Positions 1 to 64,000 of a stretch of 64,000 bases of DNA are shown here, piece after piece. The stretch spans positions 1,057,501-1,121,500 of the forward strand of contig NZ_CP113866.1 in NCBI RefSeq assembly GCF_026914305.1, read 5' to 3'. Below the pieces are notes generated by a model, which saw only the letters and a list, made by a program, of their open reading frames with translations, had not been told where the DNA came from and ran no database searches. This DNA is from Caldicellulosiruptor acetigenus (GTDB taxonomy: Bacteria > Bacillota > Thermoanaerobacteria > Caldicellulosiruptorales > Caldicellulosiruptoraceae). How positions within the stretch are numbered: the first letter of the stretch is position 1; each line of letters starts with the position of its first letter. A program made the position numbers and the translations under genes.

Positions 1-454
<454 letters not shown>

Positions 455-516
455 AAAGAGAAGCTTTCTCCCTATTCACTTGCGAGGCTGCTGAAAAAAA
501 TGAATACAGGAAACAA

Positions 517-634
<118 letters not shown>

Positions 635-765
635 TTTTTATTTTTATATTCGAATGTTAAATTTTTTACAATAACCACATAAAAAAGATTTTAGCGTATT
701 TTGTTTATTCAACACAACATTTTAATACTTATGGCATTAACTAAAAAATTTCTGAAAATGAGAAT

Positions 766-1524
766 TCAATTTACTTCTAAGCTATTAAATCGGATAATGG
801 TTGTTACCAAAAATAAGAAAGCTAGCAGAAGGGTAAAAACCAGCGTTGTTTTTGCATCTTGTAAGCCAAAATTACTTGTAAGCAAAACCAAATTATATGG
901 ACTGAACTTTTTAAGTTTTTCAAACTGAGAGAGTAGAGCAGTAGAATATGCAAGTGTACATGCCAAAATTCCGGCTGAGATATTTTTCTTTGTAAAGCTG
1001 CTAAAAAATAATGTAAGTGAAATCACAAACAGGTAGTAAATACACAAAAGAAAATAAACAGAAACTATGTCAGAGACAGCAATTTTTTGTCCTTCAAAAA
1101 GAAGATTGGCGTAATATTGGTTGAAGAATAAACCTACAAACAAGAGAAAGCAAATTGCAATTGCAAAATGTAAATACTTTGCCAGTACAATTTGGGATTT
1201 ATTAGCACCTTTTGAAAAAGGAAAAACTATTTTTTGGGAATAAATCTCTTCATTTATACTCCCAGCAGCAGTGAATATTACAAATAGCGTACCAATCTGA
1301 AAAAGATCTTTGATATAATTTGCCAATGCATCTTTAGGCTTAAACTCAAATAGCTGGTGTATTAAATTGGCAGGAATCTTATTGCCAACAAAAGAAGGAA
1401 GAAGCTTTAACATTACTGGATCTAAGATAGAGAACAATATTATGCCTGTTGCAAGAGCAATGTATTTGTACTGTCTTATCCCTTCAATGAATTCTTTTTT
1501 AAGATATGCTTTAAATGTCGTCAT
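766..1524 (-). CDS. ABC-2 type transporter permease, YxlG-like
   Basis: This is a 252-residue integral membrane protein with about six hydrophobic segments, near residues 20-40, 90-110, 130-155, 165-185, 190-210 and 225-245. It is the membrane half of an ABC exporter whose ATPase is encoded immediately upstream, with a 14-nt overlap. By position it matches YxlG, the last gene of the B. subtilis sigY operon. Substrate is unknown. Call rests on topology and operon position rather than on a diagnostic motif. Confidence 0.8.
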   Translation of the reverse strand: MTTFKAYLKKEFIEGIRQYKYIALATGIILFSILDPVMLKLLPSFVGNKIPANLIHQLFEFKPKDALANYIKDLFQIGTLFVIFTAAGSINEEIYSQKIVFPFSKGANKSQIVLAKYLHFAIAICFLLFVGLFFNQYYANLLFEGQKIAVSDIVSVYFLLCIYYLFVISLTLFFSSFTKKNISAGILACTLAYSTALLSQFEKLKKFSPYNLVLLTSNFGLQDAKTTLVFTLLLAFLFLVTTIIRFNSLEVN

Positions 1525-2461
1525 TTTTATCTACCACCTTTATGAATATGTCTTCCAGTGAAGGCTTTTTTAAATAAAAGGATAAAATGGGCTTATCTAT
1601 CTGTGCCAATACCTTTATTAACTCTTTTTTTGCTATTTCAACATTGTTAACATAAATTGAGACTTTCCCAAAGTTGTCAATATCGATTTTTCGAATATAA
1701 GGAAACTGAGACAATTTTTCTTCCAACTTGTCGGGGATACTTTCAAACTCAACACAAAAAACAGGTTGAATGTATCGTTTTTGGAGGTTTTCTAAACTGT
1801 CACTGACAATTACTTTGCCTTCATGTAATATAGTGACGTGGTCGCATATTCTCTCAACATCATTTAATATGTGTGTAGAAAAAAATACGGTAATTCCTTC
1901 TTCTTTCAAGGATCTTATATGTTCTAACACTTCAGCTCTTCCTTCTGGGTCTAAAGAAGCGGTTGGTTCATCAAGAAGCAATAGTTTTGGTTTATTAAAT
2001 ATTGCGACAGCTATTCCAAGTCTTTGAAGCATTCCGCCCGAAAAAGTTGAGATTTTTCTTTTAGAAACGTTTGAAAGTTTTACAATTTCAAGGACTTCTT
2101 CAGTCCTCTTTTTAATAGTTCTACTTTCAAAATTGCAAATTTGTCCTATTAAGCTTAAATACTCAACTGGTGTGAGATAACCATAGAATACAGGGTTTTG
2201 AGGAAGGAATCCAATTTGTTTCACTATATCTTTTTTGTTTGTCTTAAAATTAAGATTGTCAAATAAGATTGTCCCTTCATCAAAACTAATTAGTCCAGAG
2301 AGAATTTTCATTGTGGTTGTCTTACCTGCTCCATTTGGTCCAAGAAAACCATGAACAGTAGCAGGTTTTACTTCAAATGATATGCCTTTTAAAGCTTTTA
2401 CCTTTCCAAAGCTTTTGTGAAGATTTATCACTTTCAGCAAACTAATCACGCTCTCTTCCAA
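1511..2461 (-). CDS. ABC transporter ATP-binding protein, YxlF-like
   Basis: A 316-residue ABC ATPase. Visible motifs are Walker A (GPNGAGKTTT, about residues 41-50), Q-loop (QIGFLPQNP), signature (FSGGMLQRLG), Walker B (LLLLDEPTASLDPEG) and the switch histidine (FFSTHIL). About 90 C-terminal residues beyond the nucleotide-binding domain are typical of CcmA-type antibiotic-export and gliding-type ATPases. It pairs with the downstream permease. The start is uncertain: TTG at 2461 overlaps the preceding gene and lacks a good ribosome binding site, while GTG at 2449 follows GGAAGAG. Corresponds to YxlF of the sigY operon. Confidence 0.9.
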   Translation of the reverse strand: MEESVISLLKVINLHKSFGKVKALKGISFEVKPATVHGFLGPNGAGKTTTMKILSGLISFDEGTILFDNLNFKTNKKDIVKQIGFLPQNPVFYGYLTPVEYLSLIGQICNFESRTIKKRTEEVLEIVKLSNVSKRKISTFSGGMLQRLGIAVAIFNKPKLLLLDEPTASLDPEGRAEVLEHIRSLKEEGITVFFSTHILNDVERICDHVTILHEGKVIVSDSLENLQKRYIQPVFCVEFESIPDKLEEKLSQFPYIRKIDIDNFGKVSIYVNNVEIAKKELIKVLAQIDKPILSFYLKKPSLEDIFIKVVDKNDDI

Positions 2462-2648
2462 GTAACAAGTAAACTATAGGCCCCACAAAATTGAAAATAA
2501 TTATTATTAGTGCCCATGCCCATTTTGGAAGATATTTTACTTTATCGTTTTTCAACTTAATAAGACAGAAAATCATAAGAGCAAACTGCAGAACAATTAC
2601 AGGCGCAAGCAATTTTAGCATTTCTTCCATATTCATATTTCCGAACAT
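2442..2648 (-). CDS. small membrane protein with PLDc_N domain, YxlE-like
   Basis: A 68-residue protein with two transmembrane helices (about residues 14-31 and 43-63) separated by a short basic loop, ending in a WAWALIIIIFNFVGPIVYLL-type pattern and GR. This two-helix pattern is the phospholipase-D N-terminal (PLDc_N) domain without a catalytic domain. B. subtilis YxlE has the same design and is needed for full negative control of SigY. The start ATG follows AAAGGAGTG with good spacing. Confidence 0.8.
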   Translation of the reverse strand: MFGNMNMEEMLKLLAPVIVLQFALMIFCLIKLKNDKVKYLPKWAWALIIIIFNFVGPIVYLLLGRERD

Positions 2649-2664
2649 TCCAAAACACTCCTTT

Positions 2665-2961
2665 TCAGTAAGTTGTTCTGTTTTTATCTTTTAAAATTAC
2701 TCTTGTAATAAGAAGATATATTATGAGACTACTGGGGAAGTTTAAAAGTCCAAATAGCCCCCAGAGAAAATAGTATTTTTCGCCCTTGCTTTTAGCATCG
2801 AAGAATATATATAAAGCCTGAGCCATCAAAAGGATGAACAAAATTATCAAAAGACCAAGTGGTATTTTCTCATTGGAAAACTTCTGGACCAAAAAAAGTA
2901 AAAAAACCAGGCAAACGGTAGCAGTGATGAGAAAAAATATAAATGTTTTATTAATCTTCAT
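2665..2961 (-). CDS. small membrane protein, YxlD-like position
   Basis: A 98-residue protein with an N-terminal hydrophobic helix (about 7-24), a second and third close together (33-53 and 66-85) and a basic tail. It sits between the YxlC-like anti-sigma candidate and the PLDc_N protein, exactly where yxlD lies in the sigY operon; YxlD is a small membrane protein required for SigY inhibition. Assignment is mainly positional. The neighbour upstream ends 4 nt away, so translation is likely coupled. Confidence 0.65.
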   Translation of the reverse strand: MKINKTFIFFLITATVCLVFLLFLVQKFSNEKIPLGLLIILFILLMAQALYIFFDAKSKGEKYYFLWGLFGLLNFPSSLIIYLLITRVILKDKNRTTY

Positions 2962-2965
2962 GTTC

Positions 2966-3364
2966 TCACACCTTTCCTTTTGAGAATATCAATGCTGCAG
3001 GAATCAAAATCCATGGCATCAGCGTTCCGAAAAGTATCTGAAGCCTTACAAAAAATCCAAAACCATTGATGTTAATTAGCAAAACATAAGTGGTAAAGAC
3101 AAGGAAGCTCAAAAGCAAGAATAATAGAAAATTAACCTTTTCCTGCTTTTTGGCTTTTGCTCTCATTCCATCTTCGATAACCTTCTGGATATCTATCTTT
3201 ACCAAAGGAGATTCATTCATAGGTTCAAGTTTGTTTTTTAAAAGTTTTAGCTTTTCAAGCAAAGCACCATTAAAATCTAATTTTTCTAAAGCTTCATTTT
3301 CTAATTCTTCATAGTATTTATCAATAATTAAATCTTGAATTTTCTCATTCTTTTTTGCTTTCAC
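2966..3364 (-). CDS. putative anti-sigma factor, YxlC-like
   Basis: This 132-residue protein has a cytosolic, charged, helical N-terminal half and two transmembrane helices at the C-terminus (roughly residues 75-95 and 105-125). That is the layout expected of a membrane anti-sigma factor holding an ECF sigma factor. I choose GTG at 3364 because AAAGGAG lies 9 nt upstream; an in-frame ATG at 3388 is possible. It overlaps the sigma gene by about 20 nt, the usual coupling of sigma and anti-sigma genes. No zinc-binding ZAS motif is visible, as in YxlC. Confidence 0.65.
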   Translation of the reverse strand: MKAKKNEKIQDLIIDKYYEELENEALEKLDFNGALLEKLKLLKNKLEPMNESPLVKIDIQKVIEDGMRAKAKKQEKVNFLLFLLLSFLVFTTYVLLININGFGFFVRLQILFGTLMPWILIPAALIFSKGKV

Positions 3365-3896
3365 TTTCCAGCACTCCTTTCTTTTCAAGCTCTTTTATCA
3401 GAAACTTTATGGCAAAATGGAGCCTTGACCTTACTGTCCCGACAGGACAGTTTAAAATTTTGGCAATTTCTTTGTATTTATATCCATAAAAATGTTTTAG
3501 AATAAAAACAGCCCTGAATTTATAGTCAAGCGACAAAATAGCACTACAGATGTCCTTGTATTCACTGTTTGATATGGCAGCATGTTCTACGTCCTGCACA
3601 TAATCTTTGTATGAGTCATCCAAGTAGGTATATCTTTTAATTTTTCTTAAAAAGTCTTTATATACGTTTATAGAGATTTTTATAAGCCATGTTGAAAACT
3701 TTGCATCTGGTGAGAACTTATCTATGTTCATGATAGCTCTTAAAAGAGTTTCCTGCACAACGTCCTGGGCAAAATGATAATCTTGAGTCATCTTCGTCAC
3801 AAAACCTGAGAGAATATTTAAGTTATTTTCAATGAGCGTGTGCAGGGCTTCTTTATTTCCTTTCTTTGCCTCTTCTATTAACCTTTTTTCATCCAC
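3345..3896 (-). CDS. ECF RNA polymerase sigma factor, SigY-like
   Basis: A 183-residue group 4 sigma factor. Region 2 is about residues 20-90, with the QDVVQETLLRA element that contacts the -10 and core polymerase. Region 4 (about 115-170) has the helix-turn-helix, with YKYKEIAKILNCPVGTVRSR. No region 3 or 1.1 is present, as for all ECF factors. Start is GTG at 3896 after AGGAG. It heads a six-gene operon whose order (sigma, anti-sigma, three small or medium membrane proteins including PLDc_N, ABC ATPase and permease) equals B. subtilis sigY-yxlCDEFG. An ECF-type promoter directly upstream suggests autoregulation. Confidence 0.9.
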   Translation of the reverse strand: MDEKRLIEEAKKGNKEALHTLIENNLNILSGFVTKMTQDYHFAQDVVQETLLRAIMNIDKFSPDAKFSTWLIKISINVYKDFLRKIKRYTYLDDSYKDYVQDVEHAAISNSEYKDICSAILSLDYKFRAVFILKHFYGYKYKEIAKILNCPVGTVRSRLHFAIKFLIKELEKKGVLESESKKE

Positions 3897-3919
3897 TACC
3901 TATCACTCCTGCTATAAAT

Positions 3920-3947
3920 TAAACGCTATTGATTGCAAAAAAGTTCA
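3920..3947 (-). promoter_or_regulatory. ECF-type autoregulatory promoter
   Basis: On the minus strand, TGAAC (3943-3947) is followed after 17 nt by CGTTTA (3920-3925), about 24 nt before the sigma-gene start. ECF promoters in Firmicutes typically read TGAAC, 15-17 nt, CGT(C/A)TA, and SigY is known to transcribe its own operon. Inferred by pattern only. Confidence 0.55.
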
Positions 3948-4071
3948 AAGTGATTTGGATTACAAAAATATTAAAAAATCTTGTAAATTTGCTTATCAGT
4001 ATTGATACTCCTTTTTTGATGGAGTATGATTATAATTAGAAGGACAGATATTATGTAAAGGATGAGTAAGA

Positions 4072-4920
4072 ATGCTCAAAAGAATAATAACAAAAGCTCT
4101 GATATTACTTATGATATCATTAATAATAGCCCTTATTATCGAAAGCTTGTTTATGGCAGCAAGTGCACAAAGCCTAAACAAGGTGTCAGCTGCAATTCAA
4201 AAAGGGTTAAAGTCAGCCAAACAGAATAACCAGAGAGAATTGGTTTTCCAGCAGCAGATTGATTTGAACTCAGATGCCCAGGTAGATACAGTAAGCATTT
4301 GGCTTGATAAGAACCAGAAAAAGTATGTGCTGAGTGTAAACAGTAGCCTTTATCAACCAAAAGAAAACATTTTGCAGATAATTGGAACTGAGATTGTGGA
4401 TATAGACAGCAGTGATGGATACAAAGAAATCTTGTTTCATTACAAATCAAATAAAGTCGAAAAGTATGTTATATTAGAATACAATGGGAAAACTTTAAGA
4501 GAGCTTCTGAATACTGATTCAAAACCAATCATCGATGGAAATAAAGAGGTCATTGTTGAAAGGAATATGGATTTTTGGGTAAAAAAAGAAAGATACGTTT
4601 TGGAGCAAACTGCACTTGGAGCGCGAACCTTAAAACTTTCTCCTCAAGAGCTTTACTATGTTGGGGTGTTTGCATATGTTAAAAAACCTTTTGTGTTATA
4701 TTCGTACAGGGAACAGAAAACTAAGCTCACAACCACAAAAAAGGGTGAAAAGATAGAGATAGTACAATGCGATTCTTCGAACTGGTTTAAGGACCAATCA
4801 AAGAAGAACAATAAGATGTACGATTGGTACATGATAAAGACCGAAAAAGGTTTGCTTGGATGGGCAATGTTGAAAGATTTTATAAACTGCATTGACATTG
4901 TGAAAACTCAGGGACAGTAA
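4072..4920 (+). CDS. exported or membrane-anchored protein with C-terminal SH3-like domain
   Basis: A 282-residue protein with an N-terminal hydrophobic segment (about residues 7-28), either an uncleaved anchor or a signal peptide. A middle region around 55-130 reads like a repeated beta pattern with a DLNSDAQVDTVSIW element, resembling FG-GAP or EF-type calcium loops. The C-terminal 70 residues (TTTKKGEKIEIV to GLLGWAMLKDF) look like a bacterial SH3 domain, with the usual KG-LGWA ending. Such proteins act at the cell wall. It is divergent from the sigY-like operon and ends at a terminator. Exact function is unknown. Confidence 0.7.
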   Translation: MLKRIITKALILLMISLIIALIIESLFMAASAQSLNKVSAAIQKGLKSAKQNNQRELVFQQQIDLNSDAQVDTVSIWLDKNQKKYVLSVNSSLYQPKENILQIIGTEIVDIDSSDGYKEILFHYKSNKVEKYVILEYNGKTLRELLNTDSKPIIDGNKEVIVERNMDFWVKKERYVLEQTALGARTLKLSPQELYYVGVFAYVKKPFVLYSYREQKTKLTTTKKGEKIEIVQCDSSNWFKDQSKKNNKMYDWYMIKTEKGLLGWAMLKDFINCIDIVKTQGQ

Positions 4921-4941
4921 AATTAAAGTTAATAACCAAAA

Positions 4942-4973
4942 AGGCCATTCATGAGAATGGTCTTTTATTTTTT
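4942..4973 (+). terminator. rho-independent terminator
   Basis: An 8-bp stem GGCCATTC / GAATGGTC with an ATGA loop is followed by TTTTATTTTTT. It closes the SH3-protein gene and separates it from aroK. Confidence 0.85.
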
Positions 4974-5048
4974 CAATGGCAAAAATTTATGATATAATAG
5001 ATACAAACTTTCACACAAAAACTTAAGCGAAAAAGGAAAGGGTATCGG

Positions 5049-5567
5049 ATGAAAAATATTGTACTCACAGGTTTTATGGGAAGTGGCAAGACAACCATAG
5101 GAAAATTGATTGCCGAAAAACTCGATATAGAGCTTATTGACACGGACTCGGAAGTAATAAAAGAGTTTGGTATGACAATTGACAAGATATTTGAAGTGCA
5201 TGGTGAGAAAAAATTCAGAGAGGTCGAAACAAAGGTAATTGAGAGAGTTTCAAAGCTTGAAAATGTTGTTATCTCAACAGGCGGGGGAGTTGTTTTGAAT
5301 CCCGAAAATGTAAAGCTTTTGAGAGAAAACGGTGTAATATATTTTTTGTATGCCTCTGCCGAAAGTATTCTCAAAAGGCTAAAAGACGATGATACAAGAC
5401 CTCTTTTGAAAAGTGGTGATAAGCTTGGCAACATCATCAGGCTTTTGAACATGAGAATGCCATTTTATAAAAACTGCGATTTTGAAATAAACACAGACAT
5501 ACTCACCCCAGAGCTTGCAGCAGAAAAGATAATCTCAATTCACTTAGCAAAGGAGAGTAAAAGATGA
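5049..5567 (+). CDS. aroK: shikimate kinase
   Basis: This 172-residue enzyme phosphorylates shikimate with ATP in the chorismate pathway. It has the P-loop GFMGSGKTT at residues 8-16, the shikimate-binding acidic pair in DTDSEV (about 32-37), the GGG motif (STGGGVV, about 77-83) and the lid arginine in DDTRPLL. Length is normal for AroK. It opens an aromatic amino-acid block with aroQ downstream and the trp operon beyond, and overlaps the next gene by 4 nt. Confidence 0.95.
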   Translation: MKNIVLTGFMGSGKTTIGKLIAEKLDIELIDTDSEVIKEFGMTIDKIFEVHGEKKFREVETKVIERVSKLENVVISTGGGVVLNPENVKLLRENGVIYFLYASAESILKRLKDDDTRPLLKSGDKLGNIIRLLNMRMPFYKNCDFEINTDILTPELAAEKIISIHLAKESKR

Positions 5568-6424
5568 TAAGATTTGGTCCTGCAGGAAACTCTCAGAGTT
5601 TTTACGATGCCGGTTATAAATCAAGCGTTGATGCGCCAAAGTGGTTAAAATCAATAGGTCTTTCTGCTTATGAGTACCAGTGCAACAAAGGTGTGAACAT
5701 TTCAAAAGAAAAGGCAAGACAGATTGGTCAGGAAGCGCAAAAGTATAATATACTTGTCTCCATCCACGCACCTTACTATATAAACTTTGGAAGCCAGGAA
5801 GAAGAAAAGCTGCAAAAGTCAAAAGAGTACATCTATGAATGTGTAGAAGTTGCAAAGGAGATGAAAGCGCAAAGAATTGTATTTCACCCGGGTTCGTGCG
5901 CAAAGGTAGATAGAAGATTGGCTTTTGAAACAGCCAAAAAGGCAATATTGGAAGTTGTAAACGTGGTAAAAGAGATGCATGCAGATGGGATTTTTTTGTG
6001 CCCGGAGACAATGGGCAAGAAAAACAATCTTGGCAGTAGCGATGAGATAATAGAGATTTGCAAAATGGACGAGATGCTGCTTCCAACCATTGATTTTGGG
6101 CACATAAATGCTTTCGAAGGCGGCAGCTTGAAGACAGAAGAGGATTTTGAAAATCTGCTCAAGAAATTTATTGACCAGCTTGGATATGAGAGGATGAAAT
6201 GCTTTCACAGCCATTTTAGCAGGATAGAATACACATCACAGGGTGAGAAAAAACACTGGAACTATGAAGACAAACAGTTTGAGCCTGACTTTGAACCATT
6301 GGCAGAGGTTCTTTGCAAGCTAAAACTTGAACCTGTGATAATCTGTGAATCAAAAGACTATATGGCAGAGGATGCTCTTGTTCTGAAAAAGATTTATCAA
6401 GAGACTTTAGAAAAGAGGATGTGA
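5564..6424 (+). CDS. deoxyribonuclease IV / AP-endonuclease family TIM-barrel protein
   Basis: A 286-residue TIM-barrel protein of the endonuclease IV / xylose-isomerase-like family. Metal-ligand regions occur in order: SIHAPYYIN (about 66-74), FHPGS (about 107-111), CPETMG (about 147-152), TIDFGHINAF and CFHSHFS (about 217-223). EndoIV cleaves abasic-site DNA using three metals. Its placement between aroK and aroQ, overlapping aroK by 4 nt, is not explained by DNA repair, but such mixed operons are common. I am confident of the fold, less so of the exact substrate. Confidence 0.8.
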   Translation: MIRFGPAGNSQSFYDAGYKSSVDAPKWLKSIGLSAYEYQCNKGVNISKEKARQIGQEAQKYNILVSIHAPYYINFGSQEEEKLQKSKEYIYECVEVAKEMKAQRIVFHPGSCAKVDRRLAFETAKKAILEVVNVVKEMHADGIFLCPETMGKKNNLGSSDEIIEICKMDEMLLPTIDFGHINAFEGGSLKTEEDFENLLKKFIDQLGYERMKCFHSHFSRIEYTSQGEKKHWNYEDKQFEPDFEPLAEVLCKLKLEPVIICESKDYMAEDALVLKKIYQETLEKRM

Positions 6425-6433
6425 GTACTTACC

Positions 6434-6871
6434 ATGAAAAAGGTCTTGGTCATAAACGGCCCAAATCTTAATCTTCTTGGAATAAGAGAAAAAAATATAT
6501 ATGGCAGCGTATCGTATGAGGATGTTCTCAAATCTATTTCACAAAAAGCACAGGAACTTGGATTTGAAGTTGAGTTTTTTCAATCTAACCATGAAGGAGA
6601 AATAATAGATAAAATCCACAGTGCATATTTTGAAAAGGTTGATGCTATTATAATAAACCCAGGTGCTTATACTCACTATAGCTATGCAATCCATGATGCG
6701 ATAAAAGCTGTAAACATTCCTACTATTGAAGTGCACATTTCCAACATTCATGCAAGAGAAGAGTTCAGACGCAAAAGTGTGATCGTTCCTGCTTGTACAG
6801 GTCAAATCTCAGGTTTTGGTATCAAAAGCTATATAATAGCACTTTATGCTTTGAAAGAAATTTTAGACTAA
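6434..6871 (+). CDS. aroQ: 3-dehydroquinate dehydratase, type II
   Basis: The 145-residue type II dehydroquinase converts 3-dehydroquinate to 3-dehydroshikimate. The family signature PNLNLLG (residues 10-16), catalytic R18 and Y23 in REKNIYG, the NPGAYTHYS loop and the EVHISN segment with catalytic histidine are all present. Length is typical. It lies 9 nt after the AP-endonuclease-family gene and appears co-transcribed with aroK. Confidence 0.96.
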   Translation: MKKVLVINGPNLNLLGIREKNIYGSVSYEDVLKSISQKAQELGFEVEFFQSNHEGEIIDKIHSAYFEKVDAIIINPGAYTHYSYAIHDAIKAVNIPTIEVHISNIHAREEFRRKSVIVPACTGQISGFGIKSYIIALYALKEILD

Positions 6872-6917
6872 ATTAATGCTGCAGTTGTTATTCTATATTT
6901 TAGAAAGGAGTAAAGCT

Positions 6918-7988
6918 TTGGCAATGGTGAGCACAAGAATTGAAAAAGTGTTCAAAAGAGATGAGAGCATTGAAGCAGTTTTTGTGTCCAAAAAAGAAAA
7001 CGTCAGATACCTTAGCAATTTCAAAGGCGATGAAAGTTTCCTGCTTATTACAAGAGAGGGAGCAAAGTATCTTCTGACAGACTTTAGGTATACCGAGCAA
7101 GCAAAGAAAGAAGCAACTGAATTTGAGGTTGTTGACTATAAAGGAAAACTCTATGATACTATAAAAGACTTGATGGTATCTCATAACATTTCAAAGCTTT
7201 TTGTTGAAGGGTATCATCTGTCCTTTTCGTTTGTGAGTGAGATGAAAGAAAAGCTTGAAGACAGGGTATGTGCACTTTCATTTTCTTTGGATGAGATAAG
7301 AGCTGTGAAAGACGATGAAGAGATAGAGAAAATAAAAAAAGCTGTTGAGATTGCTGACAGAGCCTTTGAACACATTTTAAAGTTCATAAAGCCGGGTATT
7401 TCAGAAAATGCGATTGTTGCAGAGCTCAACTACTTTATACTGAAAAACGGTGCAAAAGGCTTTTCATTTGAACCTATAGTTGCTTCCGGCAAAAGAAGTT
7501 CTTTGCCACACGGTGTTGCAACAGACAAAAAGATTGAATCTGGCGATACTGTTACAATAGACTTTGGATGCAACTTTGACGGCTACATGTCTGATATGAC
7601 AAGGACGGTATTTGTAGGGAAAGTGGAAAATCAGATGGTAAAGATATACCATATAGTAAAGGAAGCTCAGCAAAAGGCAGAAGAGTTTATAAAAGAAGGT
7701 TTAAAAGCAAACGAAGTTGACAAAATTGCTCGCGACTATATAGGCTCTTTTGGCTATATGGAAAAGTTTGGACACTCATTGGGACATGGTGTTGGACTTG
7801 AAATTCACGAGCTTCCAAGACTTTCACCAAAGTCTGAAATGGTCTTAGAAGAAAATATGGTTGTAACAATTGAACCGGGCATTTATATTGAGGATTTTGG
7901 AGGTGTGAGGATAGAAGATATAGTTGTTGTAAAAAGTGGTGGATGTGAGATTTTGACAAAGTCGTCAAAGGAGCTGATTGTAATTTAG
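6918..7988 (+). CDS. M24 family aminopeptidase (Xaa-Pro peptidase type)
   Basis: A metallopeptidase of about 356 residues with a creatinase N-terminal domain (about 1-125) and a pita-bread catalytic domain. The five metal ligands are visible: D and D in TIDFGCNFDGYMSDMTRT, H in FGHSLGHGVG, E in TIEPGIY and E in GVRIEDIV. I place the start at TTG 6918, seven bases after AAAGGAG, rather than at an upstream in-frame ATG; ATG 6924 is also possible. It cleaves N-terminal residues next to proline in peptides. Genes of this family often sit between aroQ and efp in Firmicutes; here efp is replaced by the trp operon. Confidence 0.92.
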   Translation: MAMVSTRIEKVFKRDESIEAVFVSKKENVRYLSNFKGDESFLLITREGAKYLLTDFRYTEQAKKEATEFEVVDYKGKLYDTIKDLMVSHNISKLFVEGYHLSFSFVSEMKEKLEDRVCALSFSLDEIRAVKDDEEIEKIKKAVEIADRAFEHILKFIKPGISENAIVAELNYFILKNGAKGFSFEPIVASGKRSSLPHGVATDKKIESGDTVTIDFGCNFDGYMSDMTRTVFVGKVENQMVKIYHIVKEAQQKAEEFIKEGLKANEVDKIARDYIGSFGYMEKFGHSLGHGVGLEIHELPRLSPKSEMVLEENMVVTIEPGIYIEDFGGVRIEDIVVVKSGGCEILTKSSKELIVI

Positions 7989-8005
7989 AAATTTGGTATT
8001 GTCAG

Positions 8006-8134
8006 ATGAGAAGTTTTCTGATATACTTAAAAATAAGAACAGCTTTAGAGAGTTTAGGAAGAGCATATTTTTTAAGCTTGGAAGAAGCTTTAGATGAGAA
8101 GAGAATAGAAGAGATGAGAGGAGATGAGCTGTAA
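8006..8134 (+). CDS. possible 42-residue leader or remnant ORF before trpE
   Basis: An uninterrupted 42-codon frame runs from ATG 8006 to TAA 8134, ending two bases before an in-frame ATG of trpE (8136). Its product is charged and predicted helical (SLEEALDEKRIEEMRGDEL end). It has no tryptophan codons, so it is not a classical trp attenuator peptide. No strong ribosome binding site precedes it. It may be a real small protein, a translational-coupling leader, or a gene remnant. It fills the pepQ-trpE gap almost fully. Confidence 0.35.
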   Translation: MRSFLIYLKIRTALESLGRAYFLSLEEALDEKRIEEMRGDEL

Positions 8135-8135
8135 A

Positions 8136-9506
8136 ATGGAAAAGGTGGCAAACGTGCGCCCCGATAGCTCATCGGGGCTTTTTTGTTATCATGATATTGG
8201 GATCAATATACCTTTCTTTGAAGAATATTCAAACGATTCAATTGACCTATCAAATATAGATTTTGATTCAATGGAAGGGGATTTCTTTTTCTTTGAAAAT
8301 TCCCAGATGGCAGCATTTTGCCTTGATAGGCTTTTGTGCGTCACAGTTTACCGTGACAGGATTGAGATTGATTTTGAAGGGGCTAAAGAGGTTTTCTATG
8401 GCGATGTTCCTGCAATGCTTGATAGTATATTGGAAGTCTTAATTCAAAAGAATGCTTATATCACCTGTCAGTTTAACTACCATGCGGTAAATCTGTTAGA
8501 AGACATATATTTAACTGACAGTCCTTATATAGTTTTAAATGTTTACAGAAAAAATGTGCTTGTTGACAAACTTACAGGCAAGAAAACTCTTTTGGTGAGC
8601 AAAGAATTTGAAAAAGCTGCTGAAATAAATTTAAAGAAGTATCAAAGAACTTTGTTTGATGTAAAAAGCAATGTGGTCTTTTCAACTCCAAAAGAGTACT
8701 TTATCAGCACAGTCAAGCAGGCAAAAGAGGATATCAGAAATGGTGAGATTTTTCAGATTGTTCTGTCTCAAATAATATTGGTCAAAAGCAATATCATAAC
8801 CAGCCATCTTTTTTACACAATGAAAGAGAGAAATCCTTCAGAGTACAGCATTGTGATAAACAATGAAGAAAGCCAAATAATTTGTTTTTCGCCAGAGACT
8901 CTTATAAAGAAAAAGGGAAACACAATAAAAACATTTCCAATTGCAGGAACATACAGGATAAACGAAGGCGATGATATTGCCCAGAAAAAGATAGAGATAT
9001 TAAAAGACAAGAAAGAGATAAGTGAACATGTCATGCTTGTTGACCTTGCGCGAAATGACCTTGGCAGGATTTCAAAACCCGGAACTGTAAAAGTAGAAGA
9101 GTACTTGAGAATAAAAAGGCTTTATAATCTCATTCATATATATTCAGTTGTTACAGGTGAACTTGAAGAAAAGAGCCTCACAAAAGCGATACTATCTGTT
9201 TTCCCGGCCGGGACGCTGACCGGCGCACCAAAGATAAGAGCTATGCAACTGATTGAAAAGTACGAAAGGCAGAGAAGAGACCTTTACGGAGGAGCAATCG
9301 GATATATCTACAAAGACCAGTTTGACCTTGCCATAGCTATAAGAATGGCTGTAAAGGACAAAAAGGAAAGCATCTTCAGACTTCAAAGCGGTGCGGGAAT
9401 TGTGAATTTGTCAGTGCCCGAGAATGAATATCAAGAGTGTTTGACCAAGCTCAGAGCGTTTTTGAGGATAATGGAGGTGGATGAAAATGATATTGTTAAT
9501 AGATAA
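8136..9506 (+). CDS. trpE: anthranilate synthase component I
   Basis: TrpE makes anthranilate from chorismate with ammonia from TrpG. The chorismate-binding domain is clear: IFQIVLSQ, NPSEYS, ETLIKKKG, FPIAGTYR, DLARNDLGRI, FPAGTLTGAPK, YGGAIGYI and SGAGIV, from about residue 190 to 440. The N-terminal domain is divergent: FFFFENSQ replaces the usual LLES feedback motif and no RYSFIG is seen. The start is uncertain; ATG 8136 lies 12 nt after GAGAGGAG, with ATG 8124, GTG 8145 and GTG 8154 also in frame. All of these put an intrinsic-terminator hairpin inside the first codons. First gene of trpEGDCFBA; overlaps trpG. Confidence 0.9.
   Translation: MEKVANVRPDSSSGLFCYHDIGINIPFFEEYSNDSIDLSNIDFDSMEGDFFFFENSQMAAFCLDRLLCVTVYRDRIEIDFEGAKEVFYGDVPAMLDSILEVLIQKNAYITCQFNYHAVNLLEDIYLTDSPYIVLNVYRKNVLVDKLTGKKTLLVSKEFEKAAEINLKKYQRTLFDVKSNVVFSTPKEYFISTVKQAKEDIRNGEIFQIVLSQIILVKSNIITSHLFYTMKERNPSEYSIVINNEESQIICFSPETLIKKKGNTIKTFPIAGTYRINEGDDIAQKKIEILKDKKEISEHVMLVDLARNDLGRISKPGTVKVEEYLRIKRLYNLIHIYSVVTGELEEKSLTKAILSVFPAGTLTGAPKIRAMQLIEKYERQRRDLYGGAIGYIYKDQFDLAIAIRMAVKDKKESIFRLQSGAGIVNLSVPENEYQECLTKLRAFLRIMEVDENDIVNR
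8158..8184 (+). terminator. intrinsic terminator / attenuator at 5' end of trpE
   Basis: GCCCCGAT (8158-8165), loop AGCTC, ATCGGGGC (8171-8178), then TTTTTT. This is one of the strongest hairpins in the window and lies at the very start of the trp operon, so it probably attenuates transcription. Just upstream AGGTGGCAAACG (about 8142-8153) faintly resembles a T-box; TGGC would pair with the acceptor end of tRNA-Trp (discriminator G). A full T-box stem I with a TGG specifier could not be identified. Confidence 0.7.
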
Positions 9507-10098
9507 CTATGACTCTTTTACATTCAATCTTTACCAGATGATTGCAAGCAAGACACAGGTTATTGTGTTCAGAAACGACAAAGTGACAGTGGATACAATA
9601 AAAAAATTAAATCCAGCCGGTATTATAATTTCTCCAGGTCCGGGCAGTCCAAAAGATGCGGGTGTGAGCTTAGAGGTTGTAAATACATTTGCGGGTAGTA
9701 TTCCAATCTTGGGTGTGTGCCTTGGTCATCAGGTGATTGGAGAATGTTTTGGAGCACGAGTAATTCATGCAAAAACAATTTACCATGGAATGAGATCGAG
9801 GGTCGACCTGCTTGAAAGTGGAAAAAGAAGCAGACTTTTTAAAGGTGTGCCAGAGAGATTTTTTGCAGGAAGGTATCATTCACTTGTGGTTGAGAAATCT
9901 GCGTCTTTGAAACAACTTGAAGTAGCTGCTGTGAGTGAAGATGATGAGGTCATGTCCCTGGTAAACGATAGCTTGAGAGTCTATGGAATTCAATTTCATC
10001 CTGAGTCAATCCTGACTCCTGATGGCGAGACTATTATTCAAAACTTTTTAGAAATATGCTATGATGGGGTGGAAAAAGATGCTCATCGATGTGCTTGA
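9487..10098 (+). CDS. trpG: anthranilate synthase component II, glutamine amidotransferase
   Basis: A class I glutamine amidotransferase of about 203 residues that delivers ammonia to TrpE. The nucleophile is in LGVCLGHQ and the histidine and glutamate of the triad in QFHPES near the C-terminus; the N-terminal [14 protein letters not shown] is diagnostic for TrpG/PabA. ATG 9487 is chosen, 9 nt after GGAGG; ATG 9481 is also in frame. It overlaps trpE by 20 nt and trpD by 20 nt, so translation is coupled. Could also serve PabB, since no other pabA is in view. Confidence 0.95.
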
Positions 10099-11089
10099 AG
10101 CTGTCACAAACAAAAAGGATTTGGAATATGACCAGGTAAAAAATCTTCTTGACAACATCTTGGAAGGAGAACTTGATGAGATAAAGTTTGGTGCATTTTT
10201 GGCGGCGCTAAAAACAAAGGGCGAAACAGAAAAAGAGATTTCGGCATTTGTTGATGCCTTTTATGACAGGGCAAAAAAACTTAACTTTGACCATCAAAGA
10301 ACAATTGATACATGTGGAACAGGTGGCGATGGAAAAGGCACATTTAACATCTCAACGGCTGCAGCTATTGTCCTTAGCTGTTTTGACGTAAAAGTAGCAA
10401 AACACGGTAACAGAAGCATTACAAGCAATTCAGGATCAGCTGATATCTTAGAAAAGCTTGGGATTGATATCCAAGCTGGGGAAGATAAAGTTTTGAAAGG
10501 GCTTGAGGAGCTGAACTTTGCGTTTTTGTTTGCACCGCTGTATCATCCTGCCATGAAAAAGGTTGCAAATTTAAGAAGAGCGCTTGGTATCAGAACAGTT
10601 TTTAACATCTTAGGTCCGCTTTTGAACCCTGTACCACTAAAATACCAGGTGGTTGGGACATTCAGCTTTGATGCGCAGGAGAAAGTGGCTTCTGTGCTAA
10701 GAGGCAAAAGAAAAAAAACCGCTGTCATACATAGTCTTGACGGGCTTGACGAGATTTCCATTTCTAAAAAGACAAGGGTGCTTGAGATACAAGACAAGAA
10801 TATCAGAGAATATTATATTGACCCAAAAGACTATGGAATTGAATTTGATACAAGCTCAATCAAAGGCTTTTCGCCTGAAGAAAACGCAAGGATTTTGATA
10901 AGTGTGCTTGAGGGAGAAAAGTCGCCTTATTTTTGGGCTGTTGTTTTAAATTGTGGATTTGCACTTTACATTTGTGAGGTTGCAAAAGATGTTGAAGAAG
11001 GAATTAAGCTTTCCTCAAAAGCAATCGAGAGCAGAGAAGCTTATTTTAAGCTCAAAGAGCTTCAGCAGTTTTATAAATCGGGAGTGTAA
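10079..11089 (+). CDS. trpD: anthranilate phosphoribosyltransferase
   Basis: This 336-residue enzyme transfers phosphoribose from PRPP to anthranilate. The PRPP loop [14 protein letters not shown] and the following [18 protein letters not shown] motif are intact, as is the [12 protein letters not shown] anthranilate-binding segment. I choose ATG 10079, preceded by GGGGTGGA, rather than the upstream ATG 10061, because TrpD proteins normally begin near MLIDVLE. Third gene of the trp operon. Confidence 0.95.
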
Positions 11090-11095
11090 TTGAAA

Positions 11096-11878
11096 ATGAG
11101 TGTGCTTGAGCGTATTTTAAGTTATAAAAAGGAAGAAGTTGAAAGGTGCAAAAATCTTATACCTGTTGAGAAGATGAAAAAACTCGCAGTTGAGAAGATT
11201 AAAGGTGGCTATTTAGAAAACAAGTTCAAAAGAATATTCAAAAAAGATAAATTCTGTATAATTGGTGAAATAAAAAGGGCATCACCTTCGGAGGGTGTAA
11301 TATCAGAGGATGCCAATGCAAAAGCAATAGCAAAGATGTATGAAGATTTAGGGTTTTTTGCCATATCAGTTTTGACAGAAAGGTTTTTTTTCAAGGGTTC
11401 GGAACAAGATTTGATGGAAGTAAAAAAAGTGGTATCTCTGCCAGTGCTAAGAAAAGACTTTATCATTGATATCTGGCAGCTTTACCAGACAAAGATGATA
11501 GGTGCAGACGCAGCTTTGCTTATCACAAAAGCTTTATCAGAAAAACAGCTTACAGTATTCATCAAAATTTTGGAAATTCTTGACATAGTGCCGCTTGTTG
11601 AGGTTGAAAATGAATATGAAATTGAAAAAGCTTTGAAGTGTGGTGCAAAACTCATAGGAATCAATAACAGAAACCTGGATGATTTGTCCATCGACATAAC
11701 AAAGACAGAAAGGCTTTTGAAGTATATTCCAAAAGAAGTTGCTGTGATAAGCGAAAGTGGAATTAAGACAAGAGAGGATTTTGACTATATACTTTCGCTT
11801 GGTGTTGATGGATGTTTGATAGGGACATCTTTTATGAAATCGCAAAATCCGCTTGAAATAATTGGTGATAGGATATGA
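11096..11878 (+). CDS. trpC: indole-3-glycerol phosphate synthase
   Basis: A single-domain TIM-barrel TrpC of about 260 residues closing the indole ring with loss of CO2. Signature segments are EIKRASPSEG (catalytic lysine), VLTERFFFKGS, LRKDFIID, LIGINNRNL and ISESGI. ATG 11096 follows GGGAG by 11 nt; TTG 11090 is an alternative. The last bases overlap the trpF start (ATGA type). Confidence 0.95.
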   Translation: MSVLERILSYKKEEVERCKNLIPVEKMKKLAVEKIKGGYLENKFKRIFKKDKFCIIGEIKRASPSEGVISEDANAKAIAKMYEDLGFFAISVLTERFFFKGSEQDLMEVKKVVSLPVLRKDFIIDIWQLYQTKMIGADAALLITKALSEKQLTVFIKILEILDIVPLVEVENEYEIEKALKCGAKLIGINNRNLDDLSIDITKTERLLKYIPKEVAVISESGIKTREDFDYILSLGVDGCLIGTSFMKSQNPLEIIGDRI

Positions 11879-12489
11879 TAGTAAAGTTTTGCGGGCTAAA
11901 GAGGCTTATTGATATTGAGATGTGCAATAAACTTCAGCCTGATATGATAGGCTTAATATTTGCTCCTAGTCCAAGAAAGGTTGAAAAAGACCTTGCAAAA
12001 GATATTGTTTTAGCAAAAAGTCCTTCAATAAAATCAGTGGGAGTTTTCAAAGACCAGAACATATCAGAGGTTATAGAAATAGCAACTTATCTTCAACTTG
12101 ACTTTGTGCAGCTGCACGGCAAAGAAGATTATGAGTATATAAAGCATTTGAAAGACCTTGGATTTAAGGTAATAAAGGCTATTGAAGTTGAGACAGCAGA
12201 AGATATAAAGAGAGCTAAACGCTATACAGAAATAGCTGACTTTGTGCTTCTTGACAGGCCAAAAGGAAGCAGCATAGATATAACAGAGGTTACAAAATTT
12301 GCAGACTTTGCTTACATCATTGCAGGTGGGATAACGCCTGAGAATGTAGATAAATACCTAAATCTAAATCCAGTTGGTATAGATATCAGCTCAGGAATTG
12401 AGACAGATGGTTTTAAAGATTTTGCAAAGATGAAAAAGATTATTGATAAGGTAAATAAATACAAGGTTGGTGAAACAAAAAATGGATAG
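11875..12489 (+). CDS. trpF: phosphoribosylanthranilate isomerase
   Basis: The 204-residue TrpF isomerises phosphoribosylanthranilate. The N-terminal KFCGLKR carries the general-base cysteine, followed by [19 protein letters not shown] and the phosphate-binding [10 protein letters not shown] and GIDISSGIE segments. Separate from trpC (not fused). Its end overlaps trpB by 8 nt. Confidence 0.95.
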
Positions 12490-13663
12490 GTATTTTGGAA
12501 GGTTTGGTGGAATGTATGCACCAGAAACTCTTATGCCAGCTCTTTTAGAGATAGAAGAAGAGTTTTGCAAGCTTGTGAAAGACGAAAAATTCAATCAAGA
12601 GTATGAGTACTATCTCAAAAACTATGTTGGAAGACCATCGCCACTTTACTTTGCCAAAAACTTGAGCGAGCATCTTGGAGTTAAAATATATCTCAAAAGA
12701 GAAGACATAAACCACACCGGTGCCCATAAAATAAACAACTGCATAGGCCAGGCACTTTTGGCAAAGCATATGGGCAAAAAAAGACTTATTGCCGAGACAG
12801 GAGCAGGTCAGCATGGTGTTGCAACAGCCACCGTTGCTGCTCTTTTTGGGATGGAATGCGAGATATTTATGGGTGAAGAAGATGCAAAAAGGCAGTTTCA
12901 TAACGTGCAAAGGATGAAAATGCTTGGCAGCAAGGTAAGAGTAGTTAACAAGGGAAGCAAGACATTGAAAGACGCAATAAACGAGGCAATGCGTGACTGG
13001 AGCGAGACGTTTGAATACACCTTTTATCTTTTTGGTACAGCTGCAGGACCTCATCCGTTCCCAACAATTGTAAAATACTTTCAAAGTGTGATTGGGAAAG
13101 AGACAAAAGAGCAGATAAAAAGCTTAGAAGGAAGACTTCCAGACTATGTCTTTGCGTGTGTGGGTGGTGGTTCTAACGCAATTGGTATCTTCTCAGCGTT
13201 TTTGGAAGATCATGAGGTAAAGCTTATTGGTGTTGAGGGTGCAGGAGAGGGAATACATACAGGCAAAACGGCTGCAACGCTATGCAGTGGGTCTGTTGGA
13301 ATCTTGCATGGTGCAAAGACATATATTTTACAGGATGAGGAAGGGCAAATTCAAAACACTCATTCAATCTCAGCAGGGCTTGACTACCCGGGTGTTGGAC
13401 CTGAACATGCGTATTTGAAAGAAACAGGAAGGGTTGAGTATGTGGGGGCTACTGATAAAGAAGCTGTGGATGCATTTTTGCTGCTCACAAGGCTTGAAGG
13501 GATAATTCCGGCTTTAGAGAGCAGCCATGCACTTGCAGAGGTTATTAAAAGGGCGAAGATGGGACTTTTCAAGAGCAGTGACATTATTGTTGTGAACCTT
13601 TCTGGAAGAGGTGATAAGGATATAAATACAGTACTTGAGCTTTGGAAGGATGATGAGCTATGA
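12482..13663 (+). CDS. trpB: tryptophan synthase beta chain
   Basis: A PLP enzyme of about 393 residues that joins indole and serine. The PLP lysine lies in [19 protein letters not shown], the glycine-rich phosphate loop [10 protein letters not shown] and the [11 protein letters not shown] segment are intact. This is the TrpB1 form, matching a partner TrpA immediately downstream. ATG 12482 is chosen over GTG 12467; AAGGTTGGTG precedes it. Confidence 0.96.
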
Positions 13664-14430
13664 ATTTAATAGATGAAAGATTTGAAAGGCTAAAAAAAGA
13701 GGGAAAAAAAGCTTTCATAGGCTATGTAACGTTTGGGTATCCCTCTTTTGAAGAGACACTTGGGTTTATAAAGCTTGTATATTCATATGTAGACATTTTA
13801 GAGATTGGTTTTCCTTTTTCTGACCCTATTGCAGATGGTGAAATTATTCAAAAAGCTTCTATAAAAGCTCTTAGTGAAGGTGTTAAATTGAGCCACCTTT
13901 TTGAAAGCATTGAAAAGTTTAAAAAAGATAAGCCGGTTGTGCTAATGCTGTATGCAAACACAGTTTACAAAAGGGGAATTGATAGGTTTTTTGAAAGTAG
14001 CAAAGCTTGCGGTGTAGATGGCGTTATAATCCCCGATGTTTCGTTCGAGGAGAGCTTTGAGTTCAAAGAAGCAGCTGAAAAGTTTGGTGTTACTTATATT
14101 GACCTTGTATCTATATCTTCTCTTGAGAGAGCCAAGATGATAGGTAAGCAGTCTAAAGGTTTTTTGTACTGTGTTTCAAGAAAAGGCGTGACAGGTTTTA
14201 AAGGGCAGATTGAGGACAGGATTTTTACTTTCTTGAGAGAACTGAAAACTGTTACCCCAACACCTTTGGCAGTTGGGTTTGGTATAAAGGGTAAAGAAGA
14301 TGTTCAGAAGTTCAAAGACCTTGCAGATGGTATTGTCATTGGAAGCGCAATAATCACAAAGATAGATGAAGGGAAAGACAAGCTTGAAGATTTCTTGAAA
14401 GAAATCTCTGAAAGTCTAAAAGACAAATAA
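13660..14430 (+). CDS. trpA: tryptophan synthase alpha chain
   Basis: The 256-residue TIM barrel cleaves indole-3-glycerol phosphate to indole. [13 protein letters not shown] holds the catalytic glutamate and aspartate region, with [17 protein letters not shown] and AVGFGIKG as further family marks. It starts inside the trpB stop (ATGA overlap) and is the last gene of the operon before a strong terminator. Confidence 0.96.
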
Positions 14431-14434
14431 ATTT

Positions 14435-14466
14435 AAGGGGATGCAAAAAACATCCCCTTTTTATAT
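14435..14466 (+). terminator. rho-independent terminator of trp operon
   Basis: AAGGGGATG (14435-14443), loop CAAAAAA, CATCCCCTT (14451-14459) and a T-rich tail. It begins four bases after the trpA stop. Confidence 0.92.
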
Positions 14467-14491
14467 TTTCGCCTTCCTACCGTGCTACCCT

Positions 14492-14671
14492 TCAGTTTAC
14501 AGGAGCCTCCGGATTTTCGGTTTCTTTCAAAAGCCGACTGATTTTCTTTGGTGTCTCCTCAATTTTTGAAAACTCTTCTGCCTCAACATTCTCAAGTTCA
14601 ACTGGCAGGTTGAATTCTTTTAAATTTATCAGGTTGTAATCAAAATAGATGTCACACCTGGGAGAAAACAT
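14492..14671 (-). CDS. small acidic protein, 59 residues, unknown
   Basis: A 59-codon frame on the minus strand that begins MFSPRCDIYFDYN and ends EAPVN. Its ATG follows an unusually strong AAGGGGGGA ribosome binding site at 6-7 nt, and a TATAAT-like sequence lies further upstream, which argues for real expression. It is rich in glutamate with no membrane segment. I do not recognise a family. It lies alone between the trp terminator and the ECF transporter operon. Confidence 0.6.
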   Translation of the reverse strand: MFSPRCDIYFDYNLINLKEFNLPVELENVEAEEFSKIEETPKKISRLLKETENPEAPVN

Positions 14672-14819
14672 TTCAAATCCCCCCTTCCAATATATATTAT
14701 ACCCTCTTTTTCGTTAATTTGTTCGATGTATGCAGGGATACTTCAAAAATACATGTATATTTAAATCCCAAAATCTTTGCTATAATAAAATATAGTTTGG
14801 CAAAAAGGAGAAAAGTAAA

Positions 14820-15656
14820 ATGAGCGTTTTTATAGAGTTTAAAAATGTCAGTTTTTCGTATGTAAGTTCTGATGGAACAAAAACACCAGCCTTGATTGAT
14901 ATAAACCTTAAGATAGGAAGAGGAGAATTTGTTGCGATATTGGGACTGAATGGTTCTGGCAAATCAACCCTTGCAAAACTAATAAACGGCCTTTTAATTC
15001 CAGAAAAAGGCGATGTGATTGTAGATGGTATGAACACAAAAGATACAGAAAAAATCTGGGATATCAGAAGAAAGTGCGGGTATATATTTCAAAACCCTGA
15101 CAACCAGCTTGTTGCTTCAATTGTGGAAGAAGATGTTGCATTTGGACCTGAAAACTTAGGAATGCCGAGAGAAAAGATAAGAAAAGCTGTTGACAGCGCA
15201 CTTTTGGCTGTTGAGATGATGGAATATAAAAACCATGCCACGTACAAACTGTCTGGTGGGCAAAAACAGAGGGTTGCAATTGCTGGTGTTCTGGCGATGA
15301 AGCCAGAGTGCATCATATTGGATGAGCCAACCTCTATGCTTGACCCCAAAGGAAGGAAAGAGGTAATCTCTACCATAGAAAGATTAAACAAAGAAGAGAA
15401 AAAGACCATTGTTTTGGTTACGCACAATATCGACGAGATGCTCTTGAGCCAAAGAAGCATTGTGCTGGATAAAGGACGTATAAAGTTTGACGGCCCTTCG
15501 CTTGAGCTTTTAAAGCTTGATTGGTTTTATGAGATGGGCTTTGACATGCCACAAATTTTGAAGCTCTCAATTGAGCTTAAAAAAAGAGGCGTAAAGATTG
15601 ATAAGGAAATCTGGTCGGTTGACGAAATGGAGAGATTTTTATGTTCATTGAAATGA
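14820..15656 (+). CDS. ecfA1: energy-coupling factor transporter ATPase A1
   Basis: A 278-residue ABC ATPase of the ECF vitamin-uptake module. Walker A is LGLNGSGKST, the Q-loop YIFQNPDNQ, the signature KLSGGQKQRVAIA and Walker B ECIILDEPTSMLDP. The C-terminal extension after the H-loop (VTHNIDEM) is typical of CbiO/EcfA. It forms a heterodimer with the next gene product and drives many substrate-binding S components, none of which is encoded here. It overlaps ecfA2 by 16 nt. Confidence 0.94.
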   Translation: MSVFIEFKNVSFSYVSSDGTKTPALIDINLKIGRGEFVAILGLNGSGKSTLAKLINGLLIPEKGDVIVDGMNTKDTEKIWDIRRKCGYIFQNPDNQLVASIVEEDVAFGPENLGMPREKIRKAVDSALLAVEMMEYKNHATYKLSGGQKQRVAIAGVLAMKPECIILDEPTSMLDPKGRKEVISTIERLNKEEKKTIVLVTHNIDEMLLSQRSIVLDKGRIKFDGPSLELLKLDWFYEMGFDMPQILKLSIELKKRGVKIDKEIWSVDEMERFLCSLK

Positions 15657-16513
15657 GAAATGTAGAGTTCATATATGGCTACAAAACACCATTTGAAAAA
15701 AAGGCGCTTGAAAATATCAACCTTTCGATAACAAAGGGAGAGTTTATTGGGATTATCGGTAAAACTGGTTCAGGCAAATCTACTTTGGTTCAGTTAATGA
15801 ACGGGCTTTTGGTGCCGCAGATAGGTGATGTTGTTGTTGATGGGATAAATACAAAGGATAAAAAAAGAGTAAAAGAAATTCGAAAAAGAGTAGGACTTGT
15901 GTTTCAATACCCTGAATATCAGCTGTTTGAAGAGACAGTTTACAAAGACATAGCGTTTGGTCCTCAAAACCTTGGATTTTCTGAAGATGAAGTAAAAAGA
16001 AGAGTAAAAGAGGTATGCGAGCTTTTAGAAATACCCCAGCAACTGCTAGAAAAGTCGCCGTTTGAGCTTTCTGGTGGGCAGAAACGAAGGGTTGCAATAG
16101 CAGGGATACTTGCAATGGACCCGCAGTGTATAATTCTTGATGAGCCAACAGCCGGGCTTGATATGCGTGGTCGAAAAAGAATTTTTAATATCATAGAAAG
16201 ACTTCACAAAGAAGCAAAAAAGACAATAATTTTAATCTCCCACAGCTTAGAAGATGTTGCAATGCTTTGTGAGAGGGTTATTATTCTAAGCAAAGGCAAA
16301 ATCCATTTTGACGGGCCAAAATATCAGGCTTTTGAGAATGTAGAACTTCTTGAAAAAAGCGGACTTTTGCCACCTGACATACTTTGCCTTCAGCACAGGT
16401 TAAAACTTAAGGGTTTTAAGATTGACAGGTTTGAATATAGTATTGAAAAGGTTGCTGATATGATTGTAAAAAACCTACACTTGCCATTTGCAGAAGAAGG
16501 TGATGGATTCTGA
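15641..16513 (+). CDS. ecfA2: energy-coupling factor transporter ATPase A2
   Basis: A 290-residue second ATPase. Walker A IGKTGSGKSTL, Q-loop LVFQYPEYQ, signature ELSGGQKRRVAIA, Walker B CIILDEPTAGLDM and H-loop LISHSLED are visible. The FQYPEYQLFEETV stretch is characteristic of EcfA2 rather than EcfA1. Its stop overlaps the first base of the ecfT start. Confidence 0.94.
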   Translation: MFIEMRNVEFIYGYKTPFEKKALENINLSITKGEFIGIIGKTGSGKSTLVQLMNGLLVPQIGDVVVDGINTKDKKRVKEIRKRVGLVFQYPEYQLFEETVYKDIAFGPQNLGFSEDEVKRRVKEVCELLEIPQQLLEKSPFELSGGQKRRVAIAGILAMDPQCIILDEPTAGLDMRGRKRIFNIIERLHKEAKKTIILISHSLEDVAMLCERVIILSKGKIHFDGPKYQAFENVELLEKSGLLPPDILCLQHRLKLKGFKIDRFEYSIEKVADMIVKNLHLPFAEEGDGF

Positions 16514-17301
16514 TGGTTGATTTTGTAATTGGTCAATATATCAAAAAAGACTCTTTTGTTCACAGGCTTGACCCGAGAACAAAGATAATAGTGCTATTCT
16601 TTTTTTGTATCTCAATATTTGTGGTAAATAACTTTTATGGATATATATTTTTGTTTGCCCTAATAGTTCTATGGCTTTTGCTCTCAAAGGTAAACCCACT
16701 CATACTTTTGCGCGGAACAAAACCGGTATTTGTATTAATCCTTATAACAGTAATTTTTAATCTTTTTATGACACAGGGAAAACCAGTGCTCAAGATATTA
16801 GGGCTTGTTATAACCGACAGAGGAATTGTACTTTCAATCTTTTTGGTGATTCGGCTTTTGCTACTTGTTTTTGCAACAAGCCTTCTTACTCTCACAACAT
16901 CGCCGATTGAAATAACAGATGCTCTGGAAGTGTTATTAAAACCTCTAAAAAAGGTGAAATTTCCAGTTCATGAAATCTCTATGATGATGTCAATTGCCTT
17001 AAGGTTTATACCAACCATCTATGAAGAGGCAGACAAGATTATGAAGGCTCAAATGTCAAGGGGTGCGGACTTTGAAACAGGGGGATTGATAAAAAAAGCA
17101 AAGTCGCTTTTGCCGCTTTTGATTCCACTTTTTATTTCAGCTTTCAAAAGAGCAGATGAACTTGCAATTGCAATGGAAGCACGCTGCTATAGAGGCTCAG
17201 AAGGACGTACAAAACTCAAAAAACTTGAGTTTGGAATTCCTGACTATATTTCGTTTGTTGTATGTGGGATTTTAATCATACTTGCGATTGTTGTGAGGTG
17301 A
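16513..17301 (+). CDS. ecfT: energy-coupling factor transmembrane protein EcfT
   Basis: A 262-residue membrane protein with about five to six transmembrane helices. The coupling helices that contact the two ATPases carry arginine motifs (AQMSRGADF and AMEARCYRG). The opening DFVIGQYIKKDSFVHRLDPR is typical of EcfT. Together with ecfA1 and ecfA2 it forms the shared ECF core, and the operon continues into truA, an arrangement common in Firmicutes after the ribosomal protein region. Confidence 0.94.
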   Translation: MVDFVIGQYIKKDSFVHRLDPRTKIIVLFFFCISIFVVNNFYGYIFLFALIVLWLLLSKVNPLILLRGTKPVFVLILITVIFNLFMTQGKPVLKILGLVITDRGIVLSIFLVIRLLLLVFATSLLTLTTSPIEITDALEVLLKPLKKVKFPVHEISMMMSIALRFIPTIYEEADKIMKAQMSRGADFETGGLIKKAKSLLPLLIPLFISAFKRADELAIAMEARCYRGSEGRTKLKKLEFGIPDYISFVVCGILIILAIVVR

Positions 17302-17306
17302 AAAAC

Positions 17307-18041
17307 TTGAGAAACATTCTCTTGACCATAGAATATGATGGCACAGGATATTTTGGATGGCAAAAACAGCCCAATAAGAAAACCATTCAGGGAACAATTG
17401 AAGAGGCTATAAAGAAGTTGACAGGCGAAGAGGTAAACTTAATTGGTTCTGGAAGAACAGACAGAGGTGTTCATGCTTTAAATCAAAAAGCCAATTTCAA
17501 AACAAACAGCAAAATTCCAACAGACAAGTTTCCTCTTGCTTTAAATTCTGTGCTGCCTGGCGATATATCTGTAAAAGACGCAGTTGAGGTACCTTTAGAT
17601 TTTTCTGCACGCTACAGTGCAAAGCAGAAGACTTACAAGTATCTTATATATAACAAAAAAAGTCGTCCCGCGCTTTTGAGAAACTATGCGTATTATTATC
17701 CATACGAGCTTGATGTTGACGCCATGCAAAGAGCATGTGAATACTTTATAGGGGAATATGACTTTAAAAGTTTTTGTTCTGCTGATTCTGAAGCAAAGAC
17801 AACCATAAGGCGTGTATACAATGCATATTTGACCTTTGAAAATGAGTGCATTGCAATATATATAACAGCCAATGGCTTTCTTTACAACATGGCAAGGATT
17901 ATCGCAGGGACAATCTTGGACGTGGGAGCAGGAAAATTAAAACCAATGGATATTCCGCTTGTAATAGAGAGCAAAGACAGAACCAAGGCAGGAAAAACAT
18001 TGCCACCCTGGGGGCTTTACCTTGTGGATGTGGTTTACTGA
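17307..18041 (+). CDS. truA: tRNA pseudouridine(38-40) synthase
   Basis: This 244-residue enzyme modifies U38-U40 of tRNA anticodon stems. Catalytic aspartate D52 lies in GSGRTDRGVHA; the N-terminal LTIEYDGTGYFGWQ and C-terminal FLYNMARIIAG motifs agree. I choose TTG 17307, six bases after GAGGTG; a longer frame to 17262 would overlap ecfT and add residues not seen in the family. The stop is close to the convergent tRNA-Val gene. Confidence 0.95.
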   Translation: MRNILLTIEYDGTGYFGWQKQPNKKTIQGTIEEAIKKLTGEEVNLIGSGRTDRGVHALNQKANFKTNSKIPTDKFPLALNSVLPGDISVKDAVEVPLDFSARYSAKQKTYKYLIYNKKSRPALLRNYAYYYPYELDVDAMQRACEYFIGEYDFKSFCSADSEAKTTIRRVYNAYLTFENECIAIYITANGFLYNMARIIAGTILDVGAGKLKPMDIPLVIESKDRTKAGKTLPPWGLYLVDVVY

Positions 18042-18051
18042 CAAAAATAAA

Positions 18052-18128
<77 letters not shown>

Positions 18129-18253
18129 ACCAGTTAGCTATTTACTTTTTGCAGTATGTATTATAACATATATTTTGTAAAATGCAAATATCAAATGAAG
18201 GCTGCAATTGAACATAAAGGAAAATTTGAAGAATGTAACGGGGAGTACTTTAA

Positions 18254-18841
18254 ATGAGAAAGTTTTTGAAAATTTCAATTTGCACTTTGGCTACTGTAAT
18301 TTTGATATTTGCAGTTACAGAAGCATCAATAATTATTTTTGGCATTTTTTCAAAACCTAAAAAATCAGACTGTATAATTGTTTTAGGCTGTGCAGTTTAT
18401 GGTGATTTTCCAAGTCCGTTTTTTCGGGAAAGACTTAACAGAGCTTTTGAACTTTATAAAAAAGGCTATGCAAGATACATAATTGTCTGTGGCGCAAAAG
18501 GGCCGGGCGAAAATATTTCTGAAGCTGAGGCGGGGAAGAGGTATCTTGTGGAAAGGGGAGTTTTGCCTGAGCTCATTTTAAAGGAAGACAAATCTTTTTC
18601 TACATATGAAAATTTGCTGTATTCAAAAAGGATTATGAACAAGAAAGGTTTCAAAAGCGCTATTATTGTTTCAAACATGTTTCATTTAAGAAGGGCAAGT
18701 TTGATTGCTAAAAAATTAAAAATGAATGCTTCTTTTTCAGGTGTATATGTAAAACAATATTTGCATGAAGAATACTACGGTTTTGTGCGCGAAAGTGTAG
18801 CTGTGTGGTATGAGATTCTCAAAACTCTTACATCTTTCTGA
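18254..18841 (+). CDS. DUF218 (YdcF/SanA/ElyC) family membrane protein
   Basis: A 195-residue protein with one N-terminal transmembrane helix (about 7-30) followed by a DUF218 domain. Family marks are CIIVLGCAVYGD, RLNRAFELYKKG, IIVCGAKG, EDKSFSTYENL and IIVSNMFHLRRA. DUF218 proteins act in envelope or peptidoglycan precursor functions in proteobacteria, but the reaction is not settled. It stands alone between two tRNA genes. Confidence 0.88.
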   Translation: MRKFLKISICTLATVILIFAVTEASIIIFGIFSKPKKSDCIIVLGCAVYGDFPSPFFRERLNRAFELYKKGYARYIIVCGAKGPGENISEAEAGKRYLVERGVLPELILKEDKSFSTYENLLYSKRIMNKKGFKSAIIVSNMFHLRRASLIAKKLKMNASFSGVYVKQYLHEEYYGFVRESVAVWYEILKTLTSF

Positions 18842-18917
18842 TTTTTCCCGCCCAAATACCTATTGACAACATCAAGATAAGGTATTATAATATTCAATGT
18901 GCAAGGGGAAAAAACGA

Positions 18918-18991
18918 GCGGGTGTAGTTCAATGGTAGAACACCAGCCTTCCAAGCTGGCAGCGTGGGTTCGATTCCCATCACCCGCTCCA
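18918..18991 (+). tRNA. tRNA-Gly (TCC)
   Basis: Acceptor stem GCGGGTG / CACCCGC, D-arm TAGTTCAATGGTAGAACA, anticodon arm CCAGC-CTTCCAA-GCTGG with anticodon TCC, T-arm GGGTTCGATTCCC, and encoded CCA after discriminator T. Length 74 nt. A TTGACA-like box and TATAAT lie just upstream (about 18862-18896). Confidence 0.95.
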
Positions 18992-19006
18992 AAAAAGAAT
19001 ATGATG

Positions 19007-19041
19007 CCCTCAGCAGCAAATAAGCTGTTGAGGGTTTTTTG
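19007..19041 (+). terminator. rho-independent terminator after tRNA-Gly
   Basis: CCCTCAGCAGC (19007-19017), loop AAATAA, GCTGTTGAGGG (19024-19034), then six T. An 11-bp stem with one wobble pair. Confidence 0.9.
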
Positions 19042-19069
19042 TTTTCTACTTAAAAACAAAATATTCTAT

Positions 19070-19076
19070 TTCGACA
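19070..19076 (-). promoter_or_regulatory. Spo0A box upstream of spoIIA
   Basis: TTCGACA on the plus strand is the complement of the Spo0A core TGTCGAA. It lies 19 nt upstream of the sigma-H-type -35 of spoIIAA, where Spo0A activates spoIIA in B. subtilis. A single 7-mer can arise by chance; its position is the main support. Confidence 0.5.
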
Positions 19077-19095
19077 AAATATTACATAAAATACT

Positions 19096-19124
19096 GAAGG
19101 GTTTTTTGGGGTAATATAGAATTA
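19096..19124 (+). promoter_or_regulatory. sigma-H-type promoter of spoIIA operon
   Basis: GAAGGGTTT (19096-19104), an 11-nt spacer and ATAGAATTA (19116-19124). The sigma-H consensus is RNAGGAWWW, 11-12 nt, RNNGAATWW, so there is one mismatch. It lies 36 nt before the spoIIAA start. SpoIIA is transcribed by sigma-H in Bacillus. Confidence 0.65.
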
Positions 19125-19159
19125 GAAATAATATAACTTTCAAATCGAGGTGCAATAAA

Positions 19160-19489
19160 ATGGATTTTGAAGCAATTATGATGGAAGGAATATTGATTTT
19201 AAAGATAAAAGGTGAGCTTGACCAGTACAATGCAGACAGATACAGACTCAGATTTGATATGAAAATTGTAAGTCCAGAAGTTCAAAAAGTTGTGATAGAC
19301 ATTTCAGAACTTTCGTTTATGGACTCATCAGGTGTTGGCTTTCTTGTAGGCCGGTTCAGAACGGCAAAAGCGTTTGCCAAGGAACTTGTCCTGGTTTGCA
19401 ACTCGAACTATATCAACAAGCTTCTTTCAACTTGTGGAATAGAAAAGCTGATAAAGAAATATACAACTATTGAAGAGGCATTGAGTTAA
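19160..19489 (+). CDS. spoIIAA: anti-sigma F factor antagonist
   Basis: A 109-residue STAS-domain protein. The phosphorylation loop [13 protein letters not shown] is intact, with S57 the likely target of SpoIIAB. Unphosphorylated SpoIIAA displaces SpoIIAB from sigma F. First gene of a three-gene operon behind a predicted sigma-H promoter. Confidence 0.95.
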
Positions 19490-19523
19490 ACTAAAAGAAT
19501 TGAAAGGGTGTGAATTTTTAACA

Positions 19524-20006
19524 ATGAAGGTTTTAAATTATATGGAACTGAAAATCCCGTCAAAAGCTCAAAACGAGGCATTTGCAAGGGTTGCTGTTGC
19601 TGCGTTTGTTGCTCAGCTGGATCCTACTTTAGATGAGGTTACTGAAATAAAAACTGCTGTATCTGAAGCTGTAACAAATTCAATAATTCATGCATATGAG
19701 GATAAAATTGGGGAAATAATAATAAAAGGAAAGATTTATGAAAATTATGTTGTTGAGATTGAAGTAATTGACTTTGGGAAAGGAATTGAAGATGTTGAGC
19801 TTGCTCGGCAACCACTCTTTACAACAAAACCTGACCAGGAACGCTCTGGTATGGGATTTACTGTGATGGAAACATTCATGGATAAGCTTGAGGTTACATC
19901 AGAGGTTGGTAAGGGTACATGCGTCAGGATGTTTAAAGCTATTAAAAAACGAAAGAGCGAGGGAGTAGAAATTGAGCAAGGCTTCCCAGGAGGAATTGAT
20001 AAGTAA
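19524..20006 (+). CDS. spoIIAB: anti-sigma F factor and serine kinase
   Basis: A GHKL-type kinase of about 160 residues that binds sigma F and phosphorylates SpoIIAA. The N-box [18 protein letters not shown], the G1 box VIDFGKGI and the lid and G2 region [15 protein letters not shown] are present; [10 protein letters not shown] is characteristic of SpoIIAB. ATG 19524 is chosen: B. subtilis SpoIIAB starts just before the same MxLxF segment. It overlaps the sigma gene by 35 nt. Confidence 0.95.
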
Positions 20007-20694
20007 GGCTAAAAACGGCGATAAACTTGCACGCCAGCAGCTAATAGAAAGCAATCTTGCGCTTGTGTGGAGTGTTGTAAAAAAGTTTGCTGCAAAAGGA
20101 GTAGAGCTTGAGGATTTGTTCCAGATAGGTTGCATAGGGCTTATTAAAGCTGTTGACAGGTTTGACCCGTCGTTTAATGTCAGGTTTTCAACATATGCTG
20201 TTCCTATGATAATTGGTGAGATAAAAAGATATCTGCGTGATGATGGCAAGATAAAGGTTTCACGAAAGATAAAAGAAAATCAGAGTAAAATAAAAAAACT
20301 GAGAAACCAGTTTGTATCAAGCAATGGAAGAGAACCCACAATCTCAGAGATTTCCCAGCTGACAGGACTTTCCAGCGATGAGATTTTGCTTTGCATGGAT
20401 GCATCTTCAGAGGTTGCATCACTCAATGAGGTTGTAAATCAGGAAGAGGGAAAACCTATCACACTGATGGACATTGCATCTGATGAAGAGGATTATTCAA
20501 CAAAACTTTTGGATTTGATGGCACTAAAAGAAGGGCTTAAGAAATTAAAAGGACGGGAACGCTACATAATATTTATGCGCTACTTCAAAAACAAAACACA
20601 ATCTGAAATTGCAAAAGAGCTAAACATCTCCCAGGTGCATGTATCAAGGATTGAAAAAAGAGCTTTGGAGAGGATAAAAAGGGAGTTTGTTTGA
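19972..20694 (+). CDS. sigF: forespore sigma factor F
   Basis: A 240-residue sigma-70 family member with region 2 ([36 protein letters not shown]), region 3 and region 4 ([23 protein letters not shown]). TTG 19972 follows GAGGGAG at about 6 nt. The operon spoIIAA-spoIIAB-sigF controls the first forespore programme. If the host is a Caldicellulosiruptor, a genus usually described as not forming spores, the intact operon is notable. Confidence 0.95.
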
Positions 20695-20730
20695 CACGCT
20701 GTGATTGAGAAAGCGTGTCTTTTATTTTTA
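20693..20730 (+). terminator. rho-independent terminator of spoIIA operon
   Basis: GACACGCT (20693-20700), an 11-nt loop, AGCGTGTC (20712-20719) and TTTTATTTTT. It begins within the sigF stop codon. Confidence 0.88.
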
Positions 20731-20798
20731 TATAGAATTTTTTTCCCTTTTGTGATTTAATATAAATAAAATTCCCTGTTCAATTTTTAAAAACTTCA

Positions 20799-21494
20799 AT
20801 GGAAAAAATAATTGAATTTTTCTTCCCTCCGAGGTGTGCATTTTGCGGCAGGCTTGGAAAAAGCCCGTGTGATGATTGCAAGAAAAATATAAGGTTTATT
20901 ACAGGCAACACGTGTCAAAAATGCGGAATACCTATTGGTGATACTACTTTGCCGTTTTGTCCTTCTTGCTTGAGAGAAAACTTTGTATTTGAAAGAGTCT
21001 TTCCAGTATTCTACTATGAAGGGGTAGTTCGTAGAGGCGTTCATCTTTTCAAATACAGAGGTTTTTATCAAAATGCAATAACCTTCTCAAGGCTTATGGC
21101 TAAAAAGATTATTGAAGCCAATATAAATGCCGATATAATAACCTTTGTTCCAACAAGCTATGAAAGGTTTCTGCAAAGGGGTTTTAACCATTCCTCTTTG
21201 CTTGCAAAAAATATTGGAAAGATACTTAAAATTCCAACCGTTGACCTTCTTGCAAGAGTAGGTTTTACAAAACCTTTTTATAACCTCTCACGACAAGAAA
21301 GACAAAAAGAGATAAAGGGTAAAATTGAGCTTAAAAAAGGGTATGAAAATATTATAAAAGACAAAAGAGTCATTCTTGTTGACGACATCTTCACAACAGG
21401 TGCAACAGCAAATGAGTGTTCAAAAGTTTTGCTTGAAAATGGGGCAAAGTGCGTTTTTGTCTCTGTTCTTGCGATAACAAAGCTTACAAAGTAA
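20799..21494 (+). CDS. comFC: ComF family phosphoribosyltransferase-like protein
   Basis: This 231-residue protein has an N-terminal double zinc finger (CAFCG, CDDC, CQKCG, CPSC, residues 9-60) and a C-terminal phosphoribosyltransferase fold with the PRPP loop VILVDDIFTTGATA. ComFC aids DNA uptake in B. subtilis. The order comFC-yvyF-flgM-flgN-flgK-flgL is the same as in Bacillus. No comFA is seen upstream. Confidence 0.93.
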   Translation: MEKIIEFFFPPRCAFCGRLGKSPCDDCKKNIRFITGNTCQKCGIPIGDTTLPFCPSCLRENFVFERVFPVFYYEGVVRRGVHLFKYRGFYQNAITFSRLMAKKIIEANINADIITFVPTSYERFLQRGFNHSSLLAKNIGKILKIPTVDLLARVGFTKPFYNLSRQERQKEIKGKIELKKGYENIIKDKRVILVDDIFTTGATANECSKVLLENGAKCVFVSVLAITKLTK

Positions 21495-21528
21495 AGTGCC
21501 AATTTAAAATTTTAAAAGGGGGTTTTAA

Positions 21529-21972
21529 ATGATGGATGTCAGAAACTGCAGAAGATGTGGGAAGATTTATCTTTATGACGGAAGTCCTATCTGCCCTCAG
21601 TGCAGAAAAGAGGAAGAAGAGGATTTCAAAAAGGTGAAAGAATATCTTTATGACCATCCTGGTGCAACCTTGCCAGAAGTGTCAAACGCAACAGGCGTGT
21701 CACCAGAAAAGATTTTGAGGTTCTTAAAGGAAGAAAGGCTTGAGATTGTCGGTGAGAGCAATATTATTTTAGAGTGTGAAAGATGCGGAAAAGCAATTAA
21801 AACAGGAAGGCTTTGTGATGAGTGCAAGAAAGAAGTTGGAACAAGGTTTTTGAGCTATCTTGATGATAAAAAACTTCAAGAGTCGAAAAAGAAAAACGAA
21901 GAGTTTGCTAAAAGAAAAGAGGCGGGCTACAGGTATCTTTCGAAGGACTTAAAAGAAGATGATAGCAAGTAA
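21529..21972 (+). CDS. yvyF: flagellar operon protein YvyF
   Basis: A 147-residue protein with zinc-finger-like CRRCG / CPQC at the N-terminus (residues 6-26), a helix-turn-helix-like PGATLPEVSNATGVSPEKILRFL segment, and a second CERCG / CDEC pair (about 85-102). This is the YvyF family found between comFC and flgM in Firmicutes; it is thought to be regulatory. AAGGGGG precedes the ATG. Confidence 0.92.
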   Translation: MMDVRNCRRCGKIYLYDGSPICPQCRKEEEEDFKKVKEYLYDHPGATLPEVSNATGVSPEKILRFLKEERLEIVGESNIILECERCGKAIKTGRLCDECKKEVGTRFLSYLDDKKLQESKKKNEEFAKRKEAGYRYLSKDLKEDDSK

Positions 21973-21981
21973 AAAATTAAT

Positions 21982-22010
21982 TAAACTTTTTTGAATTTTC
22001 TCACGATAAT
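21982..22010 (+). promoter_or_regulatory. sigma-D (sigma-28) promoter before flgM
   Basis: TAAA at 21982-21985 and CGATAAT at 22004-22010, separated by 18 nt. The promoters before hag and flaG have the same element distance. The consensus is TAAA, 14-16 nt, GCCGATAA; here the -10 reads CACGATAAT. Predicted to drive flgM through csrA. Confidence 0.6.
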
Positions 22011-22052
22011 AACTGTAGGAAAAGCTTTTTAGATGCAGGGCAGGGATGGAAA

Positions 22053-22340
22053 ATGAGGATAGAAGATAGAATGAGGATATTTCAGATTTACAGCCAAACA
22101 GCAAAGGTAAGCAGAGTAGAAAAGAAGCAGGAGAAAGCTTCTGCTGATAAGGTTGAAATATCAAGCGAAGCAAGAGATTTTCAGGCAGTTTTGAATGCAA
22201 TTAAGCTCACACCCGATATTCGTGAGGAGAAGGTAAATGAAATAAAAAAGAAGATTGACTCTGGCACATACAACGTATCTGGCAGAGATGTTGTTGAAAA
22301 GCTAATAAGAGAGTACAAAGCTTCAAAAAAGAGTGAGTAA
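22053..22340 (+). CDS. flgM: anti-sigma-28 factor
   Basis: A 95-residue protein with the FlgM pattern: a disordered N-terminus containing DKVEISSEARDFQ, then helical segments VNEIKKKIDSGTYNVSGRDVVEKLI that hold sigma-28. It is exported when the hook is complete. ATG 22053 follows CAGGGATGG. A GGCTGCT / AGCAGCC hairpin lies in the 100-nt gap downstream (22348-22372), but has a poor T tail and is not called a terminator. Confidence 0.93.
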   Translation: MRIEDRMRIFQIYSQTAKVSRVEKKQEKASADKVEISSEARDFQAVLNAIKLTPDIREEKVNEIKKKIDSGTYNVSGRDVVEKLIREYKASKKSE

Positions 22341-22439
22341 ATTTTCTGGCTGCTTTTAAATCAATAGCAGCCTTAATGTTTATTTGTAAGCATTAAGGAT
22401 TTTAATAGCAAATTAGAATTTTAGGAAGGAAGCATTGAG

Positions 22440-22925
22440 ATGAACTATGTAGAAAGAATAATTGAGCTTTTAGAAGAAGAATATAAGGTATTTGAAAGGG
22501 TCTTGAACCTCAGCAATGAAAAAACAAAATACATTGTGGAGAACAATCTTTCAGGGATAATTGAAATTTTAAATCAGGAGAAAAAAGAAGCAGAAACAAT
22601 TAGCAAGCTTGAAGAAGAAAGACAGAAAATTTTAGATGCCTTAGTAAAAGAAAAAAATAAGGCTATTTCAAATCTTAACGACCTTGCATTCATCGTCACA
22701 CCAGATGAATGGCAGAAGATAAATGATTTGAAAGAAAAACTTGGTGAGATTATTTTCAAGTTAAAAAAAGCAAATGACCTTAACGCTTCTTTAGTTTCAA
22801 GTGCGCTTGAGTATATAGATTTTATGACAAATGTAATTTCATCGTATTTTTCAGACACCACTACATATCAAAAGGATGGGCAAGGAAGCTACCAAAAGAA
22901 AAACCTTTTTGATGTTAAGCTGTAG
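22440..22925 (+). CDS. flgN: flagellar export chaperone FlgN
   Basis: A 161-residue, almost wholly helical protein with a coiled coil in residues 45-125, the FlgN design. It binds FlgK and FlgL before export, and sits directly upstream of both. AAGGAAGG precedes the ATG. Confidence 0.88.
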   Translation: MNYVERIIELLEEEYKVFERVLNLSNEKTKYIVENNLSGIIEILNQEKKEAETISKLEEERQKILDALVKEKNKAISNLNDLAFIVTPDEWQKINDLKEKLGEIIFKLKKANDLNASLVSSALEYIDFMTNVISSYFSDTTTYQKDGQGSYQKKNLFDVKL

Positions 22926-22945
22926 GAAAAAGGGGTTGAAATAGA

Positions 22946-24514
22946 ATGTCGTTTTACGGGCTTGAGATTGCAAGAACAGGTATATTTGTAAACAGAAAAG
23001 GGTTAGAGGTGACATCGCACAACGTTGCCAATGCTTCAACACCGGGATATACAAGGCAGGTTTTAAATGTAAAGTCAAATCCGCCATCCAGCAAGGTTGG
23101 TTTTTACAGTCCAAAGTTTCAAGTTGGGATGGGTGCTGATGTGCAAAGCCTTCAGCAGATAAGAGACATGTTTTTGGATATGCAATACCGAAACGAATAT
23201 TCACGCCAGGGAGAGTATGAAATAAAAGCTGATAACCTGAATTTTATTGAAGCCATATTCAATGAACCGAGTGATACGGGCTTATCTGCTGTTATAGACC
23301 AGTTTTTCTCAAGTTTGCAGGAGCTTTCGAAAAATCCAGAAAGCTTAACAGTGCGTGCGCTTGTTCGCCAGAGAGCTTCAGCTCTCACTGATGCGATACA
23401 TAAGATGTACAAACAGCTTGAAGATTTGCAGAGCGAGCTAAATGACCAGGTATATGATAAGATTTTGGAGATAAACAGCATAGCATTCCAAATAGCAGAT
23501 TTAAACCAGCAGATATTTATTTTAGAGCTTCGAGGCGAAAAGGCAAACGACCTTCGCGACCAGCGAAATCTTCTTGTTGACAAGCTCTCAAAAATTGTTG
23601 ATACAACTGCTTATGAAGACAAAGATGGCAGGTTCATTGTGCAGATAGCTGGAGGAGAGACACTTGTAAATCACTTTACAGTCTATGAGCTTGAGACGGA
23701 TAAATCAAAAATTATGAGAAAAAGTGGATTTGACTCAAATGGTCTTCCAACACAATTTGACACTGATGACCCACGTTCACAGCAAAATCTTTACGACGTC
23801 CCAGGACTTTTTGTTGTTATGTGGAAGGACACAGGGCAGGTTTTGAATATAAAGTCTGGTGAGCTAAAAGGGCTATTGGATATGCGCGATGGCGTTGGCG
23901 GTCTGGATGAGGACAGCCAGGCGGGTGTTGATGTTCCAAATAAAAATAGCTTTACAGGTATTCCTTATTATTTGAACAGGCTCAATGAATTTGCACAAAA
24001 GCTTATCGAGAAATTCAATGAACTTCACACACAGGGCTGGTCACTCAACGGACAAAATAGAGGCATATACTTTTTCGAGCCGCCTGTTGGTCAGACATTT
24101 TTCTATGCAAGGTATATAAAGGTCTCTGATGCCATTATGAACGACCTTAACAACATTGCAACAACTTACGATGTAAACAATCTTCCAGGTGGAAATGACC
24201 TTGTTGTTGATATGCTAAAGCTAAGAAACGACACCTCAATTTTCAAAGAAGGAAAGTTTGAAGATTTTCTAAAGTCTTTGATTTCAAACCTTGGAGTTGA
24301 CTCCCAGGGGGCAAAAAACTTTGCAGAGAACCAAAAGGTTATGGTCACCCAGCTTGATAACAGACGCCAGGCAGTATCAGGTGTTTCCATAGATGAAGAG
24401 ATGACAAACCTGATTAAATACCAGCATGGTTTTCAGGCATCAGCCAGAATGATTAATGCTTTTGACGAGATGCTGGATGTAATAGTCAACAGACTTGGAC
24501 TTGTTGGAAGATAA
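22946..24514 (+). CDS. flgK: flagellar hook-associated protein 1
   Basis: At 522 residues, it carries the N-terminal flagellar rod motif (GLEIARTGIFVNRKGLEVTSHNVANASTPGYTRQ), an extended middle, and the C-terminal GVSIDEEMTNLIKYQHGFQASARMI axial motif. FlgK is the first hook-filament junction protein. The length is usual for Firmicutes. Confidence 0.96.
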   Translation: MSFYGLEIARTGIFVNRKGLEVTSHNVANASTPGYTRQVLNVKSNPPSSKVGFYSPKFQVGMGADVQSLQQIRDMFLDMQYRNEYSRQGEYEIKADNLNFIEAIFNEPSDTGLSAVIDQFFSSLQELSKNPESLTVRALVRQRASALTDAIHKMYKQLEDLQSELNDQVYDKILEINSIAFQIADLNQQIFILELRGEKANDLRDQRNLLVDKLSKIVDTTAYEDKDGRFIVQIAGGETLVNHFTVYELETDKSKIMRKSGFDSNGLPTQFDTDDPRSQQNLYDVPGLFVVMWKDTGQVLNIKSGELKGLLDMRDGVGGLDEDSQAGVDVPNKNSFTGIPYYLNRLNEFAQKLIEKFNELHTQGWSLNGQNRGIYFFEPPVGQTFFYARYIKVSDAIMNDLNNIATTYDVNNLPGGNDLVVDMLKLRNDTSIFKEGKFEDFLKSLISNLGVDSQGAKNFAENQKVMVTQLDNRRQAVSGVSIDEEMTNLIKYQHGFQASARMINAFDEMLDVIVNRLGLVGR

Positions 24515-24555
24515 GAGGCTTTTGCTAAATGAGGAGTTTGTGAGGTGAATGTGCT

Positions 24556-25503
24556 GTGAGAATTACAAACAATATGATGGTCAATAACTTTTTGATAAAT
24601 CTGAATAAAAACCTTAGCAGATTAGATGACATTCAGTATAAAATGGCAACAGGTAAGAAAATTCGCTACCCATCAGATGATCCTGTTATAACCGCAAGGT
24701 CGCTAAGGCTCAGAACTGATGTCTCTGAAATAGAACAGCTTCAAAAAAATGTAGACGATGCAACATCCTGGGTTGACACAACAGAAAGTGCTCTTGCGGA
24801 TATCAATGAAAGTCTTCAGCGGGTAAGAGAGCTTGCAGTAAGAGGTGCAAACGGAACAAACACAAAAGAGGACATGGCTCAGATTGCAAAAGAGGTTGCT
24901 CAGATAAAACAGCATATAATTCAGGTGGGAAATACAAACTATGCAGGAAGATATATCTTCTCTGGGTTTAAAACAGACACAGCACCACTGAATTCAGATG
25001 GTTCTTTTTCAGATACTGGTGGTTTTACTTCATCTGGCGGGTATCCGATTGATTTGTCGACTGGCAATAATATCATTCAGTTTGAGCTTATGAAAGCAAA
25101 CTATATTGGTATTAACAAAACAGCCAACCAGATTTTTTACATCCAGGGCGAAGCGGATGAAAACAAAGGAAATCTATTTAAAGTTTTAGATAATCTGATA
25201 AATGCACTGGAAAGCGGAGATGTAAATACAGTAAACTCACTTTTAAGCGACATTGATAGGCACATCGACAACGTAGTTGCACAACGTGGTGATGTTGGAG
25301 CGCTTCAGAACAGGCTTGAGCTTATAAAAAATAGGCTGAGTGATGACAATGTGAACTTTACCACATTGCTTTCGAACAACGAGGATGTTGACATGGCAGA
25401 GATTATAATGCAGCTCAAAACCGCAGAAAATGTTTACAGGGCAGCGCTTCAGACAGGTGCCCAGATTCTGCCACCAACACTTTTGGATTTTCTAAGATTT
25501 TAA
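24556..25503 (+). CDS. flgL: flagellar hook-associated protein 3
   Basis: A flagellin-like junction protein of 315 residues: N-terminal MRITNNMMVNNFLINLNKNL with the KIRYPSDDP motif, and a C-terminal LQTGAQILPPTLLDFLRF helix. Start is GTG 24556 after GAGGTGAATG. Follows flgK directly. Confidence 0.95.
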   Translation: MRITNNMMVNNFLINLNKNLSRLDDIQYKMATGKKIRYPSDDPVITARSLRLRTDVSEIEQLQKNVDDATSWVDTTESALADINESLQRVRELAVRGANGTNTKEDMAQIAKEVAQIKQHIIQVGNTNYAGRYIFSGFKTDTAPLNSDGSFSDTGGFTSSGGYPIDLSTGNNIIQFELMKANYIGINKTANQIFYIQGEADENKGNLFKVLDNLINALESGDVNTVNSLLSDIDRHIDNVVAQRGDVGALQNRLELIKNRLSDDNVNFTTLLSNNEDVDMAEIIMQLKTAENVYRAALQTGAQILPPTLLDFLRF

Positions 25504-25540
25504 ATAGCATTTGGCAGAAAAGCTTGAGGAAGTGCTAAAG

Positions 25541-25918
25541 ATGCAAATTGCAAGGATTCAGATTCACCAGGAGTTTGTAAAGGTAAAACTTTCCCAGGAA
25601 CATGTAAAGGTTAAAATAAACCAGGACAGATGCTGGGAAGAGGTAAACCTTGGCTCAACAGATTACCTTGTGCGAAGTTCTGCACAAAGAGGTTATGAGC
25701 AGGTTTTAAGGTATATAGAAAAGACAGCTGAAAATGGCAACAGGCTTGCCAGAATTGAAGATGGTGGGGAGCCTATAATTGACATCTGCATAGAAGAGGC
25801 TTTCCCAACCTATGACTACAACGTTGATATAATCCCCAAAAGCCGCCCAGAAATATATTTTGAAGGTGGCAAGGTTTATATAGATTTCGAGATGGGTAAG
25901 GTTGATGTGAGGGTATGA
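25541..25918 (+). CDS. YviE-like flagellar operon protein (DUF6470)
   Basis: This 125-residue protein occupies the place of yviE between flgL and fliW in Bacillus. It is rich in beta-like repeats: QIHQEFVKVKLSQEHVKVKINQ, then a charged helix and a beta-rich end. ATG 25541 is chosen because GAGGAAG lies 8 nt upstream and family members begin with M-x-hydrophobic-x-I; TTG 25511 would add 10 residues. Function unknown. Its stop overlaps the start of the inserted mntA. Confidence 0.75.
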   Translation: MQIARIQIHQEFVKVKLSQEHVKVKINQDRCWEEVNLGSTDYLVRSSAQRGYEQVLRYIEKTAENGNRLARIEDGGEPIIDICIEEAFPTYDYNVDIIPKSRPEIYFEGGKVYIDFEMGKVDVRV

Positions 25919-26358
25919 TGGAAAAAGATAAGATTGTAAAAATCTTAAAGGAGTATTTTGAGAAAGAGGATAATGTCATATTTGCATATTTGTTTGGTTC
26001 ATATGCAAAAGGGAAAGAGCGCGAGAATAGTGATGTAGACATTGCTGTGTATGTTAACGAAGAGATAGCAAATGATTCAAAAAAAGTATTAGATTTTCAA
26101 ATTAAACATATGTCAAATATTTCTGATATATTAAAAAAAGAAGTTGATTTAGTAATTTTGAATCATGCCTCACCTCTATTGAGGCATGAAGTAATTTCGG
26201 AAGGCATCTTATTGGTCGAAAAAGACCATAATAAGTTAGTAAATTTCAAAAAAATGAGTTTTTATTATTATCAAGATTGGCTGAATATTATGAAAATCAA
26301 GATGATGTATATAAAGGAAAGGATATCAGCTGATGGTAAAGAAAGAATTGGTCAGTGA
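25915..26358 (+). CDS. mntA: MntA-type nucleotidyltransferase antitoxin
   Basis: A 147-residue minimal nucleotidyltransferase. The active-site motif GSYAKGKERENSDVDIAVY (GS-x-DxD) and the third acidic site in VDLVIL are intact. MntA antitoxins AMPylate a tyrosine of HepT. The gene starts inside the yviE-like stop codon and overlaps hepT by 26 nt, so the pair is translationally tied to the flagellar operon. Its codons are richer in A/T-ending forms than the flanking flagellar genes, suggesting insertion. An alternative start is ATG 25918. Confidence 0.88.
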   Translation: MMEKDKIVKILKEYFEKEDNVIFAYLFGSYAKGKERENSDVDIAVYVNEEIANDSKKVLDFQIKHMSNISDILKKEVDLVILNHASPLLRHEVISEGILLVEKDHNKLVNFKKMSFYYYQDWLNIMKIKMMYIKERISADGKERIGQ

Positions 26359-26752
26359 GAAAATAGATAGGATATGGTTCAGCTTAAATAGAATAAAAAG
26401 ATTTCAAAATATGAGCTTGGAAGAATTTAAAAAAGATCAAGATGCTCAGGACATAGTTATTCATAATCTTTTTTTGATAATTCAAAATCTAATAGATATA
26501 GGAAATCATATAATAGCAGATGAAGGTTTTGAAACACCAGGTTATTATGGAGAGATTCCTGAGATATTATCAAAAGAAAAGGTTATTTCGGAAAGTTTGG
26601 CTTCAGTTTTTAAAAAAATGATTTCTTTTCGAAATATAATTGTGCATGAGTATTCAAAGATAGAATTGGCAAAAGTCTATGATATTTTAATTAACGGCAT
26701 TGATGATATAAAGAAAGTCCTTAGTGAGATTATAAACTATGTGAAGCTTTAA
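26333..26752 (+). CDS. hepT: HepT-type HEPN ribonuclease toxin
   Basis: A 139-residue HEPN-domain protein. The catalytic RX4HXY motif is visible as RNIIVHEY at about residues 102-109; the tyrosine is the expected AMPylation target of MntA. The helical pattern and length match HepT. HEPN toxins cleave RNA. The gene lies between mntA and fliW in the late flagellar operon, an unusual home for a toxin. Confidence 0.88.
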   Translation: MVKKELVSEKIDRIWFSLNRIKRFQNMSLEEFKKDQDAQDIVIHNLFLIIQNLIDIGNHIIADEGFETPGYYGEIPEILSKEKVISESLASVFKKMISFRNIIVHEYSKIELAKVYDILINGIDDIKKVLSEIINYVKL

Positions 26753-26790
26753 ACAATAAATCTATAAAGTAAAAGAAGAGGAGATTTAAG

Positions 26791-27249
26791 ATGGTAGTTC
26801 AAAAATCAGTTGTAAAATCAAGAGTTTTTGGCGAGCTTGAAGTAAGCGAAGAAAACATAATATTCTTTGAAGAAGGTATTCCTGCGTTTGAGAATTTAAA
26901 AAAATTTGTCATCATAAAAGAAGACGAAAGTCCATTTTATTGGCTTCAGTCAATTGAAGACAAAGATATTGCTTTTGTAATAATCAATCCTTTTGAAATA
27001 AAACCAGACTATGAATTTGATTTGCCAGATGAAGTTGTAAGTAAATTAGAAATAGACTCTCCTCAAAATGTTGCAGTTTTTTGCATTGTTGTAATTCCAG
27101 AAGATGTAAAGCAAACAAGAGTAAATCTCAAAGCTCCAATTATTATAAATGTGAACAAGAGAAAGGGAATGCAATATCTTTTAGATGATGAAAGGTATCC
27201 TCTGAGATATTACCTCTTTGAAAATTCAAATTCAAATGTGCAGAAATGA
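26791..27249 (+). CDS. fliW: flagellar assembly factor FliW
   Basis: A protein of 152 residues with FliW marks: FGELEV, FEEGIPAFENLKKFVI, the SPFYWLQSIEDKDIAFVIINPF stretch and the C-terminal LKAPIIINVNKRKG motif. FliW binds CsrA, and flagellin competes for FliW, so translation of hag matches secretion. AGAGGAG precedes the ATG; csrA follows 12 nt later. Confidence 0.96.
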   Translation: MVVQKSVVKSRVFGELEVSEENIIFFEEGIPAFENLKKFVIIKEDESPFYWLQSIEDKDIAFVIINPFEIKPDYEFDLPDEVVSKLEIDSPQNVAVFCIVVIPEDVKQTRVNLKAPIIINVNKRKGMQYLLDDERYPLRYYLFENSNSNVQK

Positions 27250-27261
27250 GGTATATAAAAG

Positions 27262-27504
27262 ATGCTTGTTCTTTCGCGCAAAGTTGGCGACCAGATTTTA
27301 ATTGGAGAGGATATAATCATAAAAGTCATAAGCATAGAAAAGGACTGTGTAAAACTTGGCATTGAAGCTCCAAAAAATGTCAAGGTTTTACGATATGAGC
27401 TGCTTCAAGAAGTAAAGAGCGAAAATGTTGAAGCGTTGCATGGAAGAGAGAGACTCAACAAAATTAAAGATTTAAAAGAGATTTTGTCTGATGAGCAAGG
27501 ATGA
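27262..27504 (+). CDS. csrA: carbon storage regulator CsrA
   Basis: An 80-residue RNA-binding protein. MLVLSRKVGDQILIGEDI is the invariant CsrA opening, and the conserved VLRYEL-type strand carries the RNA-contact arginine. In Bacillus-type systems CsrA blocks the hag ribosome binding site. It ends the flgM-csrA transcript, before a terminator. Confidence 0.97.
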   Translation: MLVLSRKVGDQILIGEDIIIKVISIEKDCVKLGIEAPKNVKVLRYELLQEVKSENVEALHGRERLNKIKDLKEILSDEQG

Positions 27505-27537
27505 AATTGTAAAATTTAAAAATGTTAGAGGACCACT

Positions 27538-27567
27538 AAAGGCAGGAACAAGACCTGCCTTTTTATT
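27538..27567 (+). terminator. rho-independent terminator after csrA
   Basis: AAAGGCAGG, loop AACAAGA, CCTGCCTTTTTATTTTT. Confidence 0.9.
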
Positions 27568-27603
27568 TTTGGTGGGATAATTTTATAAGGATAGACTCAA
27601 AAA

Positions 27604-27685
27604 TTTAAAGTATACTTTAAAAAATTAGCTTAAAAATATAAAGTATACTTTATATTTTTGGGCTAAAAATTTAAAGCATACTTTA
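27604..27685. repeat. three palindromic operator-like repeats, 33-bp period
   Basis: The core TAAAGTATACTTTA occurs three times, with GTATAC or GCATAC centres starting at 27610, 27643 and 27676, exactly 33 bp apart. The middle copy lies in a perfect 28-bp palindrome (27632-27659). The third has one changed base. Some sequence between the cores is also repeated (AAAAATTTAAAG, GCT), so these are tandem direct repeats with an inner dyad. They lie right before a truncated DUF4143 gene and look like binding sites for a dimeric repressor. Confidence 0.75.
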
Positions 27686-27702
27686 TAAAATGCAAAAAGA
27701 TT

Positions 27703-28140
27703 TTGAAAGCAAAACCAAAAATATATATATCTGATCCTGCTATTAGAAATGCAGTTTTGATGATAGACAATCTCTTCACCGACAGCAAAGAACTTGGAAT
27801 TACAGTTGAAACAGCCATTTTTAAGCATGTATATAACTTTTACAGCGAAGCAAATGCAAAGATAGGTTATTTTAGAAAATCAACTGATAATCAAAAAGAG
27901 ATTGATATAGTTGTTGAGTTTCCAAATGGGAAAAGCCTGATTGAGGTAAAATTTAGAGAGGATAGCACACTTCCTGAGAGTGATGCAATTGTGGAGATGT
28001 GCCAAAAAGAAAAAGATATAATCTCAGCAATGCTTATTACAAAGAGAGCAGAAGATTATGAAAAGGCCGAAGTTTCAGCAAAAGTTCCAATAATAAAGAT
28101 TCCTGCTTTTGTGTTTATGTATTTGTTTGGGAGAAGGTAA
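27703..28140 (+). pseudogene. C-terminal fragment of AAA ATPase (DUF4143 type)
   Basis: The 145-residue frame matches only the C-terminal DUF4143 part of bacterial and archaeal-type AAA ATPases: KIYISDPAIRNAVL, a TAIFKHVYNF helix, then a PD-(D/E)XK-like core EIDIVVEF, LIEVKFRED. The N-terminal P-loop AAA domain and the helix-turn-helix are absent; the palindromic array lies where they would be encoded. A TTG start is possible, so a short protein may be made, but by family comparison this is a remnant. Confidence 0.7.
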
Positions 28141-28176
28141 TTAAGAGTGTTATTTTGTAAATTTTGTGGGTAATAA

Positions 28177-28828
28177 ATGTATCAAAGAATAAAAAATGAG
28201 GTGGTGTTTCTGGTGGGAGCAAATATTTCATTAGGCGATATTGTTTATTGGTTTTTTCAGATTAAACGGTTGTTTTACAATACAAAACTTTATCGTGCAT
28301 AACGAAAGGAATGCGGTACAAGAGACCGAAGTCGACCTTTTAGCTGTTAGATTTCCAGGTAGGAAAGAATTAGATATGCGCGACCATCCTATCTTCTCAA
28401 ATCAAAAGGTGCAGTTATTTATTGTTGAAGGAAAATTGAATGAATGTTCGTTTAACTCTGCGACAAAACGAAATTTCGATGAAATTTTGCGACGAGTGGG
28501 TTTTGTTCAGGATGAAGAGGCAGAGAAGGTTAAAGAATGTCTGAATGCTAACGGGAAATGGGAAGATGATAAAAGATATATAGAATTAATTTTAGTCACG
28601 AAGAATAGAAATAATAAGAATAGAAATCATATAAATGACATAGGAAGACATCTTTCATTAAAAGACGATATCTTACCGTTTATTTATCAAAGATTTCGAC
28701 AATATCACGAACAAAAAAAACAGCATAGGCAATGGCCCAAATCTGGCAAGTTATTATTCAGACTGGCATCAAAGCTTGATGAAAATGCTTTTATTGAAGA
28801 GATCTTACTAAATGTTGTAGCAGAGTAA
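28177..28828 (+). pseudogene. frameshifted PD-(D/E)XK-like hypothetical gene
   Basis: The first part reads from ATG 28177 (or GTG 28213) through NISLGDIVYWF and then runs out of frame. The remainder (RLNGCFTIQNFIVHNE onward) is in the next frame. The switch falls at a run of six T (28252-28257); five T would restore one frame. The downstream part has EVDLLAVRFPGRKEL and LFIVEGKLNECSFN, a D-x(n)-ExK nuclease-like core. Could be a real mutation, a sequencing error or slippage. No function is known for this family. Confidence 0.7.
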
Positions 28829-28852
28829 TTAGAAATTTTTTTGAATTTGAGC

Positions 28853-28880
28853 TAAACTACAAAAACTATTTCACCGATAT
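28853..28880 (+). promoter_or_regulatory. sigma-D (sigma-28) promoter of hag
   Basis: TAAA at 28853-28856 and ACCGATAT at 28873-28880, with 18 nt between TAAA and CGATAT. Flagellin genes are the classical sigma-D target. The transcript would start near 28888 and carry the hairpin leader. Confidence 0.75.
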
Positions 28881-28901
28881 ATATATTGAAAACAAAACAA
28901 A

Positions 28902-28949
28902 GCTTCACAGGGACGTGAAGCCAAAAAATTAAATTCAGGGAGGATGTTG
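28902..28949 (+). promoter_or_regulatory. hag leader with two CsrA-type sites
   Basis: Site 1 is a hairpin GCTTCAC-AGGGAC-GTGAAGC (28902-28921), with GGA in a six-base loop; CACAGGGACGT closely fits the CsrA consensus RUACARGGAUGU. Site 2, CAGGGAGGATGTT (28936-28948), overlaps the Shine-Dalgarno sequence of hag. B. subtilis hag has the same two-site design. csrA and fliW lie just upstream. Confidence 0.7.
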
Positions 28950-28954
28950 TTAAG

Positions 28955-29809
28955 ATGCGTATTAATAATAACATTATGGCTATGAACACTTACAGACAGA
29001 TGGGAATTAACAATACTCAGTTGGCTAAATCAGTTGAAAAACTTTCATCAGGTTTGAGAATCAACAGAGCAGGCGATGATGCAGCAGGTCTCTCAATTTC
29101 AGAAAAGATGAGAGCTCAAATTAGAGGTTTGCAACAGGCTTCGAGAAATGCTCAAGATGGTATTTCAATGATTCAAACAGCTGAGGGTGCTTTAAACGAA
29201 GTGCATTCTATTTTACAAAGAATGAGAGAATTGGCAGTCCAAGCAGCAAATGATACGAACGTAACAGTTGATAGAAAAGCTTTAGATGATGAATTTCAAC
29301 AATTAATATCGGAAATTGAAAGAATTGCAAATAATACTCAGTTTAATGAACAAGATATTCTTAAAGCTGATTTTACAGCTAATATTCAAGTGGGAGCTAA
29401 CAAGAGTCAGGTTATAACACTAAGTTGGAGAAAACAAAAGGCAAGTTCATTAGGTGAAGATCAGATTACTTTATTGAAATACAAGGTTGCTTCGGGGGTA
29501 AGTATAGCTTTAACCATCAGTACCTATTCTAAAGCTCAAATTTCTATTTCTGCAATTAATCAAGCTATTGTATCAGTATCTAAATCACGCTCTAAAATGG
29601 GAGCATTGCAGAACAGACTTGAACATACAATTGCAAACTTGGATAATGCAGCTGAAAACTTGCAAGCAGCAGAGTCAAGAATTAGAGATGTCGATATGGC
29701 AAAAGAAATGATGAATTTCACAAAACTTAACATTTTGAATCAGGCTGCGACAGCTATGCTTGCACAAGCAAATCAACTTCCACAGGCTGTTTTGCAGTTA
29801 CTCAGATAG
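28955..29809 (+). CDS. hag: flagellin
   Basis: The 284-residue filament subunit. The N-terminal D0/D1 (MRINNNIMAMNTYRQ, LSSGLRINRAGDDAAGLSISEKM, DGISMIQTAEGALNE) and C-terminal D1/D0 (MGALQNRLEHTIANL, AESRIRDVDMAKEMM, LAQANQLPQAVLQLLR) are complete. The central region is short, about 60-70 residues, with many serines and threonines that could take glycans from the downstream cluster. It has its own promoter and terminator. Confidence 0.97.
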   Translation: MRINNNIMAMNTYRQMGINNTQLAKSVEKLSSGLRINRAGDDAAGLSISEKMRAQIRGLQQASRNAQDGISMIQTAEGALNEVHSILQRMRELAVQAANDTNVTVDRKALDDEFQQLISEIERIANNTQFNEQDILKADFTANIQVGANKSQVITLSWRKQKASSLGEDQITLLKYKVASGVSIALTISTYSKAQISISAINQAIVSVSKSRSKMGALQNRLEHTIANLDNAAENLQAAESRIRDVDMAKEMMNFTKLNILNQAATAMLAQANQLPQAVLQLLR

Positions 29810-29841
29810 TTAGCGATGAGTTTGCTTAGGAAAGGAGAGAT

Positions 29842-29884
29842 AGGCTGATACTTTTTTAAATAAAGTATCAGCCTATTTTTTAAC
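29842..29884 (+). terminator. rho-independent terminator of hag
   Basis: AGGCTGATACTTT, a 7-nt loop, AAAGTATCAGCCT, then ATTTTTT. A perfect 13-bp stem. Confidence 0.92.
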
Positions 29885-29946
29885 ATAATGTTGTTATGTT
29901 GCTAAGTAGTATTGAAATCTAAAGAAAAGGAAAGGAATAATGAATT

Positions 29947-30192
29947 ATGAAAGAAATTAAAGCAATCATTAAAGATAAGATAGATCAAGTTGTTGAATGT
30001 TTTCGTACTCAGAATGAGGGAAAAGCATACTCAGCTTTAATAGAATTGATTGATATACTAATCACGTATTATAATGAAAATAAGGAAGAAGAAGATATAG
30101 AGACATTACAAGAACTTTTAAAAGCAATAGAAAATAGAGATATGGTTTTAATTGCAGATATACTGGAGTATGAGCTAAAAGATAAGTTTTGA
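29947..30192 (+). CDS. small acidic protein between hag and MAF gene
   Basis: An 81-residue, helical, acidic protein ending in a MVLIADILEYELKD-type motif. Similar short proteins occur beside flagellin and MAF genes in Clostridia, as I recall, but I cannot name the family. It precedes the first MAF gene by 33 nt and may be co-transcribed. No membrane or zinc motif. Confidence 0.75.
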   Translation: MKEIKAIIKDKIDQVVECFRTQNEGKAYSALIELIDILITYYNENKEEEDIETLQELLKAIENRDMVLIADILEYELKDKF

Positions 30193-30225
30193 TGCTATTA
30201 AATCAAATGAAGGTGAAATAGGAAG

Positions 30226-31581
30226 ATGACATTGTGCGACTGCAATTTACAATATTTAAAAAATGCATATAAAGAGATTTACAATTTAATAATGAAAATA
30301 GGTAAGAATGAAAGTGTGATGAATAGTGTTACTGTTGAAAAAGCAAAAAACGGAGACTTAACTTTGAAATATTATGATGGGAGTAATTTTTATTATATCC
30401 ATAGCAATTATAACCCTCGAAAAGAAGCAGAAAAATTTATAGGACAAAATATTATTAATGATATCGAATATTATATTGTATTTGGATTTGGATTAGGTTA
30501 TCATGTGGTAGAACTTCTAAAATATGAATTTGTGAAAAATGTTTTTGTATTCGAGTTTAATAATGAAATTTTCTTAAATGCTTTGAAAACAATAAAAATT
30601 GCTTCTATTTTGGAAGATGAGAGAGTACATTTTTTCTTGATTGAAAATATAGAGGTCTTTAATAGGTGTTTGCAAAACATATTAAATAGGATACCGATAG
30701 ATAATTACAAGATAATTTATCACGAACCTTTAATCAGATCTATACCACCAAAGATGAAAAACATAAGAGATCTGCTATTAGAATTTAAAATATTAGATTC
30801 AACTTTTAATAATAATGAAAATTATAATATTCTCAAAGATAATTTTGAAAGCAATATTTTGACTTATGATAAACCCATTAATGAACTTTTTAATTGCTAT
30901 AGGAATGTGCCTGCAATAATAATTGCCGCTGGACCATCATTAGAAGAAAATATTGAAAAAATTAGAAAATTAAGAAGTGATATAATAGTAATTGCAGTTT
31001 CAAGGGTTTCAAAAAATCTACTACAGAATGGAATAATTCCAGATTACATTGCGGTAAGTGATCCATTTCCAATTGTGCAAGAACATTTAACCAATATAAG
31101 TAGCAAATTCAATATTCCACTTGTAGCTCTTTCAACTGCGTATAAAGGAGTTATAAATGAATGGAGTAGTACTAAATACCTTGCATTCCAAAAAAATTTT
31201 AATTTAGCTGAAGAATATGCTAAAGGAAATTCATTAGAAACATTAGAAGTGGGAGGTTCGGTTTCTACATTAGCGGTTGAAGTAGCAATTAAATTTGGAT
31301 GTAATCCTATAATATTTGTAGGATTGGATTTGGCATTTACTGGCAATAAAGTACATGCTTTTGAAGGTTCTGTGATTCACAATTATAATAATTTAATAGA
31401 AACAACAAATTATTTAGGTGAAAAAATTTATACAAATCATAGTTTAAATATATTTAGAAGAGGGATAGAAAGAAAGATAGAAAATAACAAGCATATAACT
31501 TTTATTAATACATCTTTAAGAGGAGCCAAAATTGAGGGAACTATACCAATGCATCTAGACGAAATTATTAAATTGCTATAA
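30226..31581 (+). CDS. MAF family flagellin glycosyltransferase (DUF115), short form
   Basis: A 451-residue protein of the motility-accessory-factor / DUF115 (MptE-like) family. The core marks are IVFGFGLGYHV, IIIAAGPSLEENIEKIR, VSRVSKNLLQNGIIPDYIAVSDP, the EVGGSVSTLAVEVA loop and NPIIFVGLDLAFTGNKVHA. MAF proteins transfer nonulosonic acids to flagellin Ser/Thr in Campylobacter, Geobacillus and Clostridium. It lacks the C-terminal helical extension of the other two copies in this cluster. GGAAG precedes the ATG. Confidence 0.88.
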   Translation: MTLCDCNLQYLKNAYKEIYNLIMKIGKNESVMNSVTVEKAKNGDLTLKYYDGSNFYYIHSNYNPRKEAEKFIGQNIINDIEYYIVFGFGLGYHVVELLKYEFVKNVFVFEFNNEIFLNALKTIKIASILEDERVHFFLIENIEVFNRCLQNILNRIPIDNYKIIYHEPLIRSIPPKMKNIRDLLLEFKILDSTFNNNENYNILKDNFESNILTYDKPINELFNCYRNVPAIIIAAGPSLEENIEKIRKLRSDIIVIAVSRVSKNLLQNGIIPDYIAVSDPFPIVQEHLTNISSKFNIPLVALSTAYKGVINEWSSTKYLAFQKNFNLAEEYAKGNSLETLEVGGSVSTLAVEVAIKFGCNPIIFVGLDLAFTGNKVHAFEGSVIHNYNNLIETTNYLGEKIYTNHSLNIFRRGIERKIENNKHITFINTSLRGAKIEGTIPMHLDEIIKLL

Positions 31582-31622
31582 TTCACCTTAACTTTACTTA
31601 AAAATATGTGAGGTTATCAAGA

Positions 31623-32696
31623 ATGAATGTAAAGGTAAAAAATATCTCAGTAGATAGAGGCATAAAAATAATCGAAGCATTGAAGATATTAAATGATACA
31701 GGAAAGGGTATTTTATTAGTAATAGATGAAAATGAAAAATTAATAGGGACTTTGACAGACGGTGATATTAGAAGGGCATTATTGAAAGGTTACAAGTTAG
31801 AAGATAAGATAGAGGATATTGTCCACTATAATCCTGTTATTGCCTCTAAGGAGTTGAATAATGAGGAATTAAAAGAATTATTTATAAAAAAAGCTGTAAA
31901 GCAAATCCCTATTGTTGATGAAGAGTCTCGAGTTGTAGACCTAATTTCAATTGAAGAAATATTGATTCCAAAAGGAAAAGAAAATATAGTGTTTATTTTA
32001 GCAGGTGGGAAAGGAACAAGACTGAGAGAATTGACAAAAGAAATTCCTAAACCCATGCTAAAAGTTGGTAATGAACCTCTTCTCCATCATATTATTAATA
32101 GTTTTAAGCAATATGGATTTTATAGATTTATAATCTCGGTTAATTATAAGTCGGAAATAATTGAAAATTATTTCCAGAATGGATATTTGCATGGAGTTAA
32201 AATTGATTATATAAAAGAGACAAAACCATTGGGGACAGCTGGGAGTATAAGATTGGCAAAGGAGCTTATCGATGGACCTTTTTATGTTGTTAATGGTGAT
32301 GTATATACTACACTCAATTTTGAAAGAATGTTAAATTATCATTTAGAACAAGGCTTTGATATAACAGTAGGTGTGAAGAATTTTCAATATCAAATTCCTT
32401 ATGGTGTAGTAGAAAGTAAGGATAAAGAAATTATAGATATAGTTGAGAAGCCAATTATTAATTACTTAATTAACGCTGGTATCTACTGTTTAAATCCAAA
32501 TGTGATTGATTTTATACCTTTTGATGAATATTTTGAAATAACTGATTTAATCAAAAGATGCATATTAGGAGGCAAAAGAGTTGGATATTATGAAATTAAT
32601 GAATATTGGGTAGACATAGGTCAAGTAGAAGATTATTATAAAATAAATGAAGACTTTAAAAGTAATAAAGTAGGTGAAAAAAGTGATAGAGAATGA
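31623..32696 (+). CDS. ptmE: CBS-domain nucleotidyltransferase, PtmE-like
   Basis: This 357-residue protein has two N-terminal CBS repeats (about 1-115: GTLTDGDIRRALLKG, IPIVDEESRVVDLIS) and a sugar-phosphate nucleotidyltransferase domain (ILAGGKGTRLRELTKEIPKPML, then VVNGDV). In the Campylobacter legionaminic acid route, PtmE makes GDP-glucosamine that feeds LegB. ATG 31623 is chosen over GTG 31608, which serves as its ribosome binding site. It overlaps neuA. Confidence 0.85.
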   Translation: MNVKVKNISVDRGIKIIEALKILNDTGKGILLVIDENEKLIGTLTDGDIRRALLKGYKLEDKIEDIVHYNPVIASKELNNEELKELFIKKAVKQIPIVDEESRVVDLISIEEILIPKGKENIVFILAGGKGTRLRELTKEIPKPMLKVGNEPLLHHIINSFKQYGFYRFIISVNYKSEIIENYFQNGYLHGVKIDYIKETKPLGTAGSIRLAKELIDGPFYVVNGDVYTTLNFERMLNYHLEQGFDITVGVKNFQYQIPYGVVESKDKEIIDIVEKPIINYLINAGIYCLNPNVIDFIPFDEYFEITDLIKRCILGGKRVGYYEINEYWVDIGQVEDYYKINEDFKSNKVGEKSDRE

Positions 32697-33396
32697 AGAG
32701 ATTGTAGCCATTATTCCAGCTCGAGGAGGTTCAAAAGGGATAAAAAATAAAAACATCAAGTTGTTAGCAGGAAAACCTCTCATTAGTTATACCATTGAGG
32801 AAGCATGTAAAAGTAAATATATTGATAGGGTTATAGTTTCAACAGATGATGAACAGATTGCAGAAGTTAGTTTAAAATATGGTGCTGAAGTGCCGTTTCT
32901 GAGACCTAAGGAATTGGCACAGGATGATACACCGGGGATTGAACCAATATTGCATGCTATAAAATGGTTAGAAGAGAAAGAAAATTATAAGCCCAAATAT
33001 GTTATGTGTCTGCAATGTACATCACCATTGAGGAGAGTGTATCACATTGACGAAGCTCTTGAGATGATAAAAGAAAAGCAAGCTCCGGCTTTAGTAAGTG
33101 TGTGTGAGAGTGAGGTTAATCCTTATTGGATGAAGGTTATGGATGAAAACAACAGACTTATAGATTTTATAAAAACCAATACTAACTTCTATAGAAGACA
33201 AGATTTACCAACAATATTTCGGTTAAATGGTGCTATATATGTAGCAGAAAGAGAAATATTGCTTGAAAGGAAAACATGGTTTTTAGAAGAGACTATAGGG
33301 TATATAATGGATAGATATTCTTCTATCGACATTGATGATATGATGGATTTTAATTTTGCTGAGTTTTTGATAAAAAAGGAGAGAGAAAGCATATGA
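32683..33396 (+). CDS. legF: CMP-N-acetylneuraminate/legionaminate cytidylyltransferase
   Basis: The product, about 237 residues, activates a nonulosonic acid with CTP. The family motif IIPARGGSKGIKNKNIKLL is at the N-terminus; LQCTSPLRR and the C-terminal DIDDMMDFNFAE acidic segment agree. GTG 32683 lies 7 nt after GTAGGTG; GTG 32674 is an alternative. It overlaps its neighbours on both sides. Confidence 0.9.
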   Translation: MIENEEIVAIIPARGGSKGIKNKNIKLLAGKPLISYTIEEACKSKYIDRVIVSTDDEQIAEVSLKYGAEVPFLRPKELAQDDTPGIEPILHAIKWLEEKENYKPKYVMCLQCTSPLRRVYHIDEALEMIKEKQAPALVSVCESEVNPYWMKVMDENNRLIDFIKTNTNFYRRQDLPTIFRLNGAIYVAEREILLERKTWFLEETIGYIMDRYSSIDIDDMMDFNFAEFLIKKERESI

Positions 33397-34418
33397 ACAA
33401 TTATTTTGATAAAAGTAAGTGCTTTATTATAGCAGAAGCAGGAGTAAACCATAATGGAGACATAAATATTGCGAAAAAACTTATAGATGTAGCTTTTGAA
33501 GCGGGAGCTGATGCAATAAAATTTCAAACTTTCAAGTCAGAAAACCTTGTAACCAAGGATGCTCCTAAAGCTCCCTATCAGGAAAGTTTAACATGGTATG
33601 GTACACAGTTTGAAATGCTTAAGAAATTAGAGTTATCTTATGATGATTATAAGATATTAAAGCGGTATTGTGATGAAAAAGGAATAATATTTATATCAAC
33701 TCCATTTGATTTTGAAAGTGTAGATTTGCTTGAAAAACTCGATGTGCCCTTATATAAGGTAAGTTCAGGAGATTTGACAAATTTACCTTTATTAAAATAT
33801 ATTGCTAGATTTAATAAACCTGTAATAATATCAACGGGCATGGCAAACTTAGGTGAAGTTGAAATGGCAGTGAATACAATAAAGAAATGTGGAAATGGCA
33901 ATATTGCATTATTACACTGTACTTCAAGTTATCCGACAGATTATGGAGATGTAAATTTAACAGCTATGTTAACTTTGAAAAATGCATTCAAGCTTCCTGT
34001 AGGATATTCAGACCACACTACAGGTATAGAAGTTGCTATAGCTGCTGTTGCAATGGGAGCAGTAATTATAGAGAAGCATTTTACATTAGACAAAAACTTG
34101 AAAGGACCAGACCATAGATTTTCTCTTACTCCCGATGAATTAAAAGCTTTTATAAAAAGTATAAGAAATGTAGAAATGGCATTGGGAGATGGTATAAAAA
34201 GATGTCTTGAAAGTGAAAAAGAAAATAAATTCTTTTCTAGAAAAAGTATAGTAGCTAAGAGAACAATTAAGAAGGGTGAAAGAATAGAAGCTGATATGGT
34301 AGATTTTAAGAGACCCGAAAAGGGATTACCTCCAACTATGCTTGAATATATTTTGGGCAAAAGAGCTGTATGTGATATAGAAAAGGATACTTTTATTGAT
34401 TTTGATAAAATAGGGTGA
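33393..34418 (+). CDS. legI: N-acetylneuraminate/legionaminate synthase
   Basis: A NeuB-family enzyme of 341 residues that condenses phosphoenolpyruvate with a hexosamine to give a nine-carbon sugar acid. FIIAEAGVNHNGD, AVKFQ-like AIKFQTFK, LHCTSSYP, VGYSDHT and IEKHFTLD are the NeuB marks, followed by a C-terminal SAF antifreeze-like domain (about 280-341). The start overlaps the legF stop. Confidence 0.93.
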   Translation: MNNYFDKSKCFIIAEAGVNHNGDINIAKKLIDVAFEAGADAIKFQTFKSENLVTKDAPKAPYQESLTWYGTQFEMLKKLELSYDDYKILKRYCDEKGIIFISTPFDFESVDLLEKLDVPLYKVSSGDLTNLPLLKYIARFNKPVIISTGMANLGEVEMAVNTIKKCGNGNIALLHCTSSYPTDYGDVNLTAMLTLKNAFKLPVGYSDHTTGIEVAIAAVAMGAVIIEKHFTLDKNLKGPDHRFSLTPDELKAFIKSIRNVEMALGDGIKRCLESEKENKFFSRKSIVAKRTIKKGERIEADMVDFKRPEKGLPPTMLEYILGKRAVCDIEKDTFIDFDKIG

Positions 34419-34423
34419 TTTTA

Positions 34424-35011
34424 ATGGAGAAGAATAAATGCATATTTTTGGATAGAGATGGGACAATTAATGTCTATAAAGGATTGATAAGTAGGCCTGA
34501 GGATTTAGAATTAGAAAAAAATGCTGCTGAGGCTATTAAAATGATAAATGAAAGTGAATATTTATGTATAGTTGTTTCTAATCAACCCGTTGTAGCAAAA
34601 AATTTGTGTAGTCTAGAGGAATTATGGAGAATCAATGATAGATTAAGAAAATTGTTAGAAGAAAAAGGGGCCTATTTAGATGACATATTTGTATGTCCCC
34701 ATCATCCTGATAAAGGTTATCCTGGAGAGAATACTGAATTTAAAATTAGGTGTAATTGTCGAAAACCAGATATAGGAATGATTGAAATGGCACGACAGAA
34801 ATATAATATTGATTTGTCTAAGTCATATATAATAGGAGACAGTACAATTGATATACAAACAGGTATCAATTGTAATATGAAAACTATACTTGTAAAAACC
34901 GGTTTAGGAGGTTCTGATAAAATTTATAGAGTGTGTCCAGATTATATAGCTAATAATCTTTATGAGGCAGTAAATTTAATTTTAGGAGATAAACCTAAAT
35001 GGAATTATTAA
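34424..35011 (+). CDS. HAD phosphatase, GmhB-like (heptose bisphosphatase type)
   Basis: A 195-residue HAD hydrolase. The nucleophile motif is IFLDRDGTIN, followed by VVSNQP and the zinc-binding CPHHPDKG / CNCRKP pair that marks the GmhB branch, then GDSTIDIQTG. GmhB removes a phosphate from heptose 1,7-bisphosphate. No other heptose genes are present, so here it may act on another sugar phosphate of the glycan route. ATG 34424 follows AGGGTG. Confidence 0.85.
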   Translation: MEKNKCIFLDRDGTINVYKGLISRPEDLELEKNAAEAIKMINESEYLCIVVSNQPVVAKNLCSLEELWRINDRLRKLLEEKGAYLDDIFVCPHHPDKGYPGENTEFKIRCNCRKPDIGMIEMARQKYNIDLSKSYIIGDSTIDIQTGINCNMKTILVKTGLGGSDKIYRVCPDYIANNLYEAVNLILGDKPKWNY

Positions 35012-35184
35012 GGCAGAATGGGTGGAGTTCCTCTCAAAGAATAAGTGTAATTTTATGTTATTGCCTAATATGATGGCCCTACTTTTGGAAGTTTGTGAGG
35101 CAAAGTAAATTGAAAATAAAAATTAAAATTTAATTCCAATATTACGCACTATTCAATTATAAAAATTTATGTGAGGTAACTACT

Positions 35185-36104
35185 ATGAAAGTTTTAGTTG
35201 AAGGTATAGGTAGTATGGTTTTTGGATCTCAATTAAAGTATTATAATGAGTTGAATTGGCAACTTATAGGTATCGATATTACTAACAAATCCTTTGGTCT
35301 TTACAAGGTATTAAAGCCATATATTGTTCCTAAATATTCTGATAAAAGATGCTTTGAGGTAATAGAAGAGATAATTAGCAAAGAAAAAGTTGATTTAGTA
35401 TTTTGTACTGTTGATGAAGGGTTACTTGAATGGAGTAAGCGAAAGGAATATTTTAAAAAGAAATACAATACAAATGTTGTTATATCAGATAAAGAAGTAA
35501 TAGAAATTTGTGTAGATAAGTGGAAAACATATATTTTTTTGAAGAAAATGGTATACCCACACCGAAAACTTCTTTAAAAAGTGATTATGATTTAATTAAA
35601 CCCAGATTTGGCAGGGGCAGTAAAGGGATTTACTACAAAAATGTTTTACCAGAGGATTTTGATATGAATGGATATATTTCTCAAGAATTAGTTAAAGGTG
35701 AAGAATATACAATTGATGTATTATGTGATTTAGGATCAAATCCTATATATATTATTCCAAGAAAAAGAATTGAAACTGAATCGGGTGTATCTACCAAGAG
35801 TGTTACAGTATACGATGAACAAATAATAGAGTATACTAAATTTATTGTTTCTAAGCTGAAGCCTATTGGAATTATAAATATACAATGTTTTAAAGATAAG
35901 GATAAGTTGAATTTTATTGAGATAAATCCTAGAATGGCAGGTGGAATTTCTTTATCATTTGCTTCTTCTGATAATTGGTTTAAGGCTATAGAGTGTTTCT
36001 TTTATAATAAAGAATATGTTCCCAAGAAGGTTATTTATAGTAACTACATGTTTAGATTTTATAATGATTTAATTATTCATGAAAGTAACCTTTTACAAGA
36101 ATAA
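35185..36104 (+). pseudogene. ATP-grasp protein gene split by a T-tract frameshift
   Basis: Two overlapping frames make one ATP-grasp protein of about 305 residues. The first (35185-35577) gives the N-terminal domain up to CVDKWKTYIF; the second continues FEENGIPTPKTSL, KPRFGRGSKGI, the QELVKGEEYTIDVL strand and the IEINPRMAGG metal site. The switch is at seven T (35534-35540); eight T would give one open frame. ATP-grasp enzymes of this kind are found in surface-glycan clusters and join carboxylates to amines. The break may be a mutation, phase variation or a base-call error. Confidence 0.8.
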
Positions 36105-36223
36105 AGTAGAAATTATGGTTATAAAGTGTTATAAGTTTATTAACTTTATCAACTATGATTATGTGATTAAACGATATTAGGAAATAATATATAATATAAA
36201 TGTTAGCAAGGGAATGATTTACA

Positions 36224-37378
36224 ATGAAAAAGATATTAGCAGTTACTGGAATCAGATCTGAATATTTTATCTTGCAACCAGTTTTAGAAGAATTCTCCAT
36301 AAGAAAGAATGTTTGTTTAAAAGTGGTTGTGACGGGAGCGCATTTATCTCCTATGCATGGGTATACATACAAGATGATAGAAGATGATGGGTATGAGATA
36401 ATTAAGTTAGAAAGTCTTTTGTCTTCTGATTTTTTATCAGGAAGGTGTAAATCTGTTGGTATTCAAATTATGGGACTTACAGATATTGTAATTAGAGAAA
36501 AGCCAGATTGGCTTTTAGTTTTGGGAGATAGGGAAGAGAGTATTGCAACAGCTATTGTGGGAACTTATTTAAATGTACCAGTGGCACATATTTGTGGAGG
36601 AGATAGGGTAGTTGGAAATATAGATGATTCTGTAAGACATGCAGTAACTAAATTAGCACATTTACATTTTCCTGCTACATTAGAAAATGGGGAAAGAATT
36701 TTAAAGATGGGTGAAGAACCATGGAGAGTTCATGTAGTAGGAAATCCTGCACTGGATTCTATAAGAAAACAACCTGATCTGTCGTTTGATTATATAAATG
36801 AAAAATTAGGGACAAATTTGAATGAAAATACTCCATTTATATTATTAATTCAACATCCATTAAGTTCTGAGGTTGATCAGGCGGGAGAACAGATGAGAAT
36901 AACTTTAGAAGCGATTAGCGAATTGGGCTATTATACAGTAGTAATATATCCTAATTCAGATGCAGGTTCATATGAAATGATAAAAGTTATAAATGAATTT
37001 GAAAGAAGATATGAATTTATAAAAGCTTTCAAAACTTTGCCACGGGATATATTTGTTAATTTGCAAAGAAAAACTTCTGTCTTGGTAGGTAATTCAAGTT
37101 CGGGAATCTTGGAAGCACCTTTTTTGAAGATACCAGTTGTTAATATTGGCAATAGACAAAAACAAAGACAACATTCCGAGAATATAATTTTTGTGCCTCA
37201 TGATAAAGAGAAGATAAAGGAAGCTATAAATAAGGCAATAAATGATAAAGAGTTTATCAACATATGCAAGAATTGTTCTAATCCATATGGTGACGGATAC
37301 AGTTCTAAAAGAATAGTAGATATAATATTAAATACACCTGTAGATTCAAAATTATTGAACAAGCAAATTGTTTACTAA
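36224..37378 (+). CDS. legG: UDP-N-acetylglucosamine 2-epimerase, hydrolysing (NeuC/LegG type)
   Basis: A protein of 384 residues that removes the nucleotide and epimerises C2 to give the free hexose substrate of LegI. ILAVTGIRSEYF, VLGDREESIATA, HICGGDRVVGNIDDSVRHAVTKLAHLHFPAT (read in parts), VHVVGNPALD and VGNSSSGILEAP match NeuC/LegG. Separate from legI by three genes. AAGGGA lies before the ATG. Confidence 0.9.
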   Translation: MKKILAVTGIRSEYFILQPVLEEFSIRKNVCLKVVVTGAHLSPMHGYTYKMIEDDGYEIIKLESLLSSDFLSGRCKSVGIQIMGLTDIVIREKPDWLLVLGDREESIATAIVGTYLNVPVAHICGGDRVVGNIDDSVRHAVTKLAHLHFPATLENGERILKMGEEPWRVHVVGNPALDSIRKQPDLSFDYINEKLGTNLNENTPFILLIQHPLSSEVDQAGEQMRITLEAISELGYYTVVIYPNSDAGSYEMIKVINEFERRYEFIKAFKTLPRDIFVNLQRKTSVLVGNSSSGILEAPFLKIPVVNIGNRQKQRQHSENIIFVPHDKEKIKEAINKAINDKEFINICKNCSNPYGDGYSSKRIVDIILNTPVDSKLLNKQIVY

Positions 37379-37405
37379 TAAAGATAAATTTAAGGGGTGA
37401 TAATA

Positions 37406-38071
37406 ATGAAAGTTTTAGTTGTATCTGTTCATCCTGACGATGAAACATTGGGATGTGGAGGCACATTATTAAAACATAGAAAACAAGGAGATCAGTTATT
37501 TTGGATGATAATAACAAAACCAGACGAATCCACAGGTTTCTGTAAAGAGTTTATTAAAGAAAGAAAAAATCAAATTAAGGCAGTTTCCAACATTTATGGA
37601 TTTGAAGCGGTGCATGAACTTGAATTCAATACTACAAAGTTACATGCAATTGATTTTAGTACTTTAATGAAATCTATATCACAAGTTATAAACGAGGTAA
37701 AACCTGAGATTATTTATATGAACAATAGGTCGGATATACATACTGACCACCAGGTTGCTGCAAAAGCTTTGATAAGTTGTACCAAAAGTTTTAGGTATCC
37801 ATTTATAAAGAAAATACTCATGTATGAATGTATTTCTGAAACCGAAATAGCACCTAGTTTTCCAGAAAATATTTTTATACCTAATGTATTTAGTGATATA
37901 ACCGACTTTATTGAACAGAAAATAGAAATTATGAAGTTATATCGTTCAGAAATTCAAGAAACACCTTTGCCTAGAAGCATAGAAAATATAAGGGCGTTAG
38001 CAAGATATAGAGGAGCTTCATGTGGTGTTGACTATGCTGAAGCATTTATGCTTGTAAGAGAAAGATTTTAA
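37406..38071 (+). CDS. PIG-L family deacetylase
   Basis: A protein of 221 residues. The zinc motif HPDDETLGCGG is at residues 9-19, and the downstream histidine in HTDHQVAAKAL completes the site. PIG-L/LmbE enzymes remove N-acetyl groups from sugars. In this cluster it could deacetylate an amino sugar before another acyl group is added, which would change the final nonulosonic acid. ATG 37406 follows AAGGGGTG. Confidence 0.9.
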   Translation: MKVLVVSVHPDDETLGCGGTLLKHRKQGDQLFWMIITKPDESTGFCKEFIKERKNQIKAVSNIYGFEAVHELEFNTTKLHAIDFSTLMKSISQVINEVKPEIIYMNNRSDIHTDHQVAAKALISCTKSFRYPFIKKILMYECISETEIAPSFPENIFIPNVFSDITDFIEQKIEIMKLYRSEIQETPLPRSIENIRALARYRGASCGVDYAEAFMLVRERF

Positions 38072-38174
38072 AATGGAAGCTGAAATAGTATTGATTAAAA
38101 AATAATAGAATAATGTATTTATCAAGATTACCAGAATTTAGTTATACGGAATAGTAAAAAAGTTGGTGATAAAG

Positions 38175-38819
38175 TTGAAAAGTATTGTTTTGGTTGGTGG
38201 GGGAGGACATGCTAAAGTAATTATTGATATAATACGGAGTAGAGCAGAATTTAATGTGATAGGAATAATCGACAATGATTTAAAAAAAAGACCGATATAT
38301 GATATTCCTATAATTGGGACTGATGAGATATTAGAAGAAATTTTTAGAAAGAAAATAGCTACAAATGCTTTTGTAAGTTTTGACGGCATAAAACGGATTG
38401 AAAAAAGAGGTAAAATGTTTTTTTATCTAAAAAAAATAGGGTATGAAATTCCTATCTTGGTTCATGAAAAGGCAATTGTTTCAGATTATGCAGAAATTGG
38501 TGAAGGAACATGTGTTATGGCTGGTTCCATAATTAATGCAGGGAGTGTTATAAAAGAGAATTGTATTATCAATACAGGAGCAATTATAGAACATGATTGT
38601 TATATTGGATTTAATAGTCATATAGCTCCAAATGCCTCATTAGCTGGCGGTGTAATTATAGGAGACCACACACATATTGGGGTGGGTAGTGTAGTAATTG
38701 AGAATGTAAAAATAGGAAGCAATGTAATAGTGGGGGCTGGAGCTGTGGTAACTAAGGATGTTCCTGATAATGTAATTGTGGCAGGTATACCTGCAAAAAT
38801 AATTAGAGAAAATTGTTAA
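38175..38819 (+). CDS. NeuD/PglD-family sugar O/N-acyltransferase
   Basis: A protein of 214 residues: a Rossmann-like N-terminal domain with VLVGGGGHAKVIIDII, then a left-handed beta helix of hexapeptide repeats (from about residue 95: IGEGTCVMAGSIINAGSVI, through VIVGAGAVVTKDV). In the Leg pathway the acetyl-CoA step is done by LegH, a member of this family. TTG 38175 is chosen, preceded by GGTG; TTG 38163 is an alternative. Confidence 0.87.
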   Translation: MKSIVLVGGGGHAKVIIDIIRSRAEFNVIGIIDNDLKKRPIYDIPIIGTDEILEEIFRKKIATNAFVSFDGIKRIEKRGKMFFYLKKIGYEIPILVHEKAIVSDYAEIGEGTCVMAGSIINAGSVIKENCIINTGAIIEHDCYIGFNSHIAPNASLAGGVIIGDHTHIGVGSVVIENVKIGSNVIVGAGAVVTKDVPDNVIVAGIPAKIIRENC

Positions 38820-38846
38820 GAAAGTGAGAAAGGATGAGATAGAGAA

Positions 38847-39839
38847 GTGAATTTAAGTAATAAGAAAGTTCTTGTTACAGGAGCAGCTGGTTTTATTGGA
38901 AGTCATTTAGTAGAAGAATTAGTAAGATTAGGCGCGAATGTTTCGGCTTTTGTTCATTACAACTCGTTAAATAGATGGGGTTGGATTGAGACTTTAGATA
39001 GGGAGATTATAAGAGAGATAGAAATTTATGTAGGAGATATTAGAGATTATGATTCTGTGAAAAAAGCAGTGAAGGGGAAAGACGTAGTTTTTCACTTAGC
39101 TGCTTTGATTTCCATACCTTATTCTTATCAAACTCCTATGGCTTTTTACAAAACAAATGTGGAAGGAACTTTAAATGTTTTAGAAGCGTGTATGGAGAAT
39201 ACTGTTCAAAAACTTATTCACACTTCAACTAGTGAGGTATATGGAACAGCTTTGTATGTTCCAATAGACGAAAATCATCCTCTACAGGCACAGTCTCCTT
39301 ATTCGGCTTCAAAGATTGCAGCTGATAAAGCAGTAGAAAGTTTTGTTAACTCGTATGATCTAAATGCTACCATTGTTCGTCCATTTAATACTTATGGACC
39401 AAGGCAATCTGCAAGAGCTATTATTCCTACGGTTATAACTCAGATTTTAGGTGGAGTGAAGAATATAAGAGTAGGTAATATCCAAACCATAAGGGATTTT
39501 AATTATGTAAAGGACACGGTAAGGGGTTTTATAAAAGCAGCAGAGTATGACGGGGGCAAAGGTGAAGTGTATAATATCGGCTCTGGTAAAGAGATTAGCA
39601 TAAAAAATCTAATTCACTTGATTAGTGAAGTAATTGGTGTTGAAGTTGAAGTGGTAGTTGATGAAAAACGGATTAGACCAGATAAAAGTGAGGTAATGAG
39701 ACTGTGCTGCGATAATAGTAAGGCTAAAAGCAAGTTAGGATGGTATCCACAGTACGATTTAAAAGATGGTTTGATTGAGACTGTAAATTGGTTTAGGGAC
39801 AATTATAATTTGTATAAATGGGAAATATATAATTTTTGA
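38847..39839 (+). CDS. legB: NAD-dependent nucleotide-sugar 4,6-dehydratase, LegB-type
   Basis: A protein of 330 residues of the extended SDR family. The NAD loop is TGAAGFIGSH, the catalytic triad region holds TSEVYG and YSASK, and RPFNTYGPRQSARAIIPT fits LegB. It makes the 4-keto-6-deoxy nucleotide sugar, GDP-linked in Campylobacter. GTG start at 38847. legC follows 15 nt later. Confidence 0.88.
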   Translation: MNLSNKKVLVTGAAGFIGSHLVEELVRLGANVSAFVHYNSLNRWGWIETLDREIIREIEIYVGDIRDYDSVKKAVKGKDVVFHLAALISIPYSYQTPMAFYKTNVEGTLNVLEACMENTVQKLIHTSTSEVYGTALYVPIDENHPLQAQSPYSASKIAADKAVESFVNSYDLNATIVRPFNTYGPRQSARAIIPTVITQILGGVKNIRVGNIQTIRDFNYVKDTVRGFIKAAEYDGGKGEVYNIGSGKEISIKNLIHLISEVIGVEVEVVVDEKRIRPDKSEVMRLCCDNSKAKSKLGWYPQYDLKDGLIETVNWFRDNYNLYKWEIYNF

Positions 39840-39854
39840 GAGGGTAAGATAAAA

Positions 39855-40955
39855 ATGATTCCATTGTGCGAACCTGCAATAGCTGGAAATGAAATAAAGT
39901 ATATTTCAGAATGTATAGAAAAAAGATGGATATCTACATATGGAGAATTCATTAAAAGATTTGAGGATAAGTTTAAAGAATTTTTAGGAGTAAAGCATGC
40001 GATTGCAGTAAGCAGTGGTACTGCAGCATTGCATTTAGCATTGAGAGCTTTAAACATAAGAGAAGAAGATGAGGTCATAATACCGTCACTTACATTCATA
40101 GCTACTGCTAATGCAGTGAAGTATGTTGGAGCTGAGCCTGTTTTTGTTGATGTAAGAAAGGATACTTTTGTTTTAGATGTAGAGAAAGTAGAAGAGATGA
40201 TAACTCCTAAAACCAAAGCTATAATTCCTGTTCATTTATACGGTTATGCAGCTGATATGGAGAAATTAAAAAAAATTGCTGAGAAGTATAATTTGTTTAT
40301 TATAGAGGATGCAACTGAGGCTTTAGGGTCAAAGTTTAAAGGGAGATATGTAGGGACATTCGGAGAATTTGGTTGTTTTAGTTTTAATGGTAATAAGCTC
40401 ATTACAACAGGGAATGGAGGAATGATTGTTACTAACCGAGACGATTTGGCTGAATATGTTAGGTATCTTTCTTCCCAAGCAAAGACAATGTTAAGTAATA
40501 ATGGATTTGTTCACAATGAAATAGGTTACAATTATAGACTGCCTAATTTGCTTGCAGCTTTTGGTTTAGCCCAGTTAGAAAAAATAGAAGAATTTTTAAG
40601 AGCTAAAAGAAGGAATGCAGAGATATACAATTTATACTTGAAAGATATAAAAGGAATTATAACTCCGTTTGATACTGAAGAAGTGGAAAATTCTTATTGG
40701 CTTTATTCTATTGTTGTTACAGAAAATTTTGGTATTACAAGAGATGAACTAATAGATGAACTCAAAAAACATGAAATTGAAAGCAGGCCGTTTTTTCAGC
40801 CTATTCATCTGATGAGAAACTTCAGAAATTGTAAAAAAAGCGAGATGGGTAATACGGAATATTTAGCTTCACATGGCGTTAATTTGCCCAGTTCAGTTAG
40901 TTTGGAAGAAAAAGAAATAGAACTTATTTGCAGGATTATAAAAAGATATGCTTGA
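39855..40955 (+). CDS. legC: DegT-family aminotransferase, LegC-type
   Basis: A PLP-dependent aminotransferase of 366 residues. SSGTAALHLALRAL and the lysine region CFSFNGNKLITTGNGGM identify DegT/DnrJ/EryC1 enzymes; IPLCEPAIAGNEIKYI is close to LegC openings. It aminates C4 of the LegB product. Last biosynthetic gene before the two large MAF genes. Confidence 0.9.
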   Translation: MIPLCEPAIAGNEIKYISECIEKRWISTYGEFIKRFEDKFKEFLGVKHAIAVSSGTAALHLALRALNIREEDEVIIPSLTFIATANAVKYVGAEPVFVDVRKDTFVLDVEKVEEMITPKTKAIIPVHLYGYAADMEKLKKIAEKYNLFIIEDATEALGSKFKGRYVGTFGEFGCFSFNGNKLITTGNGGMIVTNRDDLAEYVRYLSSQAKTMLSNNGFVHNEIGYNYRLPNLLAAFGLAQLEKIEEFLRAKRRNAEIYNLYLKDIKGIITPFDTEEVENSYWLYSIVVTENFGITRDELIDELKKHEIESRPFFQPIHLMRNFRNCKKSEMGNTEYLASHGVNLPSSVSLEEKEIELICRIIKRYA

Positions 40956-40985
40956 AATTAAGTAAAACAGGAGAGAAGTCCAACT

Positions 40986-42845
40986 ATGAAGAGAAATATT
41001 TTTGCAAGGAATTTGGAGGTTATTAAAAGACGTTTTAAGTATATTTATGAGAAGTTGGATAAGTTAAATACAGCAAACAGGATAAAGGAAAATATTGAAG
41101 TAAGAAGTGAAGTTGCAAAAGATAGCAATATAATTCTAAAGGTTAATATGGGTTCAAAAGAGTATTATTTGAGTAGCAAGTATAAGCCAGTAGAAGAGGC
41201 AAAAAAATTGGTTAATGCACAAGATTTAAGAAGAGAAGGAATTAATATTCTTTTCGGAATAGGGAATATTTATTTGGTAAGAGAGTTATTAAATTATATA
41301 TATGAAGATGGAAGATTGATAATAATTGAGCCTTATTTAGATATTTTTATCAAGATAATTGAATTAATAGATATTACAGATATTCTTGAAGACGAAAGAG
41401 TTATAATTTGGATTTTTGATGAAGATGCAGAAACATTAGAGAATATGTTAGATATATATTTAGATTGGACAAAAACGGAAAAGACCAAATTCATTTTATC
41501 CCCAAATTATGATAAATTTTCAAAAGAAGAATCAACAATTGTTTTAAAAATCATAAGAGATTTATTAGTAGATAATAAATTGACTGTAAACACAATATTA
41601 TATTTTGACAAGATGTGGCAAGAAAATATTCTGAAAAACTTGCGATATTTATTAGAGAGTTCATGGATAAATAATTTTAAAGATTCTTTTATTTCATTAC
41701 CAGCAGTAATAGTTTCAGCTGGGCCATCTTTAAATAAGAACATACATCTTTTGAAACAAATCAATGACAAAGCCATAATCTTAACAGGGGGAAGAACTTT
41801 AAAAATACTTATAGAACACGGTGTCAAACCTGATTTTGTAGTTACTATTGATGGCAGTGAGAAGAATTATAAACTGTTTGAGAATGTTGATTATTCAGAT
41901 ATTCCACTACTCTATAGCCCACGGACCCACTATCGTATTTTGGAACAGCATAAAGGAAAATTTAAAATAATGATTAATAGTGATCATTTTACATATAACT
42001 TGTTTATGAAGTATGGTATAGACACTGGATTTGTAGGAGGAGGAGGTTCAGTTTCCTGTTTTGCATTTGATATAGCTACTAGAATTTTTAATTGTTCTCC
42101 TATAATTTTTGTAGGTCAAGATTTGGCATATACTAATGGGTTAATTCATGCCATTGGAGCACATGATAGATTAAATGAAATAAGAATAGAAGGTAATCCC
42201 AACTTATTATATGTGGATGGAATTATGGGAGATAAAGTAGTAACTGATTATTCATTATATAATTTTTTAAGATGGTTTGAAAGAAGAATAATCTATGATA
42301 ACAGTGGCAGACTGTACATAAATGCAACAGAAGGCGGAGCTAACATTAAAGGGACAATTCCAATGAAATTGAGCGAAGTAATAGATTCCTATTTTGCTCA
42401 AGCTACTTCAATTGAAGGAAAGAAAAAAGAAGAGCTAGAGAAGAGGTTTAAAGTAGTGGACAACCATACAAGAATTGGAATTATAAAAGAATTGGAGAAT
42501 ATTAGCAAAGATTTAAGTGAAATATTGGAAAAAGTTAATGAAGCATTGGAATTAAACAAGAGACTATTGATGGGATATGATAAGTCTATATTGGAAAAAT
42601 TAGAAAGTATAGATAATTTTTTAAATGATAAATTTAAAGCAGGAAGTCTAGTGGATGATCTTTTACTTACAATTAGCTATGAGGTTTTAAATCATGAAAT
42701 AAATTATGAGATACCAGAAAAAGCTAATGTTGATGTTGTTGAGAAAGGTGAGAAATTGTACAAAGGAATTAAGAAAGCTATTGAGTATTCCCTGCCTATT
42801 TTACAGGAGAGTCTAAAAGAAATAAAAAATAAACCTTGTTATTAA
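40986..42845 (+). CDS. MAF family flagellin glycosyltransferase (DUF115), long form 1
   Basis: A protein of 619 residues. The N-terminal domain (about 1-215) ends before the DUF115 core: VIVSAGPSLNKNIHLL, LTGGRTLKILIEHGVKPDFVVTIDGS, GGGGSVSCFAFDIA, IIFVGQDLAYTNGLIHA and the GTIPMKLSE end of the domain. A helical C-terminal tail of some 150 residues follows. Predicted to glycosylate flagellin with the product of the Leg pathway. Confidence 0.88.
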   Translation: MKRNIFARNLEVIKRRFKYIYEKLDKLNTANRIKENIEVRSEVAKDSNIILKVNMGSKEYYLSSKYKPVEEAKKLVNAQDLRREGINILFGIGNIYLVRELLNYIYEDGRLIIIEPYLDIFIKIIELIDITDILEDERVIIWIFDEDAETLENMLDIYLDWTKTEKTKFILSPNYDKFSKEESTIVLKIIRDLLVDNKLTVNTILYFDKMWQENILKNLRYLLESSWINNFKDSFISLPAVIVSAGPSLNKNIHLLKQINDKAIILTGGRTLKILIEHGVKPDFVVTIDGSEKNYKLFENVDYSDIPLLYSPRTHYRILEQHKGKFKIMINSDHFTYNLFMKYGIDTGFVGGGGSVSCFAFDIATRIFNCSPIIFVGQDLAYTNGLIHAIGAHDRLNEIRIEGNPNLLYVDGIMGDKVVTDYSLYNFLRWFERRIIYDNSGRLYINATEGGANIKGTIPMKLSEVIDSYFAQATSIEGKKKEELEKRFKVVDNHTRIGIIKELENISKDLSEILEKVNEALELNKRLLMGYDKSILEKLESIDNFLNDKFKAGSLVDDLLLTISYEVLNHEINYEIPEKANVDVVEKGEKLYKGIKKAIEYSLPILQESLKEIKNKPCY

Positions 42846-42861
42846 AAAGGAGAATGACAAG

Positions 42862-44622
42862 TTGGAGGAAATATTCAAAAAGAATGTACAAATTCTTAGA
42901 GAACGGTTTAACATAATATTTAAGATGAACCAAGGGTATTTGAAAGAGAAAACGTTAAATTTGATGCGTGAATTAACTGAATATGAAAAGAATGTAGATA
43001 GCATCGAAATAAATCAATTGAAATCGAACGATATCATTGTTTTTATTGGTTTTGGTACTGGAAATTTTATTAGGAGAATTTTAAAATCATTATCAGAAGA
43101 TAGTATTTTAATTATAATTGAACCTTCATATGAGTTATTAAATGAAGTTTTTTGTAGTGAAAGTTTTGAAGATATTTTAACAGATGATAGAGTATTTCTT
43201 ATTATTGACAATGGAAGTGAAAAGTTAATAAATATAATCGAAGAGGTTATACCTTGGGAATTAAGTTTAAGATTGAAAAATCTTGTTCATCCATTTTATA
43301 AAGAATGTTTTGGCGCATATATAGAAAGAATAAAAAATAGGTTGGATGAGTTTAGAATTATAAAAGAAACAGAAATTAAAACTATCTTTTATTCATCACA
43401 TGTCATAAAGAAAAATATGCTTGCTAACCTTATATTTATTCCAGAAAGTAGCTTAGGGAATAAATTGGAAAATTATTTTAAAGACATACCTGCTATTATT
43501 ATAGGTGCTGGTCCTTCACTTGACAATAATATTAATGAATTGAAAAAAGCAAAAGGTAAAGCTATTTTAATTGCTGTCGGCAGAGTATTAAAGAGATTAT
43601 TGCAAGTGGGTGTTATACCTGATTTTGTAGTTTCGGTGGATTATAGTGAAAAAAATTATAATTTTTTTAAGGGAATTAATTACTCAAATATTATGTTAGT
43701 TTATGGAATGGGGATAAATTTTAACATATTAAAAAATCATAATGGTAAAAAAATATTGATGCTAACAACTGCTGATTCGTGTGTGAACAAATTGCTTGCT
43801 GAAATGGGTTATGAATACAAACTCTTTAAAGGTGGAGGTTCTGTTTCTTGTTTTGCCTATGAATTTGCAAGGGTTATAGGTGCTAATCCTATAATCTTGG
43901 TTGGTCAGGACTTTGCTTTTACAGACAATAAGGTATATTCTAATATTTCTTTGCATGAAGGCGAAAAGAATGAAATAAGAGAAGATGAGCTTTTATGGGT
44001 AGAGAGCAACGATGGGAGAAAAGTCGCGACAAACAAAATATATTTTGGCTTTTTAAAATGGTTTGAAAATGAAATCGAAAAAGACCAAGAAAAAATAAGG
44101 GTTATTAATGTTTCAGAAAGAGGGGCTAAAATAGAAGGAACAATAGTAATGAGACTAGGTACAGTAATAGAGGAGTATTGTTATAAAACGATTAACATTG
44201 AAAAATATATGAATACTATATCACATGAATATCTCATTAATAAAGAAATTTACATTAAATTGTTAAATGAAGTTAAAAATCAATTGTCGGAGTTAAAGTT
44301 AATTGGGGAAATTGGTATTAGTATATGTAATCAGTTTTTTGAAAAGGTTATTCGAGAAGAAAAATTTCATATGGCTAATTATTTTTCTGATTTATTAACT
44401 GATATTGAGAATGAGTTATTGGAAAAAGAGTTGGCGTATACATTAGTTGAAGAGTTGATGATAAAGGAAAACTATATTATAAACAATATGGATGACAGCT
44501 TTTTAGAACCAAAAGAATTTCTAAAGAGTTTTTATTTAAAAAATAAGATATTGTATGAAAGCATAATTAAATATTCTCAGTATGCAGGTGATTTGATACA
44601 CGGTTTAGTTGACATAAAATAA
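42862..44622 (+). CDS. MAF family flagellin glycosyltransferase (DUF115), long form 2
   Basis: A protein of 586 residues, paralogous to the preceding gene. AIIIGAGPSLDNNINELK, GRVLKRLLQVGVIPDFVVSVDYS, KGGGSVSCFAYEFARV, IILVGQDFAFTDNKVYS and the GAKIEGTIVMRLG end of the core are shared, then a helical tail. TTG 42862 follows AAAGGAG. Two full-length copies in tandem suggest different flagellin sites or sugars. Confidence 0.88.
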   Translation: MEEIFKKNVQILRERFNIIFKMNQGYLKEKTLNLMRELTEYEKNVDSIEINQLKSNDIIVFIGFGTGNFIRRILKSLSEDSILIIIEPSYELLNEVFCSESFEDILTDDRVFLIIDNGSEKLINIIEEVIPWELSLRLKNLVHPFYKECFGAYIERIKNRLDEFRIIKETEIKTIFYSSHVIKKNMLANLIFIPESSLGNKLENYFKDIPAIIIGAGPSLDNNINELKKAKGKAILIAVGRVLKRLLQVGVIPDFVVSVDYSEKNYNFFKGINYSNIMLVYGMGINFNILKNHNGKKILMLTTADSCVNKLLAEMGYEYKLFKGGGSVSCFAYEFARVIGANPIILVGQDFAFTDNKVYSNISLHEGEKNEIREDELLWVESNDGRKVATNKIYFGFLKWFENEIEKDQEKIRVINVSERGAKIEGTIVMRLGTVIEEYCYKTINIEKYMNTISHEYLINKEIYIKLLNEVKNQLSELKLIGEIGISICNQFFEKVIREEKFHMANYFSDLLTDIENELLEKELAYTLVEELMIKENYIINNMDDSFLEPKEFLKSFYLKNKILYESIIKYSQYAGDLIHGLVDIK

Positions 44623-44709
44623 CTTGTAGGCTTAAAAATGAATTGTTTTTTTTAATTTACTAGACAGTAATTTCATTTGAGTTGAGTCTATATAATTATG
44701 TAAAAAGGG

Positions 44710-45225
44710 ATTGAGCTACTCCCGCACCCTCTGGTTAAAATAGAAATTAAAAAGGACCAAAAATCAAATCTAACAGGAAAAATGGGGAGTTGCTCAATAC
44801 CAACTAAATTCTGAAATTTTGCATTACCCTTTTGAAACAAGAACAAAAGACGAAAAATTAGGCAAGTTTTTAGAATTAATACTTAATCAAATTTTAGCAT
44901 TTCTTGCTACTGAACAAATTAAGGCTGAATCTTACGAGAGGACATAGGAAAGACAAGATTATCGTAACGGTTATTATTTCTGTGAATTTAATTACCAGGG
45001 TAGGAACTTTGATTTGAAAGTACCGAGACTTCGTAATGGTAAATTTGACTTGCGACCTTTTTGAACGTTATCAGCGAAGTGAACAAGTGCTTTTATTAGC
45101 TATTTAGAGAGATGGTGGTAAATGGAGTATCCACACAAAAGATTGAAGAAATTACTTATGAGTTATGTGAGACTGAGTTTTTAAAATCCACCATTTTAGG
45201 GTCTTGCAAAATTTACAACATGTAA
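44710..45225 (+). mobile_element. degenerate IS256-family transposase remnant
   Basis: Translating in pieces recovers the N-terminal part of a Mutator/IS256 transposase: QLNSEILHYPFETRTKDEK and AFLATEQIKAESYERT, then a TAG stop, ERQDYRNGYY, VPRLRNGKF, a shift, ERYQRSEQVLLLA, another stop and shift, and VNGVSTQKIEEITYELC up to 45225. There are at least two stops and two frameshifts, and the catalytic domain is missing. An inverted repeat ATTGAGCTACTCCC (44710-44723) / GGGAGTTGCTCAAT (44785-44798) lies at the start. Not functional. Confidence 0.8.
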
Positions 45226-45390
45226 TTATTTTGTGAAATTAAAAGTTTCCAGAAGAAAAAGTTTCTTTTTGCTATATTTGATGCAATGATTTAAAAATAA
45301 ACGAAGAAGGTGGCGTTCATTAGTAAAATTTATTGAATTGATGTAAGTAGTATAAACGAAAAAGGTTACAGGGAAAGGTGAATAATAGGT

Positions 45391-45987
45391 ATGGAAGATA
45401 GTAACACAATGCTGGAAGTTATTTTTAATCTCTTTACAGATCACCCTAAATTGTTAAAAATATATTTAGATAAAGCGATTGACACACTTCTTGAACGGGA
45501 TTTATATTTATTGAAAAAAGGATTACACGAAAGAGCAATTTCACATCGTCTTGCTGTATACATTGAGTGGTTGTTTGGTCAGTGGTTCGACGTAGATTGT
45601 GAATATAACGGTGACGAAGAACATGAAAGTGGACGGAAAATAATTGAAAATATTTGTATCAAATACAGTGGGAATAACAGTAAAAAGTTCAATTGTAATA
45701 ATTGCCGCAATGAAGTAAGTGTATATCCAGATATAATTGTTCACAAGAGAAGAGTGAATAAATTTAATTTGTTTATAATTGAAGTAAAAAAAGTGAATTT
45801 ATCGCATGTTCTAGAGATTGAAAAGGATATATATAAGTTAAAACAGTATACTAAATCAACCATAAATAATAAAAATAAATTTTGCTACAAATATGGAGTT
45901 TTTATAGGCTTTTATATTGGTGATAAAGCTAAAGAAAAATCTTTGATAAAGTGGTTTAAAAATGGTGAAGAATTAACAATAGATTAA
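45391..45987 (+). CDS. hypothetical protein with PD-(D/E)XK-like core
   Basis: A protein of 198 residues. RAISHRLAVYIEWLF, then CEYN, then YPDIIVHKRR and LFIIEVKKVN form the order helix-E, D, ExK expected of the restriction-endonuclease-like fold. Cysteines in CNNC (about 104-107) could bind metal. I recall similar orphan genes in defence and mobile regions but cannot assign a substrate. AT-rich codons like the rest of the island. GGTATG context at the start is weak. Confidence 0.65.
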   Translation: MEDSNTMLEVIFNLFTDHPKLLKIYLDKAIDTLLERDLYLLKKGLHERAISHRLAVYIEWLFGQWFDVDCEYNGDEEHESGRKIIENICIKYSGNNSKKFNCNNCRNEVSVYPDIIVHKRRVNKFNLFIIEVKKVNLSHVLEIEKDIYKLKQYTKSTINNKNKFCYKYGVFIGFYIGDKAKEKSLIKWFKNGEELTID

Positions 45988-46084
45988 GTTTTTGTTTAAA
46001 TTTTACCATATATTGGTAGATTTATTAACCAAAAGCTTTTAAACTTTTTTTGCAAAGATTTTACAGGGACTTTGCATAAAATAG

Positions 46085-46487
46085 AATGCAGATAATAGTC
46101 AAATTCTCCAAAACTATGAAAAAAGCATAAAAATACTATTTTGTGCCGTTTTTCAATGAACATCAGTATATATTTGAAAACTATGCAGTAAATCATGTAT
46201 TTAAAAACCTCTTTCCATTTGACTGTGATACACCCTTTGAAAGCTACATGTTCCTTTGTACTCATTTGGCAACAGTTAAACTTCTTCTTGTTGGGCTTTG
46301 CAGCTATTATGACTCTGATTTCACAGAAGATGTTGTAGTAAAATTTATTCAATCATTTTCAAAAACCATTGAACACAAGACTGTATACCTAGCAAACCTG
46401 CTTAAAATCCTAAGAAAAACTACATCGACATCGTGGTGTATATTGCATTTTGATAAAGGAGATAAAGAGCGTTTGGGAGGAAAATAA
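46085..46487 (+). pseudogene. fliB: flagellin lysine-N-methylase (fliB) 3' remnant
   Basis: The frame from GTG 46143 to 46487 matches only the C-terminal end of FliB-type flagellin lysine methylases: NEHQYIFENYAVNHVFKNLF, a CTHLATVKLLLVGLC segment and IQSFSKTIEH. Just upstream, 46085-46142 continues the match in another frame (SQILQNYEKSIK), so there is a frameshift. The N-terminal cysteine cluster and most of the gene are gone. Its location beside the glycosylation cluster suggests the flagellin was once methylated. Confidence 0.75.
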
Positions 46488-46489
46488 AA

Positions 46490-48139
46490 GTGGATGAGAT
46501 TGTTAAAGAAATATCTGCCAAAGAATTTTATGAAATTTTTAAAAGGTTTAAGTATTTCAATAATATTTTTATAGGCTTAGAAGTTAAGAATAAAAACTTT
46601 GGATGTGGGAAAATACAATCATTTAAAGAGAATGCGGGCGACTTCTTGATAACTGTGAAATTTGTGAACGATGGGGTTTTTAATTTCAGCATGAAAAGTT
46701 TTGAGATATATTTTCAATCAGTTAAGCTCCCCAGTAAGAAATTAAAAATAATTAACAAGTGGATGCAAAAAAAGTACTCGATCATTTTTTCAAGGAAGTT
46801 ATTTATTTCAAAAAGATTTAAGAGAAGATATTTTTATCCGAAGAAAAAAGGCTATAAACCAGCATATTTTATGTTTAAAACCTTTATTGAGCAGCTAAGG
46901 CAGAAATACAAAAACTTCGGAATTTATCATTATACTGATTTTACTAACTTAGAATCTATTTTTAAAGAGGGTTTCTTGTATAGCAGAGTGGATTGTGTAA
47001 AGAAAGGATTACAATTTACAGATGGAGCAGATCATGATGTATTAAGTATTGCACCTGATGATGTAAAAAACAAGGTTAGATTTTATTTTAGACCTAATAC
47101 ACCGACTCTTTTTGAAAATGAGGGTATAAAACTTCCAGCTTACATTGGTAAAGCTCATATGCCTATTCCTGTGTGTTTGTTATTTGATGATGAATTGATT
47201 TTACTTGACACCACAGAATTTTCAAATGGTAACGCAACAAGTATTAAGTACACCCAGATTGGTTCTACATATGCTTTTTTTAAATCAATGGAATGGGATT
47301 TGATATTTCATGAAAGATATATTGAACCTTTTGAAAGGAATAAAATAGTCAACAGGAGGAATTCTGAATTATTAAGTACTAAACCTGTATCATTGAAATA
47401 TTTGAAGAAAGTGATTTTTCGAACTAAAGCAGATTTTAAAAGAGCATGTAATTTGTTTGGTATGAATAAAAAGTTTTGTGTAGACATAAATTATTTTTCG
47501 GACAAAAGTAGGAATTATTATTCAGAAGAAAAAATGGTAAATTTTATTTTAGATTACAACATTGATGTTTATTTTAATAAACAAAGGAGAATTAGTTCAA
47601 TAAAATTGGAACTATATTCCTGGAGACATCATGAAGATTATAAAATTGAGGTAAGGTTTCTCGATAAGAGAGGATATGTTCTCCCTTTTGACAATTTTAG
47701 AATTGAAAAATCAACCAATATTTCAATTACTGATGGAATGTTTTTATACGTGGATTTGTACAATATAAAAGGAGATTTTTCTTATGTGGAAAAAGTAGAA
47801 GTATTGATGAACAACATTGTTTGTGTAGAGGAGTTTTTAGATAGATTTAAAATAAAAGATGTCAAAATTAATTTAAATTCATGTATGAAGGGTGTTGATG
47901 TTCTATTCGAGATAATGATTGTGGATGTAAGTCTTTTGTTTAGTAAACACAGCGCTTGGCTGTATACTTCAAATGACGAAAGGAAATATCCTGATTTAGA
48001 AGAGAGTAAAATTATTTCTTTTGAAAAAATATTATTGAAGCAAACATATTATAATATTCAAAAAGAAGATGTTGAAGTAATAAACTATATGGTAGATAAT
48101 AAAATTATGAAAAGTATAATTGTTAGAAAAGGAGAATAA
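46490..48139 (+). CDS. darT: DarT-like DNA ADP-ribosyltransferase toxin, enlarged
   Basis: A protein of 549 residues whose middle (about 140-330) fits the DarT (DUF4433) fold: YHYTDFTNLESIFKEGFL (NAD-binding histidine near 147), VRFYFRPNTPTLF (197-209), VCLLFD (228-233) and RRNSELL with candidate catalytic E293. DarT normally has about 200-230 residues. Here an N-terminal part (1-140) contains an FGCGKI / VKFVNDG stretch like the Tudor-type domain of helicases, and a C-terminal beta-rich domain (330-549) is unknown. GTG 46490 follows GGGAGG. The next gene starts 4 nt after its stop. DarT toxins ADP-ribosylate thymidine or guanine in single-stranded DNA; the target here is inference. Confidence 0.8.
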   Translation: MDEIVKEISAKEFYEIFKRFKYFNNIFIGLEVKNKNFGCGKIQSFKENAGDFLITVKFVNDGVFNFSMKSFEIYFQSVKLPSKKLKIINKWMQKKYSIIFSRKLFISKRFKRRYFYPKKKGYKPAYFMFKTFIEQLRQKYKNFGIYHYTDFTNLESIFKEGFLYSRVDCVKKGLQFTDGADHDVLSIAPDDVKNKVRFYFRPNTPTLFENEGIKLPAYIGKAHMPIPVCLLFDDELILLDTTEFSNGNATSIKYTQIGSTYAFFKSMEWDLIFHERYIEPFERNKIVNRRNSELLSTKPVSLKYLKKVIFRTKADFKRACNLFGMNKKFCVDINYFSDKSRNYYSEEKMVNFILDYNIDVYFNKQRRISSIKLELYSWRHHEDYKIEVRFLDKRGYVLPFDNFRIEKSTNISITDGMFLYVDLYNIKGDFSYVEKVEVLMNNIVCVEEFLDRFKIKDVKINLNSCMKGVDVLFEIMIVDVSLLFSKHSAWLYTSNDERKYPDLEESKIISFEKILLKQTYYNIQKEDVEVINYMVDNKIMKSIIVRKGE

Positions 48140-48143
48140 TACT

Positions 48144-48872
48144 ATGAGTTTGAAATCAATGGAAAGAATAGAGAATATTATATTATTTCCTGGTACTGTT
48201 TTCAACGCAAATACTGATGCAATGGTAAATACAGTCAATTGCATGGGTGTTATGGGAGCAGGTATAGCCTTAGAATTCAAGTTGAGATATCCAGAGATGT
48301 ACGAAGATTACGTTGTTAGGTGCAAAAATAATAGGGTCAAAATTGGTGAACCATATTTGTATATTGCAAAAGATGGAACTAAAATTGTTAATTTTCCAAC
48401 AAAATATCACTGGAGATATCCTTCAAAAATCGAGTGGATTAAGATGGGACTTGAGTATTTTGTTCAGCATTACAAAGAGTGGAATATAAAATCTATAGCA
48501 TTTCCCAAACTGGGAACAAATGCAGGGAAGTTGCCTTGGTCGCAAGTCAAAGCAGTTATGGTTGAATACCTCAAAAAGGTCGATATTCCTGTTTATATTT
48601 GTCTTGACGAATTGGAAGAAGCTGAAGGTATTGAGAAGGAGATGGTAAGGATATTAAATGAACAAGGCGACAGATTTTTAGCTGAGATAAAATTGAGGCA
48701 TGACCTTCGAGATGCTATTTTAAAACAGATACCAATAAAAAGGTTAAAACTTTTACAAAGTGAAAAGAAAATAAGTAATAAAACGTATGAAAAATTATTT
48801 ATTGAGCTTTATAACAAGGCAAAAAAATCACAGTCTAATCACTATGAGAATTTATCATTTTTTGACAGATAG
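48144..48872 (+). CDS. darG: DarG-like macrodomain antitoxin
   Basis: A protein of 242 residues. The macrodomain (1 to about 155) has NTVNCMGVMGAG (29-40), the NFPTKYHWR stretch with a candidate catalytic lysine K87, and the phosphate loop PKLGTNAGKLPW (121-132), where canonical DarG reads LGCGxGGLxW. A helical tail of about 85 residues may bind the toxin. DarG removes ADP-ribose from DNA and blocks DarT. ATG 48144 is 9 nt after AAAGGAG, immediately downstream of darT. Confidence 0.88.
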   Translation: MSLKSMERIENIILFPGTVFNANTDAMVNTVNCMGVMGAGIALEFKLRYPEMYEDYVVRCKNNRVKIGEPYLYIAKDGTKIVNFPTKYHWRYPSKIEWIKMGLEYFVQHYKEWNIKSIAFPKLGTNAGKLPWSQVKAVMVEYLKKVDIPVYICLDELEEAEGIEKEMVRILNEQGDRFLAEIKLRHDLRDAILKQIPIKRLKLLQSEKKISNKTYEKLFIELYNKAKKSQSNHYENLSFFDR

Positions 48873-48921
48873 GACAACTTTGAATTTTTAAAATATTTAG
48901 GCACAGTTAGGAGGCGCTTTT

Positions 48922-49515
48922 GTGAAGCCAATATATTCCATTGGCTATTCATCAACAAGATTTGTTGATTTTTTAGACATACTTAAAAGTTTCAAAATTT
49001 CAGTACTTGTAGATGTAAGAACAAACCCTTTTTCAAGATTCGTTCCAGAGTATAGGAAAGAAAATTTAGAAAAAGCTTTAAAACAGGCTAATATTGGCTA
49101 CTTATTTCTTGGGAATCTCCTTGGCGGAAAGCCAGAAAACCCTTCTTATTATACTCCCGAGGGTTATTGGAACTACAATATAATAATCCAGTCAATGGAG
49201 TTTAAAGAAGGTATAGAAACTTTACTTGATCTTGCGGAAAGAGAAACAATAGCTTTGATGTGTAGTGAATTTGATCCTGCACAATGTCACAGAGCACTTA
49301 TAATTGGACGATATTTATTGAGTTATCACAACATAGCTATCAATCATTTGATGGGGAAATGGGTACAAGTAGATCAGCGTGCATTAGAAGAGAGTCTTAT
49401 TTTTAGGTATTTTCCTCAAACAACTGGTCAACATTCATTTTTTAGCAATGAAGAACTTATCAATGAAGTATATGAGTTGCAGATGAAGAAAGTATTTAAG
49501 GTTAAGACTAAATAG
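48922..49515 (+). CDS. DUF488 family protein
   Basis: A protein of 197 residues. IYSIGYSSTRFVDFLDILK, LVDVRTNPFSR, YLFLGNLLGG and the hallmark CSEFDPAQCHRALI (about 113-126) define DUF488. The two cysteines and the histidine suggest an enzymatic site, but the reaction is not known to me. GTG 48922 is preceded by an AGGAGG site. The 49-nt gap after darG has no terminator, so it is probably part of the same transcript and may be a third component of the system. Confidence 0.85.
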   Translation: MKPIYSIGYSSTRFVDFLDILKSFKISVLVDVRTNPFSRFVPEYRKENLEKALKQANIGYLFLGNLLGGKPENPSYYTPEGYWNYNIIIQSMEFKEGIETLLDLAERETIALMCSEFDPAQCHRALIIGRYLLSYHNIAINHLMGKWVQVDQRALEESLIFRYFPQTTGQHSFFSNEELINEVYELQMKKVFKVKTK

Positions 49516-49867
49516 AGGCTGTTTTAAAGAAAATATATTTTCTGCTTATTATATTTCCGAGGTGCTTTAATTTAGCAATTAATAATACAATTTTATTAAA
49601 GTTACAGCCAGAAAATCTATTAAATTACTCAAATATAAAAGAATGAGGTAGTTTAGACGTTATTTTCTGGGGTATAATACATATATATATAAGTTTTATA
49701 TTCCACTAAGTATAGGTTTTAAAAATTATTATTAAGGCTGAAAAATATTTAATTATGCACTTTTCGATAATATTAATAGGCGACTATTGACTAACGCTTT
49801 TGTTATGCATATAATTAAATAGCAATAAGTTTTCCTAATTAGTGTGAAAGCAGAGCAGGTGATTATA
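49516..49867. other. AT-rich intergenic region
   Basis: About 350 bases without a convincing gene, hairpin terminator or repeat. A GGGGTATAATACATATATATAT stretch (read in parts near 49670-49690) includes a TATAAT-like box, and short frames are broken by stops. I see no RNA gene. Confidence 0.6.
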
Positions 49868-50377
49868 ATGAAAAATTGTGTTAGTATTGAATATATCAAG
49901 AATAAAATGGAAATCTTGTTTGAAAGTATTGATAAAAAATATTTAAAATTGGTTTCTTTTTTGGCTTTATATCTCAAGTCACTTTTATTTATTTTTGAAA
50001 ATTCGGAAATTGACATTAGAGAAAAAGAAATGTTTGATGAGTGGTTTGAAGAAAAAGGAAAGCAATATTTAAATGATTTAATTGAAGTTGTTAAGAGATA
50101 TGGAAAGTATGTAGAAAATTTTGATGCTATTATTGATTATTACATGTTCTATTTAGAAGATGCAATGGAAAATAACGATTCATATGAAATAATTGATTGG
50201 TTATATGAAATTTTTAAGAGTGTAAAAAATAGGCTATTGGAAAGAGTTAATGTTGGTAAGGACTTAGATTTGAATGAAGTTACAAAGTTAGAATTTACTT
50301 TTCAAGAAAAATTGGATAATATAAATGAAAATGTATTTGAAACCTGCGAAATAAACGCAGGTTTTTATTTATATTAA
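49868..50377 (+). CDS. hypothetical helical protein
   Basis: A protein of 169 residues, mostly helical and acidic, with no motif I recognise. ATG 49868 is preferred to the upstream start at 49844 because GCAGGTG lies before it. The last codons (about TCEINAGFYLY) are read from an intrinsic-terminator hairpin, so the natural C-terminus may have been replaced. It precedes a broken SecB-like gene; toxin-antitoxin-chaperone loci combine such genes, but nothing in this protein shows a toxin. Confidence 0.6.
   Translation: MKNCVSIEYIKNKMEILFESIDKKYLKLVSFLALYLKSLLFIFENSEIDIREKEMFDEWFEEKGKQYLNDLIEVVKRYGKYVENFDAIIDYYMFYLEDAMENNDSYEIIDWLYEIFKSVKNRLLERVNVGKDLDLNEVTKLEFTFQEKLDNINENVFETCEINAGFYLY
50341..50369 (+). 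terminator. rho-independent terminator inside ORF end
   Basis: AACCTGCG (50341-50348), loop AAATAAA, CGCAGGTT (50356-50363), then TTTATTTAT. It lies wholly within the last codons of the hypothetical gene. Confidence 0.8.
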
Positions 50378-50414
50378 AGTGTTCAAAAAATTATTAAGGA
50401 GTGCTTGATTGAAA

Positions 50415-50870
50415 ATGCTTAAATGGGAAGATATTGTTTATCATCCTATCCAATTAATTAGTACAGAATTAGTAGAAATGAATGTAAGGAGAACTGAAAG
50501 TTTTGCTAATGTTAAATTAGGGGAGATACCATTTCATTTGGAAGTGAAAAGTTGGGGTAAGGTTATCAGCGAAAATGAAGGATATATGTATGTTGATATG
50601 AAGTTAGAAGGGAATTATGAGGATTCTAAAATCTTTGAAATTAAATTAATCTATAGGGGAAAATGTCTCAATAATAACAGGGTATTTACAAATGAAGACT
50701 TTCAGAAATTTTTGGAAATTCAAAGTGTAAGATTTTTGTGACCTTACTTAAGGGAGATAGTCTCTTACGCAATGAGAAACATGGGACTGACATTTCAACC
50801 TAATATGAACCAAAGAGTGCAAAAAAAGCATTCATTAAATTTTTCCCTTTTCCCAACCGATAATATATAG
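50415..50870 (+). pseudogene. SecB-like chaperone gene with internal stop
   Basis: The frame from ATG 50415 (or TTG 50409) stops at TGA 50739. Reading on in the same frame gives PYLREIVSYAMRNMGLTF and ends at TAG 50870. SecB proteins end with L-W-P-Y-x-R-E-x-V-x-x-x-x-x-R-x-G, so TGA sits exactly where the conserved TGG (W) is expected. The upstream part fits too: beta strands, and FEIKLIYRGKC before the last helix. I read this as a nonsense-mutated SecB-like chaperone. Firmicute SecB-like proteins often act in stress or toxin-antitoxin-chaperone systems. Confidence 0.72.
50836..50864 (+). promoter_or_regulatory. sigma-D (sigma-28) promoter of flaG-fliD
   Basis: TAAA at 50836-50839 and ACCGATAAT at 50856-50864, with 18 nt between TAAA and CGATAAT, as before hag and flgM. 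It overlaps the last codons of the broken SecB-like gene and lies 36 nt before flaG. Confidence 0.75.
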
Positions 50871-50899
50871 AGAAACACCAAAAAGAGAGGGAAACGATA

Positions 50900-51298
50900 A
50901 TGGTTGTTGATGGCATTGGAGTCAAAACCATTGATATATCGAATGCAGTATCAAGAATTCAAGAAAGCAGAACAAGACCTGAAAATGTAGAGGTTAGTTG
51001 GCAAGACGAAAAGGGTATAAATAAAGAAGGAGTTAATGATAAATTTACAGAGAAGGATGACAAGAAGGAACTTGATGAAGATACACTCATAAAGATGATA
51101 AACCAGGCAAACAAAGCATTTGAAGCAAAATACACAAGACTTGAGTTTTCTATTCACAAAGAGACACATGAGATTGTTGTAAAGGTGTATGACAAAGAAA
51201 CAAATGAGCTTATAAGAGAAATACCACCAGAGAAGATTTTAGATATAATTGCAAAGCTGTGGGAGCTTGCAGGCATTTTTGTGGATGAGAGAAGATAG
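50900..51298 (+). CDS. flaG: FlaG family flagellar protein
   Basis: A protein of 132 residues. The C-terminal FlaG domain is clear: ANKAFEAKYTRLEFSIHKETHEIVVKVYDKETNELIREIPPEKILDI (read in parts). The N-terminus is polar and probably flexible. FlaG affects filament length. GAGAGGG precedes the ATG, and fliD follows 13 nt later. Confidence 0.92.
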   Translation: MVVDGIGVKTIDISNAVSRIQESRTRPENVEVSWQDEKGINKEGVNDKFTEKDDKKELDEDTLIKMINQANKAFEAKYTRLEFSIHKETHEIVVKVYDKETNELIREIPPEKILDIIAKLWELAGIFVDERR

Positions 51299-51311
51299 GT
51301 GGTGATAAAAG

Positions 51312-52892
51312 ATGAATGTTAATTCAACAAGCTCTACAAGTTACACAAATCCCTACGATGCATACAAATATTACACAAGAATTGGTGGGCTTGCAAGCGG
51401 ACTTGACACAGATTCAATTATTCAAGGTTTAATGAGTGTTGAAAAGACAAAGTATAATAAACTCTATCAACAAAAGCAGCTTCTTGAATGGCAAAGACAG
51501 GATTATATGGATATGGCAAGTGCCATATCAAGCTTTAAAGATTATGTGTTCAACCTCAAACTTTCCAGTAACTTTGTAAAATATAAAACTGCTGGTGAAG
51601 CAGTAGATGCAGGGTATGTATCTGTTACAGGAACAGCCAATACTTTTGAAGGAAATTATCAAATAAAGGTTGAGCAGCTTGCAACCCAAGCGAATGCTGT
51701 TGTAAATGATCTGACAGTGATCACAAGAGATGCTCAAAACAACGTGAAGCTTCAGATTGATTTGACAGTTGATGGTTCAACTGTTACAAAGACAGTAGAG
51801 CTTACTTGGAATCCAGGGGATTCTGTAGCAACTTTTGGTGCTAATTTAGCGAAGGCAATAAATTCAGCGTTCAGTACTGATGGTAGCTTAAAAGCCTATT
51901 ATGACTCAACTTTAAATAAGCTTGTGATAACTTCTCAAAAAACTGGCAGCAGTGTTAGCTTTACTGTAAAAGATTTAAATAACAATAATACTGTAATAGC
52001 AAGTGGGACTGGTACAGATGCAAAAGCTTATATCAAGGATAGTTTTGGCAATGAGTCACAAGTACCTTCTTCAGCTACAAATACAATTAATGTATATGGT
52101 ATGAGTATTACTCTGAATAAAACGACTTATAATGCTCAAACAAACACATATGATTATAAATCATTTTCCATCTCAAAAGATGTTGATGCTATTGTAAACA
52201 ACATCAAAGAGCTTATAAACAAATACAATGAACTTGTTAGCAAGATATACAGCAAAATCACAGAAAAGAGAAACAGAGATTATCTGCCGCTGACAGAAGA
52301 ACAAAAGTCTCAAATGAAAGATACTGACATTCAAAAATGGGAAGAAGCTGCTAAAAAAGGGCTTTTATATGGTGACTCAATTTTATCAGGTTTTTTGAAC
52401 AATTTGCGTTATTACCTATACAAAGCAGTTCCAGGGCTTCCTTCTAATTTAGATACAATTTCAGAAGCGGGTATAGAAACGTATAGCTACTTTGAAAGCA
52501 AAGAAGGAAAGATTTATATAAAAGATGAAAGCAAGTTAAGACAGGCAATTTCAAATAATTTTGATGCATTTGTAAAGCTTTTTACATCAAGTGGTAGCGA
52601 TACAAACACCATTGAAGATGATGGAATTTTACAGCGTTTTTACAATATTGCTAATGATACTCTCAAAAAGATTTATGACAAAGCAGGCAAACCATATTTT
52701 ACAAGTTCTTATGATCCCAACAGTTCGATAGGAAAACAGCTGAGGAGTATTATAGACCAGATGAATGCAGAACAGGAAAGACTTCAGAAAATTGAAGATA
52801 GGTATTATCGTCAGTTTACCCAGCTTGAGAGATTGATTGCGCAGATGAACACCCAAAGTTCATGGCTTTCCCAGCAGTTTAGCGCAAAATAA
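51312..52892 (+). CDS. fliD: flagellar filament capping protein
   Basis: A protein of 526 residues. The N-terminal FliD domain (YTRIGGLASGLDTDSIIQGLMSVEK, then a coiled LLEWQRQDYMDMASAISSFKD) and the C-terminal coiled coil (MNAEQERLQKIEDRYYRQFTQLERLIAQMNTQSSWL, read in parts) are complete. FliD caps the filament and helps flagellin fold. It is normally followed at once by fliS; here a TnpB element lies between. Confidence 0.95.
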   Translation: MNVNSTSSTSYTNPYDAYKYYTRIGGLASGLDTDSIIQGLMSVEKTKYNKLYQQKQLLEWQRQDYMDMASAISSFKDYVFNLKLSSNFVKYKTAGEAVDAGYVSVTGTANTFEGNYQIKVEQLATQANAVVNDLTVITRDAQNNVKLQIDLTVDGSTVTKTVELTWNPGDSVATFGANLAKAINSAFSTDGSLKAYYDSTLNKLVITSQKTGSSVSFTVKDLNNNNTVIASGTGTDAKAYIKDSFGNESQVPSSATNTINVYGMSITLNKTTYNAQTNTYDYKSFSISKDVDAIVNNIKELINKYNELVSKIYSKITEKRNRDYLPLTEEQKSQMKDTDIQKWEEAAKKGLLYGDSILSGFLNNLRYYLYKAVPGLPSNLDTISEAGIETYSYFESKEGKIYIKDESKLRQAISNNFDAFVKLFTSSGSDTNTIEDDGILQRFYNIANDTLKKIYDKAGKPYFTSSYDPNSSIGKQLRSIIDQMNAEQERLQKIEDRYYRQFTQLERLIAQMNTQSSWLSQQFSAK

Positions 52893-52990
52893 TTGAAAGG
52901 GTGCAATAGTAGAAAATTTGTTTGTTGAGGAGGTCAAAACAGTTGAAATTAGTAGTAAAAAATGATATAATTTTAGTCGGATGACAATGA

Positions 52991-54514
52991 ATGTTATTAA
53001 CTATAAAGAATGTTAAAGAGCTACGTGCTATAAGAGGTGTTAAAGACATGCTAACCATCCAGGCTAAGCTGATTTTTGACAGCAGCGAGGATAAGCAGAA
53101 AGTATTAAACCTTATGAGAAAATGGTCGGCTTGTATGAGATATGCATACAAAAGGCTTTTAGAAGGACATAAGAGAAATGAACTCAAAAGACAGCTTCAG
53201 GGGATTTTCAACCTGAACTCCCGATACGTTGATGATGCGATAATGAAGTCGCAAAGTGTTAAAAAATCTTGCGAACAGAAGGGAGAAAATCCCAAAAAGG
53301 TAATCTTTGGTGGAAGAACGCTGTTTGAAAAGCTTCAAAAGAGGCATATAAACGGCAGGGCGTACAGGAAACTTCAGCTTGAGTGGCAGGAGAAGAGGAA
53401 AGGGAATCTGTACTCAAGGGGAGACAGGAGCAAGAAAGGGAATCTCAACACAAGGATTGAGATAGACGGAAACAGCACAAAACTCAGAATAAACGTAGAT
53501 GAAAGGGAGTATGTATATGCAATTATACGGCCTGGATGGGAAGTGAAAGGTGGAACGTACACAGACAGGAATCAACTTCTGCAGGCGATTGCCACCTCAG
53601 GAGAGCCCTATTCTGTTGAATTGAAGCTCAAAAACAGCAAGATATATGCTTATTTTACCGTTGAAGAGGTTTTCCCGAAAGTCAAGATAACAAGAGCAAA
53701 CGGAGTTATAGGGATAGATACGAACGCATATCCCAAACACCTGGCATGGGTAGAAACAGACAGCAGTGGACAATTTCTGAGCTACGGTGAGATACCAATG
53801 CCGGAGCTTGAGAGCGGAAACTTTGACAAGAGGGAGTATTACAGGTGGCAGTACGCTCACATGATAGTAGCAATGGCAAAGGAGAAACAAAAAGCCATAG
53901 TAATCGAGAATTTGGACATAAAGGACAGGGGCAGGAGAGGAGACTTTTCAGGTAGAAAATCAAGACGTATAAGGCACTATTTTGGGTACAGGTCACTTTT
54001 AGAGAAGGTAAAACTTTTGGCAAAGCGGGAAGGAATAGAGGTTATAGAAGCAGACCCGGCTTATACTTCGATAATAGGTATGCTGAAGTACGCGCCGCAG
54101 TTCATGGTAAGCAAGGATGTAGCGGCAGCGTATGTGATAGCAAGAAGAGGTCTTGGATTAAAAGAAAGGATACCGCACAACTACATGGAGCACCTCAGTA
54201 GTCTTGATGTAAACAGTTTGGAAGAACTGAAGGAACACGTGAAAAAGACGGTCAAGAACCCGAACGTTAGTAAAAGACAGCTCAGGGAGATAGACTGGGC
54301 GATAAAGATTTTACAAAGCTCTGGGAGTGAGCCAGGGAGGCTATCCGAGTCTCTGGATGGAACAAGCGAGGATAGTCACAGGAAATTATCCTGTAATCTC
54401 TGGCGAGTTCTCAGGGTAGCGGTGGTAACTCCACTCTCTCCTGAGAGGGTTTTAAGAGACCTCTCTGTCCTGAAACTGCTTCTGGTTTCAGGACAAGTGG
54501 GGAGACCCGGCTAA
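52991..54514 (+). CDS. tnpB: RNA-guided endonuclease TnpB, without zinc finger
   Basis: A protein of 507 residues in the long frame. RuvC residues are D243 (GVIGIDTNAYP), E306 (AIVIENLDIK) and D376 (SKDVAAAYVIARRG). The CxxC zinc finger usual between the second and third sites is absent; the segment reads DPAYTSIIGMLKYAPQ instead. The true start may be ATG 53048, the second methionine in MLTIQAKLIF. Residues from about 441 on are low-complexity and coincide with strong RNA hairpins, so they probably come from the guide-RNA scaffold overlap. Related TnpB proteins cut DNA next to a short motif to keep the element in place. Confidence 0.82.
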   Translation: MLLTIKNVKELRAIRGVKDMLTIQAKLIFDSSEDKQKVLNLMRKWSACMRYAYKRLLEGHKRNELKRQLQGIFNLNSRYVDDAIMKSQSVKKSCEQKGENPKKVIFGGRTLFEKLQKRHINGRAYRKLQLEWQEKRKGNLYSRGDRSKKGNLNTRIEIDGNSTKLRINVDEREYVYAIIRPGWEVKGGTYTDRNQLLQAIATSGEPYSVELKLKNSKIYAYFTVEEVFPKVKITRANGVIGIDTNAYPKHLAWVETDSSGQFLSYGEIPMPELESGNFDKREYYRWQYAHMIVAMAKEKQKAIVIENLDIKDRGRRGDFSGRKSRRIRHYFGYRSLLEKVKLLAKREGIEVIEADPAYTSIIGMLKYAPQFMVSKDVAAAYVIARRGLGLKERIPHNYMEHLSSLDVNSLEELKEHVKKTVKNPNVSKRQLREIDWAIKILQSSGSEPGRLSESLDGTSEDSHRKLSCNLWRVLRVAVVTPLSPERVLRDLSVLKLLLVSGQVGRPG

Positions 54515-54595
54515 AAAGGGCGTAAGTTCCTGTTTCTTGGGACAGGGGCTATGGCTTTCCCAAATACCGCCTGCTGGGGCTGGGAAAGTTTGAAT
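54320..54595 (+). ncRNA. candidate omega (right-end) RNA of TnpB element
   Basis: The 3' end of tnpB and its downstream flank hold nested hairpins: CCTGAAAC / GTTTCAGG (about 54470-54496), CCTGT / ACAGG (about 54530-54546) and CTTTCCCA / TGGGAAAG (about 54554-54588). TnpB guide RNAs are made from exactly this region, and the guide would start just beyond the right end, about 54596 onward. Borders are approximate and expression is unproven. Confidence 0.5.
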
Positions 54596-54617
54596 GGCGG
54601 ACTACAAATACCCCAGC

Positions 54618-54651
54618 TATCTAAACTGTACACTTTTGTACAGTTTAGATA
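54618..54651. repeat. perfect 34-nt inverted repeat before fliS
   Basis: TATCTAAACTGTACA (54618-54632), loop CTTT, TGTACAGTTTAGATA (54637-54651). The 15-bp stem is perfect, lies four bases before the fliS ribosome binding site AGGAAG and has no T tail, so it is not a terminator. It may be an operator, an mRNA structure controlling fliS, or an end of the nearby element. Confidence 0.75.
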
Positions 54652-54665
54652 ACCAGGAAGATTTT

Positions 54666-55043
54666 ATGGACGCAGCTGCAAGATATCAAGAAGAAGTAAT
54701 AATGACAAAGCCACCAGAGGAACTCACTTTGATGCTTTATGATGGATGCATAAGATTTATAAAACTTGCAATGCAGGCAATTGATGAAAAAAAGCTTGAC
54801 AAAGCAAATGAGAATATTATCAAGGCAGAGAATATCATCACAGAGCTCATGTCAACACTTGATATGAGCTATGAAATATCTAAAAATTTAATGAGCCTTT
54901 ATGATTTTGTTTACCGATGGCTCATTCAAGCAAATCTCAAAAAAGACAAAAAGTATTTGGAAGAGGCACTTGAGATTGTGCAGGATTTGCGAAACACCTG
55001 GGCAGAGGCAATAAAGATTGCAAGACAGCAGAAGAATAAATAA
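54666..55043 (+). CDS. fliS: flagellin export chaperone FliS
   Basis: A protein of 125 residues. ARYQEEVIMTKPPEELTLMLYDGCIRFIKLA, AENIITELMSTLDM and a helical C-terminus are the FliS pattern. ATG 54666, after AGGAAG at 5 nt, gives the usual length; an upstream start at 54594 would read through the palindrome. FliS binds flagellin C-termini before export. Confidence 0.94.
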   Translation: MDAAARYQEEVIMTKPPEELTLMLYDGCIRFIKLAMQAIDEKKLDKANENIIKAENIITELMSTLDMSYEISKNLMSLYDFVYRWLIQANLKKDKKYLEEALEIVQDLRNTWAEAIKIARQQKNK

Positions 55044-55058
55044 AAAGGGCTGGGGTTT

Positions 55059-55523
55059 ATGTATAATAAGCTTGTAAGTCTTCTCGAAGAAAAGGAAAAG
55101 CTTGTGGATAGGTTTTTGACTCTTACCACTTTGCAACAGGAGTATATTTTAAATGACAACTTTGATGAACTTTCTAAGATTGTTGATGAAAAAGGGGATT
55201 TGATTGAGAGAATAAATAGAATAGACAGCGAATTTTTAGAGGAGTTTGAACGCATCAAAAAACAAAAAGGAATAAAAAGTTTTGATGAGATAACAGATAT
55301 TGACAAAGAAACGGGTATTTTGCTCAAAAGCCTCACATCATCTATTTTGCAAAAACTGCAGGTTATAAAGGACATAGACGAAAAGAATAATATTCTAATT
55401 CGAGCAAAATTTTATGAGATAAAAAAGACTATAAAAAGCATGCGGTACAAAAAAGAGGCGTTGAAAGACTATTCCCAGTACAAACAGACCCAGTTTCCAT
55501 CCGGGTTTGACAGGAAAGAATAA
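55059..55523 (+). CDS. FlgN/FliT-like flagellar chaperone
   Basis: A protein of 154 residues, nearly all helical: LVSLLEEKEKLVDRFLTLTTLQQEYIL at the N-terminus and a long central coiled coil. The position right after fliS corresponds to fliT, the FliD chaperone, although the sequence also fits the FlgN superfamily. Starts 15 nt after fliS. Confidence 0.75.
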   Translation: MYNKLVSLLEEKEKLVDRFLTLTTLQQEYILNDNFDELSKIVDEKGDLIERINRIDSEFLEEFERIKKQKGIKSFDEITDIDKETGILLKSLTSSILQKLQVIKDIDEKNNILIRAKFYEIKKTIKSMRYKKEALKDYSQYKQTQFPSGFDRKE

Positions 55524-55552
55524 GAGGGGCTTAAAAAGCCCCTTCTTTGTTT
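55522..55552. terminator. bidirectional terminator
   Basis: AAGAGGGGCTT, loop AAAA, AGCCCCTTCTT with T-rich flanks on one side and A-rich on the other. It serves the fliS transcript and, in reverse, the convergent DUF2442 gene, whose last codons it overlaps. Confidence 0.8.
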
Positions 55553-55875
55553 GTCTTTTGCCTAAATTCATTTTCAATCTTTTCAAAAAGCCATGTAGGC
55601 TCCTCCACCTCAGGGCAAGTTTCATACAGAACAAGTGGGTCTAAGTCAAGGCAGGTTGTCTCATCGTAGTTTCCACTTACATCCCACGCAAGTGTTCCAT
55701 TTAGAACAGTGCATCTTTCCATAAAGAATTTTTTATCTTTGAGTCTTTGAAATTCACCCTTTTCAAGCAGGGTAGAAGCATCAAAAAGTTTTATGCTGCC
55801 ATCATCAAAGTATATATACACCTTGTAATCCTCGGTAGGAATAACCTGCACAACCTCAGGGTAATATTCCATCAT
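55531..55875 (-). CDS. DUF2442 family protein
   Basis: A protein of 114 residues. PEVVQVIPTEDYKVYIYFDDGSIKLFDAS, FFMERCTVLNGTLAWDVSGNYD (read in parts) and LDLDPLVLYE match DUF2442. Such genes often pair with a DUF4160 gene; a fragment of one lies directly upstream. Function unproven. Confidence 0.88.
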   Translation of the reverse strand: MMEYYPEVVQVIPTEDYKVYIYFDDGSIKLFDASTLLEKGEFQRLKDKKFFMERCTVLNGTLAWDVSGNYDETTCLDLDPLVLYETCPEVEEPTWLFEKIENEFRQKTNKEGAF

Positions 55876-55896
55876 ATATTAATCACCCCAAAGAAC

Positions 55897-55995
55897 TTAA
55901 ACTAAAGGATTAATTCTCATTAGAGGAGGGTTATGGTCGTCAAAATACATTGTAATCCTTATGCCATAGAAGATACAAATTTCTATCAATTTTCC
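55897..55995 (-). pseudogene. DUF4160 remnant
   Basis: On the minus strand the frame reads LIEICIFYGIRITMYFDDHNPP and then LMRINPLV before a stop. DUF4160 proteins start with a very similar PEI-x-x-F-x-GI-x-I-x-M-Y-F-x-D-H-x-P-P-H-F-H-A segment; here the part after DHNPP is lost. It lies about 20 nt upstream of DUF2442, the usual partner. Short, so the call is moderate. Confidence 0.5.
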
Positions 55996-56085
55996 AAATC
56001 CCACCTCAATGCCCAATGATAGCTCTTCTAAAAAAATTATAAATTAAATTTTGCTTAAAATCACACTTATAAAGTTAAATCAAAA

Positions 56086-57273
56086 TTAGCTTTCAATCTT
56101 TATTTTCCTCACAAAATACAAATTCCCCAACGCAAAAGCTGCTGCTAAGACAAATACGTACTCATACCCAAGTTTGTTCCACAGAAAACCAGATAGCATT
56201 GGAAGGCTCATTGAAACTGCATGGTCCATGCTTGTGCCTGTTGAAAGAGTAGGAGTCAGATCATCAGGATGTTTTATTATCTTCTTTATGTATGTTGACC
56301 TTGCCATTGATGTTGCAAACATCAAGTTGTCAATGATGTAACACCCATAGGCAATGGCAAGCGCAAGCCATTTTATCTTTATATTCTCAGTTGCAGCATA
56401 TCCAAGACATATAAGAAAAATTACTACCGCATCAAATGTGAGTATCTTCTTTTCGCCAAGCTTGTCAATGAGCCTGCCGATTATGTTTCTAAAACCAATT
56501 CCCAAAAATGAACAGATGATTCCCACAAGTGCAAAATTCGCAACAGGCTGTTTGAAGATCTTAATCAAAACCCAGGGTGCAAAGGTGATAAATATTTGCT
56601 TTCTTGCGCCAAAGAAGATTGAAAGCACATAGTAAAGCCAGTAATCCTTTTTTATTACAAACTTAAATCCCTTGTGCTGTGTCTTTTTTGGAAGTTTTAT
56701 TGGCACAAGAAACAGGGCTGCAAAAAGATACATCACAGCAGCAACAACATACGCAGTTTGAAAAGAAAAATTTAAAAACTTAAAACCCACCATTACTATG
56801 AAATATCCAATTATAGATGCCGCTGTTGCAACAGAACCAATGAGTCCTAAAGTTTTACCATACTCATCCTCTTTTGAAAGCTCCATTCCAATACTTGAGG
56901 TCAGAACCATATTAAGATGTGTGCCTGTATTGTATATGGCTGTCCAAACAATCAAAAGTAGAAAGCTTGGGGCAAGAAATCCAAGACCAATTAAAGAAAA
57001 TGAGCATAAAAAAGTAGCAATAATGCTTACCCTCAGATCGCCAAGAAAGTATAAAAAACCAATAAGAAAGATAATTAAAAAACCAGGGGTTTCGCGCGGA
57101 AACTCCAGAACTCCTCTTGCCATGGGGGATATCTTGTATGTTGCAGCAATGTAGTTGTTAAATATTGTGTCGTTTATCCCACCGCCAATTCCCATAAAAG
57201 CATTTGCCAAAATAAACAAGGAAATACTTGAAAGAAGAACTTTTAAACCCTGCTTTGAACTGAGCTGTGGCAC
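56086..57273 (-). CDS. MFS transporter
   Basis: A protein of 395 residues with about 12 transmembrane helices in two halves, the major facilitator design. The loop RNIIGRLIDKLGEKK between helices 8 and 9 is an MFS motif A-like element. Substrate cannot be told. Isolated; the thpR gene upstream on the same strand is 40 nt away and may be in the same transcript. Confidence 0.85.
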   Translation of the reverse strand: MPQLSSKQGLKVLLSSISLFILANAFMGIGGGINDTIFNNYIAATYKISPMARGVLEFPRETPGFLIIFLIGFLYFLGDLRVSIIATFLCSFSLIGLGFLAPSFLLLIVWTAIYNTGTHLNMVLTSSIGMELSKEDEYGKTLGLIGSVATAASIIGYFIVMVGFKFLNFSFQTAYVVAAVMYLFAALFLVPIKLPKKTQHKGFKFVIKKDYWLYYVLSIFFGARKQIFITFAPWVLIKIFKQPVANFALVGIICSFLGIGFRNIIGRLIDKLGEKKILTFDAVVIFLICLGYAATENIKIKWLALAIAYGCYIIDNLMFATSMARSTYIKKIIKHPDDLTPTLSTGTSMDHAVSMSLPMLSGFLWNKLGYEYVFVLAAAFALGNLYFVRKIKIES

Positions 57274-57313
57274 AATTTTTCATCCCTTCCTATAAAATTT
57301 AAGAAATATTTAT

Positions 57314-57865
57314 TTATTCAAGCTCAATATCAAATATAGGTGTATAGACTCTTTTTCTATCTATCTCCTCGCTCAAAAAAAGAATGACCTTTTCAACAGG
57401 AATTTCATCAAAAGAAAAGCTTTCAACATACTTTTGAAAACTCTCAAAAGGTTCATTTAATACAACATCCTGGGCAATTGTTATATGGGGTGTGTACTCT
57501 CTTTTTTCTCTTTCAAATCCAAGCTCTGCCATTGCATCCTCAACAAGAGAAAAAAGGGTATTAAGTTTTTCAAGATTGCCATCTGGTTTTAGATACACAA
57601 CTCTCAAGTTTCCATGCCCTTTAAAATATCCGCACGATGAGATTTTCAATGAAAAACGGGAAAAATCTTTTAGAATCTTTTCAAGCGCCTGTCTGATTTT
57701 TTCCACCTTTTCATATTCAATCTCACCCAAGAATTTGAGGGTTAAATGAAAGTTGTCAATGTACTTCCATCTGCCTTTTTTGCTGATTGACTTTAAAAAG
57801 CTTTGCACTTCAACAATCTGCTCTTTTAAGCTTTTTGGAAAGTCAATACCAATGAATGTTCGCAT
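57314..57865 (-). CDS. thpR: RNA 2',3'-cyclic 3'-phosphodiesterase
   Basis: A protein of 183 residues of the 2H phosphoesterase family. The two catalytic HxTx motifs are HLTLKFLGE (about 40-48) and HITIAQD (about 127-133). The N-terminal RTFIGIDFP is typical of ThpR (LigT). It opens 2',3'-cyclic phosphates in RNA. Confidence 0.93.
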   Translation of the reverse strand: MRTFIGIDFPKSLKEQIVEVQSFLKSISKKGRWKYIDNFHLTLKFLGEIEYEKVEKIRQALEKILKDFSRFSLKISSCGYFKGHGNLRVVYLKPDGNLEKLNTLFSLVEDAMAELGFEREKREYTPHITIAQDVVLNEPFESFQKYVESFSFDEIPVEKVILFLSEEIDRKRVYTPIFDIELE

Positions 57866-57983
57866 TCTATCTTCATTCCTTTCAATACTGAATTTTTAGA
57901 AAAATCTTTGAACGGTAACATTTTATTTGGTAGAATAAATATAAACAGCTCATATCTTAAATTTTATCAGGGGGAAGGGCATT

Positions 57984-58286
57984 ATGGAAGTACTTTATAA
58001 CGTAAAACTTTTATATCCAACAGACATCCCTGTATCACCAGGTGTCATAAACGTTGAAATTTACAAACCACAACAAGGCAAACTTCCAATATACATCAAA
58101 AGCCTTGATGAAAACGACCCGAAGAAGTTTATATCAAATATTGCTTCCATCATACAAGAAGAGCTTCTAAACAGAATAAATATTGATATTGTAACCCAAA
58201 CCCAGCTTTACGTGGTTGACGAGAATTCAAAGTATAAAATCATTTTTAACAATAGCTTGAAAGATTTTACCATAGAAAAGGAGTAG
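57984..58286 (+). CDS. hypothetical protein upstream of proB
   Basis: A protein of 100 residues with an N-terminal beta-rich part and an amphipathic helix (about 50-70). No family recognised. CAGGGGGAAGGG precedes the ATG by about 6-8 nt. proB starts 10 nt after its stop, so it belongs to the proBA transcript. Confidence 0.7.
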   Translation: MEVLYNVKLLYPTDIPVSPGVINVEIYKPQQGKLPIYIKSLDENDPKKFISNIASIIQEELLNRINIDIVTQTQLYVVDENSKYKIIFNNSLKDFTIEKE

Positions 58287-58296
58287 AAAGTGGAAA

Positions 58297-59097
58297 ATGC
58301 GAGACTTTGGAAATGTAAAAAAGGTTGTTGTAAAGGTTGGAACAAGCACTGTAACATATCCCACAGGTAAGCTAAATCTTTCGCGCTTAGAAAAACTTGC
58401 AAGAGTTCTTTCTGACATAAAAAATGAAGGAAGGGACGTTGTGCTTGTCACATCTGGTGCTGTTGCATCAGGTTTGGGCAGGCTTGGGCTTACCAAAAAT
58501 CACAAAACAACTCAAGAAAAACAGGCGCTCGCGGCAATTGGCCAGGGAATTTTAATGCAGATTTACGAAAAGCTTTTTGGTGAATACGGAGTTGTGGTTG
58601 CCCAGGTGCTTCTTACCAAGGATGTTGTCGATGAAGAGAAGAAGATGCTGAATGTTAAGAACACATTTGAATACCTGTTTAAATATGGTGCAATTCCAAT
58701 TGTGAACGAAAACGACGTTGTTGCGATTGAAGAGCTTGAGTTTGGCGACAACGATACTCTGTCTGCTTATGTTGCGACAATAATTGATGCTGACCTTTTG
58801 ATAATTCTTTCTGACATAGACGGGCTTTACTCATGTGACCCCAGACTTGATAAAAATGCACAGCTTATAAAAGAGGTTTTTGAGATTGACTCATATATAG
58901 AAAGTATTGCAGGTGGTGCAGGTACTGTCAACTCAACAGGCGGTATGCAGACCAAAATAGAAGCTGCTAAGATTGCAATGCAACATGGGATTCCTATGGT
59001 CATTGCAAACGGTGAAAATCCGTCAATTGTAAAAGAGATTTTAGAGGGCAAGGAGATAGGAACTTTGTTTGTTAGTAAAAACACCGTTTCAAGATAA
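58297..59097 (+). CDS. proB: glutamate 5-kinase
   Basis: A protein of 266 residues: VVKVGTSTVTYPTGKLN, VTSGAVASGLGRLG, PIVNENDVVAIEELEFGDNDTLSA (read in parts), LSDIDGLY and GGMQTKIEAAKIA are the amino-acid kinase marks. It lacks the C-terminal PUA domain found in longer ProB proteins. First step of proline synthesis; proA follows 23 nt later. Confidence 0.95.
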   Translation: MRDFGNVKKVVVKVGTSTVTYPTGKLNLSRLEKLARVLSDIKNEGRDVVLVTSGAVASGLGRLGLTKNHKTTQEKQALAAIGQGILMQIYEKLFGEYGVVVAQVLLTKDVVDEEKKMLNVKNTFEYLFKYGAIPIVNENDVVAIEELEFGDNDTLSAYVATIIDADLLIILSDIDGLYSCDPRLDKNAQLIKEVFEIDSYIESIAGGAGTVNSTGGMQTKIEAAKIAMQHGIPMVIANGENPSIVKEILEGKEIGTLFVSKNTVSR

Positions 59098-59120
59098 ATG
59101 CAAAGGGGGCGGAAATAAAG

Positions 59121-60380
59121 ATGAGCGATTTGATTGAAAAAGCAAAAAAGGTTAAAGAAGCGTCAAAAAAGCTCATGAACCTTTCTGAAAATGAAAAGAA
59201 TAGGGCACTTTCATGCATATCTCAAAAGATATTAGAGAAGATGGATTTTATTTTGCAAGAAAACCAAAAAGATATGGAAAATGCTGTTTCTAAAGGCATC
59301 AAAGGAGCACTTTTGGACAGGTTAAAACTCACAGAAGATAGGATAAAGCAAATTTGCAAGGGAATTGAGGATGTTATAAAACTTCCTGACCCGGTTGGCG
59401 AAGTTATTTCTATGTGGAAGCGTCCCAACGGGCTTGTGATTGGTCAAAAGAGAGTGCCGATTGGTGCAATAGGAATAATCTATGAGGCAAGACCAAATGT
59501 TACTGTTGATGCAGCCATTTTGTGTTTAAAAGCTGGAAACAGTGTTCTTTTGCGAGGCGGGTCTGAAGCGATAAACTCAAATATTGCATTTGTAAAGGTA
59601 ATGAAAGAAGGTTTACTTGAAGCTGGGATTGAGGAAGGTAGTATAGAGATTGTTGAGGACACATCACGTGAGACTGCTGTTGCCATGATGAAATTGAATG
59701 AGTATTTGGACCTTTTGATTCCACGCGGTGGTGCAAACCTTATAAAAACTGTTGTGCAGAACGCAACAGTTCCTGTGATAGAGACTGGTGTTGGAAACTG
59801 TCACGTTTTTGTTGATGAAAGCGCTGATTTTGAGATGGCAAAAAGAATTGTGATAAATGCAAAGACTCAAAGACCGGGTGTTTGCAATGCTGCTGAAAAG
59901 CTTCTTGTACACAAAAACATTGCAGAGCAGTTCTTGCCGATGATTATAAAAGAGTTGATGGAAAGAAACGTTGAGATAAGAGGATGCCCCACAGCAGTTG
60001 AGATTTGCAGTAAAAATGGAATTGAGATAAAAGAAGCCACTGAAGATGACTGGTATACAGAGTATTTAGATTTGATAATGGGTGTTAAGGTAGTTAGCAG
60101 CATTGATGATGCAATTGAACATATTAACAAATATGGCTCAAAACATTCAGAAGCTATTGTAACTAAGGACTACTTCAACGCTCAAAAGTTCTTGGACTAT
60201 GTAGATGCTGCGGCCGTGTATGTGAACGCATCAACAAGGTTCACAGACGGCTTTGAATTTGGGTTTGGAGCAGAGATTGGAATCTCAACTCAAAAACTTC
60301 ATGCAAGAGGTCCTATGGGGTTAAAAGAGCTCACAACAATAAAATATATCATCTATGGCAGCGGACAAATAAGAAAATAA
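59121..60380 (+). CDS. proA: gamma-glutamyl phosphate reductase
   Basis: A protein of 419 residues. GAIGIIYEARPNVTVDAAILCLKAGNSVLLRGG (read in parts), the catalytic cysteine in QRPGVCNAAEKLLVH and the end segment STRFTDGFEFGFGAEIGIST match ProA. Acts after ProB. A hairpinless junction leads into the next gene. Confidence 0.96.
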   Translation: MSDLIEKAKKVKEASKKLMNLSENEKNRALSCISQKILEKMDFILQENQKDMENAVSKGIKGALLDRLKLTEDRIKQICKGIEDVIKLPDPVGEVISMWKRPNGLVIGQKRVPIGAIGIIYEARPNVTVDAAILCLKAGNSVLLRGGSEAINSNIAFVKVMKEGLLEAGIEEGSIEIVEDTSRETAVAMMKLNEYLDLLIPRGGANLIKTVVQNATVPVIETGVGNCHVFVDESADFEMAKRIVINAKTQRPGVCNAAEKLLVHKNIAEQFLPMIIKELMERNVEIRGCPTAVEICSKNGIEIKEATEDDWYTEYLDLIMGVKVVSSIDDAIEHINKYGSKHSEAIVTKDYFNAQKFLDYVDAAAVYVNASTRFTDGFEFGFGAEIGISTQKLHARGPMGLKELTTIKYIIYGSGQIRK

Positions 60381-60401
60381 ATGTTTAGAGGTGTTTATTA
60401 T

Positions 60402-60758
60402 ATGGAACAAAAAACAAGATTTAAAGACATTCATTTGCGTCAAGATTTAGAACAAATTACCCAGGAGCTGAAGAAAATTTATGGTGATAAGCTAATAAAA
60501 GTGATTTTGTTTGGTTCATACGCTACAGGAAAGTACGATTTAGAGTCTGATGTTGATATAGCAGTTTTAGTAGATTTAGATGAGGATCAATTAAAAAAGT
60601 ATGAAGATAGCTTAGATGCCATTGCAACCGAGTTTGGATATAAGACTTTAAAAGTATTTTCGATTATAGATTTTCCCTTTAGAAGATTTGAAAAACTAAA
60701 AGAGATATTGCCATTTTATAAAAGTATTGAGGAGAAAGGGATAGTATTATATGGATGA
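60402..60758 (+). CDS. orphan MNT-type nucleotidyltransferase
   Basis: A protein of 118 residues with LFGSYATGKYDLESDVDIAV, the GS-x-DxD site of minimal nucleotidyltransferases (about residues 37-56). ATG 60402 is preferred to 60381 because GAGGTG lies 9 nt upstream. These proteins usually pair with a HEPN protein; none follows, since a terminator starts 17 nt after the stop. Co-transcription with proBA is likely. Confidence 0.82.
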   Translation: MEQKTRFKDIHLRQDLEQITQELKKIYGDKLIKVILFGSYATGKYDLESDVDIAVLVDLDEDQLKKYEDSLDAIATEFGYKTLKVFSIIDFPFRRFEKLKEILPFYKSIEEKGIVLYG

Positions 60759-60774
60759 CACAAAGATAAAAACT

Positions 60775-60805
60775 AAGGACGACTATGTTGTTGTCCTTTT
60801 TTCTT
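60775..60805 (+). terminator. rho-independent terminator
   Basis: AAGGACGAC, loop TATGTT, GTTGTCCTT with one G-T pair, then TTTTCTTT. It ends the proBA-nucleotidyltransferase transcript. Confidence 0.85.
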
Positions 60806-60893
60806 TATGAAAGAAAGTCTTATGTGCTATAATAAAACAAAAGAAGCACTTTTGCTGCGATTTAAAAACTGAACAAGAAGGGGTAATGCAAGC

Positions 60894-63254
60894 TTGAATC
60901 AAAAGACCTTCAGAGCTTTAGAATATGACAGAATATTAGAAATGCTAATGACTGCGGCACATTCTGAACCTGCAAAAAGGTACTTTCAAAACCTTGTGCC
61001 CTCAAGCGATAAAGATTTTATCCAAAAAGAACTTGACAAGGTTGAAGAGTGTTTTATCTATATACTAAAATATGGAAGACCACCCGCATTAGAGTTTTCT
61101 GATATTTTATTGATTTTGAAAAAGGCAAAAGCACAGGCAATTTTGACACCACACGAAATATTAGAAGTAGAGAAGGTATTAAAGCTTTCACAAGAAGTAA
61201 GGTCATATCTTGCAAATGCAGATAGTAGCTATCTAAAAACTATTCGAGAGAGGCTTTTTAATCTGAAAGAGATTATAGCCCGTATTGACCAGACGTTTTT
61301 GACACCTGAGGAGATTTTAGACACTGCATCGCCAAGGCTAAAAGAGATAAGAGATAGGATAAGACGGCTTGAGGCAAGGATAAGAGATGAACTGAACAAA
61401 ATGATAAGAGATCCTAAAATCCAGAGGTTTTTGCAAGAGCCGATTATAACAGTTAGAGGCGATAAGCTTTTGCTTCCTGTGAAGGCTGAACACAAAGACA
61501 GCATCAAGGGTATTATTCACGACCAGTCTGCAACAGGTGCAACACTTTTTGTTGAGCCGTTTGTGTGTGTTGAAATTTCAAACCAGATAAGGGTTGCAAG
61601 GTCAGAAGAGAAAGAAGAGATTGAGAGAATATTGCAGGAGCTTTCTCAGCTTATTTCAGATAGCTATAATGAGATAAAACAAAATTTCGAGAGTCTTTCT
61701 GAACTTGATATTCTATTTACCAAAGCGCAGTGGGCACATCAATTTCGGGCTTCAAAGCCAATCCTCAACACAGCAGGATATATTAATCTCAAAAAAGCAA
61801 GGCATCCGCTAATTGAAAAAGAAAAGGTTGTGCCAATTGATGTGCATTTGGGAAAAGAATTTGACGTTCTTGTCATTACAGGGCCAAACACAGGTGGCAA
61901 GACTGTGACGTTAAAGACCATTGGGCTTTTCTGTCTTCTTGCTCAAAGTGGAATGTTTCTTCCGGCAGATGAAGGGTCTGAGGTGTGTGTATTTTCAAAG
62001 ATATTTGCAGATATTGGCGATGAGCAGAGCATAATTCAGAGCCTTTCAACTTTTTCAGCACATATGAAAAATATAATTGAGATAACACAAAATGCAGACA
62101 GCTCAACACTTGTTCTTTTGGACGAGATTGGTTCTGGCACAGACCCCGAAGAAGGCGCTGCGCTTGCAAAAGCAATTTTAAAGTTTCTCTTTAAAAAAGG
62201 CTCTAAAGTTGTTGCTACAACACACTATGGAGAGCTTAAAACATTCGCTCAGCAGGAAGAGAGGTTTGAAAACGCTTCTTGTGAGTTTGATATCAATACT
62301 TTAAAACCAACATACAGGCTTTTGATTGGAATTCCCGGTATGAGCAATGCGCTTTATATATCTTCCAATCTGGGTTTGAAAGAAGAGATAGTAGAGCTTG
62401 CCAAAAGCTATATGTCTAAAAAGACGCTGGAGCTGACTGACATTATAAACGAGATGGAAAGAAAACGAAAAGAACTGGAAGAGACCCTGGAAAATGCAAA
62501 TAAGCTAAAGATTGAGGCAGAGAACTTAAAGAAAACCTTGGAAGAAGAAAGAAGAAGATTTGAAGCAGAAAAGCAAAGGATAAAAGAAAGAGCCTCGAGA
62601 GAAGCACGTGAGTTTGTGCAAAGGGTTGAAGATGAGGTTGAAAAGCTATTCAAAGAACTTAGGAAGATTGCAGAAGCTTTAAAGGAAAAAGAGATGTTAA
62701 AACAGCTTGAGGAGAAGAAGAGAGAGTATGAAAACCTTGTAAAGAGCATAGAGCAGGCATCACAAAAAGAGGAAAAACTGCAGTCAAAGCTACCTGAAAA
62801 CCTTCGGCTTGGGCAAAAGGTATATGTCAAAAGTTTTGATGCAGAAGGGTTTGTTGAGTCACTGCCTGACTCTAAAGGAAATCTTACAGTTAGAATTGGC
62901 ATTATGAAACTTTCTGTGAACATATCAGACGTTTTTGAAATAGAGGAAGAAACAGCTACCAAAAACCTGGTTTCTTCTAAAAAAGCGGTTGAAGTCAATC
63001 AAAAAAGTATTGACATGTCCATTGATGTAAGGGGCAAGACAAGCGACGATGCCATTTTAGAGGTTGACAAGTACTTGGATGATGCATACACAGCGGGACT
63101 AAAACAGGTGACAATAATCCATGGGAAAGGTACGGGGGTTTTGCGCCAAGCGATAAGGAATTTTTTGAGACGACATCCGCATGTAAAATCATTCAGAGAC
63201 GGAACATATGGTGAAGGTGAGCAGGGTGTAACAGTGGTTGAGCTGAAAGACTAA
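60894..63254 (+). CDS. mutS2: endonuclease MutS2
   Basis: A protein of 786 residues. The MutS-like ATPase has Walker A ITGPNTGGKTVTLKTIG, STFSAHM and Walker B LVLLDEIGSGTDPEEG, followed by THYGELK. Then a long coiled coil (about 510-640) and a C-terminal Smr nuclease domain (IDVRGKTSDDAI, VTIIHGKGTGVLR). No mismatch-binding N-terminal domain, as expected. TTG 60894 after AAGGGG. MutS2 acts in recombination control and ribosome rescue. Confidence 0.95.
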   Translation: MNQKTFRALEYDRILEMLMTAAHSEPAKRYFQNLVPSSDKDFIQKELDKVEECFIYILKYGRPPALEFSDILLILKKAKAQAILTPHEILEVEKVLKLSQEVRSYLANADSSYLKTIRERLFNLKEIIARIDQTFLTPEEILDTASPRLKEIRDRIRRLEARIRDELNKMIRDPKIQRFLQEPIITVRGDKLLLPVKAEHKDSIKGIIHDQSATGATLFVEPFVCVEISNQIRVARSEEKEEIERILQELSQLISDSYNEIKQNFESLSELDILFTKAQWAHQFRASKPILNTAGYINLKKARHPLIEKEKVVPIDVHLGKEFDVLVITGPNTGGKTVTLKTIGLFCLLAQSGMFLPADEGSEVCVFSKIFADIGDEQSIIQSLSTFSAHMKNIIEITQNADSSTLVLLDEIGSGTDPEEGAALAKAILKFLFKKGSKVVATTHYGELKTFAQQEERFENASCEFDINTLKPTYRLLIGIPGMSNALYISSNLGLKEEIVELAKSYMSKKTLELTDIINEMERKRKELEETLENANKLKIEAENLKKTLEEERRRFEAEKQRIKERASREAREFVQRVEDEVEKLFKELRKIAEALKEKEMLKQLEEKKREYENLVKSIEQASQKEEKLQSKLPENLRLGQKVYVKSFDAEGFVESLPDSKGNLTVRIGIMKLSVNISDVFEIEEETATKNLVSSKKAVEVNQKSIDMSIDVRGKTSDDAILEVDKYLDDAYTAGLKQVTIIHGKGTGVLRQAIRNFLRRHPHVKSFRDGTYGEGEQGVTVVELKD

Positions 63255-63347
63255 TGAATTTCTTGATATTGACTTGGCAGATAAATTCAATTAAACTTAT
63301 ATTTAAGCTTCTATTTTTTAACTTAAAAAAGAAGGAGACGAATATTG

Positions 63348-63905
63348 ATGATGGAACAGCAACAAACGCTCAAACTTCAAAACAAAGTGGTAAAAGAAGC
63401 AGTTGAGTGGATTTTATGGATTGGCGGTGCAGTGCTTATTGCTCTTATCCTGCGCACTTATGTCTTTTCACTTGTGATTGTCCCAACCGGCTCGATGCTC
63501 AATACAATTCAGCTAAATGATAAGCTCTTTGTATATAGGCTTGGTTATGTCCTTCATATAGAAGATGTCAAAAGAGGAGACATTGTTGTTTTTAAGTATC
63601 CTGATGATAAAAAGACTTTGTACGTCAAGAGAGTCATAGGTCTTCCAGGCGATACTATAGAAATCAAAGATGGTGTTTTGTACATCAACGGTAAAGTTTA
63701 TAAAGAAAATTATCTGAAAGAACCCATGGTAGGAAGTTTTGGACCATATAAAGTTCCGCCTGGACACTATTTCATGATGGGTGATAACAGGAACGACTCT
63801 CACGACAGCCGGTTCTGGGAACACAAGTATGTTCCAAGAGACGATATTATAGGCAAGGTAGTCTTCAGGGTATGGCCACTCAGCCGCGCAGGAGTAGTAA
63901 AATAG
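63348..63905 (+). CDS. lepB: signal peptidase I
   Basis: A protein of about 185 residues with one N-terminal transmembrane helix (about 20-40), the nucleophile serine in PTGSML, the general-base lysine in YVKRVIGLPGD and the final GDNRNDSHDSR box. Single-helix length is normal for Firmicutes. TTG 63345, ATG 63348 and ATG 63351 are all possible; AAGGAG lies 7-13 nt upstream. Confidence 0.94.
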   Translation: MMEQQQTLKLQNKVVKEAVEWILWIGGAVLIALILRTYVFSLVIVPTGSMLNTIQLNDKLFVYRLGYVLHIEDVKRGDIVVFKYPDDKKTLYVKRVIGLPGDTIEIKDGVLYINGKVYKENYLKEPMVGSFGPYKVPPGHYFMMGDNRNDSHDSRFWEHKYVPRDDIIGKVVFRVWPLSRAGVVK

Positions 63906-63980
63906 ATCGAGGCTAAAAACCGCTAATGGCAATAAAAATTTATCTTTATAATAGATTTGTTGTTTTACAAAAATTTGAGT

Positions 63981-64000
63981 AATTCGGAGGGTTGATTGTA
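63981..64000 (+). other. probable start of next gene, cut by window edge
   Basis: CGGAGGG (about 63985-63991) followed by TTG at 63992 or 63996. It could be the ribosome binding site and start of a gene after lepB, but only a few codons are visible and no product can be named. Confidence 0.3.

What the first reader, a model, noticed from the sequence alone, without database searches (positions are those of the whole stretch)
52940..54595. Solo TnpB without zinc finger separating fliD from fliS
The RuvC D-E-D set is intact, but the CxxC finger is missing, and the last 65 or so codons coincide with strong hairpins of a likely guide RNA. The guide would derive from sequence just upstream of fliS. 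Insertion in an essential motility operon may also change fliS expression; some domesticated TnpB proteins regulate flagellar genes, which makes this location noteworthy.
Basis: partly seen in the sequence, partly recalled or inferred. Interest (0 to 1): 0.6.

Follow-up and report, generated by a model that had tools for sequence, protein, structure and literature searches.

The report
Transposon inserted at gene's ribosome-binding site
The gene between fliD and fliS is a small jumping gene (an IS607-type transposon that has lost its transposase), and comparing about 60 relatives shows that this family lands almost always in the few bases between a gene's ribosome-binding site and its start codon, so the guide RNA of its DNA-cutting enzyme is automatically copied from the start of the host gene.

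Summary
The TnpB is real: 507 aa, RuvC D243-E306-D376 intact, no zinc finger. The finger is absent from all 49 relatives examined, so it is a family trait, not damage. The element is IS607-type, not IS200/IS605. Related copies carry an IS607 serine transposase; here it is deleted and none was found elsewhere in the genome. True borders are 52934-54657. The right end lies inside the 'fliS' ORF; native fliS starts at 54666. The guide scaffold (~54318-54657) is supported by covariation and overlaps the last ~66 codons.

Main result: the insertion separates fliS's Shine-Dalgarno (GAGGAGG, 52927-52933) from its ATG. In 61 distinct insertions with both ends defined, 57 have GGAGG at the left junction, and 53 have a start codon with an open frame 2-14 nt after the right end, against 27% for GGAGG sites in nearby host DNA (P~1e-15). 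Empty sites in sister genomes show the GGAGG is host DNA. RAGATH-18 IS607 elements, whose published TAM is AGGAG, lean the same way. Predicted TAM is therefore a ribosome-binding site and the guide a translation-initiation region. No evidence of domestication: catalytic residues intact, 11 sister genomes uninserted, no second guide target.

The parts
52927..52933 (+). Native fliS Shine-Dalgarno GAGGAGG, now left of the element; predicted TAM; 52932-52933 is the GG crossover dinucleotide
   Evidence: Left flank; uninserted fliS loci have GAGGAGG or GAGGGGG 8-10 nt before the ATG
52934..54657 (+). IS607-family element, 1724 nt, tnpA-deleted
   Evidence: Ends conserved in about 80 copies
52943..52971 (+). 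Promoter-like TTGAAA-17-TATAAT in the left end, conserved in copies
   Evidence: 11 of 12 matches; copies; function not tested
52985..53047 (+). Scar of tnpA: its first codons joined to its tail; supplies the first ~19 residues of the TnpB ORF
   Evidence: Comparison with full-length and other tnpA-less copies; extent approximate
52991..54514 (+). TnpB ORF, 507 aa; conserved family start is Met20 at 53048; catalytic codons D243 at 53717, E306 at 53906, D376 at 54116; no zinc finger between the last two
54318..54657 (+). reRNA (guide RNA) scaffold, ~340 nt; helices 54318-54505 overlap the TnpB codons
   Evidence: transcription not tested
54567..54617 (+). Predicted pseudoknot: 54567-54571 with 54596-54600 and 54573-54579 with 54611-54617
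   Evidence: Pairs kept but almost invariant in 32 sequences, so covariation is uninformative
54618..54651 (+). Terminal hairpin of the right end
54658..54677 (+). Predicted guide, ~20 nt: AAGATTTTATGGACGCAGCT (fliS spacer, start codon, first codons); start may be off by 1-2 nt
   Evidence: Right flank of the element; guide length taken from PMC11061315; inferred
54666..55043 (+). Native fliS; the ATG at 54594 of the annotated ORF lies in the transposon

Best explanation
This is a non-autonomous, tnpA-deleted copy of an IS607-family transposon carrying a zinc-finger-less TnpB and a long reRNA. Shown by sequence: the element lies exactly between the fliS Shine-Dalgarno (GAGGAGG) and the fliS start codon, and family members in several genomes do the same at many unrelated genes. 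Inferred: an IS607 TnpA acting in trans recombined the element's GG ends with the GG of the SD; TnpB uses the SD (GGAG/GGAGG) as its target-adjacent motif; the reRNA reads through the right end so that its guide is the translation-initiation region of the host gene; the nuclease cuts uninterrupted copies of that site (sister chromosome after excision, or incoming DNA) so that repair restores the element. The SD is a convenient target: it leaves the host ORF intact and gives a guide from a gene start. The right end ACCAGG re-supplies only a weak SD, so fliS translation is probably lowered. TnpB is not expected to regulate fliS or other genes in trans.
For: IS607 TnpA in relatives. Sharp ends. 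GGAGG in 57/61 left flanks and start codon with ORF in 53/61 right flanks against 39/145 GGAGG control sites, P = 6.5e-16. Empty sites show the SD is host DNA, one identical to the joined flanks over the stretch compared. reRNA structure with 28 compensatory pairs. Catalytic triad intact. Published TAMs AGGAG/GAGGG for other IS607 TnpBs (PMC11061315). No second guide target with 2 or fewer mismatches in the genome.
Against: No direct evidence of expression, TAM or cleavage for this protein. The SD-start excess could reflect survival of harmless insertions rather than targeting. No IS607 tnpA was detected in the genome, so this copy may be immobile. Some insertions are not at gene starts.
Confidence: 0.75

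Rival explanations
1. The SD-start pattern is only survivorship: IS607 inserts at any GG or GGAGG, and only insertions that spare coding sequences are kept; TnpB and TAM play no part in it.
For: IS607 TnpA is described as having very little target specificity with a GG crossover (PMC4058570). Insertions inside coding GGAGG sites would break genes.
Against: GG alone is abundant (10621 sites in the control DNA), yet 57/61 left flanks carry GGAGG, which is present at about 1% of GG sites (145 sites); survival alone does not explain the GGAGG requirement. A TAM of AGGAG is measured for related TnpBs.
Confidence: 0.3
2. The element is a domesticated TnpB that regulates fliS or other flagellar genes (TldR-like).
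For: Location in a flagellar operon; TldRs regulate flagellin (PMC13418256).
Against: RuvC triad intact; insertion absent from 11 sister genomes; guide target is split by the element itself and has no second site with 2 or fewer mismatches; family members sit by unrelated genes.
Confidence: 0.03
3. It is a dead relic: the element no longer moves or cuts and will decay.
For: tnpA deleted; one full copy and one remnant in the genome; no IS607 tnpA detected elsewhere in it.
Against: The ORF is open where a number of relatives have stops; catalytic residues, predicted TAM, promoter-like site, reRNA structure and both ends are intact. Loss of tnpA is common in the family.
Confidence: 0.2
4. The GGAGG belongs to the transposon's left end rather than to the host; insertions are in fact at arbitrary places just upstream of genes.
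For: GGAGG is nearly constant at the left junction.
Against: Uninserted orthologous sites carry the GGAGG: G004 is identical to the joined flanks of L098 over the stretch compared, L119 orthologues have GGAGG at the junction, and sister fliS loci have the SD at the same spacing. Exceptions (GAAGG, AGAGG, GAGGG) exist.
Confidence: 0.03

Closest known systems
RAGATH-18 IS607 TnpB (ISFba1; Ren et al. 2024, PMC11061315)
   Same: IS607 TnpA-TnpB organisation, RuvC nuclease, reRNA at the right end, SD-like TAM (AGGAG/GAGGG measured there; GGAGG inferred here); right flanks also tend to begin at gene starts
   Different: No Rfam RAGATH-18 match here; reRNA ~340 nt and overlapping the CDS instead of independent of it; protein ~490-507 aa against 330-433 aa
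ISXfa1 IS607 TnpB (PMC10711439)
   Same: GG crossover, pseudoknotted reRNA, G-rich TAM (GGG)
   Different: Different TAM; direct sequence comparison not made
IS200/IS605 TnpB (ISDra2, PMC8612924)
   Same: RuvC nuclease, reRNA overlapping the end of the tnpB CDS
   Different: Y1 transposase and AT-rich TAM there; serine transposase and G-rich TAM here; zinc finger absent here
TIGR01765/TIGR01766 'tspaseT_teng' proteins of thermophilic Bacillota
   Same: Match above cut-off to this TnpB
   Different: Annotation models only; no function or target site attached

Membership tests
IS607 transposon family | Serine-recombinase TnpA with N-terminal HTH | tested here: met
   Present in full-length relatives, NF033518 above cut-off; deleted in the window copy
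IS607 transposon family | GG crossover at both ends, no longer target duplication | tested here: met
   Ends ...GG|element...CCAGG|; empty site identical to the joined flanks in G004 over the stretch compared
TnpB RNA-guided nuclease superfamily | RuvC D-E-D triad | tested here: met
   D243, E306, D376 invariant; TIGR01766 above cut-off
TnpB RNA-guided nuclease superfamily | Zinc finger between the second and third catalytic residues | tested here: not met
   Absent in the whole family; treated as a variable, not obligatory feature
TnpB RNA-guided nuclease superfamily | reRNA at the right end reading into the flank | tested here: inconclusive
   Conserved structure with covariation shown; transcript and processing not tested
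TnpB RNA-guided nuclease superfamily | RNA-guided DNA cleavage next to a TAM | not testable with these tools
   Needs biochemistry
RAGATH-18-associated IS607 TnpB | RAGATH-18 RNA downstream of tnpB | tested here: not met
   No Rfam match at gathering or E 5 at the locus, nor in this genome
TldR (domesticated nuclease-dead TnpB) | Inactivated RuvC | tested here: not met
   Triad intact

The most novel reading that the evidence does not exclude
A widespread class of IS607 TnpB transposons recognises the Shine-Dalgarno sequence itself as target-adjacent motif, so each insertion creates a guide against a host gene's translation-initiation region. The ribosome-binding site serves as a recurrent, ORF-sparing address with guides from gene starts, which could favour homing between strains and would make such loci natural starting material for RNA-guided repressors of gene starts.
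Probability: 0.55. Interest if true: 0.75.

Novelty: new variant of a known kind. Interest (0 to 1): 0.6.

Why it matters
IS607 elements have been described as inserting with little target specificity, and an AGGAG TAM has been reported without any mention of ribosomes in that paper. The pattern here joins the two: the TAM is the Shine-Dalgarno and the guide is the gene start. It accounts for where these elements sit, predicts guides genome-wide, warns that start-codon calls beside such elements (fliS here) can be wrong, and suggests how TnpBs could become RNA-guided repressors of translation-start regions. It also adds a zinc-finger-less TnpB with a long CDS-overlapping guide RNA from thermophiles.

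Tried and rejected
Rfam at gathering and at E 5: no credible RNA family at the locus. RAGATH-18 membership rejected. AlphaFold with a 3-sequence alignment gave pLDDT 48.5 and was not used for a fold search. PDB profile search: no hit. PADLOC calls the protein 'Csx1' at 2e-85; taken as a mislabelled model, because the NCBIfam, RuvC and transposon evidence all say TnpB. TldR-type domestication rejected. GGAGG as part of the transposon rejected. Two automatic left-end calls (L103, L149) were judged wrong and left out of the counts.

Full report
OBSERVATION. The window holds fliD (51312-52892), a 507-aa TnpB-family ORF (52991-54514) and a FliS ORF (54594-55043). The TnpB matches TIGR01765 and TIGR01766 above their cut-offs. 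RuvC residues D243, E306 and D376 are intact and invariant in a 17-sequence alignment. No CxxC finger lies between the last two catalytic residues here or in 49 full-length relatives: the finger was lost in the family, not in this copy.

BORDERS. Copies occur in 10 of the 11 sister genomes of the genus and in many genomes of a second genus, one of which matches an assembly named Caldanaerobacter subterraneus. Aligning about 80 copies gives sharp ends: left ...ACAGTTGA close to the junction, right TRACCAGG. The window element is 52934-54657 (1724 nt). Its right end lies inside the 149-aa 'FliS' ORF: a FliS search found the first ~20 residues alone at many places in the second genus, and those checked lie just after other tnpB copies. 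Native FliS starts at 54666, as in sister genomes.

WHAT IT IS. Full-length relatives (~2.2 kb) carry a 202-aa TnpA with MerR-type HTH and serine-resolvase domains that matches the IS607 transposase model. In the window copy, tnpA is reduced to a scar that supplies the first ~19 residues of the TnpB ORF. No such tnpA was detected elsewhere in the genome, so the copy must have moved before losing tnpA or with help from another TnpA. Several other ~1.7-kb copies in sister genomes are also tnpA-less. Mosaic origin: both tips of the window element are closest to second-genus elements (94% and 98%), whereas tnpB and the reRNA body are closest to its own genus (86-96%).

GUIDE RNA. Third-codon-position variability collapses from ~54300 on (cp3/cp12 ratio from about 2-4.5 to 0.6-1, with one segment back at 2.06). 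Window 54306-54657 folds at -153 kcal/mol, z = -6.4. Across 32 right ends the structure keeps 98.4% of cells paired, with 28 pairs showing compensatory changes, against 16.9 in shuffles and 2-9 in slid controls. A pseudoknot of two nearly invariant helices (54567-54571 with 54596-54600; 54573-54579 with 54611-54617) resembles the pseudoknot reported for TnpB/Fanzor reRNAs (PMC10711439), but covariation cannot test it. Transcription was not tested.

INSERTION SITE. At fliS the element sits between GAGGAGG (52927-52933) and AAGATTTT-ATG. In 61 distinct insertions with both ends defined, GGAGG lies within the last 11 nt of the left flank in 57 (49 exactly at the junction). A start codon with an ORF of at least 40 codons (30 where the fetched DNA ends) begins 2-14 nt after the right end in 53 (ATG in 42). 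Among 145 GGAGG sites in flanking host DNA the figures are 39 and 22 (Fisher P = 6.5e-16 and 1.2e-13). GGAGG is host sequence: G004 has an empty site identical to the joined flanks of L098 over the stretch compared, L119 orthologues have GGAGG at the junction, and uninserted fliS loci have the SD at about the same spacing. The element therefore separates Shine-Dalgarno from start codon, and the guide, read from the right flank, would cover spacer, start codon and first codons. Caveats: orthologous sites with small differences could be counted twice, and copies within a lineage share ancestry.

GENERALITY. IS607 elements with RAGATH-18 RNA have a measured TAM of AGGAG or GAGGG (PMC11061315), which is SD-like, although that paper never mentions ribosomes. 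In 29 distinct RAGATH-18-type right ends from other Bacillota, 21 have a start codon with ORF within 2-15 nt, against 20% of positions nearby. Against AGGAG sites alone (22/60) the excess is smaller. The window family is not RAGATH-18 by Rfam.

CONSEQUENCE FOR THE HOST. Anti-SD duplex energy upstream of the interrupted genes drops from a median of -11.8 to -4.1 kcal/mol (fliS -12.2 to -4.3). This is still better than when the last 5 nt of the right end are replaced by random host 5-mers (mean -2.9 against -4.5), because the right end ACCAGG supplies an AGG. fliS translation is probably reduced (inference). The left end carries a near-consensus promoter, 52943-52971.

MECHANISM. Shown: element anatomy, IS607 kinship, reRNA covariation, SD-start insertion pattern. 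Inferred: TnpA joins GG ends to a GG target; TnpB with its reRNA recognises a G-rich TAM plus gene start and cuts restored empty sites, favouring retention. Whether the SD preference comes from TnpA choice, TnpB-driven retention, or survival of harmless insertions cannot be decided here. No guide-like site with 2 or fewer mismatches exists elsewhere in the genome, so regulation in trans is unlikely. Flagellar TldRs are RuvC-dead (PMC13418256); this is not one by that criterion.

LITERATURE LIMITS. Searches of the open library found no paper joining IS607 or TnpB target sites to Shine-Dalgarno sequences. Subscription papers and supplementary files were not searched, so the link may be known elsewhere.

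Noticed in passing
window 52934-52985 and 54613-54657 against 53050-54612: The element is a mosaic: both tips match second-genus (Caldanaerobacter-type) elements while tnpB and the reRNA body match the host genus, as if the ends were exchanged as a matched pair.
   Followed up: partly
L162 around 1246: One relative is inserted in sequence that looks like a SAM riboswitch (GAAAGAGCCCGATGAAACCCGGCAACC right of the element); recognised by eye only.
   Followed up: no
G000:C1:2236980-2237132 (L002 1501-1653): A remnant of a related element ends abruptly at GCCAAGGAGG followed by host-like sequence, possibly an aberrant recombination at an internal GGAGG of the reRNA.
   Followed up: no
window 52991-54514: PADLOC-DB model PDLC01039 labels this TnpB family 'Csx1' at E 2e-85; probably a mislabelled model.
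   Followed up: no
G000 (L204-L211): The genome holds eight further TIGR01766 proteins of 377-424 aa, of other TnpB types.
   Followed up: no
L135, L136, L139, L140, L174 left ends: In genome G030 several copies have GGAGGTAGG at the left junction, suggesting a sub-lineage whose left end begins TAGG, shifted by 4 nt.
   Followed up: no
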